This document shows, in pieces, positions 1 to 64,000 of a stretch of 64,000 nt of DNA (position 1 is its first letter; every line of letters starts with the position of its first letter). The stretch is from positions 1,872,501 to 1,936,500 of the forward strand of contig NC_092581.1 in NCBI RefSeq assembly GCF_037975245.1, read 5' to 3'. This DNA comes from Apostichopus japonicus (lineage: Eukaryota > Echinodermata > Holothuroidea > Aspidochirotida > Stichopodidae). Both the position numbers and the translations under genes were made by a program. The notes under the pieces were generated by a model. The model did not search any database, had not been told where the DNA came from, and saw nothing but the letters and a program-made list of their open reading frames with translations.

Positions 1-125
1 AGAAGGAATGCTCCACTTCAAATTCAAAGATATTCTATACGCCAGGCATAAAAAATCAATCATTTCTGGTGATTTCTCACAAGATCGGAGACTTTACGAA
101 AAGAAGGAAATCCGATGCGACTTAC
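1..125 (-). other. Start of tomosyn intron 3
   Basis: Sequence downstream (on the minus strand) of the GTAAGT donor of exon 3. No further exon is recognisable before the window edge. Confidence 0.8.
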
Positions 126-207
126 TTCATTGACGAGAAACATGAGTTGCATGACAGCGGTGTCTGCTTCATGGCGGACGTGACAGTCGACCCCAGGTCT
201 TCCAAAT
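126..207 (-). CDS. STXBP5: Tomosyn coding exon 3
   Basis: 82 nt bounded by acceptor CTTTAG|A and donor GAA|GTAAGT. The first A completes ATA (Ile) begun by exon 2, followed by 27 codons, FGRPGVDCHVRHEADT through MFLVNE. This matches the tomosyn FGRPGV.C..xH...AV.QLxFLxNE block. The opposite strand is also open over positions 3-226, but that frame is a shadow of this exon. Confidence 0.92.
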
Positions 208-3200
208 CTAAAGAATGCTTTCGTTAAGGAATTTTTATAGAAAGCTCAAAAAAAGACAAAAAACTCTGTACCTCTCTGCTAAGATGAAGAAAGATCAATT
301 TTGCATCAAAAAAAGTTTGCATATCACGTTATTAAAATAACTTACGTTATTTATGTCCTTAAGTATCATAGTACTGGAAAAGAAACAACCAGGGTAAATG
401 TGCAATATATAACTTGGAGAGAGACCGAGTTGGAAATATGCAGAAGAGCGAAATCAGTTCTAACCTCCATATGTGCATGGACACCCTTCTTGGGAGGCCA
501 TAGTTTGATAACTCCCACCACTCTAGGATAGAGTTAAATCTTCACTAAACATTCTAGATTTCCTGACTCTTGTGTTTCCAAAAAAATATATAACAAGTAT
601 ACTAACATGCTGCTATTAATTTCGGCTTTACTTTCGGTTGCAGCGTAAGTTTGCACAAACTCTTAAAAATTAAATTATCTCTGTTGTGTTGTCCTTCAAA
701 TATTAATCATCAAAATTATAGCAGATGGAAATGATTTTTATACCCTCATCAAAAAGCAAATTGTATCTAAAAATTTATCTAATTCAAATCATTTCTACTA
801 AATGAATCAACCCGATGGCAAAAAGAATCCGAAAGATGACGGAAAAAAAAAAAAATCAGAACGACGAAATCAATATTTCATATCGTAAAAAAAAAGGAAA
901 CTTTTGCTTCCTCCAATAACCTCTTTCCGCCCTGCAGGTGACCCTCGACAGAAATAACAAACAGTAAGATCGAAATGAAAATGGCCAAACCTATACGGTA
1001 CCGCATTAATAATAAATAAATTTTCAAAGGCACAGAGAAACCCGAGGTACTTGTACAGTTTTGCTCGAAATTGATTTCTCCGGTCTCGAGACCGAGTCGG
1101 CGAGGGGGAGACTGCCTATGCCGATAGCGCAGGTTTTCTCACTGGATGACCTAGCTGCTCTGCTTTAATTGCCAGGCATCAATCCTATGGGATTATATTC
1201 TACCTAAAGAAAAAGTAACATAGTGATATGTTGGAACCTTGCAAAAGCAAAAAAAAAAGAAAACTCCCTCCACGCTTTTATTTCGCCGTGTACCGACGAT
1301 TGTCTGGTTGTAGAGAGAGAGCGTGGGAGGGTAATGCACATGCAAGAATAGGTTTTCTAATATCTCAACCTGTTCTTTTCTCCACCTACTAATTTCATTT
1401 CTGTGCCATGGCCATTTGTCAGGAAATGAGCTACTTACTAGGAGGGGAAATGTTGTATCTGTAAGATGAAATCTCTTACTACATGTCAAATACGTCGTAA
1501 TTATTTTTTTATAAATTCCCAGACAGACAGACAGCCAATGATGCTGAGTAAGTTACAAGGATTGCTTGGTTCTCTCTCCCATAATTTGCTCTCTCTATCT
1601 ATATTTCTCATGTCTATGCCCAAGGATATTTAGTTTAACGAACGGTAGGAAATTGTGGCGTGATTTGTGTTATGTATTTGTGTTACGTAAACACGCCTGT
1701 AGATTGCTAGGTATTCTGTCCGTGCTATGTTAAATGCTCCTAGTGTCCACGCATATCTGAATTCTGGAACCAGTATGACCCCAACGGTGTTGCGTGTGCG
1801 TAGATTAATACAAATGTACAGTATACTTCAGTAAATGAAGATTTACAGGCTAAGAATGTATAAGAGTGTTCTGATTTGAATGTAAATATATATAGGTAGG
1901 GGTATCAGTAAGTTGTATTTTCATATTTGTTAAATAATATTTATAAACGTAATAATACAGAAGAATCCAAGAAATTATAAACATAAAACATAATGTAGGA
2001 GATGCACACAAAAAGAGATTACACAGTGCAAACTATGATGGAGTCTTGATCTACCTACCTAGCTAACTACTGTACCTAGCTACCGGTCTAGCTATCTACC
2101 CACCCACCCACCCACATTCAAAGCTTAATTGAATGTTTAATCTATCCAGCTTCCCTTCTTGAAATTGAAGCAATCAAGACCGAGCAATTGAATTAAGTAG
2201 CGACGGTATAGTGCTGATCATACCTACAGTTATCTCAACTCAGTCTATACTTTTGATACTATAAAGCCACCCAGGAAAGAACCTGGGCACGAAAACCAAA
2301 CAACAAACCCACTGATCCGCTCTCAGCCCCAGTCCCCCTTGCATGGAGACTGTGTGATCATCATCAGGTGTGTATCATGGAATCCCGGTTCCCCTACAAG
2401 GGGAACATAATGCTACACTTAATCTTAGCCAAGAAGACTGTGAAGCCGAGATACGTATGATATATAAACAATGTTAAATCTATTTTAACCTATTGAATTG
2501 GTTACATTTTAAAAGATTATCTATATTCCAGGTTCTTATTCGCTACCAGATGTCTTTTCGAATATCTGACAACTGTCATTATTCCAATTAATTCATATCA
2601 TGCATAGTAATTAACTTTGTGGAATCAGCTCGAACATATAGTCTAAAGATCTTGTCAGTAGGTAAGTTCATCCACCGTGTTCGCATGTATTAGAAAATAT
2701 TAGAATTTACTACTCTTGTTTCAAGGAAGAATGTTTGTTTAACAAACGTTTCAGGAAATGTCAACTCAAATATATAAATACATTTTTTTTTAATCCTCTC
2801 TATAAACTTTACGAACCGGACGAAAATATCTGGTTGAAACGACATCTATAAAAATACAGATATCTATAATCCAAGGTTAGCCAAATATTGCTAAAAACAG
2901 CTACTTATATCCCTGAGACACATTGTATAATTATGGAGGTCTTTCAATCACATATATATGCCTGGAGGCAACTATACAGCTCTCCAGCACTTTAAAAAAA
3001 ATAATAATAAAAAAAAAATAAAAAAATCACCCGGTGAAGTTCATAACGTCATTTGTACTCTCTGTGACGATATGGCGCAGTGGAACATTAAACACTTTGC
3101 ATGCATCAAAGAATTGCCTATGGCTTGCGACAGTGTCTTAACACTCCATAGAAAAGTACGAGGCTATACATCTATACCGATAGAACGACAATCACTTCGC

Positions 3201-4475
3201 CTAACTCCCACACTACCGCGCAGCAGCAGCACAAAAAGTGTTTGAATGTGGCTCTGTAGAGACCCTTCTAAATGCATGATAGTGGTTTTGAGTTAATTTG
3301 GCTAGAAAGAGAACCGTAATTGCTGTTTAATTTCATTTGCAAAGTACCTGTCCTTCATCAAAAATGTTTTGATTCAAGACAAGTTTGATCTTTCGGGGTA
3401 GGAATTTTGTATTAGAGGCTTTCTAGCCACTGAAGTAATTACCTTGTATACCGGGTATAAAAATTGACATGTGGTCAGATGGAACTCTTTGCATACATAT
3501 ACTGTATATTCAAGAAGTACACACATTGCATTGCACTCTCTCTCTCTCTCTTGAGGTTACTAGGATACAATTTGGGTGGGTTCTTCTTTAAAGCTGTTTA
3601 TGACAAACATAGTGTTAAGAGGGGGTGGGAGGGGGAGAGGAGGGGTGAGGGGGAGAATGTAGTATTTTGGGGCGATCTACTGCATCATATTGTCCGAATA
3701 AGAGCTACTGTACGTAGTACACAACTGTACTGAGATTCAGTATTCTGAAAATGACAGAGTAATAAACAAAGTGCTTTTTATTGCAAACTATCCTATTTTT
3801 TTAAAATCATCATCAGTGTTGGACCCAAATGTTTGCAGGCTAAATATTGCTGAGAGTTTTTAAAAGTACTTTCCTAATGTTCTGACTCTCCAAATTATAT
3901 GCAAACATTAAGGATATTTAAAATTTCTCAGTGAGGACAAACTTCACTAAGTTTGACCGGTATACACTGCTCGTTGAATTTTTGAGCATGGATGACTAGG
4001 TTTAATTATCCAACTTTTTAGAATATTTAGAGGCTGCATTGGTGACCTCTTTTCTACTGTTGACTACACATTCTTCTTCTTTGCCATTCAAATATTTCGA
4101 TCGTTTTAAAATCTACTGAAGCAGCTAGACAATATTTCGAGGTGTCGACATATATCCATTGCTCCCCTTAAAAACTTGAAGTAAAACTTTGTTCGTACAT
4201 GTATACACAAGTCCTACTGATTTGATCCATATCTTCAGTAGATAACGGCCAATGGTTTGTACAATGGCAGGGTATAGCATTACCGTATACGTTAAAAGTA
4301 ATTTTAGATCCAGTATCTCACTGCTTTTCACATGAAGCCAATGATCGCTGGGGCAAACTTATCACAAGCACCTGACAGATTGGGTCACTGATAAGACATC
4401 TCAAGGACCTGTCCATCTGATACAAAGGATCTGGTTACGATGACCAGAGAAATATCCCCGTAGACTGATTTCATA

Positions 4476-4520
<45 letters not shown>

Positions 4521-7242
4521 ATAATATAATAATAGGAATGTGTTTGTTTGTATATATTGGTACTATACATATGATGGGATTCTTTGCTGGTAGAGAGATG
4601 ATACGGGCCAGCCAGTGCATCTCATGATAAATTTTTATCTCATAACCTTGCATTTTCCAATTCACTGCAGTTAGGATTAGTGCAATAATCTGTGTGCACA
4701 CACTCCTCATCCTAGAAGATACATACTGCTGAGCCATTCCACCAAAAAAACATAAAAACAAACTGCAGCAGCTGCAAAATCTCTTGCAACAAGGCTGATA
4801 TGGAGATGAAAAAACAACAGAGATTATTTCTCAGCAGATTAGCACAGTGCAATACCCACTGTGAGAAATGTGTATGGAATACAAAATATTGCATCCTATA
4901 TACAGTATATATGGCCAGAAATGTGTATGGAATACAAAATATTGCATCCAATAGACAGTATATGGCCAAAAATGTGTATGGAATACAAAATATTGCATCC
5001 TATATACAGTATATGGCCAGAAATGTGTATGGAATACAAAATATTGCATCCTATATACAGTATATGGCCAGAAATTTGTATGGAGTACAAAATATTTCAT
5101 CCTATACACAGTACATGGCCAGAAATGTGTATGGAGTACAAAATATTGCATGCTATACACAGTATATGGCCAGTAATGTGTATGGAGTACAAAATATTGC
5201 ATGCTATACACAGTACATGGCCAGAAATGTGTATGGAGTACAAAATATTGCATCCTATTCACACAGTACATGGCACTGTTGGCGCATATGATGCATATCC
5301 CACAGAAGTACAACTTTTCGAATCAGTGCCTTTAATTTTTGATAGTTGATTTCTACAACCTGATGGCATAGCCAGAGGTGGTGATGCCGGGGGAGATCTG
5401 CCTCGCACGCAAGCATGTTAAGTAGATCGTAAAATATTGGCAAGATTTAGAGTTGCACTAACGCAAATGTAGTTAAAAAATTATAGCACAATTTTGCATT
5501 TAGGCTCCTTATTGAAACCTTATCCTTACTGAAAGAAACACAATTTTCTTTTTAAATTAAAATAAACTTGAAACTTTTTTTTTTTGCACCATATACTCCC
5601 TGCAGTCTGACTTACTCGCAACCTCTTGTTGGTTCAACACAAAATGAGCTAAAGGCTTAATATTTTACCTGTCAATCAATTGCATTCTGTTTTTATAATT
5701 CACCAAATATCCACCCAAAAAAATTAAGGTTAATTATGGGAAAAAAAGGGGGCATTATATTATTAGCACTTGTGTGATCACAAAAATGTCCACAAGTATA
5801 CTGTAATAATTTTTTTACTTAAATGTAGAGAGAATTTTAGTCTTCATTACATACTGTATGTCATATAGTTTCAGAAATAAAAACCAATGGAAAACTTATA
5901 CTGTTGGTATGTTTTGTAATACAATTTTGGTTTCACGACCAAAATAGCATCTTTAAGATGTGCTAGTTCCCAATCTCAAATCATGAGCCATTGGGTTCAG
6001 TTTAAACACAACTTTTAGGCAATAACCCAAATAAAATATGCAACTTTAAAGGAACATCTGAGGAATGTGTTATAATGCTATTTTAGTTTCAAGATGTTCA
6101 TACACCTTTAAGCTATACTAGATCTCATTCTAAAATCATGAGTGATTGGGTTCAGTTTAAACTGATAGTTGGAAATAGCATCCCATCCCATCCCACCATC
6201 CATGCATCCCATCGTTCCATCCATTTACCTACCTATCCACCAACCCACCTATCCATCCACCCACCCTCTTTTCAAAGGAATATGTGGTGGGCTCATGAGT
6301 AAAGTCTAGAAATGGGTTTTAGTTCCTGCATGTTCTCACAGTATATATTTACATTCTTTTCCATGTAACTCACATATGGTGAAAACTGACTTTTACATTA
6401 AAATGACAGGATGGACGAGTGAATGGACAAACTCCTAAACGATACTTCAGATTTTATTAAACCAAAAAGTGTCATTCATTTAGGCTATACCGGAAAGGTC
6501 TCTGACGGCAATTAGTGTACTTCATTGTTCATACTTACACCTCACGCGAACAGGATGCGACCACATATAGTCTCATAAAGTGCTAATTGTGACATGCACT
6601 TAGCTCATGCACACAGTAAATCCAATTACAGCATTATAATTGCAAAAGTCACCTACATGCATCCACCCCACGCATGACGGTCGTAGCAGATACAGCTATC
6701 GAGCGCAAGCACGTAGCATCGAGTCGGAATATTTACCATGTATTCTAACTACTGCTCCAGATGCATTATAAACCATAGCCACAGCACAAACAGTACACAC
6801 TCTTTACTGCTATATTCCCAACTAGCAGGGGGGTTAGCCGGTTTGTAAAGTCACACATATTCTATTGATTATCAGACTAAATTGAGAATCTCCTAAATTG
6901 CATTCGAGCTTCGCTCTGCCGATGCGGGGCTGTATATATGATGTATACAGAGCTCTCGCTTCGCGATCGACTCGGATTACGTTTAGGCAAAACAAGATCT
7001 CTCTCCGTAAAAAGGTTCGTTTTTCCTGCCGATGTTGTAAATTAAGGAAACAAGCATTGCCAGACTGATAGCGCTCGTTTGGCTGTGTGTCGTCAGTCTC
7101 TACGGCAAAAGTGATGAACATGACTCAACCTCTTACTCATTATACAGCCAAAGTGTAGTAAGCACTGTTAAACCAATTACCTGCTTTTACCGACATCACA
7201 AGCCTGATATACTGCTGCAGTACATATGTGTCAACACCACGT

Positions 7243-7328
<86 letters not shown>

Positions 7329-10300
7329 TAAAGGCATATATATGCAGCTCCTGCTGTGTGTGCTTATATATATATATATATTCGTTAACGGCTCCGCGAA
7401 ATGTTTACAATTTTCTTTTTGTTTACTATCTCCCTTTTGCAGGAGAGGATAGGAGAGGAGGGGGTGGAGGTGGAGGAGGGATGGAGGGAAACATAGGGAC
7501 TTTAATAACTTAAATATCGTGTACTTAAAGACAAGGTAATGTAATCACGAAAGAGTTTCAAAATTATGCAGTCATATACAAAAAAAAATGTGTTTTAAGC
7601 CAGTCAAGGTACTGTTTTCTCTCTCAACTAAATGATATTTCTCATATTTCATGACTGAATTAGAACAAAAACCATTGTGGAAATTGATACCTTTCACCTA
7701 TATCTACGTCAACAAGATATACACGTCTGCTACCCTTGCGTGGTAATCTTAAAGTACATGCAAACAATTTAAGGAAATTAAGAACTTAAAGGAGACACAG
7801 AACCAACTATCATCTTTGGCTAAAAATGACATTTGCCAAGAAACAACTCCTCCAAAATTAACAGAGCTCTTCGAAAACTCTTGCATCCGTTTAGGAGATA
7901 TGCGGAGTTTAAAACTTGTGTATGGGAGCTGCCATTTTGGTAAATCAGTGATGTACATTTTGCTACTAAGATCTGAATTTTTTTACTTTCACTTTGTTTT
8001 TCTTTCATATTTTCAAAATAAAATGTTGAACTTTGTTGACACTGAAACCAATATCATCACTTGTTCAGGTTGAAAGGTTCAATATTTTAGAGTCACCATT
8101 TGTAAACCCCATCTCCTTTACAGAAAAATAAACATAGACAAAAAAACAAACAAAAAAACAAAAACATAGAGAATTGAAGCATATGTGGCTTGACCGTGCC
8201 ATATTTAGACTTGATCAAGTCTTCAGTCTTATGTGACACATCACATCTGTAATATCTCCCAGATGGAGGAATATGATTGTTCTTAGCTGTTTTGGGAAGT
8301 TGTTTGTGATACCACGTAGACCAATGATGATGGTTGCACAGGTTTGTGGTTCCTTTAAAGTAGCTGCCTGTACATAACCTCACTGCCTACCAAGTTCAAT
8401 AGTCTTAAATGGAGCCACAGACCCAATTAACAATCATTATAATTTATGTATGTGAACGACTACCCCTAACACATTTGAAAAATCCCTGGATTTCATGTGC
8501 TGTCACTTGATCATCCCCTAATTTATATAAAGGCCCATAAAGGCTGATAACTTGAAAACATATCCAGGATGACAACGGAGGCTCAGAGCTACTGTACACT
8601 TCCTATTTATATATGGGGGTGGGGGGGGGGTTCTGACCAACACTTGCCTGACCCCTCCAACCCCACTCTACCCCTCTCTTCTGTGGAAGGCAATGAGACT
8701 AACATTGCAAATATTAAAATTAATAATATCACAGGATATCACAGGATAAATTATATGGGTCATAATATTTGCACAGAAATATTAAAACTTGTGTACAACA
8801 CCAATCTTAAATTTCCAAAGGTAAACAAGACTATTACGTAGACTAAAAATATCTTCCAAACAATATCCCATGGGTTGTTCAATGCAAAGAATATACATAA
8901 GATTGCATGTACAAGGAAAGGGTATATTAAACCCAACACTCTGATGATTTTATCCTAATATGCTTGAAAATTGCTGACCATTTCATATAAGACGACTGCC
9001 AGCAGCGCCAGCGGACCAAATCTTCGGGTCATAAGTCTGTCAGGGGAAATCATAAATCATCCATGCCCACAATACGCAGTTGCGTAACAGACAGTTTTGC
9101 AGTCAGTCATACTGAATATCCCTGAATCACTAAAAGAAATTAAAAGTATAGAAATATTACTAAATTGATATGATTATAACTATAGCCATGCAAAACTGAT
9201 TGGAGAAGGAATGATTTGGAACATCAATATCACTCTGTTTTTGCTCACAGGAAACAATAAAAAAAAACATGGTGCAGCGAAAAAGGATCCCACTTCTGAC
9301 ACCGCGTGATCCTGATGCAAGTTTGACCTACAGAGTACGGTATCAATAACAAGATATCAGGTATCTTCCTAGAGGTGACCAAGAAGCGCAACAAACTTCA
9401 CAAAACTACATGGACCAAAACGAACTAAATTGGAAATACAACTGGACTGGCGAAAAGCCTTTAGAGTATACATATAAATATGCATTTTATGCAAATTTCT
9501 TGCAGGTCTACTGTACTGCGAATATTCTTAAGTATGAGGTCCTGTGTCGTGATGTACAGGCTATACAAATGATGCATCTTGTACGGTTCCTGTATGGTAA
9601 AACTACTACGTAATTTTTCAATTATTCAACTCTTGGGTCGAATTATAACCGGGGGGGAGGGAGGGGGGGGAGTGAGGTAGCTACAGTGTCAGCTAGCTTA
9701 ACAAGATACAAGCTGTAAATGTTCATAATTTCTTAACTTTCAATCTTCTATATCTAGCCTAAATTTGTTGATGCATTTTCTGATAGACAAGTTTCCAGAA
9801 TTTGTTTTAAACCAACCTTGCACTGCTAGTTATTGTCAACTCAAAATTGTATTCTTCATGAGGCATTGAAGGTTTCGAAGGTTAAATTGCTACAATACAA
9901 AAACGGCTCCTTACAAGATGGAGGGAGAGAAAGTACTGCATTACTATTTCTTTCGGTTGAACAGTACATCAAATTTACCAATTTGCTGCTCCTCTTCCCC
10001 CTCCCCCCCCCCCCCCAACAAAGAAAAAACAAGAAGAAGAAAATTTAAAAAAGTGAATAACAAAAACAACCAAAAGCGAACAAAAAAAAAATGAAACTTT
10101 TTGAACCTCTCCAACAAAGTATCCCGTCAATAGCTTTATAATTAACTTCTACATTTGACAACAGGTTCACTTTGGTGAATTCCCTTTGAAGCCGACTACT
10201 CTGTAGTTTCTCTTGTCTTCTTGACCACACAAGTAATAATTTTTTTCAACTTTTTATTGCCCAGTGTTTGCTTGACATTCACAAGGGACTAGCCTTCCTC

Positions 10301-13300
10301 CCTCTCCACCTCAGCCTCTCTCTCTCTCTGTTGGTTGTTGCTAGTTTCTTTTGAATGTACGTCATCGCTATAATGACATCTGTCTGGGTTCATTCCGAGA
10401 GGTACCGTTTGATTTTTGTGGAAAATTCTGCCGAACCGCACTGTAAGGCAGCGCGGGGAAGAAGACTCTTCGTATCCAAGACTCTTCGTATCTCTGACGA
10501 GAGGAGGAATGGAAACTAACCGTAGTAGGACTTGTTAATGAAGTTCGTTACACAACTTTTGCATATTGACATTTTACGGCAAACTTAAACTCTTCTCGCA
10601 GCTCCTCTCTTAACCGTTGCCTGGTTTCCTACTTCAACCACGTTTCACTCCCAAAAAAAATAAATAAAAAAGAAGAGAAGAAAAAATAAGGTCATAGAAT
10701 CAATACCACCGATCTTCTAATCATACACACCACATTTGCAAAATAAGGTCACAGGAAAATTGGAACAATGTAAACAATCAGAAGCTTTATGATACACATC
10801 TCGAAAATTTGGCAAGGTATCGATTCATCGGAGAATATATGAAATTGAGGAATGCCGAGATTGATGCACTACAATTGTGATAGGCTGCAGGCGATGTTTT
10901 GGTATACAGTACAGTGTTGCTTATCGTAACAATTAATGGTCTCAAAACAAGTTAGGGATCGCTTGTATGTATATATATACAGGCCTCGAAATCTTAATGA
11001 TGGCTTACATATCAGTGGAATTTCACCATTGGAGCACAAAAGTATAGAAATGAAAAGAGAAAACAAGTACAGCTGTACATTTTTTAACCAGTAGACGTTA
11101 AGAATATAAACGCATCATCGGTGAATGGGTGACAATCGTTCAGTCAATAAAGATTGGCATGGCATGCCTTCCTAACGAAAGCCCCATATTACTACTACTT
11201 AAGTATTATTGGCAAATATTATTGGGGCACTGCATGCTCCCCAAAGCAAGTACACAGTAACTGCTATATATTTGCGTATTTTGTAATTTGGGAAAATGTC
11301 TGTGGGAACTTGCAATGATTTTTGGCCACGAGAATTTCTGAACATGAGTGTCCATTTTGGGACCTACAGTACTAGCATATTTATAAGCAACAATATGGAA
11401 TGATATTCTAGGATATTGTGCTGTTATTTATATGATATGTTATGTAAAAAAATGGATACATTTGGGTTGATGATTACAATGTTTAGAACAATGGATTAGT
11501 AACATTATGCAGGCTATACTGGGGGACTAGAAACACATCATAATCAATTAAGCCTTAAAGGAGCAATCCTGAGATTTAGCACTTAGTTTACAGCTCAATA
11601 TACAGTATCTGAAAAACCAGAATAGATATGTGTAAAACATTTCCAACACCCAATAATTTATCTTGGGCTATGACATGTACCAAGACTAACATTCTGCCTA
11701 AAGTTACCCTTACACGAAGAGCAGGCAGCCAGGGCAACAATACAACTTTCTCTAAAACTTCCTGTTAAAACCTGTTTTAGTACTTTTTCTTGCTATATGA
11801 TATTATCATTTAACAAAAATACATTTTAACCATATTTTATGAAATCACTCTACATATCAATCACTACATGAACAATAAAAAAAAAAAAAATAGCTTTTGA
11901 CATCCAGCTTGGGATTACATAGTGCATTGTTACGACTCACAATTTATACTTTTTCACATGCATGCCAGATCTAAAATAAATAGCAACAATGTTTTCTTCC
12001 TGTTACGCTCTGACGACGTAAACATACAATAAACAACTCTCGCTATAAAGTCTTTGATCTTTCACGATTCTGCTTTTACCCCGACGAAAGAGACATAATA
12101 AAACTAACAAGTCCCCCATAATGCACCTCTCCTAAATTTAAAAGTCTTTTATAGTATACAGTATGTACGCTTTCATGTGCACCTAATCTTCCAATTCCTC
12201 TCGGTAATATTGTCCTATTTGCTTACAAAACTAAAGTGGACTGTTTGTCTCCTCCTCGAACCCCTGACCTTTTCTTGACTTAATAAAGGGCCATTTCGGA
12301 GGCAGAGTCGTTCTTAAAATTTTCCGCACCGCTAGGTCAAAACTTCGTCCTGACAGCGTGTCTGTTCACGATATATATGTGAAGTTTTTTCCTTAAAGCT
12401 TAGGGGAATGCTTATGACTGCATCTGGCAGGGCTGCATGTTAGTGCGTGTATGCATCATAGTGGCAATTAAGATGAATATTTCTTTTTTGTATTCAGAAT
12501 TTTAATTTAGACAAGTAAATGTTGTCATATATGCTAATTAGTGGAAGCATGTGCTACACAGAATTAACTTCCATTTACTGCTAAAATGCAGCCCAATATT
12601 CAGAAAGTTACTTTTCTATCACTTTTCAAGCTGCTATATGTATGCAATTTTTACTTTAGGGGGGGGGGGGGGAAGGGGGGAGAGGATGGGGTATTAAAGA
12701 CTACCAAAATATATCCTTCAGCATTCTTCTTCCAATGTTGTCATTTAAACATGCAGAGGTATATTTCTTACCTATATTATCTGCATAAGAATATACACAA
12801 AAGCATAGATCTGTAATAAATTTTATTGCCAAAGGTTTCTGTGACTTAAATCATGAAGTAAATATCTATATACATATATATATATATATATGTATATATA
12901 TAGATATATATATTTTGTCCACCTAAAGTACTACTGTTAATATTAAGCCTTACCCTTCAAATTCAATTAGCATTTCTCAATCCATTTCAATATTTGATCC
13001 CTGTAAATACCTTCAGCTTTACATAACCTCTTTTCGTTTACCCTCAAATCTCGTAACCCCCAACCACCCCCCCCCCCCCCCCACGAGCCAAAAGAAGGTA
13101 TTTTACAAGCTCCCATCAGCAACGACGTTCTCTCACGGTAACCAGTGCATATGAATTCGATCCAAGAAGCACAAGATACCCTTTCCTAACGGTCTGCTGT
13201 TTAGATACCAAATCCCTTGCTAAATTAAGCCTGTTCCCTATGGAAAACTACAGGCTATATGATTCTATGTAACCTCTGGAAAATGCATGCTGCATCAACT

Positions 13301-16300
13301 TCAATGTAGCCCTTGGACTCTTCTCTCTCCATCAAGGTTGCCGATATTAACTTGAAGATACTTTTAATGTGAAGGAAGGTATTAATAGAAATAAAAAAAT
13401 GAAAAAAAAACTTTACAAAAAATCTGTTATGCATGCTCAATCGGTACACAGATGATGGAGAATATCGAACCCCGGATATAAATGCTGGTATTATTAATAA
13501 AGATAAATTAATAACAAATAAAATAAGCTTAAAGCTACTGTATAGCAAAGCAAAGTAGATTTCAATGCCCAAGGCTGTGAATATTGTCTGATTCTGTTTC
13601 CCTTTTGTTTTCAAAGGGTCGGCCCTCATCAATTTTTTCTTCTTCTTTATACTCACTGGATAAATTATACAGAATATAAAAAGTTGTCATTAGATGCTAG
13701 TATTAATTAGCTAGCAATTCCAAAATAGGTTTTAGAGAGTGTGTTAGTTTGATCAATTGTGGTCCTTATTCTGAGAAATGCTTGGCAGGTTTGGAAAATT
13801 GCCAACCAACTCAGACCAGTTGCTTCCAAGTAGCATAAATAAACTGGATAACAGTTTGTAATATGTGTGCATCCAGAGAATAGGGTTCAACAAGCCTTTC
13901 TTAAGAAAACCCTCCCTAGCTCCTTCCCCCAAAATCAGCATCACACATCTCAATCCACTCTCTTCATTTAAATAATACTGCTCTCTAGATTATTCTATCT
14001 ATTTCCCTTGCCAGCAATAATCCTAAATTTCGACTCAATTCACTTGAATTATTCAACAAAATGACCATTTCTTCACACCATTTCTAAAACACATCAATTT
14101 GTTCAACCATTTTCTTTTTCTCAAAACGACTTTTTCGCCACCTTCGCAAAGATTTTTTGCCTGACCAGTTGCAGTGAGCAATCCGGCAGTACTCCAATTT
14201 CCCAGCAACCGAGTACTCTCAAAATTTAAGCTACTGTACCTTACAATGGCCTCTGTGTTAAAAAAAAAAAGAAGATATCCAGTGAATTATTCACAAAACT
14301 AAAGACTGAAACTTCTGGCATAGAAATCCTACCCCACCCCTAGAGAATACAAAGCCCTTCCAGAAATGGAAGAAAAAAAGCCAAAAATATAAAATAAATA
14401 AAAATAGCACCCATATGATGATATGAACTTGATATTCTTGAATGTCAACACATTACTCAGATCACAAGTTACCTTTTCATGTCACAGAATGTACGAATAA
14501 ATGTATATCTTTGTTTAGTGGGGTTATTTCCAATGTTCTACTGGCTGACCGAGTGATTGTCCGCAATCGTGGATGAAGTTGACAAAATTGATAGAAAAGT
14601 TTGGAAAAATGTAAAAAAAAAAAAAAAAATTTTAAAGAAAAATATTTATGGGTTTCATAGCATGGTTATTTCTGGTTTCCTTTCACAGTTTGTCCTTAAT
14701 TTCGAAATTATATCTGGCAAATTATTGACCCAATGCAGGCTTGGGAAACATGCAACCAAATTATATCCAGGGAATCATTTATCCAGTACAGAACCTCATA
14801 GTGCTATAGACAAAATAATCATGTTGCTGTTCAAGTGTAAAGATGTATATCAGTTTTCTACGTGAACAGGAACTATAGTATTCAGTGACAGAAAAACTTC
14901 AGAGCATTTGAAAAGTGTTACACAAAATTTGAGTTCCAAATTATGCCCTGGTGATATCTATAGATAACACAAGTGTTAATATGGGGATTATCTGAGGTTC
15001 TGAAGTGCTGACTGGCTAATTTGAAGATTGTTACACCAAATTTTAAATGTGTTTCACCTCTTAGCGTCTAGTCACAGAAAAATACAGGTACCTTTTTTTT
15101 ATGCAGTTGGCAAAGTTAATGTCAGTGAAATCCACTACCATTTAGCTGGTAGATGACTCCAACTTAGAGGCATACTATATATGTTTCCATAAGTTACCAA
15201 AGTTTATGATGCATTTTAAATTGTAGTGCAAAATAACATTGTTGGCATTTCAACATTTCGGTACTGTAAGCTCCTTTAAAGCAGCAGCATTCAGTGCTAT
15301 GTTTGATTCAGTATCAGGTATCACATCAACGCATTTTGTATTCAGTTTCAGGAATCACATCATCAATGCATTTTGTATTCAGTTTCAGGAATCACATCAC
15401 CAACGCATTCATTGCTATGTTGGATTCAGTTTCAGGAATTACATCATCGATGCATTTTGTATTCAGTTTTCAGAAATCACATCATCAACAGATTTTGTAT
15501 TCAGTTTCAGGAATCACATCATCAATGCATTTTGTACTCAGTTTCAGGAATCACATAATCAACCTGTTTTGTATTCAGTTTCAGGAATCACATCATCAAC
15601 GCATTTTGTATTCAGTTTTCAGGAATTTCATCATCAATGCATTTTGTATTCAGCTTCAGGAATCACATCATCAACGCATTGTGTATTCAGTTTCAGAAAT
15701 CACACCATCAACGCACTTTGTATTCAGTTTCAGGAATCACATCATCAACCCATTTTGTATTCAGTTTCAGAAATCACATCATCAACCCATTTTGTATTCA
15801 GTTTCAGGAATCACATCACCAACGCATTTTGTATTCAGTTTCAGGAATCACATCACCAACGCATTTTGTATTCAGTTTCAGGAATCACATCATCAACCCA
15901 TTTTGCATTCAGTTTCTGGAATCAAATCATCCAAGCATTCAGTGTTACCCTGGATTCAGTTTTAGGAATCACATCATCAAAGATCGAAGCATATTTAGCA
16001 CAACACAGCTCTTAAATTTCAAGTAAACTTTAAACTTGTTAAGTCAACTATGATCGCAAAAAAGAGGGATGCTCCTTTAAAGTATCTACAAGATTCATGA
16101 TCAGAGACCTAAGTACTGTCCATTACAGTGACTTACCGAACAGGAATATATAAGCTAAGCTACTAAGTTTTACCCAAACTGCTGGAAATGCTAATGTTTT
16201 CTCCTTTTGAAAGGTCATAATGAAGCTAAATTAAGTTTAATGTAAACAATTAATTACCACTCCTTATTACAATATTCAATTAAACTAATTAAGCTACAGT

Positions 16301-16511
16301 ATGACTACAACTGATACTATTTACAATTCCAAAAGGATAACCTTTTAAAATTTGAACAGATCCAGCCAAACATGTACTCTGCAAATGGCAAACCTGATAA
16401 AGATCAACAATTTACACACACACTTAAACTGTCTGAGCAACAATACAGGAGTACTAAAATATATATAAAAAATATATATATATATATGTATGTATATATG
16501 TATATATGTAT

Positions 16512-16544
<33 letters not shown>

Positions 16545-19500
16545 GTGATGCACTTTAGCCGTCCGTCCGTGTACGCAGTAAATTGCAACGACTCATTAAA
16601 ATTCATCATCCAGCTAACAAACAAAATGCTCCAATTTGTCATATGGTACACTTGGGCTCATTGAACATATATCTGTACGCTGAGGAAATTCTCCCCATGG
16701 CAAAGAGGTGCATATTAAATTTCATTTTTGAAGGGCATATATATACAGTATGGTGATCTTTGGAGGGAATTATCACTATAATGTTCCATGCTACAGTGGG
16801 TTGTATATACATACGGTGCATATCTCAGGCAGAAGATATTGTACTACATATGCACAGTAGATGAACATTTGAACTCCCACTGTTGGAAGTCTTATACATA
16901 TCACATATATGTCTTTGCTATTTTTATTAGTTTTAGATGTCACGTAAAAGCTGCATGGGTTTGATTAAATCTCTCCCTGCAGTGTATGCAAAATTGTTAC
17001 AATTGAGTATGTATAGCCACTGTATTTTGTACTAGGCTGTATTGTTATTTAATGTATAGGCCAAATATAATCTTCCTTGACTTTAACAAAGACATGCTTC
17101 AAACCATGGTAAGTATCTTACAGTGGTCATAAACATCTATATACCTGTAATTCAACACTAGATGCGTACAAAACAATATTATGTCACATGTACCTCACTA
17201 TGTATACAAAGCACATAGCTTACCCAAGTTGCATTAGATTGCATAAGAAGATGGGGAAATATTCTGTAATGTTGTCATAAAAGTCTTTAATGAATAAAGG
17301 CTAAATACAGCCTAATTTCACCCTTGTTTGGTATGGAAGATCTCTAACATAACATTTCTGTTGGATATAGTTTGACAATTAAATGCACTATTTTATTTGA
17401 GGAATTTAAATCTGGAAGAACAGGATTGCTCTTAAATGTTAGTTCTGAAAATCATTTCAATGCTTCGACATACAGTATCACAATGGCGACACATGACACA
17501 ATTTTGACCTGGAGATTAGAGATGTATGACCTTTGACCTCTTGCTCTTCTATGTCCAAACAATCTTCAGCAGCTTGATATTAGACATATTATAGACATAT
17601 ATTAACATAAACCTCATACCTGCTACTATGCTAAAATGTTTGAGAAGAACAAGAGATACCTGAAAAAATCTGCAGCGTCTGCAAACTCTTTTCTCATGTC
17701 GGTACCCCTGTGCCTCCAGCTGGTAAAAGTGTGCCCCTTTACTCCCGCTCTGCCCTCCCTCCACTCCCAATTAGAACTACCCTGCTATACCTCAGGGAGC
17801 AGTGGATTATATAGCAATTACTTCCATCATCAACTTCAAAAAATCAAAGGGGAATTTACAGACTGCGATTGCATCCCACAACTTCTTATGCACAGTGCAC
17901 AATGATAGATGTATTTTTAACCTAAAATGTTCATGCATATTATACTGTACTACCATAACACATGTGACTGAAACAAACATAGACCGTATTGTGTACAATA
18001 CAAACATATCATATTTCCAATGCTCAGCTCTGCATAATTTTGATATTAAAGCTTCCGAGTAGGCTAGAGCGCCCAATTTAACAATACGATCAATTAGAAT
18101 ACAAATGCAGTGTAAAATGCAATTGTTTTTTTCGTTCCTTATTTGAAGCTGAAAGGAACATTGGTATTAAAGACGTCCGTCCGTACACACAATGCAGAAT
18201 CAATTTGGAATGGATTCTGTTTATCATGAATAATGAGATTGTTTTGCAATATATTGTCTGCTTCACCTGCTATAAAGTTAACAAACAATACTGATCCATA
18301 CACACCTGGATGTGTGTATGTACTATATACACTATTCAGGCTGGTTCTATTAAACATGGTTAATTATATACAAGCAAGCGAGCGGGCAAACCACTGTACG
18401 CCGTACAGCAGCTTGCTAAAGTGGCTGCAGATCAGAAAATAATCGATAATGGAAAGGAACACACACACACATAAGATGCAAGCATGTAAACAACATACAC
18501 TAATGCCTTCAGAGCGTGCTCGAGTCCTATTAGTACATAATTATATTCAGTGCCTTGCTAATTTGCCTCTTCTCCTAAATGCCAACTGGGTTCAAACCTA
18601 AAACGAAGCTACATCCCCCTCCCCCCCCCCCCCCTAACAAAAGAAGAAGAAAAAGGAAAGGTAAAAAAAGACGGATTGAGTATTCCCTTAAAACTAAAAA
18701 ACGATAAAAGTATAAAAAAATTCACGATGAGATTCAATTTCAAACTTGTCTTTTTCTATTCTTCACAAGATGGAGAAAAAGAAGACGAAAAAAGCAAGAC
18801 AGTCCCAGAAAAAAAAAAAAAAAAAATGAAAAAAAAAAAAGAGGGAAGGAAAAATCTGTAGGCTGTTTGATGGTGAGTTCTTGGCTATAACCACTTGATT
18901 TTAGTCAACTGCGACGTATGTTCTGCATACATGTATGTGTATGCATACAAGTGTGAAGTCTGTTGTATTTGAAAGGCCTGCAAGAGCCCCCCGGGGACTT
19001 GGGAAATATGATAGACGAAAGGCTTGAAGTCAAATCTACGTACGTGGCATTTGCATTGCAAGGGAAAGTCAACACGGCATGCATAGGGATGCAAACACTC
19101 GACCGACTGGAGTGGGTGAATTTCTGGAGCCATGTCAATAATTTAATTGAGTTCATTATTATTCAGCTTAGCTGTTTTTTAGGGAAACGTTATAGGAGAC
19201 TCCAGTGTGCTAAATACATAATATTTCTCTCATCAATTGAGAATATATATACATAGTCCTTTGATGCTGGTTACTCGTTGGAAACGTTCGCCTCTTTATA
19301 CATACGGTATTACCAACAAATTAATTAACCTCTTCCCTCTTCCAGATCAGTGTTCCACAACTATTTCCATTACTCCTACCCCTAAGAAATTGACACCCCT
19401 TCCCTCCCCCCCCCAAAGGGGCTTTACACTTTGTCAGCTGACGATATGAATGCTTTGCACATTAAGAAAGGGGGGGGGGGGGGTTTGCTGGGGCATATTC

Positions 19501-22500
19501 TTTCAGGAAATTTGATGTTTATTACCTATTATAGCTATTCACACCTTGGAGTCCTGCCTCAGCCGGACCTGGGGGTGAATGACCGAGGTTAAGAAACCTT
19601 CCCTAATCTAGATACTTGTTCTATCTCCTATCATATGTTTACTTGCTTTCCATACATAAACTGAATATCCATGATAGAAGGTTTATGTAGAGCAACACTA
19701 AGTTAACATTTAGTCATCGACATATAACATGCCTCATTAAATTCTGATCTAAAACCTATGTTTTTGATTAATCCATTAATATCTACCAGGACACAAACCC
19801 TTTTCCCATTTTACCCAAAATTTGCTACTTTTTGTCAACCAATTTAGTCTGTAGATATACACAAAAACTATACACTACTAGTTGAAATTTTAAGTTACGT
19901 AACTGCAGAATCACTTCGGGGTGATGTCAGGCACAACAAAGCTTTTTTGTGATATTGTTGTAGATAGATAAAAACCGCATATATGCTAAATTAATTCCAG
20001 GTTGTATTTCTGTACAACTGTTTAATTTTGTGAGAAATGAGTACACCATAAACAGATGAGATTCCTCAGTTAACATGGCTGGACTATATTAAAACTAACA
20101 CATGCATTGATCCCCCCTCCAACTCCCCCCCCCCCATTGGTAGGTTTCCTCAAATGCAACAAAACCCTCAATGTGAAAATATAACACTTTTGTGACCTCT
20201 AATGACATATTTACAATGCATGAATTAATAATTACAAATTAGTCAAGGACAAAATGGTGTTGAAATGCAATCCAAAGGTGATCTGTTGTTTATTCAAAGT
20301 TAATAAAGAACGTGTTGGTTCAGTTGTTGTTGGTTGAATCACACACACACACAGACTGAAGACTTTGATCAAGACTAAATATGACATCATTGAGCCACAT
20401 GTGCTTCAATTTTATAGGTTTTTTCGTTATTACAAAATTTTGTTTTCTGCAATCGAGATTGGGTTTTTTGCCAAATCTAGGTCTAAAATATTGAACCTTT
20501 TAACATGACATAATGATGGCATGGAAAATCAGTGGCAAGACGGTTGACATTTTACCTCAAAAAATATTAAAAGACAAAGAGAAGATAAAAAGATTTCCGA
20601 TTCTAGCGGCACTATGACATCACAGATTTACAAATGACAGCTACAAGAAAAAAAATTAGACTAGGATATCTCCAAAGCAGAAAAATGATTTTTCTTAGCT
20701 GTTTTGGTGGAGTTTGTTCTTTTGCATATTTCTCCGTTCGGCTACTGTAAGATGATGGTTGGACCGTTTGTGTCTTTAATATTTCATTCCCTGCGTAAAA
20801 CATGGCAGAATAACTCCTTTTGATTAAACATTTTTTGACCCTGGTTTAAACCCATTTATACTGTCTCGTTTGGTCACATTTTGACCCTGGTATAACACTT
20901 AAGACTTTTCGGTCAAACTTTCGTAACCTGACTAAATTTCTAGGTTGTTTACCAATTTCTTGTTGACTGTAATTACCTCATAAAGATAATCCCCTAAATT
21001 TTATAATTATATTAAAGATAATTAATATAATTTCATTAGCCGACATCTATTTTAAACCCCCAACACCCACAATAAAAATAGCATTTTACAATAATTTCAA
21101 AGGATGAAAATTAATATTATTCAGTAAACCAACTTGACAGAATAAATCAGTTTACACCCTCTTCAATTTTCCACATGCAGTACCCGCGTACTCGTCAATA
21201 ACGACCAAAGCACAGACTGAACATCACAGCACTATAAGCGCTGCCTACACACCCTGTCACTTTGACCGATGTAAAATGTTTACAGCCGCGACCAAATGAC
21301 AAATCAATTGGAGAAACCCGTTTAGTATTTCACAAATTTATGCAAACTGACAGCGGCAAATTGAACAACAACAAAAAATGCCTGATAATTCACCATCCAG
21401 AAAAACCTTTCCCATCCCATTGTCATTAATGAATGGCCAAAAATTTTCTTCCTCTACGACGACGTCGACAAACCTAATGAAAAAAAAAAACCGAAAAAAA
21501 AATTGACCTGAGTGAGCGCGCGAGTGTTCATTCCCGCGCAGTGGACACAGTAAAAAAACCCATGCACTCTGTCTGTAAATTAAAAAATTCTACATGTGTT
21601 GAGGAGATCTTTCCTTCCCGGTTAGACCTACGCTACGAAGCCGCGGTGACGTCGTCGCAAGCATATGTTAGTTACGAGGCAGTTTAGGCTAGACGGCAGT
21701 GTTAATGGGCACCCACATGTATACATGGCTAAAGGGAGAGAGAAAGATAGAAAAAAAGGAAGAAAGAAAGAAAAAATAAGAAGGAAAGAGAAAAAAGAAT
21801 TTCCAGGGGTTGATCATACACAACTACAAAACACGTCAAGGTCACCTGTTCTTGATGAAACTGGAGTTTGGCTGGAAAACTGTAATGAGCATCATCATAT
21901 CAGATTGTCATTTTCCCCACTTGATGAGGTTTGGAGTTGCCAACCTTCGAGAGAGCGGCAGGCCGACTGGAAGGTGTGTCGAGTGGAATGTCCACAGGAT
22001 CTTAATGATCTTTCACAGGATAAGGATGGTGAGGTGTTAGCTTGATTTTGACTTTTTATCAGCATGTTGCTAAAAAAAGATGGTTTAGCGAGGAAGCGAG
22101 CATTGATTGTATGTGTCTACGGTTGGTTTTGACAAGCGAGTGATATCAAGGACTTGTTTGATTATGTTGATGAGATGCTGGTCTTTGCACAGGACAGACT
22201 AGTTTTACAGTCTCAGAATATGTCAGTGAAATCAGCTATATCCTGATATCTATGTACACATGGTTACATCTTTATATGTTTACTGTATGCATCAAGATCA
22301 TTTCCAATTCAGGGAATAACTGAATTTCGATTCGTATCGCAAAATGCCATCCAAACCTTGGTCAATTTACATCACAAAATAAATATATGCAAATGATGTG
22401 CAAACAGGTTATTAGGCTTTAAGGTAGATGGGAATGTGCTTTAAGGAGAGTTAAGACGGGTAAGTAAATTAGCAAATTTTGCACACAGAACCCTACAGTA

Positions 22501-25500
22501 GATGTTATCCAATATTTTTATAATGAAAAAAACAAACACTTTAATCCACAAAATTGCCACGTGTCAAAATGTAAACATGGCATTATACCCTGCAGTTCAT
22601 GGTGTATATAGCACATGTATGTATACAGTAATGGATGAACAACACAAGCAGTTTAAATACGGCCCAAATCAAAACACCACATCCATGCTTTCAGACACAT
22701 TCAGTCCACAAGTCACATGTGGTAATTTTACATCTCATTAAAATGCAGAATTATCTTCTATTCAGAGCAAAAATTGCCCTGCATTTTAAAGAAAGGTCAA
22801 AGGTCACTGAAAAATAATCACTTCTTTTTGCAAACGCATCCATAGAAACCAAATTGCACTGTTGTTGGTTAATTTATATACTTCTTGCAACATCTGTTGT
22901 AGAAACGAGAGGATTAAGATAATGACAAAAGCCATGTTACTAAGGTGTGTGTAAAACAAATTCTACAATTATTCATATATTTCCAGAAAATTTTTTCATG
23001 AAACTCCACCAGCAGATTATACAGTAATCAATGTTCATTTAGGGAGGGGAAGTAAAATGGGAAGCGTTAAAAGCTGTGTGGAATCAAACTCAGAAAATCC
23101 ATTTCATAAATGTCCGGATTTGAAATCTCAGAGTAAAATCTGGATCTCGAACATTTTCTGTATGCAATCTCCTATTTGACGCAATGCTCTCCGTGTTCTA
23201 CTCGCACCGAAATTTCGATCCAGGCCTGGCATCCTGTCAACAGGCCCAGAGCGTTACCATGGAAACCATAAAGTAAACATCAAAATCTACGAACTACGTA
23301 CACATGTGGAGATACAACTGACACGCTGAAAGATATGATTCATCTGCGTTAGATTGACTGATTTGCAGAAATCGTGACACTTACGATGGGTTTGCGGCGG
23401 AAAGTTCATTCCTCTTGTTTAGACTATAAAAAAATAAAAAAATACAGTTGTTCCTTCTTCTGGGTTATGCTCTGACTGAGTTATCGGTTGACAGATGTAT
23501 ATATCTGGCATGTTAAATTCAGCTGGATGGCAGTTTCAAAGAATTCAAACGTTTACTCCTCGTATAAACGCAAAAAAAAGTTGTTTACTTCCTTAACGAT
23601 CAGGCAAACAGCCGAGGATGACGTCATACTCTGAGGACGATACGATTATATTGTAAACAGCAGAATTCTGTTAAATAAAATAAAATACACACAAAGTATG
23701 TGAGTATTATTATTATGAAAAAAAAAAAAAATTACAGTTCCTTTCCATCAAAATCTACTGTGTTCTAATGTACTTAATCAGGATTCCAATGAAATGCTTG
23801 TTTTCTTGTTTTGTTTCGATCCAAAGGTTACTATATATATTTCTTTGGTTCAAAAGTAAGCCATCACTACTAATATGAACAGCAATAAAGTAGATGGAAA
23901 GTAAAACTATAAAAAAAAAAACTGAGGGGCTTGTCGAAGAATTCACTCCCTTAAAAACTGGAGAAAAAAAAGTCAAATCAGAAATATATACAAAAAACAA
24001 TGAACAGAAGAATTAAAGAATTTAAGTCAACAAAGCAAACCTAAAATTATTCAAATTATTTTACATGTCAAAAAACAGTTTAATTGAAACTGCTGAAAAA
24101 AAAACTACCTATACTATATATGTTTCTATCATAGAGTCTGTTTTAACTTACAAGTGCACACAGGCAGCTTACTTTATACATTTGTCACTACCATTGATGC
24201 ATGTCTAATTTGCAGACCTCATTATATTACAAGCAAAGCAAATATCCCTCAGACTTTTCATGTTATGACCTTTGACCTTTTAACTGACTGCATACTTCTG
24301 GTTTTTCAACCTGTTGTATCTAAGTCAATACAGAGTGTGTAAATAAAATGAGGGGAGTGGTACAGTAAATTGGAAATATAAGCACAGTAGACCTGTAGAG
24401 TAAACAGTCCAGACTAAGCCCAGTACTACATACATACTGTACTAGTTGTAGCATATGTTCACAGCCCTGTAGGCAAGATTGAGTTTACAGTAAGAACTGT
24501 TCGATCTGTACAACGTCAATGTGACAGATACTATCTCCATAACTGCATGGTTAACACTCTCCACCACACCAGTTCTACGGTAGTTCAGGATTTAATTATC
24601 CACTTAAATTAATATCCAATGACAGTTTTGTTTATTTTTCTGCATTGTTTGTAGCCAATTTCTCCATTTTTTACTAATTTTTTTTTTTTTACTAAAGTAT
24701 GTACAGAGGTTTCTTTATGAGGAAAATTAAGAAATAAAGTAACTTTTTTTTTTTTTTGGTAACAGCGTAACACAAGTTAGCAATACTGTCGCAAAATGCA
24801 TTGTAAATTGACTGAACTAGCTACAGTACTAGAGTATCTTCTGTCCCTAAGGTTGTGGGGAGACAGGTAAGCGAGGAGCAAAGATTAAATTTGTCTAACG
24901 TTCCAAGCCAGGACCACCTCCCCCAACCTCCTCCCATTTCTCACAGTAGGTAAAATAAGAAATATCACACAGACAGACTGAGTATTCAACTTCAACTTGA
25001 ATCATGAAACGTTGTCCTGTTATATACTGTAGTTGTCTGCAACAGCAGATCAATGCTTAAACTTGAACAAAATCACAAAAAAAAGGTTGTCATGTTTACC
25101 ATTTGTCTCCTCCCATTAATCAAATTGATGCCTTTCAATTTGATTAAACAATGGGTGTGAAAAAATAGATAAACAAAGAACTCAGCATATATATTATTAA
25201 TATGATGGCAGGACAGGACAGGACACAGGGGAAGTAAAAATAATAAAAACATAAAAATTGAAGAAACTCATGACTTACTATTTAATTAACCCTTAAGTAG
25301 ATAAACAGATATATTTCAGGGAAATTGCATTTAGTAAAAGAAAACAAGGGTGATATTGTTCAACAAAAATGAAAGAGCTTTTAAACTTTCTTTCGGTTAA
25401 AGTAAATTTGTACTTGTGTCCTGGCCAAAATTGTCCAATATACAACAATTAAATTAGCATAAATAGCTCTGATTCCTATAGTGTGTGCAGAGCCGTAATG

Positions 25501-28500
25501 ATATTCCTAGGCACGTGATTACAAACCAAAATCTGGTCACTGTATTTAAACATGCAAACACTACTTCTGAAACATAGTTCAGGTCAAAAACCAAAGTTCT
25601 ACAGAAATGTGAACAAGTAACCTGGAGAGAGAATGAAAGGAGGGTCACATTGGCATCGACCGAATTTGCAACACACTGCACCTGAGAGCAGGAGCTGAAA
25701 GTAAGCCCTATATGCACCCCTTCCCTCATCCCCCTTGGCCCCTTCCCTCATGCCCTATCCTTGCGACGTGAATGGAACAAACATGATTACATGTACAGCA
25801 GAGTGAAAAGGATACATCCTCAACGATCCATTCTTTGATCCAATAGCTAAGATGTTCTGAACCGGATCATATGCAAGAGCAGTGGGCTCGAAAGGGAATC
25901 CATGGCGAACAACCTGTGAACCGAAAGAAAAGATCAAATGACCTGTTAACATTGTTTCATCATAGGTAACATGGTTATAATATCACTGCTTTATTGCAAA
26001 GAACTTTTAAATGCATGTATGTACTATACATATCTCAATGATAGTAAATGATAGGCATTACAAACTGTCTTTGATCTAGATACAGTTATAAAGGTATTAA
26101 AGTATAATTTTATAGCTTTTGCTCGATTTTGTTGGCAAATATTTAATTACTAGGTAGTCAAGTTACTCACATAACGGTCACTCATTAATGAACCGAGTCT
26201 TCATGAAGCATATAAGTATCAACGCTCAATTGCATTTTCCCTCACTCAGGCATTCAATACAGTATCAAACCATTAAGTTCTAATGGACCCCCATGATCGA
26301 TATAACAGATGACAAAATATAATTTGGGGGGGAATTGCACTCCTGTAAAATATAATATTATGAAATCCTTAGCAATTCTTAGCATAAATTTAGACACAAG
26401 GAATTGAATGGTGCCCTTTCTACTCTACATGAAAATTAATGAATCATCCTGGGTTTTATAACTGTTATTCATTTGCACACCTTTTACTGCTATAGGACTA
26501 ATATAACATACGTTAATATATATATTTTATTGGTATATTTCATTCATAGTTGAGTATGGTATGTTATCTGTACACGCACAGTTCTTCCAGTATGTGACAA
26601 ATTCAATAAAATATTTAGTTTCATTGTTTTGTTTTGTTTAGTTTTGTTTACTTGAGTCTCACAAAATTTACCATCATACATAACTTATGATACTGTAACA
26701 AGATTGAAATTGGTAAAGCTATAAAAGACAGTTACCATCTATTTCTTAATTCCCCCCCCCCCCCCCCTCTAGAGCTCTTTTACTGAATGAAAGTTCATGA
26801 AGCCAGTACAGTACGTATATATGTAATGACTTCAACTGGTGTACCCAGAGACACTTATTCAGGTAGAATTCATGAACAAATCATACAACTTTATAACTTT
26901 TGTCTTCCACTACACTGTACTCACGTCCAAAATACCTGCACATAGTATAGTAGCTGTGGGATTTAGGGATCGAAAAGCATCGATTTTCCTTTAAAAAAAC
27001 TATAAAAAAAATCAAATAGCTGCAATTACAGCTGACACTGATTTGAAGAGTGACAGGTCACTGATTTGAAGAGTGACAGGTCACTGATTTGAAGAGTGAC
27101 AGGTCACTGTTTTTACCGTGACACTACCAAAGAAGAAACACAGGGAAACAACATATAGTTTCATATGGTACAGCATGCAGGGTTGATACATCAGTTTGCT
27201 ATGTACGGTAGTGACACCTCCATTATATAAACAGTACAGTACTTAACATTTAACACAGTTTCATGATGGAACTTACAACTACCTGACACGCTCATACTGT
27301 GCTACAGAAGCCCAGGAATATCTATCTGTAACCTTAAACTGCCCGGAATAATTTAGTGACATTCAAATATAGTGTAGCATTTCCAAATTGCATCTCATTG
27401 ATTAGTACCATAGTTCCTGCGTAGAACACTGTTATACTTTGTATCTTTACACTTGTACAGTGCAACTTGACCATTCTGTAGTGTATATAGCATTTTGCAA
27501 TCATGCAATACTGTATAAAATATTCCCTCAACTGAAGGTAAAATTTTCTTCTTATTGTAGTTCAACTGAAAGAATACATACAATGCATCGCTGATATTAA
27601 TGGGGGATTTTAAGGCATAAAAATAAAATTCTGATATATATATGTTGTGAACCATCAAACACATTGCTATCGGGCTTGAATGAATTTCTTCTATTACTGG
27701 GAAATGTCACCCTGTATAAACATCTCAGGCAGGTCAAATAAAATGGCTGGACTACTAAGTCTAACGAACAGACCTTTACATCAGTTGTCTTCTAATGCAT
27801 CACAAACTCAACGGGAAGACATTTTAGACTTTTGTGTCCTCGAATAGGATGTTATCGATGCAAATTTTGTCTAAGACAAATGCTGTCAAATGTCATCCAA
27901 GGGTGCTCTGTTTGTTCTTGTTCTTGTGTTTGTTTTTCTTTTTTTTTTGAAGAAATAAAATGTTTGGATTACATCATTAACATTTAGTCGATGTCATCAT
28001 CAATTTAGCCATCTTTAACTCATAATTTTTTTTTTTCATTTCTGTTGGACTATATGACATCAACACTACACTAAAGTTATATCCTATTATTTACTGGTCT
28101 GTGTGTGATAAGTACATGATTACAGTACATCCGTTTAAATGCTTCTCTTTTTAATTCGTGCAGGCAAATTAGTTCCATGTATAGATCTGATAAGTGACAT
28201 CATTCATAGACTACTGCACTGTAAGTGTGCACATGTATGGATAAATATATGTCATATGACTGTACTGTACATGAAAAACACTGATAAATGTAAATTTCAT
28301 GCACATATGATCACCTTCAGGAAAGAATGATATTAAAGACTACTTAATGCACAGCTCTGACGTAAATGATATCTAGTTGTATCCTAAAATAAACATGATG
28401 AGGAGCAAAACCTGCTTCAATCATGCATCATTATATCCATACACATCTCTAAGTCCTCTATATTCAGTAGCATGTTACTGATGTACTGTACATTGTATAG

Positions 28501-31500
28501 GTAAAAGCAATATGCTTAATATGTGTACTAACTGTAGAAGATCAGGTCAGCAATATATAGTCTAACACTAAAGAACAAATTCATTTTCTGGTTAACCCTT
28601 GGCCGACCAGCTCTTAAATTTTGGTTCGAGTCTGAACAGGAGATTTGTCTGAAAGAAATGTAGCAAAGTGACAAAGAACAACGGAACCAATACAGTATGT
28701 ACACTGTAGGAGAGATGTGTAGGTTTGGTGAATAGAACACCAATAAGTACACTGTAGGTGAGTTGAGTATGTTTGGTGAATAGAATTGTATTCACATGCA
28801 GTATTCATGCTCAACTTCCTTGATGTCACACTCTTCAACCAAAATGTCAACAGGCTAAGTGAGGCCTTGAGATGTTTTGAAGGAGAGCAATTTACTGTAT
28901 ATATGTATACATAACTTAATTTCACTGGGCACAAGATTTTCAATGAATTCTATTAATGGCTCAAAGGTCATCAGCATTTGTCCCCAAATAAGCTAGAAAC
29001 TCAGATATATATATGGTCATTCCATGCTGAAATTTCAAGAAGCAGTTTACTGTCGTTACTCTAAAACCTAATATTCACACTGACACCTGGGGCATTTCAC
29101 TGACTATTTTGACCATCCACAATGGCTAGGAATAATTTTGGAGGATCAGAACCTCTGAGGAAGTACTGCATTTTTGTTGTTGAAAATGTCTAGCAATTGT
29201 CAGCACCATAATGTTTGTGGCCTATACTGATGACCCTTAAAGTGACCAGCAAAGTTCTTGCACAATGTTCAACATTATGTTTGACAGGACCAAGTCTAAA
29301 GTTCATCCAAGGATTACTGATTAATAGAGGAAGCAATTCATGCTAACAAAGTTTTCAGACTTTTTCACCTGTTTGACCTTTAACCATCTGCCTTCCTATG
29401 TGGATAGAAACCAAGTACAGAGTTCATCCAAATTTTGCAATAAGTTTTATCTTGAACATTTGTAAACAAGGAATGCAAGCTATGACCTCTGTTGCCCAGA
29501 AATAAATGTTTACCTTAGTTACGAATTTATAAGATAGGCTTCTTGTATTCACCAAGATTGATCCACTGTTCACATATCACATGTAGTTAAACCATCCTGT
29601 ATTTTTGGGGGTTATCGGTTTACGAGCCAGGGTGTCACAAACTTTTCCAAACACACATTTTAACAAGCTTGCTACATGTAAAGTACACCAGTGCAGACAC
29701 ATTGAAATGCCTTTGGCAAGGAATCAAATGTGTTTCCCACTCAAGAAACTTGATAAATAAACTAATATTACAGTTCCTTCATTCTCCATCAATTTATGTT
29801 GATCAAAGAAATTTCTGATTTTATGATCTTTACTGCACTCATTTTTGCATTTCTTCTTAGCAAACATGTTCTTTTAAAGGTCAAAGGTACTGTAATTTCC
29901 TGAGTCAAAGTAGATGAAGCTTGGTAAACTTTCCCTAAATTTGCACATGTTGCATTAAATTTTATGGTATGATTCCGGGTAAATTGGTGTACATTAATTT
30001 GTGAAAGTGCCTCCCAAGACAAAACTGGGATTTCCTTCCTGCACTGTGCAAGTATTCGTTGATTTCATCAAGTCTGTACCTTATAATTGATTAAAATTGG
30101 GTTGGCAAACGTGGCAACAAATTTGACCTTCACACACAACAATTTCTATAGTGTCTAGTATCAGTGCCACAATATACTGTATGCAAAGTTTGGTATACAT
30201 GTATGCAATGTTACTATACACATTCATCACCCCACCCAACACAATGACAAAATCTTCTGCTTATCACACCAATCGAACTTCCCATTTGGAAGATATCTCT
30301 AATGTACTGTAGCTCTATCAATTGTCTCTGTACAGAAGGTCTGTACAGTAAAGTCACAAACATGTATGTTTAAATAACCTTGGCATTTCCTGACCTGATA
30401 ATTGCAGACAGAAAACATTTAAATGCTTTAGTTTCACCAACAATCTGGCATCTGTTAAATTAAAATACAAAACATTGCAAGAATTCACAGATGCCAAATT
30501 GTTAAGGGTCAGTAAGGATATTTACCGTTTGAGCTTAGAGAGGAAGATCTTGGTTCAGGATGGGTGTAGTACCTCTTAGAACTGCATCAATTTCAACCAA
30601 CCTGTCAATGCACTGTTTTTAAGTTACCCTCAATTTGACTTCACTAATTTTGAACATGTCCCTCAAGAAATGTTATTGCAGACTGCAGAGGCAATCAGTA
30701 TTATCAAGGTGCAGAAAATAAGGCTTGAGGAGAGATGTTTACCATTTACCAGACCTTTTGGTAAGGCAAATCATTGTTGGCTATTTACATGATTGCACAT
30801 GTACAAAGCTTTGTGCCCAGGTCCCACTGAAACACACCTATGAAAATTAATCAACAGACTTAAAAGAGTCAATTTTAACAAAGACTTTAGAATCTTACAT
30901 AATGGGTTTAACTTATAAACCACTTGCAAAGCAATACAAAATACAATCAATCCACTCTATTTTGAGACTACAGTTTAGTAGTGATTTGAGTTGTAGGCTA
31001 TTATTCCAAGTGTAAACTTGTAAGGCCACTGGCTAACTGCCTGTCACTGACACCTGGTTAAAATTGATATACTGAAGCCTAGGCCTGCTTTACCTTGCTT
31101 GTTGACACCAAGCAACCTAGAATATTAGGCTAAGGGAGAGGTCTTTGGCAACGCTAGGTGACTTATTAGATGGTGTCAATATTGACAAACTATTAAAAGG
31201 CAAGACCAAACTTAGTGATATTCCGACTACTACTTAGGCTAGGCCTACGTCTGAATCCCAGGGCCTGACAAGTTGAGTGATTGAGTGTAAAATCTGTTGA
31301 TAATACAATCGTGCAAACTATGATCAAATTGCTACGACATTCACTGGTAACTGATTCATCAAAACATGAAATACACAAGCAATGCCAATCGAGTTTGCAA
31401 CTGAATAAAAATAACTTATGAAACGCGACTATGTACATGGTAGTAATATTATTGCGAGGGTTGGGCCATTCATACATGTTCATGTTACAGATGGTGAAGG

Positions 31501-31677
31501 TAAATATTGTGCTCAGCAGCAACCAGATGGTCCCTGTCAGTGCTACTACGTTACCTTGCATGCAGTGAAGTCATCTGTGCTCAAAGATTCATTAATTTCT
31601 GCTTCTTTCTTCGAGGATGAACTCCCGCTAGAACCGGCTAGGTTATCGATAACTTTCCTAAATGGTAGACGCTTCAT
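126..31677 (-). CDS. STXBP5: Tomosyn (syntaxin-binding protein 5 family), 5' part of gene, partial
   Basis: Tomosyns are WD40-repeat proteins related to Lgl with a C-terminal R-SNARE-like motif; they bind syntaxin and SNAP25 and restrain vesicle priming and exocytosis. Three coding exons are visible on the minus strand: 31677-31555 (41 codons, phase 0), 25913-25816 (ends phase 2) and 207-126 (ends phase 0). Joined, they give 101 residues: an N-terminus MKRLPFRKVIDNLAG followed by a Ser-rich stretch, then VRHGFPFEPTALAYDP and AIGSKNGSLR of the first WD blade, then FGRPGVDC and QLMFLVNE. FRKVxDxLxG, the HGFP..P.ALA.DPVQ..LAIG block and FGRPGV are tomosyn hallmarks and separate it from Lgl proper. 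Splice signals are GT donors (GTAACG, GTATCC, GTAAGT) and AG acceptors. The remaining roughly 1000 residues lie beyond the left edge. The start ATG has A at -3. STXBP5 versus STXBP5L cannot be told apart; an invertebrate usually has a single tomosyn. Confidence 0.93.
2051..2116. repeat. Degenerate CTAC/CACC short repeat
   Basis: CTAC and ACCT variants grade into (CCCA)n. Simple-sequence expansion in tomosyn intron 2. Confidence 0.8.
4472..4517. repeat. (TA)n microsatellite
   Basis: Nearly pure TA for about 45 bp with a single GT interruption. Confidence 0.95.
4863..5273. repeat. 51-bp minisatellite, about 8 copies
   Basis: The unit starts AAATGTGTATGGAATACAAA and contains ATATTGCATCCTATATACAG and TATATGGCCAG. 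The period is 51 bp with few substitutions; the first copy has a 3-bp insertion. Because 51 is divisible by 3 and the unit lacks stops in several frames, open frames of about 160 codons appear on both strands. They encode only repeat peptides (NVYGIQNIASYIQYMAR type) and have no gene-like context. Confidence 0.95.
5925..6162. repeat. Imperfect tandem duplication, about 156-bp period
   Basis: TTTTGGTTTCACG... to ...GGGTTCAGTTTAAAC at 5925-6007 is repeated with substitutions at 6081-6162. Both copies share AAATCATGAG and ATTGGGTTCAGTTTAAAC. Confidence 0.75.
6178..6268. repeat. (CCATCC)/(CCAC) simple repeat
   Basis: Pyrimidine-rich variants of CATCC and CCACC over about 90 bp. Confidence 0.85.
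7249..7325. repeat. (TA)n microsatellite, 77 bp
   Basis: A pure TA run; a shorter one follows at about 7365-7381. Both strands are open across it as Tyr-Ile repeats, which is an artefact. Confidence 0.97.
7440..7490. repeat. Purine-rich G/A tract
   Basis: GGAGAGGA and GGTGGAGG variants, purine only except for a few T; it could form triplex or G-rich structure. Confidence 0.7.
7790..8354. mobile_element. Non-autonomous DNA element with long inverted repeats, TTAA-flanked (copy 1)
   Basis: Ends AGGAGACACAGAACC and (complement of right end) AGGAACCACAAACC, each next to TTAA (7786-7789, 8355-8358). Inverted similarity continues inwards for well over 100 bp (AAGAAACAACTCCTCCAAAA at left versus AACAACTTCCCAAAACAGC in the reversed right arm; GGAGATAT in both). 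The centre holds the palindromic AGACTTGATCAAGTCT. TTAA targets fit piggyBac-like MITEs, but TTAA is palindromic and AT-rich, so the superfamily is uncertain. No transposase. Confidence 0.72.
12864..12913. repeat. (TA)n microsatellite with GT interruptions
   Basis: About 50 bp of TATA with isolated C/G interruptions. Confidence 0.92.
15303..15985. repeat. 37-bp minisatellite, about 18 copies
   Basis: The unit contains CACATCATCAACGCATTTTG followed by TATTCAGTTTCAGGAAT. Copies differ by scattered substitutions and 1-bp indels; two copies near 15400 and 15930 carry an extra TGCTATG/GGATTC insert. The unit has no stop codon in any plus-strand frame, so three overlapping open frames (up to 258 codons) cover the array; all are repeat artefacts. 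Confidence 0.96.
16459..16545. repeat. (TA)n/(TATG)n microsatellite
   Basis: TA run with TATG and CATA variants over about 85 bp. Confidence 0.93.
17527..17539 (-). promoter_or_regulatory. Perfect DR1 nuclear-receptor-type motif
   Basis: TGACCTTTGACCT is the complement of AGGTCAAAGGTCA, the ideal direct repeat with 1-bp spacing used by RXR/HNF4-type receptors. Two more perfect copies are in the same intron (22794-22806, 24266-24278). Function unproven. Confidence 0.35.
20300..20780. mobile_element. Long-inverted-repeat element, copy 2 (inverted)
   Basis: CTAAAATATTGAACCTTTTA and GACTGAAGACTTTGATCAAG are the reverse complement of sequence in the copy at 7790-8354. Near the right end GATGATGGTTGGACCGTTTG, then TGTCTTTAAT, matches that copy's right terminus in direct orientation, as expected of an element with long inverted arms. 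A (CA)n tract lies at 20340-20352. The left limit is uncertain. Confidence 0.65.
22794..22806 (+). promoter_or_regulatory. Perfect DR1 motif
   Basis: AGGTCAAAGGTCA, exact 13-mer; see 17527-17539. Confidence 0.35.
24266..24278 (-). promoter_or_regulatory. Perfect DR1 motif
   Basis: TGACCTTTGACCT, exact 13-mer on the complementary strand; see 17527-17539. Confidence 0.35.
25816..25913 (-). CDS. STXBP5: Tomosyn coding exon 2 (first WD40 blade)
   Basis: The acceptor TTCACAG|GTT and donor GAT|GTATCC bound 98 nt. The exon encodes residues 42-73 (VVRHGFPFEP... to ...GSKNGSLR) and two bases of an Ile codon completed by exon 3. It is the most conserved tomosyn/Lgl N-terminal block in the window. Confidence 0.95.
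27036..27109. repeat. Triple 23-bp direct repeat
   Basis: CACTGATTTGAAGAGTGACA plus GGT is repeated three times without change, followed by a partial CACTG. Recent slippage in tomosyn intron 1. Confidence 0.93.
28575..28795. repeat. Dispersed repeat with local 48-bp duplication
   Basis: GTACACTGTAGGAGAGATGT... at 28699-28746 is repeated at 28747-28790, and the whole segment resembles 54430-54585 in an ECT2L intron. Confidence 0.65.
31555..31677 (-). CDS. STXBP5: Tomosyn coding exon 1 (N-terminus)
   Basis: This exon holds the start codon at 31677-31675 and 41 codons. It encodes the basic FRKVIDNLAG segment, a run of Gly/Ser (residues 15-22), an acidic/polar linker, and ends TACK before the donor AAG|GTAACG. 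The Ser/Gly-rich linker of variable length after the N-terminal basic motif is typical of tomosyns. It joins exon 2 in phase 0 (K|VVRHG). Confidence 0.92.
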
Positions 31678-31686
31678 TGTGATAGA

Positions 31687-31737
31687 TTATATTTCCATAA
31701 AATCCTCAAAGAAAAAGAATAATTCCATGGTAAACAT
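31687..31737 (-). other. Upstream ORF before the tomosyn start
   Basis: On the minus strand an ATG at 31737, with a second in-frame ATG at 31728, opens a short frame of 16 codons ending in TAA at 31687, 9 nt before the tomosyn ATG. It matters only if transcription starts upstream of 31737, which the sequence alone does not show. If transcribed it could lower tomosyn initiation. Confidence 0.4.
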
Positions 31738-33120
31738 CCCCGACTGTAGCTCTAAAATGCTCCCGATCTAAAAATTGGTCTGTAATTTGTAAATATTCAT
31801 GAGCCACAAAACACCCGGATGTAAAGTTTGCCAGTCGACCTTTCACTCATTATTATCGTGGTGTGAAGAAAATATTATATCTTCAGTAGGATACAAGGTG
31901 TTTGAAAATATCTCGCACAAATATCTAATAATACTTTTAAAAATATTATTTAGACAACATATTAATATTAAGAACTTTTAGTGTAAAATATAGCTATATT
32001 AACTTTCTTTTCTTTCACTTTAGTAAATCGGCAATATTGTTTACATTGGCTCATTTTACTTGACAACAATATGCAATCTGCATGACAGTTCAAGATCTGA
32101 GGATGGGAAATCACGGATAGCTTGTGTGCAACTTAGGCACTACTTGTAAAATTGCCACAGATTAATTCAAGAAGAAATTGTTTAATCTCTGTCAGTTGTA
32201 GATTAATATTTCACGACTATGTAGCCGATGCTTGCTTACAAAGTCTTTACTTTGAGATTCACGTTGTGAAAATTGAATCACAAGATTATAGTATGGTAAT
32301 ACAGGGAGGCAGCAGCCTGCTTTGCTTTCGTTGAACTTGAAAGTGTTACTGTTCAGCATATTTTTAAAAAAAATACTAACGTTATACTTATAGGCCTATT
32401 CGAGCATAAGTGATTTGACTTCGTTAGTATTTAAAGGAAACTAACTTTTTGCATATATAGTCGAGGCCTTCGGCAGCATTACAGTAACAATAAACATAGG
32501 CCTTGACCTAAATAAATATAATACTAGGCCTATGCTGTGGCCTTTCACCTGTCAACATAGCCAGAAACTGTTACATACTGGACCTCTATCTCCTCATATT
32601 CTAAACCCACAAAGAGATATACCTGTAAAGTGCTCTGTGGCGTAGCTCCTATATACTTGCACTTTTGTTTAAGTGTTATCAGAGACATGAGGCTTCAAAA
32701 AAAATTGTGATAATTCTGCAAATATCCATGGGTTTCCCAGAAAGTCAAAAGGGTAAAGGCATTTCTGGTGTACTTTAATGTACATAATGTACTTTAGTGT
32801 ACACCATTGACCAGATCTGAGAGTGCATTAATGACCAAATTTGCTTCAATTATATAACTAATTATGTCAAATTTGTAAAGAAATTTGTCCAAATCTTTGA
32901 AGTCAATAGCTTGTTGATAAATGGCAACACAAAATATCAGCAAGTAAGAGCAGTTGCCATTAATAGACATGCGAATGCATGTTGTAACAAGAAAAAAATC
33001 AAAGATTCCATGCTATCTGAAACCAAGCATACCAATCTGGTTAGAACTTTTCAACAGTCTTGTTCTGTTCATGTGACATTTTGATGTATAATATTCATTT
33101 CATTCTCTATTCATTCTAAG
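31738..33120. promoter_or_regulatory. Divergent spacer between tomosyn and the EF-hand gene
   Basis: Tomosyn starts leftward at 31677, and the first recognised exon of the EF-hand gene lies rightward at 33121, so this roughly 1.4-kb stretch should hold both promoters and the unresolved first exon of the plus-strand gene. Candidate ATG-then-donor sites on the plus strand are ATG|GTAAAC at about 31727 and ATG|GTAATA at about 32293; neither is compelling. No TATA box stands out. Confidence 0.4.
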
Positions 33121-33181
33121 GGAAATCAGGTGGCTACTCTCACCCCAGAAAAAGTGAAGGAACTTGAGGAAAAAACGCATT
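33121..33181 (+). CDS. EF-hand gene, first recognised coding exon (GC donor)
   Basis: A pyrimidine-rich tract and CTAAG acceptor precede GGA AAT CAG, so Gly is the first full codon and the ATG probably ends the preceding exon. The exon ends CAT T| before GCAAGT. Using this GC donor, the T joins TC of the next exon to give Phe (KTHF|DEKEI), matching the family KTGF/SHFD motif. The GT three bases further on (CAA|GTATTT) would shift the frame into a stop. Confidence 0.75.
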
Positions 33182-36100
33182 GCAAGTATTTATGTTTTGT
33201 CGTTAAATGGTCTCTGTTTGATCATGGGGAGTCATTTATATGTCAGGTATAGTCATTTAGTGTGAGATGAGATGTTTGAGGTTTAAGAAATGTCTACCAA
33301 TTATAATGGCAGATTTCTCTGTGTACACAGGAACAGCAGCACACAGGATCCGTTTGTGTAACAAGTTGGCGCTTTATGCAGCAATTCCCTTTCATTTTAC
33401 TATGCTTTACCAAAGAAAATAGTTCCCATTTCATATATAAATAAATGCATCAAAGATGATGGTATTCTACTAGGACTATATTTAGCTTTAAATAGGGCCT
33501 GAGACATCCCCTTCTTGGGATGTTCATATTAGTCCACAAACGCACAACCTTCAATGCTTCGTGCAGGACCGAATTGTTCTGTACAATCAAGTGTTTCTTG
33601 AGTGAAAATCGTACGGTAACAGCATAAACGCAACCTTTTGTAATCGGTTTTTTTAAGTTAAATCTAGTAATCTTGCTGCCAAAAGGTTGCAAAATGCACA
33701 AACCACAGTCAAATTTAATAATTTTGCACTAAAAAGAAAACAAAATAAAAGGACAGTACATTCATTAAACCTCATTAGAGCATAGAAATAGATTAGTTTT
33801 AATGCTTCCTTAACACTTGTGAGTAGTTCATTTCCTTCATGAGCAACATCACAAACACCGTATTCTAATAAAGTATTTTGAGATGCCAGCCACTTGAAAA
33901 GGATTTAATAGTTTTAAGAGTCTCATTCTGACAGAATTGTGCAAAATTATAGCAAGTTCAAAATTGGAATGTCATACATGTCATGATCAAGGGTAAGCAG
34001 GACCAAGGTCTGGATGGCCCCCTATTTGCCATCCCCCCACCCCCCCCCTCATGAGAGTCACACAGAAATGTGAAGGAGATGTTAAATCCTACATGTAATC
34101 CACTCTTCTTGGTTGCATTTTCTTTACAAACTTGAAACAAGAATAAAATAGCCGGAAATAGCCAAAACATTAATTATTCATCCAACTGACTGTAAATCAT
34201 ATACATAGCTCTGTACAAACTACCATCAAGTGGACCCTACTTCCAGAAAAACACTCTGTGAACCTTGTTCCACCTGTCACAGAAACTTTCACCACTAATC
34301 ATGATTGTATCTCTCTATTGAATGTTCATGATAAATGTTCTTATTTTCAGTCGATGAAAAAGAAATCAAACTCTTGCTGCAACGGTATGCAAACTATGAC
34401 ACATCTCCAAATGGCTCCGGGGGTATACCCATAGACGTGCTGCTGAATTCACCCGAATTAAGCGGCAGTCCATTTGCAAGAAGGTTGACTTGGTCGTATC
34501 TTAAAGATGGCAAACGTAAAATTCACCCTGAGAGCTATCTGCTGCTTTTATCGGTCTTGAGTAGCAAGGCGACTTTTCAAGAGAAAAGTAAAGGTCAGTA
34601 ATATCACATTTTTATGCAGATTTTTTTTTTTAGAGAAAGACATTAAATAATAAATGCAGGAAAATTGTAAGAAATTTTGAACCTACCGGCAGGGGCTAAG
34701 TGAGAAAGAATAAAAGCAAGAAAATCCCCCCCCCCCACGCAACATTTTCCCATCCCTCTCACTTCAACCCATATTTCCCGCTACCCTTTTGGTACATGCA
34801 TCAAAACTTCAAAGGCCAAAATGCAAAGTAGAATCACTTAATCAACAACAAAATTATGCTCTACTAAAGCAATTTGGTTCTGAATATTAATGAAGGTACT
34901 TTGCAGCACGTTCTTTTTCAATTCTGCTCTCCATTTCGAAACAGACAAAGGCATTGCGCCGTTTAATATTATGACCTGCAGAATCTCTTTGGCATAATCT
35001 GATTGAAATCTTTAGCAGTCTGTATTACAGAACCCAGTTTGTCCTTCACATATATGTTGCTTGTAAGGATGCTAATACTGTCACAGACTGTTCAAGGTGA
35101 GATTTGCCGTGAGCGTCGCAAGGCCACCCTGGACGTCCATTCCCAGTCAGGCATTACGTGTGATGAAAATCAAAACAACAGACATCTGTCATGGAAAAAT
35201 GTGTCGTAATTCCCATCATAGCTCATGAAGATTGACAATGTGTAAGGTTATTTTGGTTTTAACATAAATTACTTTTTTGTAATGCAGGAAGAAAAGCTAA
35301 TGATGTAATTATTCAGTTTTGTGATGGCAAGAATGATGTCCTCGGAATTTAAAGTGCTCTTGGGCTTAATTAGGATATTAAACCTTTATATATTATATAA
35401 TATATGTTTTTAGTTACCTTTCTTTGATGAGAATGATTTGACTAAAAGTAGATGAGAAGGAAAACAATGAGGGAGGGGATTGGGGAGAACAATGAGGTAA
35501 CAATGCAAGTATGGAGGGGAATGAGGATACCAGGGTAGAGAGGGTGGGGGTATGGGCAAAACATAGTTAATTTATATATGGGAAGAGAAAGTATACACAT
35601 GCAAAAGTGACTTTTGATAAAACTGCAGGGAGGTTGGTTGACTGCAGTGATGCAAAACACCATGCATGCTGTAGCTTGAAAGATTCACCATCTGTCAAAC
35701 CGTCCCCCACCCCCCTTACACATTTGTCCCCGCTTCATAATTTTACCTTTGATGTTGATTTCAGTCTTTTAAACACATCAGGACATTTAAACACTGAAGG
35801 TTGCCTTAGTTCTTACCAATGTGTTAACTCTTCATAAATTTCTTATACAGCTTTGTTTCAATCTCTGGATATCCACAACGAAGGTCACGTGAGGTTCGAT
35901 GAATTCTTCCGCCTTTTCAAAAGTATCTTCAACCCGGCCTTATCCGATGCTCAGATAGTGGCTTTTGTTCAGAGGGTACTGCAGAGAGATGACTTAGATG
36001 AGAAGGGAATTATGGGATACCAGGACTTCATCAAAGTAAGTTTCCTCAGCAGGATTTTCTTTCTTTCTTTCTTCCGTCCGTTTGTTCTTTCTTTCGTTAG

Positions 36101-36787
36101 CATCCGGGTGGATTTACAATTTTCAACAAAATGTTCAGACTGTTTAAGTTGTTTCAACCAAGTTGAAATAAGTGCAGTATCCAACATATGTGGTAATTTA
36201 ATGTAAACTGCAAACTGCTGTCTTAAATAAGTAGGATTTTAAATGTTAAGACAAAGGAATGATACCAAAATGTTGAATTAAAATATACAATTGCTCAGTC
36301 ATTTCCAGGAATCAGGTTTAATAAGGAGATGGGTGGGGTGGGGTGAGCACCAGGACCCAGGGTGGGGTAAGGGGCCTGTGCAACACGATTAATAATAATA
36401 AGTAATCAAAATAAAATAATTTTCATCATATGCCCACAAATGTTCCATGAATTTAAAAATAGAACTTCAAGAAGAGGGTGACATAATTGTCCTTGAGGCC
36501 TAACTTTGGCTCTTGACGCCTGACCCAAATTGACATGATTGTGAAAACACATGATCTCCCAAAGACATGTGTATCATGCCAAATAATATGTTGTGAACTG
36601 TTCAAAACAAAACAATTCTGAACAGTTTCTTATGAGGTTTTGAAAGTTAACTCATATTTGCACCCATGCTCTCGGTTTTGACAACAGTAGTAATTTTTCA
36701 CCTGTTGTCACCCATCTTTGCCTACAGTTTGTCAGACCTCAAGAACTGCATGAAAAGATGACCATTGATCTACGCCTCTCAACCTGA
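33121..36787 (+). CDS. Calcineurin B / CHP / tescalcin-like EF-hand protein (5' end unresolved)
   Basis: Four exons join in frame: 33121-33181, 34351-34593, 35851-36035 and 36728-36787 (TGA at 36785). With an initiator Met from an upstream exon the protein would be 183 residues, within the 170-215 range of calcineurin B and CHP proteins. The N-terminus GNQVATLTPEKVKELEEKTHF matches the CHP pattern M-G-x-x-(x)n-ELxxKTGF and would place Gly at position 2, as needed for N-myristoylation. Four EF-hand-like units follow (LLQRYANYDTSP..., PFARRLTWSYLKDG..., FQSLDIHNEGHVRFDEFF, RDDLDEKGIMGYQDFI), and the C-terminus HEKMTIDLRL resembles the HKKM.VDV / xxKM.xRFL ends of calcineurin B and CHP. Family members are regulatory subunits of calcineurin or of Na+/H+ exchangers. 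The EF loops are degenerate, so calcium binding is doubtful. Exon 2 appears to use a GC donor. CIB proteins are the other possible affiliation. Confidence 0.82.
34351..34593 (+). CDS. EF-hand gene, exon with EF-hands 1-2
   Basis: Acceptor TTTTCAG|TC, donor AAAG|GTCAGT, entered and left in phase 1. It encodes DEKEIKLLLQRYANYD, the loop region DTSPNGSGGIPID, SPELSGSPFARR and LLLLSVLSS, corresponding to the LPEL..NP...R block of calcineurin B and CHP. Both loops lack canonical DxDxDG ligands. A second possible donor (GTAAAG at 34588) would remove only two codons. Confidence 0.85.
35851..36035 (+). CDS. EF-hand gene, exon with EF-hands 3-4
   Basis: Acceptor TATACAG|CT, donor AAA|GTAAGT. The leading CT joins G of the previous exon to give Ala. 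EF-hand 3 reads DIHNEGHVRFDE and EF-hand 4 reads DLDEKGIMGYQD; each keeps the central Gly but not the full set of acidic ligands. Confidence 0.88.
36728..36787 (+). CDS. EF-hand gene, terminal exon
   Basis: Acceptor GCCTACAG|TTT. Nineteen codons (FVRPQELHEKMTIDLRLST) and TGA. The HEKM.IDL segment aligns with the C-terminal HKKMVVDV of calcineurin B, which fixes the frame and end of the gene. Confidence 0.88.
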   Translation, partial: FVRPQELHEKMTIDLRLST

Positions 36788-37062
36788 TGCAACTCAAATA
36801 CTCCTGGCATTAATATACCTCAGTGAAAAAGTTACGATACCTTTAACAGAGCCTGTATTTGATGAGCTACAGGCATGGATGTGAGCAATGTTGTTCCCCA
36901 TAAATGGAACCTAGAAGAAAGCTGGTTTATTCACTTTTAGGTAGGAATAGCTTGTTGCAGTGCTAGGTATCATATCAAGAAACTAGATTTGGTTATCTTA
37001 CCTACAACAATTTTTTTTGCTATCAGACATCAACCAGCAACACTGTTTTTCTTTAGATTGTA

Positions 37063-37123
37063 TTGAAATAATAACAATTTTACTCAAACTGAAAGTTGAA
37101 ATAATAACAATTTTACTCAAACT
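37063..37123. repeat. Two-copy direct repeat, 28-bp unit
   Basis: The 28-bp unit beginning TTGAAATAATAACAATTTTA occurs at 37063-37090 and again, identically, at 37096-37123, separated by GAAAG. The lack of divergence suggests a recent slippage duplication. Confidence 0.85.
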
Positions 37124-37127
37124 GTGC

Positions 37128-37133
37128 AATAAA
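37128..37133 (+). terminator. Candidate poly(A) signal of the EF-hand gene
   Basis: AATAAA about 340 nt after the TGA. Position is plausible for a short 3' UTR; other AATAAA-like hexamers occur in this AT-rich stretch, so the assignment is tentative. Confidence 0.35.
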
Positions 37134-37502
37134 AATAACTTGTAGATCATGCAGCAGTATTCACAAATGTTTGTTTCTTTAGGTCATCATCATCTTGCTT
37201 TTACCTATTGTGTATTTATATCAAATACATGCAAAAATATTCATTCTTATACAAGTAACAATATGTGTGCTTTAACTGAAGTTTAATTAATCGTTCATCA
37301 TTAAGCAATTCTTGTTAAAAGAAAATCCGAAAAATGATATTTCCAAAGATGTTTATCAGCCAGAAGTCCAAAGTTGAACAGAAATTATTGATAAAAAACC
37401 TTGATTTGACAAAGTTTACTCAAAATTCATATCTGTACAATAGTAAATTTGTTTCTACATTTTATTTATAAAATTATTTCATTAAGGTTATTTTTGTATT
37501 AC

Positions 37503-37563
37503 AAAATTTTAGCATTACCAATTAATACCAATTAATACCATTTAGCATTACCAATTAATACCA
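37503..37563. repeat. Short tandem repeat of CAATTAATAC type
   Basis: The phrase TTACCAATTAATACCA recurs, once with an immediate partial copy. A simple local expansion without other significance. Confidence 0.7.
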
Positions 37564-39201
37564 CTACCATTCCAATTGTCTTTCATAGTCTACACAATAT
37601 TAAGGAAACAACCACAGTGGGCTTGAATCTATTGTAGACTTACCACATAGACAGTCAAATTTAATATGTGATCTTTGTGGAATAAATCTCATAATGTTGG
37701 TGCCTGTGTTCCTGTGTACTTAGAAAAAGCTGATTATTATTTTATTCAGGTAACTTTCTTTGCCCAGTTACATCTATTACTAGGTAATGTCTGTTGCTAA
37801 AATAAATATGAAATTATTGGTACTCTCTTAAATTTCTATTTTGCTTCTTTGTAATCAAAATATGATATCTATAATATTCATTTAATTTTCATTCTTTTTT
37901 GTTGATTATTGAATTTTGTTAATTGTTCTACTCACTACAAAGTTTAAACTTGCAATGAAAATGACATTTACTGTTTGTGAGATTGTGAAAATAAAGTCTT
38001 GATGTAATAAATGGCAAAATTTTCACCTCTTTTCTTAGCTAAATTTGGCTATGATGATGATGTCACTCACTGTACTGTAGCCAGAGAGATTAATTAACAG
38101 CGCGATAAAAGTTTAAAGATTTACACCTCCCTCAGTCATAATGTATCGCCTACCGATGCTGAAATTAACTATAATTGCAGCTCTGCCAACCCCCTTATCA
38201 CAAGTTTATGACATGATTACATGAAAGTTATGATATCCTGACAGCGTTACTCGCCGTACCGTATGAGTCTCGTATCAGATGTTGACACAGACTATCTTCA
38301 CAAGTCGGTATCCTAATATGAGAAAGGTTGGCATGGTGACATAAATTACGGAGAGAAAAGTCACTTCTGGTTTCGCACATGATCTTGTTGACAGGATGTG
38401 ATAAAAATAGATCACATTTAGACTAGGGATTCACAGATGACTTCAATCCTTAATGCCGAAAATGTGAATCTCACCAACCTGAAATGGACAGTATTGCAAT
38501 GACATTCTCAGCGCAAAAATTACTCGCAACCAATATGGGCTGTCAGTTTACGATAAACACAGAGGCAGGTCCAGGTGAGGACCCTTGGGGAGGGAGAGTG
38601 TATCCCCCCATGGTGGGGGCATTGAAACTAGCTACGAAGTTTTTTATCACAAGATTCGTAGTTGACATTTATGTAGCATTCTTTTTCAACTTGCACCTAT
38701 TACATTCTTTTGCACTGCCATTTTCGTAGGAAATTCACAGTAATTCCCTTATCGATGACCCTTCCCTCCTGACTCCTCGCCCTTTTACAAATAATCCTAG
38801 ATCTGTTACTGAAACAGACTGAAAGTTATGGTTCTGGATGACAGTCCTGTAATTGTCACTACCATCCATGACACACTGGTGCTTTAAGACATTCAACTCG
38901 GAAACTCAATGCCAGGTCACATCCTCTGCAGACGATGCTACGATTAGAAAACTGTTTAAGTTTAAATGTACTTCTGGAAATACTGCAATTTCCTGTCACA
39001 TTTTTGTTGAATATCAAAACCGAAGTTTGGGACAACGTTTAGTGAACCTTGGATAAGTTCTCACAGATATGCTATTTGTGCAACTCACTAAAATATGTTT
39101 GATCAACCTCTTGACATTTTAAATGTATCATTCAAAATTCATACAGAAGATGTCACTGTTTAATATACACAGTACAAATATCTTAAACACTGTCCAAGAG
39201 A

Positions 39202-39772
39202 AAAGGTTTGGTGTAGAGAGAGGTGTGGTGTAGAGAATGATATGGGGTAGAGTATGGTATGGTGTAGAGAAAGGTATGGTGTGGTGTAGAGAAAGGTATG
39301 GTGTGGTGTAAAGAAAGGTGTGGTGTAGAGATAGGTATGGTGTAGAGAATGGTATGGTATGGTGTAGAGAATGGTATGGTGTAGAGAATGGTATGGTGTA
39401 GAGAATGGTATGGTGTAGAGAAAGGTGTGGTGTAGAGAAAGGTGTGGTGTAGAGAATGATATGGGGTAGAGTATGGTATGGTGTAGAGAAAGGTATGGTG
39501 TGGTGTAGAGAAAGATATGGTGTAAAGAAAGGTGTGGTGTAGAGATAGGTATGGTGTAGAGAATGGTATGGTATGGTGTAGAGAATGGTATGGTGTAGAG
39601 AAAGGTGTGGTGTAGAGAATGATATGGGGTAGAGTATGGTATGGTGTAGAGAAAGGTATGGTGTGGTGTAGAGAAAGGTATGGTGTAAAGAAAGGTGTGG
39701 TGTAGAGATAGGTATGGTGTAGAGAATGGTATGGTATGGTGTAGAGAAAGGTATGGTGTAGAGAATGGTGTT
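39202..39772. repeat. Purine-rich minisatellite with higher-order structure
   Basis: Variants of GGTATGGTGTAGAGAA (roughly 16-17 bp, with a shorter GGTGT variant) repeat for about 570 bp. Variant units recur in the same order: ATGATATGGGGTAGAGTATG occurs at 39237, 39456 and 39619, giving higher-order blocks spaced about 219 and 163 bp. The array has no stop in one minus-strand frame, producing a 214-codon open frame of HHT/FSTP-type repeats that is not a gene: it has no start context, splice sites or family similarity. Confidence 0.92.
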
Positions 39773-40152
39773 ACTGGAACAATAGGGTGTGCAAAAAATC
39801 CCACAACGTTCTACTTTTGCAACTCCCTCATCAAAACTTCTTGATCAACCTCTTGAATTCTGTGCATTATTTGAAATTCAAATAGAACAGGTCACTTACA
39901 GTATTTATAATACAAACTGAATACCCACGCACACCATATCATGAAAGGTGTGCTATTGAGAATTACATTAATGGAAGACGAAAATAAAGAGGTAAATAAA
40001 TATTCAGCGATGATCAAGGTGTTTATAAAGTTATTGCATTTACAAAAGAAGATAGCAAAAGTTATTAGATAATGTGTCGAAAGGAGAAATAAACAAATCA
40101 GGATAGCAGCCTTGGTACAAAATTTTGCTTCACCCAAGACATTTCTTACAAG

Positions 40153-40648
40153 CAGGGGCGTAGCGAAGGGTTTTTTGTTGGGGGGGTGTGGAGAATTTGA
40201 TTTGCCGACGGATCTGGAAGTGGTGACTGAAATGGGGGAGGGGTCTAAGGGGAGGGGGTGTCCCCCTCCCCTTTGGCAATTTTTTAGATTTGAAATGTCC
40301 TTAGATGCAATCTGGTGCATATTTTAAGTCAAATTTGAATTGCCGACGGATCTGGAAGTGGTGACTGAAATGGGGGAGGGGTCTAAGGGGAGGGGGTGTC
40401 CCCCTCCCCTTTGGAAAATTTTTAGTTTTGAAACGTCCTTAGATGCAATCTGGTGCATATTTTAAGTCAAATTTGGCACGGAAGAAGCTCCCGTTCTCCT
40501 TTTCTCTATTCAGCTTTCCTTCTTTCTTCCCCTTCCGCTCTCTTCACCTTTTCTCCTTTTGCCGACAGACCCAAAATTTGCCGACAGCGACCAAATTATT
40601 GGGGGGGTGTGACACCCCCCCACACCCCCCCCGCTCGCTACGCCCCTG
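40153..40648. mobile_element. Non-autonomous hAT-type MITE, complete
   Basis: Terminal inverted repeats CAGGGGCGTAGCGA (left) and its complement TCGCTACGCCCCTG (right) bound 496 bp. The element is flanked by perfect 8-bp target duplications CTTACAAG at 40145-40152 and 40649-40656. An 8-bp target duplication and a CAGGGG start are hallmarks of the hAT superfamily. There is no transposase; the interior holds two copies of a 138-bp unit starting at 40203 and 40341. Short open frames crossing it on both strands are incidental. Confidence 0.9.
40203..40478. repeat. Internal 138-bp tandem duplication in the hAT MITE
   Basis: The unit starting TGCCGACGGATCTGGAAGTG is present twice, 138 bp apart, with few differences. 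Each copy contains the self-complementary GGGGAGGGGGTGTCC / CCCTCCCC segment, which can fold. Confidence 0.88.
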
Positions 40649-41971
40649 CTTACAAGCTGAAATTGCAGACATGTCAAGCTTGCAAAGATAACTAGAAATT
40701 ATATATATTTGAAGGATCTCTAAAGAAGCTCAAGGGTATGTAAATTTGAAAAGTAAAGAATGGGATCTTATTCAAAGTTATCTCCACAGAACACACTGAA
40801 ACAGCCAAAAATGAAAAATTCAATTTCTTTTGCTTCCCCCATCCCCCCCCCCCAAAAAAAAAAAAAATTCAAAGAGCTCTGATTGGTACTTTGATATACA
40901 AATTGTAATATTACAGTAAAGCCCATCAGACACCAGAGGAACACCTCACCAAATCTAAGTTACAAACAGGCAGGCTTGGCCCGGATCTGACCATATTATT
41001 GCTTGGAAGTTACAAAATACAGATATGGAAATTAGCACGCACAGATTTAATATTAATTATATTAGAGGTGGTGCTATTCATGAATAGAGAATGACTACCC
41101 TACCAGGACACACCTACAAGTTTTTTGCACAATTGAATATATAAAATGATAAATTTTGCATATGATTATATACATATTAATCAATAATTAAAGCAAAAAC
41201 ACAAAATACAGCCTTGTCGGTCATTGCATAAATTTCCTCTGTATATGATGCACATCATCTTACACCATCATATTTTTTGGTCCCTGTTTGAAAATTGTTA
41301 TAATAAGTGAAAAGTCTACAAAGGGAAAATATATAATTAAAATAATAATCATAACTGGGATTACATTAGTGATGAGGACTTTTTCTATTCAGTAACCTAT
41401 TGAGGTTATCAAATAAATAACAAAACAGAAACAGTTAATAAATACTACTGGTTCTTAAAATGACCCCAAGATTAAATCATCAAAGAACAAAAGGAAAAAA
41501 CAAGAGTGTAAGGCACAAATGGTCAATCCCTTTGGCGCTCATATTTTATTTTAGCCTCTATTGTCTCCATATCCCCCTCTTAATCTCTTCTCCACCCACC
41601 CATTCCCCCCCCCCCACCCATTCACCCACTGGTACAGAAGCTGTGAGAGTTGGAAACTGAATGCAAACTGCATCAAGATCTTCAGATAATGACCCTTATA
41701 CCTATTCGATAAAAAAAAATTACCGCTGCATTATTCTTTTAAATCATAATCAACAAAGGCTATTCTTCCATTCTCGTTGGGCCCAGTGAGGAAGGGACGC
41801 TAAACAGCATAACAGATTCAGGACCTTTTCTAGCCTGCCACCCAATTATACATACTGGCTCGCGAGTAATCCATGGGAAATGTTCTTTTTGTGAAGGATA
41901 TGTCTGCAAGGGAAATGCATTCTTTGGACGCATGGAAAGGCCTTTCCCTTTCGGATAATACCCTTATTACG

Positions 41972-41977
41972 TTTATT
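41972..41977 (-). terminator. ECT2L: Poly(A) signal of ECT2L
   Basis: AATAAA on the minus strand (TTTATT on plus) 41 nt past the ECT2L stop codon, implying a very short 3' UTR. Confidence 0.55.
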
Positions 41978-42017
41978 ACTGACTGACTTTGGCATGAATG
42001 TTTAGGGTGACTCTTAT

Positions 42018-42749
42018 CTAATCCACTTCCACGGCAGCGTGGATCGTCTCTTCTAAGATTGTGATCCAGCTTAACTTGGCGCTGTACGTCCGCACCGCGC
42101 AGAACCACTCTCTCTTGGGCGTCTTCAACATGAACACGTTGGAAGAATCTGAGAGGCAAAATCAGACACGATTCCTTAGTATTTTACAGTTTATTCTCAA
42201 GAAATACCACAGCTATCCAAATACAGTTCAAATACAGATCAAATACAGATCATTCTTGTCCACAATATGAGTGCTGTGGAATAATTTTGGTATGGTCTGC
42301 ATACCTTTGGATTCTAATGATAATCCAATCAACTTTTTTACAGATAAATGGTGAAGGTTCACTCAGAACCCCGGACCTTCGTATCTTTGACGAGAGTGCA
42401 CATATCCATCCGTCCGTCCGTCCTTCCAGCCACCTAGCTAAAATGGACTTACCAGAAAACCTGTATCTTCTTAACCAGTCCAGTAAACAACGATCAAACT
42501 TGTGACAAATTTTTGACCAAAATGCATCATCATACTTACTAATTTCTCAAAACAATAAAATTATCAGACGACTTACATCTTGAATCCGGTACGTCCTCAA
42601 CGTGTAACTTAGTGAGACTGACAGCTGCCTGGAACTTCATCACCGTGGAAACCTGTCTGGTGTAGGGAATGTGTTTCTTAGCCTCTGTTGTAACCATCAA
42701 TGCATCGTTAAAGAGGAACAGACAAAGGTTCTGAATGTGCTGGAATGGA
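42018..42749 (-). CDS. ECT2L: ECT2L exons 20-21, PH domain and C-terminus
   Basis: Exons 42749-42577 and 42148-42018. Strands are visible in NLCLFLFNDALMVTT and VSLTKLHVEDVPDS, then NVFMLKTPKREWFCAVRT, and the terminal amphipathic helix ends ITILEETIHAAVEVD*. This is the usual PH domain that follows DH in RhoGEFs, ending the protein a few residues after the helix. Confidence 0.88.
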
Positions 42750-45700
42750 CTGCAATCAAAATGAAAAGGCCAAGATGAACACAATGGATGGATTTCTTTC
42801 TCTCATGTGTATTTACACTTTTCATTTGTGGAGAGAAATATAATATTTCAAAATACTGTTTATCGATCCAAAAAATCAATTTGCTGTCCATACAAGAATG
42901 ACAAGTTCTTTCACGGTTCTTGTGTAGTTTGCAGTGTGGGGTCGAGTTGAGTCGGTTGCAATTTGCTATGGTGTCAGAAGTGGGATATGCCACGTACTAT
43001 TATCCATTCCTTTCTCATGCATACCTTTATACACAAGGACATGTTACTTACCCACTCTCCACATCAATGGGATTCTGCCTTAACTGAGCAACATGTTCTT
43101 CTCGGATTAAATGACGATTAGCCTCGAACAGAGTTGGACAACCAAGAATTTTCTTCTGCAGTATTCTTAGACTTCTCTCTGTTTCTCCTCTTGATTGGTT
43201 CTAAATAAAAAAAAAATGGTGTTTCCATATTTGAAATACATGATGTTTAGGCCTAATGAGGGAAGCAGGGGGGGGGGGGTGGTCAGACCCATGGTGCCTT
43301 CATTATGGGGCCTGTGGAAATACAAAATAAAGAACTTAATCTGATATCCATACTACACTTAGAATAAATGAAGACTTCAAAAGTTGGGTTTGTTGACAAA
43401 ATGATTGGCCAAAATATGGCTACTTGAAGAAAAGGATGGGGAGGGGGGGAGGGGGGGTGGTGAAGGTTTCCTAATTTTACCTGATCAAACCTCTCCTGGA
43501 GATCTTGGAATGTGACAATGGCAGCAGCTAGGTCGTCCCTGTCCGCATGGTCGACGGGGGTGCAATGTTCTTGGTGGATTAACAATCTCGCATAATCTTT
43601 GATCCGTACAGAAATCGCCAGAAACAGTTCTTGGAGGGTAAACATTCTGGTCTCGGAGGTCTGGTTGTGTCTCTTCAGAAATGACCGGAACGAAGGCTCT
43701 TGCTCTCGACACTGGGTGACAAAAAAATAAATATATTACTTCGTAACATGCTTTTTTGGAGGGAAGAGCGATTTTGTTGGGGAAAGAATGTTTTGTAGTA
43801 GTAACTTCATACCAAGATGTTCATGATAAAGATGGCTAAAACATATTTATGCAATTTTGATTATCAGTTTACCAGCTGAATCAACTTTTGTTCCAGTTCT
43901 TAAATGCAAATTGGATCAGCTATGAAAGTATTTAAACAAGGATTAAGATTTATCTCCCTATTTGTGACAGAACCGTGTCTGTTTCAGTCCATAATTAACC
44001 CATATTGTTTAAGGATATTTGATCAATATGATGTATGTTTCTTGACAAGCTGTGACAACATATTTCATTGTACCCAATACATATTTATATAGGTTTCAAC
44101 ATTTACCCCCAGAGAGTTGGGACAAGTTTTTATATACTGTACTTTCCATGTCATGCTCCAAAGCACTTGTACTAACAGTTTAAGCAGTATGAATATTAAA
44201 AGATTGGAGCTGTTCATGCTGTCAATACGAGTGCTTTGAAGCAAGATATGAGAGGGACAGTCGAGTTTTAGAGTGGTACTACCATATTTCTTTGGTTGAA
44301 AAGTGGGACACTGGGTCCTGGAGAAAGAATTTAATTTAAAGATTATAAAACCGGCCACAAAGTGGTGGCACATTTACAGATTTATACACTTTAGATCAGT
44401 GTTATATTTTTCTTTATTTTTCATATAAACGTTTTCATTTTTACCAGAAAAGCAAAACATCAACATCACAAAACGGTTACATATAGTGAGTAGATGGGTG
44501 CTACATATTGTGAAAAAAGAGGTATTTTAAATGCTACAAAGACCTTTAGAAAAATTGGGACAGTTTTAAATTGCTTGCAGGACAATATATTTTCATTGCA
44601 CAATAGGGACAATCCTGATTAATCAGATTTTGCCTCAACTGACTGTCGTCTCTCGCGGAAAACTGTCACAGGAAATTTTGTCATTTGTCATCTGTATCGT
44701 TTCATCCGGGTTAAAAATATTGAATTGAGAATTTCAGACTTTTCCCTACCTTATCTATAGTAGCTAATATGATGGGGTAGTTATTGTGGAAGTTTGTGTA
44801 GGCCTTCAGTTTACTCTGCAGTTTGATGAAACAATCTCCGACGCACTGCTGAGAATTCCATTCGGCCAGCCTGGTTTCCAGTTCATCCAAAAACGATCTA
44901 AGGTGATCGATAAAGTAAAGTAAAAATGTTAAATTATGTTACCTTTTATTTATCTTTACTAACCTTCCCTGGTTAAGTTACTCCAGTTTGGCTGAGTCGG
45001 GGTACCCTGTGGAAGCAATGGTGTTTTATACGTTCCTTATTCTTACCTGTGAATACTTCTCAGAACATTTGCATCAGCGAACATGAGATCAATATTTGGC
45101 AGGCTGGTTATGGCTTTATTTGAATGCAGAGCAGATTTGAGCTTCTCCCTAAAGACATGGTTGATGATGTCCAGGACTTCTACGAAATCTCTCTCAGAGG
45201 ACACAATCTGCTTGAAACTTGCTCTACGATCCATTGGTTGTAGGAGCTCTTGATTCTATGAACCCAAAAAACAGGAGAAGAGAGAAAAAAACATTCATTC
45301 ATTGAGTCAGAGTTAAACAATAGTTTCTTTCCAAGCTACCGACAATGTAAGGAATAAAGCTTTATCAGATCCGTGTCTGAAATTAAGTTCATGAGAAACA
45401 AATGGAAAGAAAATGGCAGTGGAAAATGTATAAAGAGTTATGCAAAATTGGCAAAATGCCTGTTCAGTCATGCAGTGTGTCGCCGGGCTTAAGAGAAACG
45501 AAAAGTAAAGGTAAAAATATTTACCTTTTCATTGCTCTCTGTGTCTGATTTTGTCCATTTCGGCCTCCCAAGATTCTGCGTCTTCCTTGACCCTGTGTCA
45601 TCCAGCTTTGATTGCTCCGTCAAGGAGAATTTCATCATCTTCTCGGATTGACCATAGTCTGATGCTAGATCTAGGTCGTCCACAAGGCTTTCATCCTCAA

Positions 45701-48700
45701 TTTCTTCTGCAATACTCTTTGTTTCAGAAATATTTGTTTCCTATGAAGAAGAGTCACCAAGTGAGATGAGAAGATCATGGTAAAGAAAGATAAAGGAATA
45801 AATAATTAAATACTTCAAAAACGTGAAGACCACCAAAAATATGCATTTCTTGATTTAATGATCAATAAATATTGCAGGGAATTGAAAGCACATCTATCAG
45901 AAACACTCATAATTCTTGTCTTTTTGGTTTTGTTTTAATGTATTTTTCATTTTTAATCCCAATGGTCCTTCTGTTTCACTAACAATTGTCTTCTTTTCAT
46001 TACTTTTCAACTTAACACATCTGCCTCTACAGAAAGAACACTTTTCTTGGACTGAAACACCTGGATTTCCAACATTTATCCTATAGGTCTTTTTGGTTCT
46101 TATTCAGCACTGCGTGTAATGTATTAACATTTTTAGATTAAATAGTCGCTTAAAAATTGAAGCATGACAGTTGATATAGTCCTATGATGTCACATTCTGC
46201 AATATTGACTTTGAAAGCCATAAATCGAACAAATATTAAAGGACAGTTAAGGTTACATTTAATCCATTAGACCAGGTTGGTAGGGTGGGTGTTCAAGCCT
46301 AAAGCTTTAAGAGCCCACACACCCGATTAGTGCAAGATGGGTACGATTGAAAAAATTTGCAGGCCGCATTGTTGCCTGTGGGCACCTACTGAGAACCCTG
46401 TTGTACTTGCCTACAGAATCAAACATTAATAAGCCAATTATGCAAAAAAAAATCAAGTAATCAATAACACAAAATGACAAGTAGATTAATTCCATCCTCA
46501 ATCTGTTTAATATTTTAATAATAATAATAATATTTGACTTTTATATAGTGCTTTACACCAGCGATAGGTCTCAAAGCGCTTTACAGAGGTTATATTACCC
46601 CTGGTCAATGATAACCTGTCCCAGAGACAATCCCTCCAGTCGGCAGCAGTTATATACTGCGCCCAATGACAAGTTACCTCACAGGTACCCATTAAACCCC
46701 TGGGTGGAGGGAGGCAAGTGAGATAAAGCATCTTGCCCAAGGACACAACGTAATGAACTAGGCATGAATAGAACCAACAATCCTTGGATCACAAGTCCGA
46801 CGCCTTAGCCAATTGGCCACCACGCTCTCAAAGATGTCTTTAAAGATGGTTTGCACCAAACACAGTCACATTTAATTATCTCAGAAAATGTACCTTATAT
46901 ATCTGTAAATGTATAACTGTAACCCTTTGAAAATGATTAGAGTTCTGTACCTCTGGTTCTTCAGCTTTCTGCCAAAGGTTGGATGAAGAGGGACCTCCAA
47001 GCTCGGACATGGAGAGAGGTTTGGTGTTACTTCCTTCACCGACACCCTTAGCTGTCATCATTCCCGTCCCAGTCATACTGGCAAGATACTCTGTAACAAA
47101 CTGCACAGGTTCCACAGTCTGGCAAAGAAGATAACAAAACAATTCGGACGAATTTCTAAACTGTCTCCTTTGACATTTGTGAATGAATGTTTCACTAAAA
47201 CTAGTAAGTTTTATTCCATTCAATTCAGTTTGTCTTCTCTTATTTTTTTCTTTATTGTACATGTACATAAAATCATCAGTTTTAAAATTACAACAAGTAG
47301 AGATAATGGGGCAATAGAAAAACAAAGTTGATTGATAATACCTAGTGAGTAATACTGTTAATGTGGTCTGCAATGACAAAATGGCCTAATGAATCATGCA
47401 AACATTGGGAATATTTGGTCTAAACAGTTAGCTAAACAAAGTATTTAACCTACAGATTATCTGTAGAGAACTCCAATAACTACCAACCAAATAATACACA
47501 TTTGAAGTTCAAATAATATCATAGCATAGCATAGCAACCAACTCCAACTGTGGCCTATTTACTGAGAAAATGAATGGAATATTGACATTTTGTCATAAAT
47601 AGTTGCTAAGCAACCCTTTCTGATAGCAGACTATTTGTGAAAAATTGTAAGGGTTCTGTAGCAACAAAGAAATGTCAACAAACAGAAAGAGTTATAATTT
47701 ACTTCTGCAGCTGTTGCTTGGCAACCATACTGAGACTACAGACTATTCGTTGTTGCTAAGCAATCAGAGATTCAATTATACTTCCTACCTCTTTTTCTTC
47801 CTCATTCAAAGCCTCAACAGCCTTCTTCAAAGCAGGTATCAATCTGTCTGATATGTCCTGGTCCTTCTGGTCCTGTAGGGATTCAAGGACAGCTTCACCT
47901 GGAAAAGAGCCAAAAAAGAAAGAAGCAGTTAAACAAATGGAAAAAAAGTCATCAACTGAATGGACTAAATTTGTTTCATCATGTTGATCTCAATTATTAC
48001 ATTTGACTTGACTCGATTTGATCTTATTCCATTAGTTATTTATTTTCATTAATTTAAGTATCGCTATGGTAACAGGTAATGTCAACCATATATTTATGGT
48101 CATTTATGCAAGTAGGTGCATTTCATATTTTGGAAAATGGATCACGTTTTGATCACGATAATGTCACCAGACTACGGTAACATTTTTTCTAATTTCTTAA
48201 TATTCTTCCACAAAAAATAAAAATAAATTATTTAAAATAAAGGATAAACTACCTGTTACCCTAGTCAATCTCGAATTCATTTTGTCCTTGTAAAACCTCT
48301 CCATGTTTTCCCGACAGACTCTAATAGACTCTAAAGATCGCAACGCCTCTGCTTGCCAAAGTCTCAGTTTCTTCTCATCAAAGTAAAGTAGAGGAGGAAG
48401 AACGTCTTTCTCCGGGTTTGATGACCAGACACCGCTGCAGACTACAAAAAAAATAGGAAAATATATTCCTTTCGAAAGTTAAACCAAGATATGTTAACCT
48501 TTGGAGTTTATGACTAACATTATTAATATATCATGTGATTTTGGGGGAGTTAAGTATATGTTTCTATTTGTTTCCATGTACCTTCCTTTCAAAATGGACA
48601 ATACTAGCACAAAATTGTGGTAAATTCATCACAAAATGTAACTCGAGGTAGTGGTGGTTTATCTCTGTTTATCCTACGAACTGTTGAATTTCCCGAGATT

Positions 48701-51700
48701 TACCATGCATAAACGGATCATTTCCGATCACATCAGGAGATGACACCGTCATCCCAGTAAGTCTTGCCAACGACGTCTCCAACGCTGTACCACGTTCTGC
48801 AGATTTTGAAAGGAAAAGAGAGATAAAAAAGACATGACTTTGTTCACTTTCACAAGTTCACTACATAAGTCCCTACATAAGTAAATGAAAAACAAAACTC
48901 TGAATGGGAATTTTTTGTGAAATTTGTAACCGAGACATCATTGGATAAAATCCTGTTCCAGCAAAAATACTTCTTAAAACTTCCTTCTATATTTCCCCCC
49001 ATTTTTTCCCTGTTTTCTTCTTTTTTTTTTGGTGGTAGTACATGCTGAGCTGCTTTAAACAACTGAAAGCCACAAATGTGAGAGCACTTTGGTTTTTTTA
49101 TACTTTTAAATTATCTTCTGGCAATTCTTTAAAAGAACTTTTATGGAAGGTAATCCAATCAACGTGGGAAAATGACCAATTTGATTCCCTTCCACCCCCA
49201 TCCATTCCCGGATATTAAATAACTTTAAATAATGCAAATTGCAATGACAGTGCCTCAAGCTCTTTAAATTAATAAATGGAAATTGCCTCAATTTCAGAGC
49301 AGGAATAAGTTCAGCCACTTAAACTTAACCATTGCATAAGTAGCATCTCATATTTGTCCATACTTCATATTATACAACTCTGCAATGTTAAGCTTCCTGT
49401 GGTTATACATTTTGTCATCATATATCTTTGAGGCCTTTTTTTTGTTCTGTAAAAATAAAACCTTTTTTTTCTTTTGTGATATGTAAATGTTAACCCACAC
49501 ATGAAAGAAAAAAAACAATGCCAAATTTCCAAAGAAAAAAGTTTAACAATTTGATTGTAGAAAGCATATGATATGTCATTTTTATAAAAAACTGGGAGAC
49601 TCAATCCAATTGGTTTTTGCTATTTTGGTGTCCCTGATATGCTATCCATCAGTTATGAAACATTTTCTATATAATTAAAATACGTTTTCTTTTGTAAAGA
49701 AAGACACCAATATTTCAAACAAAACATATACTGCAAATATTTATAAATATTAAATCATCAACCTTCTTTGTGCATTGTGAAATGTAGAGAGTGCAAATAT
49801 ACAAAGAGTGGAGTAGCCTAATTATGAAATGTCTCGAAGAAGATCATTAATGCAAAATAATCTTAATTTTGAATATTATTTATATCTGGAAATTGCCGAC
49901 AGCTCTTTGAAGAAAGTGATCAATATTATAAACTGAACAACATGGATGTATCAATTAAAAAAGGGACTTAATTAGAAATTCAGTTTTATTTGTATAAATA
50001 TAAGAATATTTGTTATTATGCTTCACCCTGACAAGTTACCTTAAAAAAATTTATCTTCATGCTATTTTGTGAAGGAAAACAATAAACATCTTTAAATTTT
50101 TGCAAGCGTCTTACATGATCACATAAATTAATAGAATGATTGAGATATGTTTACTTGGATCAAGAGTGGTATACAACTCTTATTTTCTAAATTTACTATT
50201 TTATTCCTCCTCAGAATTTTAACCAATCACAAGTTTTTTGTGAGACACTAACTGTTATTCTCAGACAAAGACTTGAGTTACTTGCCCAAAAGTTGTAGTA
50301 AATGAAAATCAATTTGCAATTTTTTTCAATTGTCTAAAAACTGTTGAAGACACTGCATAAAATTTGAGAAATAAAGTGTCAAGTCACTTGAAAAAGCTTT
50401 AAGCATCTCCTATCAACAATTATCATCTTCAACATATGAAACAAATTTCTTTCTGTACTACTTGGTCTGTTGCAAAAGACTTTAAGCAAGTCTTACAACA
50501 AGACCCTCCCTCCTCATGTCTTTACCTGTTGCAGCAAGAGGAGCAAATATTTCCAGATGAGGGCCTTCCTTCCTCGAAACCATCATTGTCGATATGACCT
50601 CAAAGAAATGCTTTAACTCAGGTTTCTCCAGACTATCGTTGGACAAGACGACATTTTTGACGAGATGAATTTCATCTAAGCCTCTGGTAATTATTGCAAT
50701 AGACCTTGAAGACACAAAATAGAAAAGGAAAGTGTAAACAAAATTTCATTTCACAGAATTGCAAAAGAGGTTTTTCTGATGTCCGGAGGAAACTTTTGAG
50801 TTGAAAAACATCAAAATGGAAGCAATAATAAGCAAGAATTGTTTTTCTTTTTCTAATATATTTGCACAAGTGAAAACAACACTCTTACACTACTTAAGCA
50901 GCTCGTAATTTGTGCAATGTATAATTTTCTAGCCATCGGAAAAACTTCAAAACGAACATAACAGTACATTTTAGACCAAGACGACTTCAAGTCTCACATC
51001 ATCCTTCGAGGCACGTAAGTACTCTCAGTATGAACAGTATGAATATCATGTTTCCATGAGATAAAAGGTTAGGAACTGTTCATACTGCAACATACCCTAA
51101 AGAGTATTACCACAGCATTTGAAAATTTGTGCCAAACTGGCTAACAGAACCAGTTTGGTTGCATTGACATCAAGATATCTTAATTCTTGAGATAGACTTT
51201 CTCATTTTTCCTTTATCAAAATACATAACACTAGTTAGGCAAAAAATTTCTATGCACTTTCACAGCAGGATGTGACTAGCCTAGCCTACTCTGCATATAA
51301 GATACAGGAGCTGGAGTTATTATTTGTCATTTTTATTCTATCATAAACCTTACTTTGCCTGAATTCCAATCATTGCACTCTCTAACTGTTCCTGTAGGGA
51401 TTCCACAGTCGTACTCTCGTAGTCATAACACAGGCATAGGATGCCAGGTTTAACCGATGCATAAAGAATCTGGAAAAAATAAAAAAAGCTCGCATTGAAA
51501 ACATCGCAAACACAGAAACAGACCACCTCATCTTCCTCGACGTGAGGTTTTCAGACATGTCTTCTTGTTGCCGGCAAAGAGTGCAGCAAACTGTTTGCTT
51601 CGTCATCCACTGAGACCAGTGGACAGTCAGGACCTCTGACCGAAGTGTAGAATATGTACATGTGGTGATCCATGCCTGGTGTGTATCCAATTAATTCCAG

Positions 51701-54700
51701 CTGCTCAGTAGCAAGAGAAGTGATTTTTGGTTACGACAAAATGGCTACAGAATCCATAGCATCCACAACTGATGCACCCACAAGCCCCGGTCCAACAGAG
51801 CCCATAGAAACTTACCATAAGGGATGCTGAAGAGGGCATATATGACCCTTGGTCCGAGGTCACTGGTTTGAATCATGTTCACGCCAAACAATTTCTTAAC
51901 TCTTTTCATTTAGCATTATTAATGATAATGAATATTTCAGCTGTTAAATTAATATGCTGTTTATAGATGCAGGGTTTCTTGTTAACCAATGAGAATGCTG
52001 CAGGGGATATTTCTCCTCTAAATGTTGTCTCTGGAGATAACTTGCATCAGAGAACGATTGCAAATAGTTTCTTGCTACTTTCACCACCCACAGGCCTCCC
52101 TACACCCCCACCCCTCTTCATGGTGCTATTTTATGCTAGGATATCAGAAAACAAAAGAAACAAAGTGGTGGCTTTTGACACAGCTCTTCATCGTTCCCTA
52201 AAATGAAATATCGATCATTAAAAATAAATAAAGGAGTTTCTGTATTAATTTTGTCCCTTGGTAACAGTAATTGTAGGAGCACTTACTTCGTAGGCAGGAA
52301 CATTAGATGCAAGGATGACTAATCTGTTATCTCCAGGGGTAGACCCTCCTCCACGTGACTGAGGTCGGGACTGTTCAAAGGCAGAGGAGACACCTAGGGT
52401 GTAGTCACCTCCACCCCCTGAGAGATCTTTCCTGAAAAACAGAGGAAAATTGAAGATTAAAATAAAAAGAAAAAAAGCATACATTTAATGACGACAGAAA
52501 CAAAGAGTTGAATAAGTGCATTCAATTCCCCTCTTCTTGTTTTTTTTCATTAGTATCCGCATATTTATTACTCTCAAATCAGATACTAAATTTAGGTGGA
52601 TTTACTCCGGTGTAAGTTTGTTTTCTTTTTGATTTTCATAACTGTAGTTGTGTAACCCTTTTTCATTTTTTTTTTACATTTACAATATTATTAAAAAAAA
52701 AATTCTTTCTTAAATTTCAACTTAATGTTAACTTTAAAGACAACTATCTATATAAACTGAAAATTGTGTTTTAAAATTTATGCAACTATAGTAGGAAAAC
52801 AAAGCTTGAATTGTTTAGATCAATTATTTTTCCCATAATTCCATTCTACGATACCTTCTATAGATGGATCTATTTCGTTGGGGAGGCAGCCATTTCTGGT
52901 CCATGGTGTTACTTCTTACTAGGAATCCTTCTTCCTCCATAGCATCTGAGAGCTTTTTGTGATTATCTTCAAGGCTATGCTCACCTTCCTTGAATAAGAA
53001 TTCACAAAGACATAAAAAGTTGTTAATAATTACCTCCAAATATCAGGGAGTTGAAAAATTCACTGAGAGTTTGCCAAATACTTTCCAGGCTATTTTGACC
53101 ATCCGAAATTATGACCAGATATTGATTAGTGATAATAAATTCAGTTCAAAATCATGTTCAAACTTAATTTGATTTTTCTCATATTTCAAGTTGTACAGAA
53201 AATATTCATAAAAGTATGGAAACACAGAACACTAGAAAATAGGCAATTTATACAACTTGAGTAAAAATAAGAAAAACTGTATAATGTATAAGTAAAAGTA
53301 TTTTACTGTGTTTCTTGTTATGACTAGATGTGAACAACACGATGTTACTGCAACGGCCGTAACACTCCAATGAAAGGTTAAGTTCAGTGACAGACTAAAG
53401 AGACTATAATGAAAAGGCAGTTGGAAGCATATTGTAACAGTACTTATTAACTGATTGATGAAAACAATTAATTTTCAGTCATATTACCGTGGTGGATCTG
53501 TGATGAGACTTCCTTCCGGTGGACTTGAGTCCATATTCAAAGCTTCTTTCCGACGGTTCGGTAAATGATCTAAGATGTCCCCTGATTCTCGTTGGATCAA
53601 CCTTTGGGTTAGCCGATGCGATTAGAGAGTTGTGGCCCTGAACGAGATCGGCTGGCTTAGGATCAGGATCAAGCCATGGTGGTCGCTCCCTCCAAATCAC
53701 TTGGTAAAAGAAAAGCAGAGAGTTCCAGATGTAAACTTAATTCACGACAAGCCTTTTCAATTCATTTCCTGTTATAAATGTCACCTTTTCATCACATTCT
53801 CTTACTGTTCAGTCATCAATGTCAGTTTAATCTTCTTTAATGGACCCATAACCTTCATCAATTGAGGGGGGGGGGGGGGGTTATCTCGACCAATTTGAGT
53901 AGCCACGGTAACTCAATATTTATTTTGAGAAGTAACGTTCAGATTTCGAAAATCATTTGAAGCACCGGTTGTGGCAGAGCTGTAATACAGCAAACTAAAC
54001 AATGAAGCTTCTGTTCAGTCGTAGTTCATGAAGAGAATTATAAACATAAATACCCTCCCAAAGATGAGAAATAGAATAATTTTTTAACACTCACTGGTTG
54101 CCTGTTTGTCCGAGTTCCTTTGTTCCAGCGCTCTTCTCCTCCGGGCTTTCTCTTCCTCTGTCATGTATCTGCTGCCATCACTTTGACGTCCATATCGTTC
54201 TGTCTGTTTATGGAGAAATCGATACATATCACACGGAATTATAATAAGTATTCGTACGTTCTTTGTTATTTGTACTATTGTAAATTGTATACTAGTCCAC
54301 TGCCATATATGCATTTAATTACGCTACTTAAAGGTAAATCATTTATTCGATGCAGCATAAACGGGGTGGGAGATGCACTCTTCAACAGCATGGGACAGAT
54401 ACTTTCCACACATTGTACATATGAACAGACTCGGCAGTGTAACTTTTTTTATTTTTTGGGTCTTGCCATTTGGTTGTCCGAACAGCAAGTTGGTCGTTTG
54501 AAAGAATGTACAAAACAAAACAAAGAATGATCAATATGGACACTGTAGGAGCAATGTGTAAGTTTGGTGAAAATAACACCAGCTTTGGGTTAAGAAGTAA
54601 CTTCTCCTTTGGGTGGATCATGGACCTACCACTGGTTTTGTTTATTTCAGTATCAAAGTGATGGAGGGTGATACCAATTTATCATTTTACCTATTTGAGG

Positions 54701-57496
54701 ACATTTTGTAAATTCCAACCTGAAATTTGATGTTAACAACTAGTCATCCCTAAGACAACCTCCAAAGCTGATGTTGGTCGTCCAAATAAAGATTTGGTCA
54801 TCTCGGACGACCAGGGGGCCATAAAAATTTGCCTTGATGATGCACAAAAGGATTTCAATCACGGAAATAACCGATAAATGCCTTGGAATCTTAACTAAAC
54901 TCAAGTAAATAAATCAGCAAAGATCAGTGCTGCTATCAATGAATTGCAAGCACCTTCAGCCAGGTGAAATGACTCAACTCCTGTCGAACTAAAAAAGACA
55001 CCCGTTAAAATAGGACCCTACCTTGTCAGTAGGGTGGGCAACATCTAGTGACTGCAAACATTTGATGTAGTGTAACTTCCAAGATCCGTACTCGTTTGGT
55101 TTGGGGGTGTACGGTAGAAACCATCCCTGACGTATACATTTGGGCATCCATAGGGTGTCCTAATAAAATCAAAAGAATAAACAAAACATGCAACAAGCAA
55201 AACACTAACAAGCAGAAAAAATTGGACAAAATGAAATGTGTAAAATAGATCTTACAAAAGTTCTGGCCAAAATTTATTGATTGGGTAGAAATATTGTTGG
55301 ATCATAAAGGGAGGGGATAGGGTGAAGAGTAGGAGTGAGTGGAGAGATGGGTGGGGGGGGGGATGGATGGTCATTTTACCTGTTCTGCTAGATACTTCCA
55401 GTGCCAGCATACCATGCCACCCCTGCTAAGACTTCTAGGGTCCAGAAATGAAAAGATATATAGACTCAAGAAGCGAGGCAAGTAATTTGTGAAGTCAGCG
55501 TGAGTCACCGGAACGTTGTCGTTGAAGAACTTGTGCAAGAAGTTGATCTGATTCCGTTTGCAGTGACCGAGGATGTAACGTAGGAAACGTTTCCTTTGGA
55601 TGTCCGTCCAGAGGTCAAACTGTTTAGAAATAGAAAGTTAGAAACAAGACATTATTTAAGTCAAAAAGGTTCATCGTAGCAGCCCAGGTACATGTGTCCA
55701 TCTTGTAATAGAAATGCTGCAAGGCAGAACTATTTCTACAGTGGCTTAAAGGGAGTGAAGACTCGCGCACAAAGAAACGTCTGATGCCGGTAATCTGACC
55801 TAGTTTCAAATGAGGTGTAACAGAAGTGTTAGATACCACCATCGATCCCAGAAAATACACACACAGCTTGCTACCGTCAGTAATTAGACACTAGTGTACA
55901 GTCAATACATGCAGCTACAGTGAATACCCACAACACAGTATACATAGCAGCGATGGACATCTCAGGTCTAGATAAAAGGTAACAAGGTATCACATTTCAT
56001 TACTGTCTGCATTTTGTAGCGACAAGAACAAAAATTCTCTTGCAAGCAACGAAAAATTAACTTTTGCAGACGGCGGCACACGGTTTGGGGTGAGTCTTCA
56101 ATTCCTTTAAATATGAAGAGAAGCTACAGTAAATTGTTCATCTCCATCTAGATTGCATCATCCACTTCAAGTAAGGAGGAGTCTGCCATGGAAGGGGGAG
56201 ACCCACCAGTGTTTTTTTTCCTGTCACTGACAAATTCAAAGTTCAGTTTTGAATATTTGAATATATTGCATGACTGCACTGGAAAATTAAATCCTCTTAT
56301 CCTACCCCAAGGAATGATACGATTTGAATATGAAATATCTTCACTTTGCTCCTATGGGTTTAATATAGTAGTTAATATTAATTACTAATTTATCTAACTA
56401 ATCAAAGTATGCTATACTTTCAGTGAAAGACATACAGCTGTATATATCATACAATAACAGGTACATGATATGCATTACTCACCCAATGTCCTATTAAATC
56501 TCTCCTTTCAACGTACAGCTGCAGAAATAAAAATGTGTAAAATGGAAGCACTTTAAAACATGTACGTTCAATAACTAAATGAATGTTTATGGCACAAAAA
56601 CTAAACCAGTTTGTTTAAAACTTTTCAAACAATTCATAAGATTTTTACACAAAAGCCTTATTGCATCTGTGTAGATATTTGGCCGTATTGCAAAGGATTT
56701 TGCTATTGGATAACAGATACTAGATCATTAAGTGCAGCAAGCTTCAAACAGTTTCCTTTGTTTCTGTTTTGCTTTCTCAATTATCGGCAGACTTCTTGTA
56801 CGATTTATTCTGGTGATAAAGAGGCAAATAATTGGCTAACACTGGATTAATTAAACTATCCTCACTCAAATGGGACCCATAGTAAGTTAAAATAATCCTG
56901 GCCACGAACGGCTGCTCACTTTCTGCGCCCACATAATCCTTGGGCCCCAGCCTTATGACTCTGCTGTGTTCAATGAGTAAACATTTGTAGTGTTAGCTCA
57001 GTGGTTAACGCCGGTGCCTTTCAATCATAAGGTCCCCGGTTCGAGTCACTCCCAGATTAATATATGTCGTCCAGTTACAGAGTTGTTGACAATTAACAAT
57101 TCATAATCATGGACGTTAAATATGAATGTAAGAGACTGACTTCGGTCAGCTTGCAGCTTTGATAGGCCAATGAGGCTTCTTTGCGAGTTCCTGCTCACAG
57201 GGGGATCTAATATACATACATTTGTAAAACATGTATATCAAAACACAGAATTCTGTATAAAATGTATAATTTACCTGTTCATTGCTTGGCTTGTGCAATA
57301 TTGGTGTCCATGTGCTATATTTGGTCTGTAGCTTTGTGGTCTGGAACGGTACCTGTGAACTTGACTGTAAAGGAGTCACATGTGCTGTTTTCTTCCCCTT
57401 TAGAGAAGTGACAGGCTTGACTTTACCGACATGACCATTCGCCGAACCGTCGAGATTGGAGGGCAGAGATCTTCGTTCCTTAAGCTGACTGCTCAT
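42018..57496 (-). CDS. ECT2L: ECT2L-type F-box / RhoGEF protein, complete coding sequence in 21 exons
   Basis: ECT2L (epithelial cell transforming 2-like, an F-box protein with a Dbl-homology RhoGEF module) is a poorly characterised vertebrate protein of about 900 residues; this copy is 1115. Coding exons, in transcript order: 57496-57275, 56518-56483, 55619-55380, 55159-55022, 54203-54095, 53699-53488, 52988-52855, 52431-52287, 51469-51354, 50704-50526, 48796-48704, 48441-48253, 47898-47789, 47118-46951, 45740-45525, 45255-45047, 44897-44750, 43711-43481, 43200-43052, 42749-42577, 42148-42018. All 21 join in phase, all introns are GT-AG, and the total is a multiple of three ending in TAG. 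Order of parts: disordered N-terminus with TWTPILHKPSNEQ (about 62-74), F-box (about 130-175), basic linker, DUF4347-like domain (about 398-545), Dpy-30-like motif (about 620-653), DH (about 775-985), PH (about 1000-1115). The ATG (A at -3) follows acceptor TTTTGCAG|AG, so an upstream non-coding exon is expected. Confidence 0.93.
43052..45255 (-). CDS. ECT2L: ECT2L exons 16-19, Dbl-homology (RhoGEF) domain
   Basis: Exons 45255-45047, 44897-44750, 43711-43481 and 43200-43052. Conserved region 1 is clear: SSERDFVEVLDIINHVFREK with the key Glu. The middle helices carry IDLMFADANVLRSIH and SFLDELETRLAEW. Conserved region 3 sits in exon 18, TLQELFLAISVRIKDYARLL, followed by HCTPVDHADRDDL; relative to the canonical L.LPVQRI.RY.LLL it is degenerate. 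DH domains load GTP on Rho-family GTPases. Confidence 0.85.
44159..44238. repeat. Palindromic hairpin element, copy 1
   Basis: Outer arms CAAAGCACTTGTA and TACGAGTGCTTTG pair with one mismatch; an inner pair CAGTATGAA / TTCATGCTG nests within. It lies in an ECT2L intron and resembles the element at 51015-51110, suggesting a short fold-back element family. Confidence 0.65.
46515..46826 (-). mobile_element. tRNA-derived SINE with (ATT)n tail
   Basis: Read on the minus strand: a tRNA-like head with A-box-like TGGCCAATTGGCTAAGGC and B-box-like GGTTCTATTCATGCC, a body with CTTGGGCAAGATGCTTTATC and GTAAAGCGCTTTGAG, and a terminal GTAAAGCACTATATAAAAGTC followed by ATT repeats. The layout (pol III promoter, body, LINE-like 3' end, microsatellite tail) is that of SINEs spread through aquatic deuterostomes. 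It sits in ECT2L intron 14 in the sense orientation. Confidence 0.82.
46951..47898 (-). CDS. ECT2L: ECT2L exons 13-14, Dpy-30-like motif
   Basis: Exons 47898-47789 and 47118-46951. Residues about 620-653 read ISDRLIPALKKAVEALNEEE followed by EPVQFVTEYL. The layout hydrophobic-PAL-x5-L, acidic linker, P-V-x-F-(V/L)-x-x-Y-L is that of Dpy-30/RII-like dimerisation motifs, which form four-helix docks for amphipathic helices in chromatin and ciliary complexes. The intron falls inside the motif. The following segment is Ser/Gly-rich and probably disordered. Confidence 0.5.
48704..52431 (-). CDS. ECT2L: ECT2L exons 8-11, DUF4347-like (caspase/CHAT-like) pseudo-domain
   Basis: Exons 52431-52287, 51469-51354, 50704-50526 and 48796-48704 together encode a domain beginning RLVILASNVPAYE and ending LARLTGMTVSSPD. 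Order and spacing follow DUF4347, a domain known mainly from large bacterial surface proteins: a first strand LVFVDxxVPDY, a GxxVxxLDxxxDGLxQI segment (here GILCLCYDYESTTVESL), a His-Gly strand (here IAIITRG), an YGC strand (here EIFAPLAAT) and a final LAxLTGxxVAAS. The His and Cys that would form a clan-CD-type dyad are replaced (SHG to TRG, YGC to FAP), so an enzymatic role is unlikely. Identification rests on motif order only. Confidence 0.6.
51015..51110. repeat. Palindromic hairpin element, copy 2
   Basis: Inner arms CAGTATGAACAG (51026-51037) and CTGTTCATACTG (51076-51087) are perfect complements; outer arms GTAAGTACTCT and AGAGTATTAC pair imperfectly. Located in an ECT2L intron, related to 44159-44238. 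Confidence 0.7.
54430..54585. repeat. Dispersed repeat fragment, related to 28575-28795
   Basis: GACACTGTAGGAGCAATGTG and AAGTTTGGTGAAAATAACAC closely match the tomosyn intron 1 repeat at 28699-28746, and a preceding segment with GTCCGAACAG also corresponds. Family unidentified. Confidence 0.6.
55022..55159 (-). CDS. ECT2L: ECT2L exon 4, end of F-box region
   Basis: 46 codons (residues 167-212): DTLWMPKCIRQGWFLPYTPK, then EYGSWKLHYIKCLQSLD. LWMPKC(I/L)R.GW and the W..HY motif are shared with FBXO16 and vertebrate ECT2L, which fixes the gene assignment. Confidence 0.95.
55380..55619 (-). CDS. ECT2L: ECT2L exon 3, F-box core
   Basis: 80 codons (residues 87-166), phase 0 at both ends. It starts FDLWTDIQRKRFL and contains LPRFLSLYIFSFLDPRSL and VCWHWKYLAEQ, the F-box helices that bind SKP1 in SCF ubiquitin ligases. 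Similarity to FBXO16 and ECT2L is high. Confidence 0.95.
56483..56518 (-). CDS. ECT2L: ECT2L coding exon 2, 12-codon micro-exon
   Basis: 36 nt between TCTGCAG and GTGAGT encode LYVERRDLIGHW. It links NEQ of exon 1 to FDLWTD of exon 3, exactly as the family order NEQ(L)...ERxxLxxxWFDxWTDxQRxxFL requires. It is too short for ORF callers and easily missed. Confidence 0.9.
56990..57150 (+). mobile_element. tRNA-like SINE head
   Basis: A-box-like TTAGCTCAGTGGTTAACGCC (56993-57012) and B-box-like GGTTCGAGTCA (57038-57048) at tRNA spacing, with an imperfect anticodon arm (CCTT/AAGG around an 8-nt loop). No acceptor stem pairs, so it is not a functional tRNA; the sequence after it (AATTCATAATCATGGACGTT and on) probably belongs to a SINE body. 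Its 3' limit is uncertain. Confidence 0.6.
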
Positions 57497-57503
57497 TTTA
57501 ACT
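57275..57503 (-). CDS. ECT2L: ECT2L coding exon 1
   Basis: The acceptor at 57504 implies a 5' non-coding exon upstream. ATG at 57496; 74 codons; Ser/Lys-rich and probably disordered, ending with WTPILHKPSNEQ, the conserved lead-in to the F-box region in ECT2L and FBXO16-like proteins. Donor CAG|GTAAAT, phase 0. Confidence 0.88.
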
Positions 57504-58675
57504 CTGCAAAATATAAGATTACAGACAAACAAACAAAGTCAAATAAACTTTAGTAAGTTTTAAACTTGAGAAGTTTAATGTTGTTATATAATAAAGTATT
57601 CTTTGTACATTTCCTTGATATAATCTTGCTATAGAGCATGTGTCTAAAGATATAATCCAGTGGCAGATATAGTTATATTAAAGAAGAAAAAATCCACGGT
57701 GTTAGATGAAAACCTCGTCTCCATATTTGATCCCTAACTCGACATACTGTACCATTTGATTGAAGCTCCGACCAATGTTGACTGGCGGAACGTTCTCTTA
57801 CTCCAGAAATTTTTTTGCAGTTGGTGGTCTGTGATGTTAAATTTGGGCTTAAAATCTTCAGAAGCTTTATTTGTGTTGATTTATCCAAGTTGCAACTTGA
57901 TACATTTGGAATCTTTGCTTAGCCTTAATGCACTTTGTAGTTGGAATTCAGCAAAATCCAAATATTTTGTAGAAATATTATTTTTCTTCTATGGATAAAT
58001 TATTTCCAAAAAACAAAGGCATTTCCCCGATGAAATTTAACTTACTTGACTGTTGCCAGATGCATACATTTACAACATGTCATGCTGTTGCATATCACAT
58101 GAACACAGAGACATCTTTGTCACATAGGAAATATCCTTTGCACTATACTACTTTCAATAAATCTAGCCAAGGCCTATAGTGTGCTAACTTTATGCTGATG
58201 CACCACGACCACAGAACCAATGAAGCTACAAGTACAAAAGAAGATCTCTGTAAACTTTTAATATTTTTTAAATAAATACCAATCCTGCATCAAATTCGTT
58301 TATGTTGTGCTCATTAACCTTGACCACTGTGCCAGAGTTGCCACACAATTATTTCCTCTAAGATCAGTTAATTTAGGCTATTCTTGTTTCTTGTTAGGTA
58401 GGCTAACTTATTTTAAAATGCTTTTCGGAATCTGAATTACATGGCATGACCGTTACTTGGACTAACGTGAGGCCTACTGTAGTCTCTTACTTAGTTCTAG
58501 CCTAGACTGGGTTTACTGTATGCCTAACGTCAGGCCTAGCCTAGCCCTAGATAAAGTTAGTGTCAGTTACTAGTAGTAAACGTAACAAGTGAAAGATATA
58601 GCACCTGATTAACAGCAGGTAATCGTTCAGTCCCCTTTGAGGTTATTCATATTACCTGCTTGAAAAAAAACTTAC

Positions 58676-58934
58676 CATTCTCTCTAATGGCATCATATTT
58701 GGAGTTTGAAAACTCAATCAAATAAAGAAAATATCCGTCCTCGCATGTACCCAGATACAGTACTGTAGCGTTCGTAGCGACGAAATGTAAACATTTTAAC
58801 AATTTGAAGATAGCTTTCACTTGTGCAACGTAGTCAACCTTTGATTGAACGTTGCATACTTTACGTAAAGTTACATATGGGAAGCCGTGTGAACTTTCAT
58901 AACTATTGGATAACATGGACGGAATAAGTCTCAT
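58676..58934 (-). CDS. Possible first coding exon of unknown affiliation
   Basis: An ATG at 58934 opens 86 codons that run straight into a canonical donor AATG|GTAAGT at 58676. The translation (MRLIPSMLSNSYESSHG..., VDYVAQVKAIFKLLK, FSNSKYDAIRENG) is of mixed, protein-like composition and faintly resembles an OB-fold (a V-x-x-V-x-A strand, later FSxxxYxAxxxNG as in POT1-type folds). I found no downstream exon continuing it before ECT2L; spliced to the ECT2L acceptor at 57503 it would stop after three codons. It may therefore be an upstream open frame in an ECT2L 5' exon, or a separate gene. Confidence 0.3.
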
Positions 58935-60129
58935 CTTTCACCGGCCGGATTCTTCCGTTTATGTTAACTGTAACTAAAGTATGTGTGAAGTGACACATAC
59001 GGCACAACTCTTATCTACCTGCCAGTCTAGCCTCTGTCCAAGATACTGTCCAGGCCCCAATTTATTTGCACTAGGGCATCAGCTCACCTACAAATATTGA
59101 CTAAGGGCCGAAACCACCTCCACCCCTCCCAAATTTCTCTGTCATGTCCTTATAAAATACTCTAGCTTACTTCCTCTATTTGTCCTGGTTAAATGGTGTA
59201 GGATCTATCAAAATATATGGAAAGTATTACTGCCCCATAACAGTGAGCCATATGTGGTTGCAGCTCAGGTTAAGGAATTTTAACTTTTGTATAATCTTCC
59301 TAGTCTAGAAGGATACAAAATCATTAAAGGTTATCGGTATTAGCCACATATTGTAGCATGTTAAAGGTTGCTAGAATTGGTTTTAAAAGTCATATAGAGA
59401 CGACACTAGATTCCATGAGACTGTCATAAGAATTTTCTGGCAAGTATAAGGAATGCAAAACCTGGTCACTATAGGTTTTCCACTTTCTGCCTCATACTCA
59501 GTAGCATAATTAATGGTTTCATGGGGATCGCGGGATGTGGGGGAGGGTGCAGTAGGAATGGGATATGCTAGTGAATCTACATAATCTGTTCATACCATAC
59601 TCGTTGCAATTCCCCCTTTAATGCCTCCCCCTTCTCCCCTTTCCTTACTCATCTACCTATCAACCAGAAACTTGTTCTGTTATATCTCTCAGTAAACATG
59701 CATTAAATCAGAGCTCCCTGATGTAGTTACAGTCAAATTCATGTAAAAAAAAGACAAAACTCATGAAAAGACAATAAGTCATAGTTATGAAAGTGTAACT
59801 TTTATTTGGCAATGGAATCGTTAATCATTCCTTGTATACAACCTGTACAATCAGATATTGCAACTTCTTAGCCCCGGACCTTCTGAAAAACTTTCAATAG
59901 TTAAGAATGAATATATACCTTGACCTTCTGGTGTAAGACTAAAAGTAAAAAACATTACTTTTCAATCAGATATATATATATGTTTAAGTTAAAAAAAAAA
60001 AAAAATTAAAGCTGAACACAAAATATATTACCCTGAATTGTGATATTTAAATCTAACCAGATCAAAAGTTTACATATCTTTGAGGTACAATTAGCATATC
60101 CATTACATTTCTGTAGCTCACATTCTTTC

Positions 60130-60680
60130 TCAAAGGGGACACGAACTAAAAAATAATCGTTGGGCTAATATGTCTCATTTGTTTTCAGAGGATAATTCCT
60201 CCAAACAGCTAAGTCTTGTTCAATTTGAGAGAAACCTAGCTTAAAAGTTGTGCCTGTCAGCTGCCATTTTGAATATCTGTGATGTCATAGCAACACTAGG
60301 ATCTGAAACCTTTTACAATCTCTTTGCTTTACTTTTCATATTGTCAAGGTAGAATGTGATCAGTTTTAATACTGAAACCAATGCCATCATCAGCTCATTT
60401 GAAGAAGTTCCATATTTTAGATTCAGCATTTGTAAAACTCTATCTCCATTACAGAAAATAAATATTATAAATAAATTAAAAACACAATAAATTGAAGTAC
60501 ATGTGGCTTGATGATGCCATATGTAGACTTGATCAAGTCTTCTGCCTTGTGTGTGCATAAACGTTAAATCTGCGAGATCTCCCAAATAGAATAAGATTTT
60601 TTCTAAGCTGGGGAAAGTGGTTCATGACCGTTATCTCTTTCACAAAGACAAAAGATGATGATTGGTGTATGTATTTTCTT
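60130..60680. mobile_element. Long-inverted-repeat element, degenerate copy 3
   Basis: Matches the element at 7790-8354 along its length in the same orientation: AATACTGAAACCAATGCCAT, ATTTGTAAAACTCTATCTCC, TGGCTTGATGATGCCATATG and AGACTTGATCAAGTCTTC all have counterparts. Ends are eroded (CAAAGGGGACACGAAC at left, GATGATGATTGGTG near right). Confidence 0.75.
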
Positions 60681-61204
60681 TAATTGATCCATTTTTTTGT
60701 GCCTAATTAAAAGAAATATTTTTTAAAGGTCATTAATATTTGATCTCAATTATATATGCTAAAAGTTCTAATCATTGTCACGTACTTGCTCAAATTTCAA
60801 CAGTTTTGTTAGTACCAGCCTCATGTGCAAATTTAATAATCTACCCCACTCCCCAACATATCAAAATAATTCCAAAGGTGCAAAAACTCTAGCAAAGAGT
60901 TATTAAAAACGTTTAGAAATTTCAGAGGGTTCTCCAATTTTGTGGCCGGTACCAATGAACTTTGACCAACAAACCTGGGTAGAAAAACAATTTCCTTTGT
61001 TTTGTCAAAATAAGTTTGAAAAATCATCATTAATACTTTTAACTCTGAGACAAAATAGTGTTTCAATACCACATAGTGTGTGACTTTACGAAAGGCACCA
61101 GTGTGAGCTGCACAATACAAGTAACTTAGGCCAGATGAATACAATTTTTAATATGTGGAACTGAGGAAGGAATGCTTACTATAGTAACATTAAGTCAGAT
61201 GTAG

Positions 61205-61255
61205 CTGAATTATTATTATTATCATTATTAAATTACATTTACATAGCACTTATTC
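61205..61255 (-). mobile_element. SINE 3'-tail fragment
   Basis: On the minus strand AGTGCTATGTAAATG followed by AT-rich (ATT)n-like sequence resembles the 3' end of the SINE at 46515-46826. Heavily truncated. Confidence 0.45.
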
Positions 61256-62105
61256 TAAAACTGAGCTGAACTTGAATATCATGACACAGAAAGTCATCGA
61301 TTTGCCTGTAAAATGCTTTGACATTTAATTGAATACATTTTCTTAAATGAGAGGAAAATGACAACTGTACGATGTTAAAGGACGGATGATTAAGAAAGGG
61401 TCCTGCAACTTGGCAAATGATGTTCTAATTTATTCTGCATAACTTGTCAGTGAACACTGAGCCGAAAGTATTGTACAGCTAATGCCATACTTCTAAAATT
61501 CTTATGGCATTGTTAAAGGATTTAGGAATCAACATTAGGTCAAACTGTTCCAATTTCAAAAAACATTTGACCAAATATATGTATAGACTGCCATCGCCCA
61601 AAATCAGGGTAATTAAGTACAGGGTACAACAACAAACTTTGTTTCATAAGTTGTCATCAGTTCTGCACAGTAAGCCTATCAGGTATATTTAATTATTAGC
61701 ACACCAGATGGATAATTCAACTACACACTGCTGGGTCAAAAATGGGCACATTAAGGAAAGCAAATTTCAATGGGTAGTCCGGTAAGCCAAACAAATATTT
61801 TATGCCACTTGTAATTTCGCTTTCAGACATAGGAAGGCAAAGATGAAGATGAGGTGGAGAGAGATTTCTCTCAAACAGAAAGTTTGTATTTTCACTATCT
61901 TTGGCTAGTAAAATATATCTGTTCAGCCTACTTCTGAAACCTGTTATTTCATGTCTCTGACTCTGCATAGCTGCAAATTCACCATCAGTTAAAGATCGCC
62001 ACCAAGATACATGCATATCGATAAACTCAAGAAAAAAGTATTATTTTTTAATTTATATATTTGGTGGCCAACACTGATGATCTTTGACAGTATAATCCAA
62101 CCAGT

Positions 62106-62111
62106 TTTATT
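62106..62111 (-). terminator. Candidate poly(A) signal of the right-hand gene
   Basis: AATAAA on the minus strand about 290 nt past the stop at 62403; plausible but not unique in the region. Confidence 0.35.
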
Positions 62112-62402
62112 ACTCGACTTGTATCCTATGAATTACAACAGCGAGAGAGGGAAAACGCTTTCACCACTTAGGTTGTAAAACAACCGCATCACGTGGTCAC
62201 CAAGCAATGACACGAGCGAACAGACGATCCGATCCGTTATCCTCAGACTCGTATTACAGCCATCCTTCAATCCAACAATTCAACATTGGTCATGTGATCC
62301 AATCATGTGATCTATTGCACCTCCTCTGCACAAATGTCTGCATCTTCATGGTGGTGTTCGACACCACCGCTTAAAAAAAAAGGGTTTCATCACGGATTTC
62401 CA

Positions 62403-62488
62403 TCACGTGATGACCCCTTCGTCCTCTTCGCTGTTGGGTTTGGCTCCGGTGGGTCTGATCTCTGGAAGCGCTCTGCCCCTATTTGGAC
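62403..62488 (-). CDS. Unidentified gene, terminal coding exon
   Basis: Starts GT after TTCAG, completing a Gly codon, then PNRGRALPEIRPTGAKP..., ending EEDEGVIT and TGA at 62405-62403. Confidence 0.8.
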
Positions 62489-64000
62489 CTGAATGAGATG
62501 AAGATTAGAGATGAGAGGCTTCATAGTAATCAAGGACCTTATTTACAACAGTAAAGGATGTTAGCAACCATACAAAAAAACTTGCAAAATCCATTACATG
62601 TTTTATAAGGTTTCGTTGAAGGTGGTATTATAATGAAAGCCCCTTACATATTGTTTCTTGTAAGATTAGGAAAGGCATTGTAGACTCGCCCCAAACCGCG
62701 TTTGGTCATCTGAAAAAGTTAACTTTCTGTTGCTTGCAAGTGACGTTTTGTTCATGTCGCTACAAAATGCAGAACAAAAGACAAAAACTCAAACTCTAAT
62801 CGTTGGGAGAACTGCAAAAGATTTCCATTGCTTCACTATTAATCTTCTAGTTTAACCTTCACAAGTCCCACGATAAGTTCAGAAGCCTGGTTCCCACACA
62901 CCTCCACCAACATTCAAGGATGTTTTGTAATTTTCCAAAATTCTTACCTCCCCCTATAGGTGGCAGCGAAGACGACATTGGACTGTGCTGTTCCGGGAGT
63001 GTTTCCAGGGCAGGCCTTTGCGATGCTCGTAATAGCGACCTTTGACCTGCTGGGGCAGCCCATGCTGGAGTGGTCAAAGGTCGAGGTGAACTTGGAGTAG
63101 TTACCTCCTCACTGCCATCTTCAGGCGACTGACCGACCTTATTCTTCTTTTTTAACTTCTTCCCCTTTTTCTTCTTCTTAGGTTTCTCTGTTTGGGTGAG
63201 AGATAGAGACAAAATGTGGGTTATTTCTACATCGATATTTATTAGTATCTAATATAAACAGACAACTTAAACCCTGTGGAAATGTGGTGAAAAGTTTTTG
63301 AACAGAGTTCAAGTTAAATATTTCAGCTAGTTACAGCTGAGAAAGGGAAAGACCCGGAACCCAAAATACACCAGTGTCTTGATCTAAAACTTTGCTGTAA
63401 CTCCATCTGCTTCTTTTTCCTTTTTTTCTGAGAGCATAACAAATATATTACGTTTTCTTCCAATTTACCGAAAATAACATGACTTTTTAGAAAGATATAT
63501 ATTTTTAGTAAGAATGGTAAATCGTCGATTGTTTCCTTTGTTGCAAACGTTGGAGGTAAGCGCCTAATTTTAAACATTCCTGATGCAAATTTAGGCGACA
63601 AATTATTACCAAATAAATGTTCCAGATTCTGTATCTTATTATTCTGTTCACATTCTCGGCACCTATATCAACGGATCAGTGAAAATCTTTGCATACAACT
63701 TTCACATGCAGGTGTTAATACATGCTGACACACACACACACTAAATCCTATCACCATTGAATGGAAAAATCTCTCTTAGTCACATTTTGCCCCTCTTTCT
63801 CTCGATTTACGACTACCTACCGTCTGGAACAGAATTTTCTCCTACTGTGTGGCTACCATCTGGATCCGTCCTTCCATTGGCCTCTACAGCTGCGTCATTC
63901 CCGGTTAATCCCGCAGAATCACCATTTTCAACTACCCTAGGGGAACTGGCGCTTCTTTGGTCATTTTCGTCGGCCTGGAATCCCTCGTTCGCAAAGGTCT
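62403..64000 (-). CDS. Unidentified gene, last three coding exons (partial)
   Basis: Three exons join in phase: 64000-63821 (partial), 63187-62948 and 62488-62403, ending TGA. Donors GTAGGT and GTAAGA and acceptors CAAACAG and CATTCAG are canonical; each junction is phase 1 and rebuilds a sensible codon (GAG, GGT). The 167 or so visible residues start TFANEGFQADENDQRSASSP, continue with Asp/Gly-rich sequence, then KPKKKKKGKKLKKKNK, a Ser/Pro-rich stretch, LPPIGG and a terminal EEDEGVIT. This looks like a disordered C-terminal tail; NEGF at the visible start could be the edge of a folded or transmembrane part outside the window. No domain is recognised. Composition is clearly coding-like and richer in G+C than the surroundings. 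Introns at 62489-62947 and 63188-63820 hold nothing notable. Confidence 0.78.
62948..63187 (-). CDS. Unidentified gene, Lys-rich penultimate exon
   Basis: 240 nt between CAAACAG and GTAAGA. It opens with a 16-residue block that is almost all lysine (a possible nuclear-localisation or acidic-lipid-binding patch), then PSSPRPLTTPAWAAP and LPPIGG. Confidence 0.8.
63821..64000 (-). CDS. Unidentified gene, antepenultimate visible exon (partial)
   Basis: Open to the window edge, 60 codons plus, ending GACG|GTAGGT (phase 1). Encodes an acidic, Asn/Gly/Asp-rich segment with no repeats. Confidence 0.75.

What the first reader, a model, noticed from the sequence alone, without database searches (positions are those of the whole stretch)
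48704..52431. Caspase/CHAT-like DUF4347-type pseudo-domain inside a RhoGEF
Exons 8-11 of ECT2L encode a block whose motif order follows DUF4347, a domain I know mainly from bacterial surface proteins: LVILASNVPAYE, GILCLCYDYESTTVESL, IAIITRG, EIFAPLAAT, LARLTGMTVSS. At the places where that family has SHG and YGC (a possible clan-CD-like His/Cys dyad) this protein has TRG and FAP. If right, an F-box/RhoGEF carries a degenerate member of a bacterial-type domain, possibly acquired by transfer and kept as a binding module.
Basis: partly seen in the sequence, partly recalled or inferred. Interest (0 to 1): 0.75.

Follow-up and report, generated by a model that had tools for sequence, protein, structure and literature searches.

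The report
Dead caspase-like domain in animal ECT2L
An animal gene for a probable cilia protein (ECT2L, an F-box protein with a RhoGEF domain) carries a domain related to bacterial protease-like DUF4347 domains that has lost both expected catalytic residues, so it most likely works by binding rather than cutting.

Summary
In ECT2L (minus strand, exon 8 spliced to exon 9) residues 401-536 match Pfam DUF4347 (31.9 bits, cut-off 24.6). A profile of 64 DUF4347 domains from bacterial-type contigs, no animal in it, scores it 25.5 bits (shuffles at most 8.6). The bacterial domain, predicted at pLDDT 95, matches a solved DUF4347 effector (Z 14.4), SAVED-CHAT (10.3), Craspase and caspases (8.0); 18 of 64 members weakly match Peptidase_C80. 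So DUF4347 looks caspase/CHAT-like, and ECT2L belongs to it by sequence. Where 60 of 62 profile-selected bacterial rows keep His and Cys, this ECT2L has TRG and FAP, the ECT2L chain of PDB 11xu SDG and F-V-P: a pseudo-enzyme. 11xu also holds SKP1; zebrafish ect2l knockdown shortens motile cilia (PMC4199137, passages). Most likely the domain is a non-catalytic binding or scaffold module between F-box and RhoGEF; this is inferred. Transfer from bacteria could not be tested. Pfam already recognises the domain (11xu fragment 65.7 bits), so membership is not new; the searches I ran showed no paper describing it.

The parts
52287..52431 (-). ECT2L exon 8: linker and first strand of the DUF4347 domain (LVILASNVPAYE); domain starts at 52322
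   Evidence: AG/GT junctions; Pfam start at residue 401
51354..51469 (-). ECT2L exon 9: ILYASVKPGILCLCYDYESTTVESLQEQLESAMIGIQAK
   Evidence: phase-0 junction to exon 8; contiguous in PDB 11xu_A1
50526..50704 (-). ECT2L exon 10: covers both catalytic-equivalent positions
50680..50688 (-). TRG codons (residues 457-459), where bacterial DUF4347 has SHG (His position)
   Evidence: profile alignment; coordinates computed
50539..50547 (-). FAP codons (residues 504-506), where bacterial DUF4347 has YGC (Cys position, absent here)
   Evidence: profile alignment; coordinates computed
48704..48796 (-). ECT2L exon 11: last helix and strand of the matched domain (ERGTALETSLARLTGMTVSSPDVIGN); Pfam match ends at 48720
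51557..51700 (-). Open phase-0 stretch of 48 codons inside intron 8; judged not part of the main ECT2L reading
   Evidence: weak donor GTCTGA; no Pfam or PDB match alone; absent in 11xu
55022..55619 (-). Exons 3 and 4 with the F-box (residues 132-175, 55484-55380 and 55159-55133)
   Evidence: Pfam F-box-like E 3.7e-9; coordinates
43481..45255 (-). Exons 15-17 with the RhoGEF (DH) domain (residues 728-906, 45213 to 43490)
   Evidence: Pfam RhoGEF E 4e-29; coordinates
43481..57496 (-). ECT2L gene as modelled, exons 1-17, 909 aa; the part after the RhoGEF domain lies further down and was not assembled
   Evidence: 11xu_A1 match E 3.9e-135

Best explanation
Residues 401-536 of this ECT2L are a degenerate member of DUF4347, a family whose bacterial members are predicted to have the caspase/CHAT/C80-like fold with a His-Gly at the end of one core strand and a Cys after another. 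ECT2L keeps the family's sequence pattern and LTG helix but has lost both catalytic positions, here and in the 11xu chain, so it should not work as a Cys-His protease. It sits between an F-box, the part that as a rule recruits SKP1, and a RhoGEF domain. The most likely role is a non-catalytic binding or scaffold surface that picks the partner or substrate of a SKP1-ECT2L complex in ciliated cells and places the RhoGEF beside it. Shown: family membership by sequence, dyad loss, domain order, presence of SKP1 in the same PDB entry as ECT2L. Predicted: the fold of the bacterial relatives. Inferred: the fold of the ECT2L copy, the binding role, its site in cilia, and any link to Rho signalling.
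For: Pfam DUF4347 is the only Pfam hit in that stretch: 34.4 bits for the 285-aa stretch, 31.9 for the 909-aa model. Three bacterial profiles without animal rows give 23.5 to 26.3 bits for the window and 14.3 to 18.6 for 11xu, shuffles at most 8.6; hhalign probability 93.6, E 2.1e-7. The A1 model has pLDDT 95.4; VIA-align gives Tce1 Z 14.4, SAVED-CHAT 10.3, Craspase and caspases 8.0. 18 of 64 members match Peptidase_C80 and 2 match CHAT at E <= 1. His and Cys are kept in 60 of 62 profile-selected rows. PMC13323088 (passages) names His186 and Cys240 of Tce1 (PA0256) as a putative protease dyad, and PMC8262886 (passage) says PA0256 is DUF4347. SKP1 is chain 11xu_C1. Zebrafish ect2l knockdown shortens kidney-tubule cilia (PMC4199137, passages). 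The EG-H---F-PL-A-E-G stretch over the lost Cys is shared by the two ECT2Ls.
Against: The bacterial profile did not list 11xu among PDB sequences at E <= 10, under HMMER's filters, so the link for that sequence is weak without Pfam's own model. The ECT2L fold was not predicted. The domain is less conserved between the two ECT2Ls (46 of 134 positions identical) than the F-box (93 of 204) or RhoGEF (83 of 180) parts, as expected either for a changing binding surface or for weak constraint. No binding partner of the domain is known to me. A Z of about 8 is within the range the tool calls common; only Tce1 and SAVED-CHAT stand clear, and Foldseek's ranks 2 and 3 are smoothened receptor entries. 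The zebrafish data concern the whole gene, by knockdown.
Confidence: 0.66

Rival explanations
1. The domain is a DUF4347 pseudo-enzyme whose job is to hold the RhoGEF domain of the same chain in check (autoinhibition or allosteric coupling), not to recruit other proteins.
For: It is the domain that comes before the RhoGEF domain in the chain.
Against: About 190 residues separate it from the DH domain in the model; no structural data on a contact were seen.
Confidence: 0.2
2. The resemblance is convergent: an unrelated alpha/beta domain that happens to score against DUF4347.
For: Low identity, and the 11xu sequence scores only 14 to 19 bits against the bacterial profiles and was not listed.
Against: Collinear match over about 130 residues with scores far above shuffles, hhalign E 2.1e-7, and Pfam over its cut-off for both ECT2L sequences.
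Confidence: 0.06
3. The domain is still an enzyme using other residues.
For: The segment over the lost Cys is shared by the two ECT2L sequences, including a His before the strand (EG-H---F-PL-A-E-G).
Against: Neither the His-Gly nor the Cys is present in either sequence; no other Cys in that segment.
Confidence: 0.05
4. The domain was inherited from an old eukaryotic DUF4347 protein, not gained by animals from bacteria. (A question of origin; it can hold together with the best explanation.)
For: DUF4347 proteins are named in tables of a green-algal study (PMC10451321) and a Biomphalaria study (PMC6744689), passages only; introns cut the domain three times.
Against: 77 of 200 genomes in one bacterial phylum sample hold the family, so donors abound; no eukaryotic genome other than G000 could be searched.
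Confidence: 0.45

Closest known systems
DUF4347 (Pfam PF14252), bacterial proteins
   Same: Profile match over positions 1-130 of 164; same motif order
   Different: Bacterial copies often sit in open frames of over 1,000 codons and keep His and Cys (60 of 62 rows); ECT2L has neither
Tce1 (PA0256), Hcp3-bound T6SS effector, PDB 9qpe chain G
   Same: DUF4347; best fold match of the bacterial model, Z 14.4
   Different: Putative protease with His186 and Cys240 (PMC13323088, passages); ECT2L lacks the pair
CHAT domains (SAVED-CHAT, Craspase TPR-CHAT)
   Same: Fold of the bacterial DUF4347 model, Z 10.3 and 8.0
   Different: Active proteases of defence systems (recalled); no CHAT match for ECT2L itself in Pfam
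Pseudo-caspases such as c-FLIP and the caspase-like part of Raptor (recalled; 3h11, a caspase-8:c-FLIP complex, is listed)
   Same: Caspase-like fold without a working dyad, used for binding (recalled)
   Different: Different family by sequence; not joined to F-box and RhoGEF domains (recalled)
ECT2L in PDB 11xu chain A1 (904 residues, the length of human ECT2L by recall)
   Same: Same gene: E 3.9e-135, same order of F-box, DUF4347 and DH parts
   Different: SDG and F-V-P at the two positions rather than TRG and FAP; shorter linker before the domain

Membership tests
DUF4347 (PF14252) | Score above Pfam's gathering threshold (24.6 bits) | tested here: met
   34.4 bits (285-aa stretch), 31.9 bits (909-aa model); 24.3 bits if the 48-codon stretch is wrongly included
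DUF4347 (PF14252) | Match to a profile made without animal members | tested here: met
   25.5 bits with A1, best shuffle 8.6; hhalign E 2.1e-7. A1 did not list 11xu in PDB at E <= 10
DUF4347 (PF14252) | Full length of the domain, including the C-terminal GGDW strand | tested here: inconclusive
   Window match stops at profile 130 of 164; the 11xu fragment reaches 162
Caspase/CHAT/C80-like cysteine peptidases (clan CD) | Caspase-like alpha/beta sandwich | tested here: inconclusive
   Supported for the bacterial relative L014; the ECT2L copy itself was not predicted
Caspase/CHAT/C80-like cysteine peptidases (clan CD) | Catalytic His and Cys | tested here: not met
   TRG and FAP in the window, SDG and F-V-P in 11xu; so not filed as an active peptidase of this clan
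ECT2L (F-box, DUF4347, RhoGEF) | F-box and RhoGEF flank the domain in one reading frame | tested here: met
   Pfam F-box-like 132-175, RhoGEF 728-906; 11xu_A1 E 3.9e-135
ECT2L (F-box, DUF4347, RhoGEF) | Single transcript joining exons 8 and 9 | not tested
   No transcript data; joined by phase, splice sites and the 11xu protein

The most novel reading that the evidence does not exclude
ECT2L is a ciliary SKP1 complex in which a pseudo-caspase captured from bacterial DUF4347 before the split of this animal and human serves as the substrate-binding head, with its dead catalytic cleft remodelled into a conserved docking site, linking ubiquitin-type recruitment to Rho activation.
Probability: 0.2. 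Interest if true: 0.7.

Novelty: new variant of a known kind. Interest (0 to 1): 0.48.

Why it matters
It would place a cilia-linked human gene on the list of proteins that reuse a dead protease fold for binding, and gives a clear test: does the remodelled cleft of ECT2L hold a partner? It also gives the DUF4347 family, named as of unknown function in Pfam, a predicted fold and a probable enzyme class. The domain assignment itself is something Pfam already yields, which limits the surprise.

Tried and rejected
Exon at 51700-51557: first included, then dropped. Second DUF4347 match in the genome (G000 C21, 15.7 bits, E 3.7, one stop inside): rejected as noise; a search with the domain (the version with the 48-codon stretch) found 6 places in this gene plus one hit at E 6.51. 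That search works exon by exon and may miss weak copies. Plasmid tblastn with the ECT2L domain (same version): 4 weak matches, E 2 to 8, none taken as a relative. NCBIfam and PADLOC: none. Viral contigs with the ECT2L domain: no relative. Tree for the origin: two long ECT2L branches, not rootable, bootstrap not settled. 11xu as a tubulin-bearing axoneme entry: the beta-4B tubulin row's first entry is 11yj, not 11xu (60 of 72 rows shown), so no sign of that exact tubulin in it; this rests on the example chain being the lowest code, an assumption. RhoA in 11xu: not seen in the 60 of 148 rows shown. The bacterial profile search of PDB sequences did not list 11xu at E <= 10. Cullin exons of G000 were fetched to look for a cullin in 11xu but not used. 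Papers: DUF4347, 4 papers, passages read in three, PMC12322963 not opened; ECT2L, 80 papers, 30 listed, one opened for passages; ECT2L with cilia or cryo-EM terms (listings), aliases (listing), ECT2L/11XU/9QPE/PA0256 from 2025 (listing), SKP1 in cilia (listing): no description of the domain seen. Families that VIA-align did not list are not excluded.
Full report
What is there. The window is animal DNA by its gene content (G000, 672 Mb in 35 contigs, species not told). On the minus strand, 57496 to 43481, I assembled 17 exons with a continuous frame giving 909 residues; what follows the RhoGEF domain was not assembled. Pfam finds F-box-like (132-175, E 3.7e-9), DUF4347 (401-536, E 1.3e-7, 31.9 bits against a cut-off of 24.6) and RhoGEF (728-906, E 4e-29), with three weaker rows under their cut-offs. 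The best PDB match is 11xu chain A1, named epithelial cell-transforming sequence 2 oncogene-like, 904 residues, E 3.9e-135, collinear over the three parts. The gene is therefore ECT2L. Human ECT2L is 904 residues long by my recall.

Splicing matters. My first assembly included an open stretch of 144 bases at 51700-51557 between exons 8 and 9, with a weak donor. It lowered the Pfam score to 24.3 bits. Without it, exon 8 joins exon 9 in phase 0, the score rises to 34.4 bits, E 2.3e-8, from profile position 1, and 11xu reads straight through the junction. The stretch alone matches nothing in Pfam or PDB. The finding's exons 8-11 agree with the corrected model. I found no second copy of the domain in this genome, within the limits of those searches.

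Is the link to bacterial DUF4347 real? Pfam's model may itself hold animal sequences: the 11xu fragment scores 65.7 bits with it but 14.3 to 18.6 with profiles that I built without animals. So I tested independently. Against A1 the window scores 25.5 bits and 11xu 15.9; 5,000 shuffles of each were searched, 3,869 and 3,753 got a score, the best 8.6 and 7.1. Two other bacterial profiles gave 23.5 and 26.3 bits for the window, shuffles at most 7.3. hhalign gives probability 93.6 and E 2.1e-7. Against this, A1 did not list 11xu among PDB sequences at E <= 10.

What fold is DUF4347? AlphaFold2 on A1 (first row L014) gave pLDDT 95.4 and pTM 0.90, with the conserved His-Gly at the end of one core strand and the Cys right after another. 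Foldseek's first match is 9qpe chain G, the Tce1 effector bound to Hcp3 (E 2.4e-5); ranks 2 and 3 are human smoothened receptor entries (5.8e-4 and 9.0e-4); caspase-3 comes at rank 4 (1.0e-3), and further caspases and legumain follow, mixed with unrelated folds such as flavodoxins and dehydrogenases. VIA-align, which only re-aligns Foldseek's matches, gives Tce1 Z 14.4, SAVED-CHAT 10.3, Craspase, Csx29 and caspases 8.0, legumain 7.6, a C11 protease 7.4. By sequence, 18 of 64 members match Peptidase_C80 at E <= 1 (best 2.5e-4) and 2 match CHAT (best 0.0037), among 33 families with any such match. PMC13323088 (passages only) reports that Tce1 (PA0256) has a His-Cys pair placed as in known cysteine proteases and calls it a putative protease; PMC8262886 (passage) says PA0256 carries DUF4347. 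It is a step of inference for the ECT2L copy, which I did not fold.

The dyad. Because the motif scan selected for HG and YGC, conservation was checked on loci chosen by the Pfam model: 62 rows, 60 of them distinct. 60 of 62 rows keep both His and Cys; the other two are one tandem copy of a single genome seen in two overlapping loci. The genomes had been reached through motif-bearing loci or drawn from the phylum of one, and the loci cut out are mostly the best-scoring ones, so this leans towards intact copies; the weaker loci were not scored for the dyad. ECT2L has TRG for SHG and FA-P for YGC-D; the 11xu chain has SDG and F-V-P. So both positions are lost in both sequences. The stretch across the lost Cys, EG-H---F-PL-A-E-G, is shared by both, which suggests a constrained surface, from two sequences only. 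The whole domain is less conserved (46 of 134, 34%) than the F-box part (93 of 204, 46%) or the RhoGEF part (83 of 180, 46%).

How it may work. SKP1 is chain C1 of 11xu, so one solved entry holds ECT2L and SKP1; its title and contacts were not seen. In a zebrafish screen of 'FIGs' (Foxj1-induced genes, by my recall), ect2l is needed for motile cilia of the ear and KV, and its loss shortens kidney-tubule cilia (PMC4199137, passages). In F-box proteins the part after the F-box usually binds the target (general knowledge). The simplest reading is that the dead domain is the binding or scaffold part of a SKP1-ECT2L complex in ciliated cells, with the RhoGEF placed beside it. Autoinhibition of the RhoGEF is the main rival.

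Origin. 77 of 200 genomes drawn from the phylum of one Massilia (itself among them) carry the family at E <= 0.01. The tree joins the two ECT2Ls (100/99) on a very long branch apart from the 65 other rows; the root is arbitrary. No eukaryotic genome but this one could be searched, and two papers name DUF4347 proteins in tables of green-algal and Biomphalaria work (passages). The domain is interrupted by three introns and shared with 11xu, so if it was transferred, that was long ago. Direction and donor are open.

Novelty. Membership in DUF4347 is something Pfam gives at once, for the 11xu protein too. In the papers held, 4 mention DUF4347 and 80 mention ECT2L (30 listed); I saw none that describes this domain in ECT2L or its dead dyad, with the searches, mostly seen as listings. 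I rate it a new variant of a known kind: a pseudo-enzyme DUF4347 between an F-box and a RhoGEF.

Noticed in passing
window 31686-31549 and 25982-25758, minus strand: Two open stretches read like the start of a tomosyn/STXBP5-type protein (MKRLPFRKVIDNLAG..., VVRHGFPFEPTALAYDPVQNILAIGSKNG); the likeness is recalled, and Pfam gave no significant hit. In human both genes lie on 6q (recalled).
   Followed up: partly
window 39197-39769: Tandem repeat array, period 17/56/73, open in all three minus-strand frames for 195 to 238 codons.
   Followed up: no
window 4864-5274 and 15302-15939: Tandem arrays of 51-base (8 copies, 93% matches) and 37-base (17 copies, 85% matches) units.
   Followed up: no
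ECT2L residues 83-117 (exons 2-3): Sub-threshold match to DUF4508 (18.0 and 19.9 bits, cut-off 27) just before the F-box.
   Followed up: no
L154 and L144 (genome G010), tandem DUF4347 copy: A bacterial DUF4347 copy with Ser at both His and Cys positions near a second DUF4347 match in one 3,990-codon frame: a bacterial pseudo-domain.
   Followed up: partly
G000 C3 28.78-28.85 Mb and C21 17.5-17.8 Mb: Clusters of tubulin genes in this genome (27 matches listed in all, a lower bound).
   Followed up: no
window 51700-51557, minus strand: Phase-0 open stretch of 48 codons in intron 8 that could be a cassette exon; no support found.
   Followed up: partly
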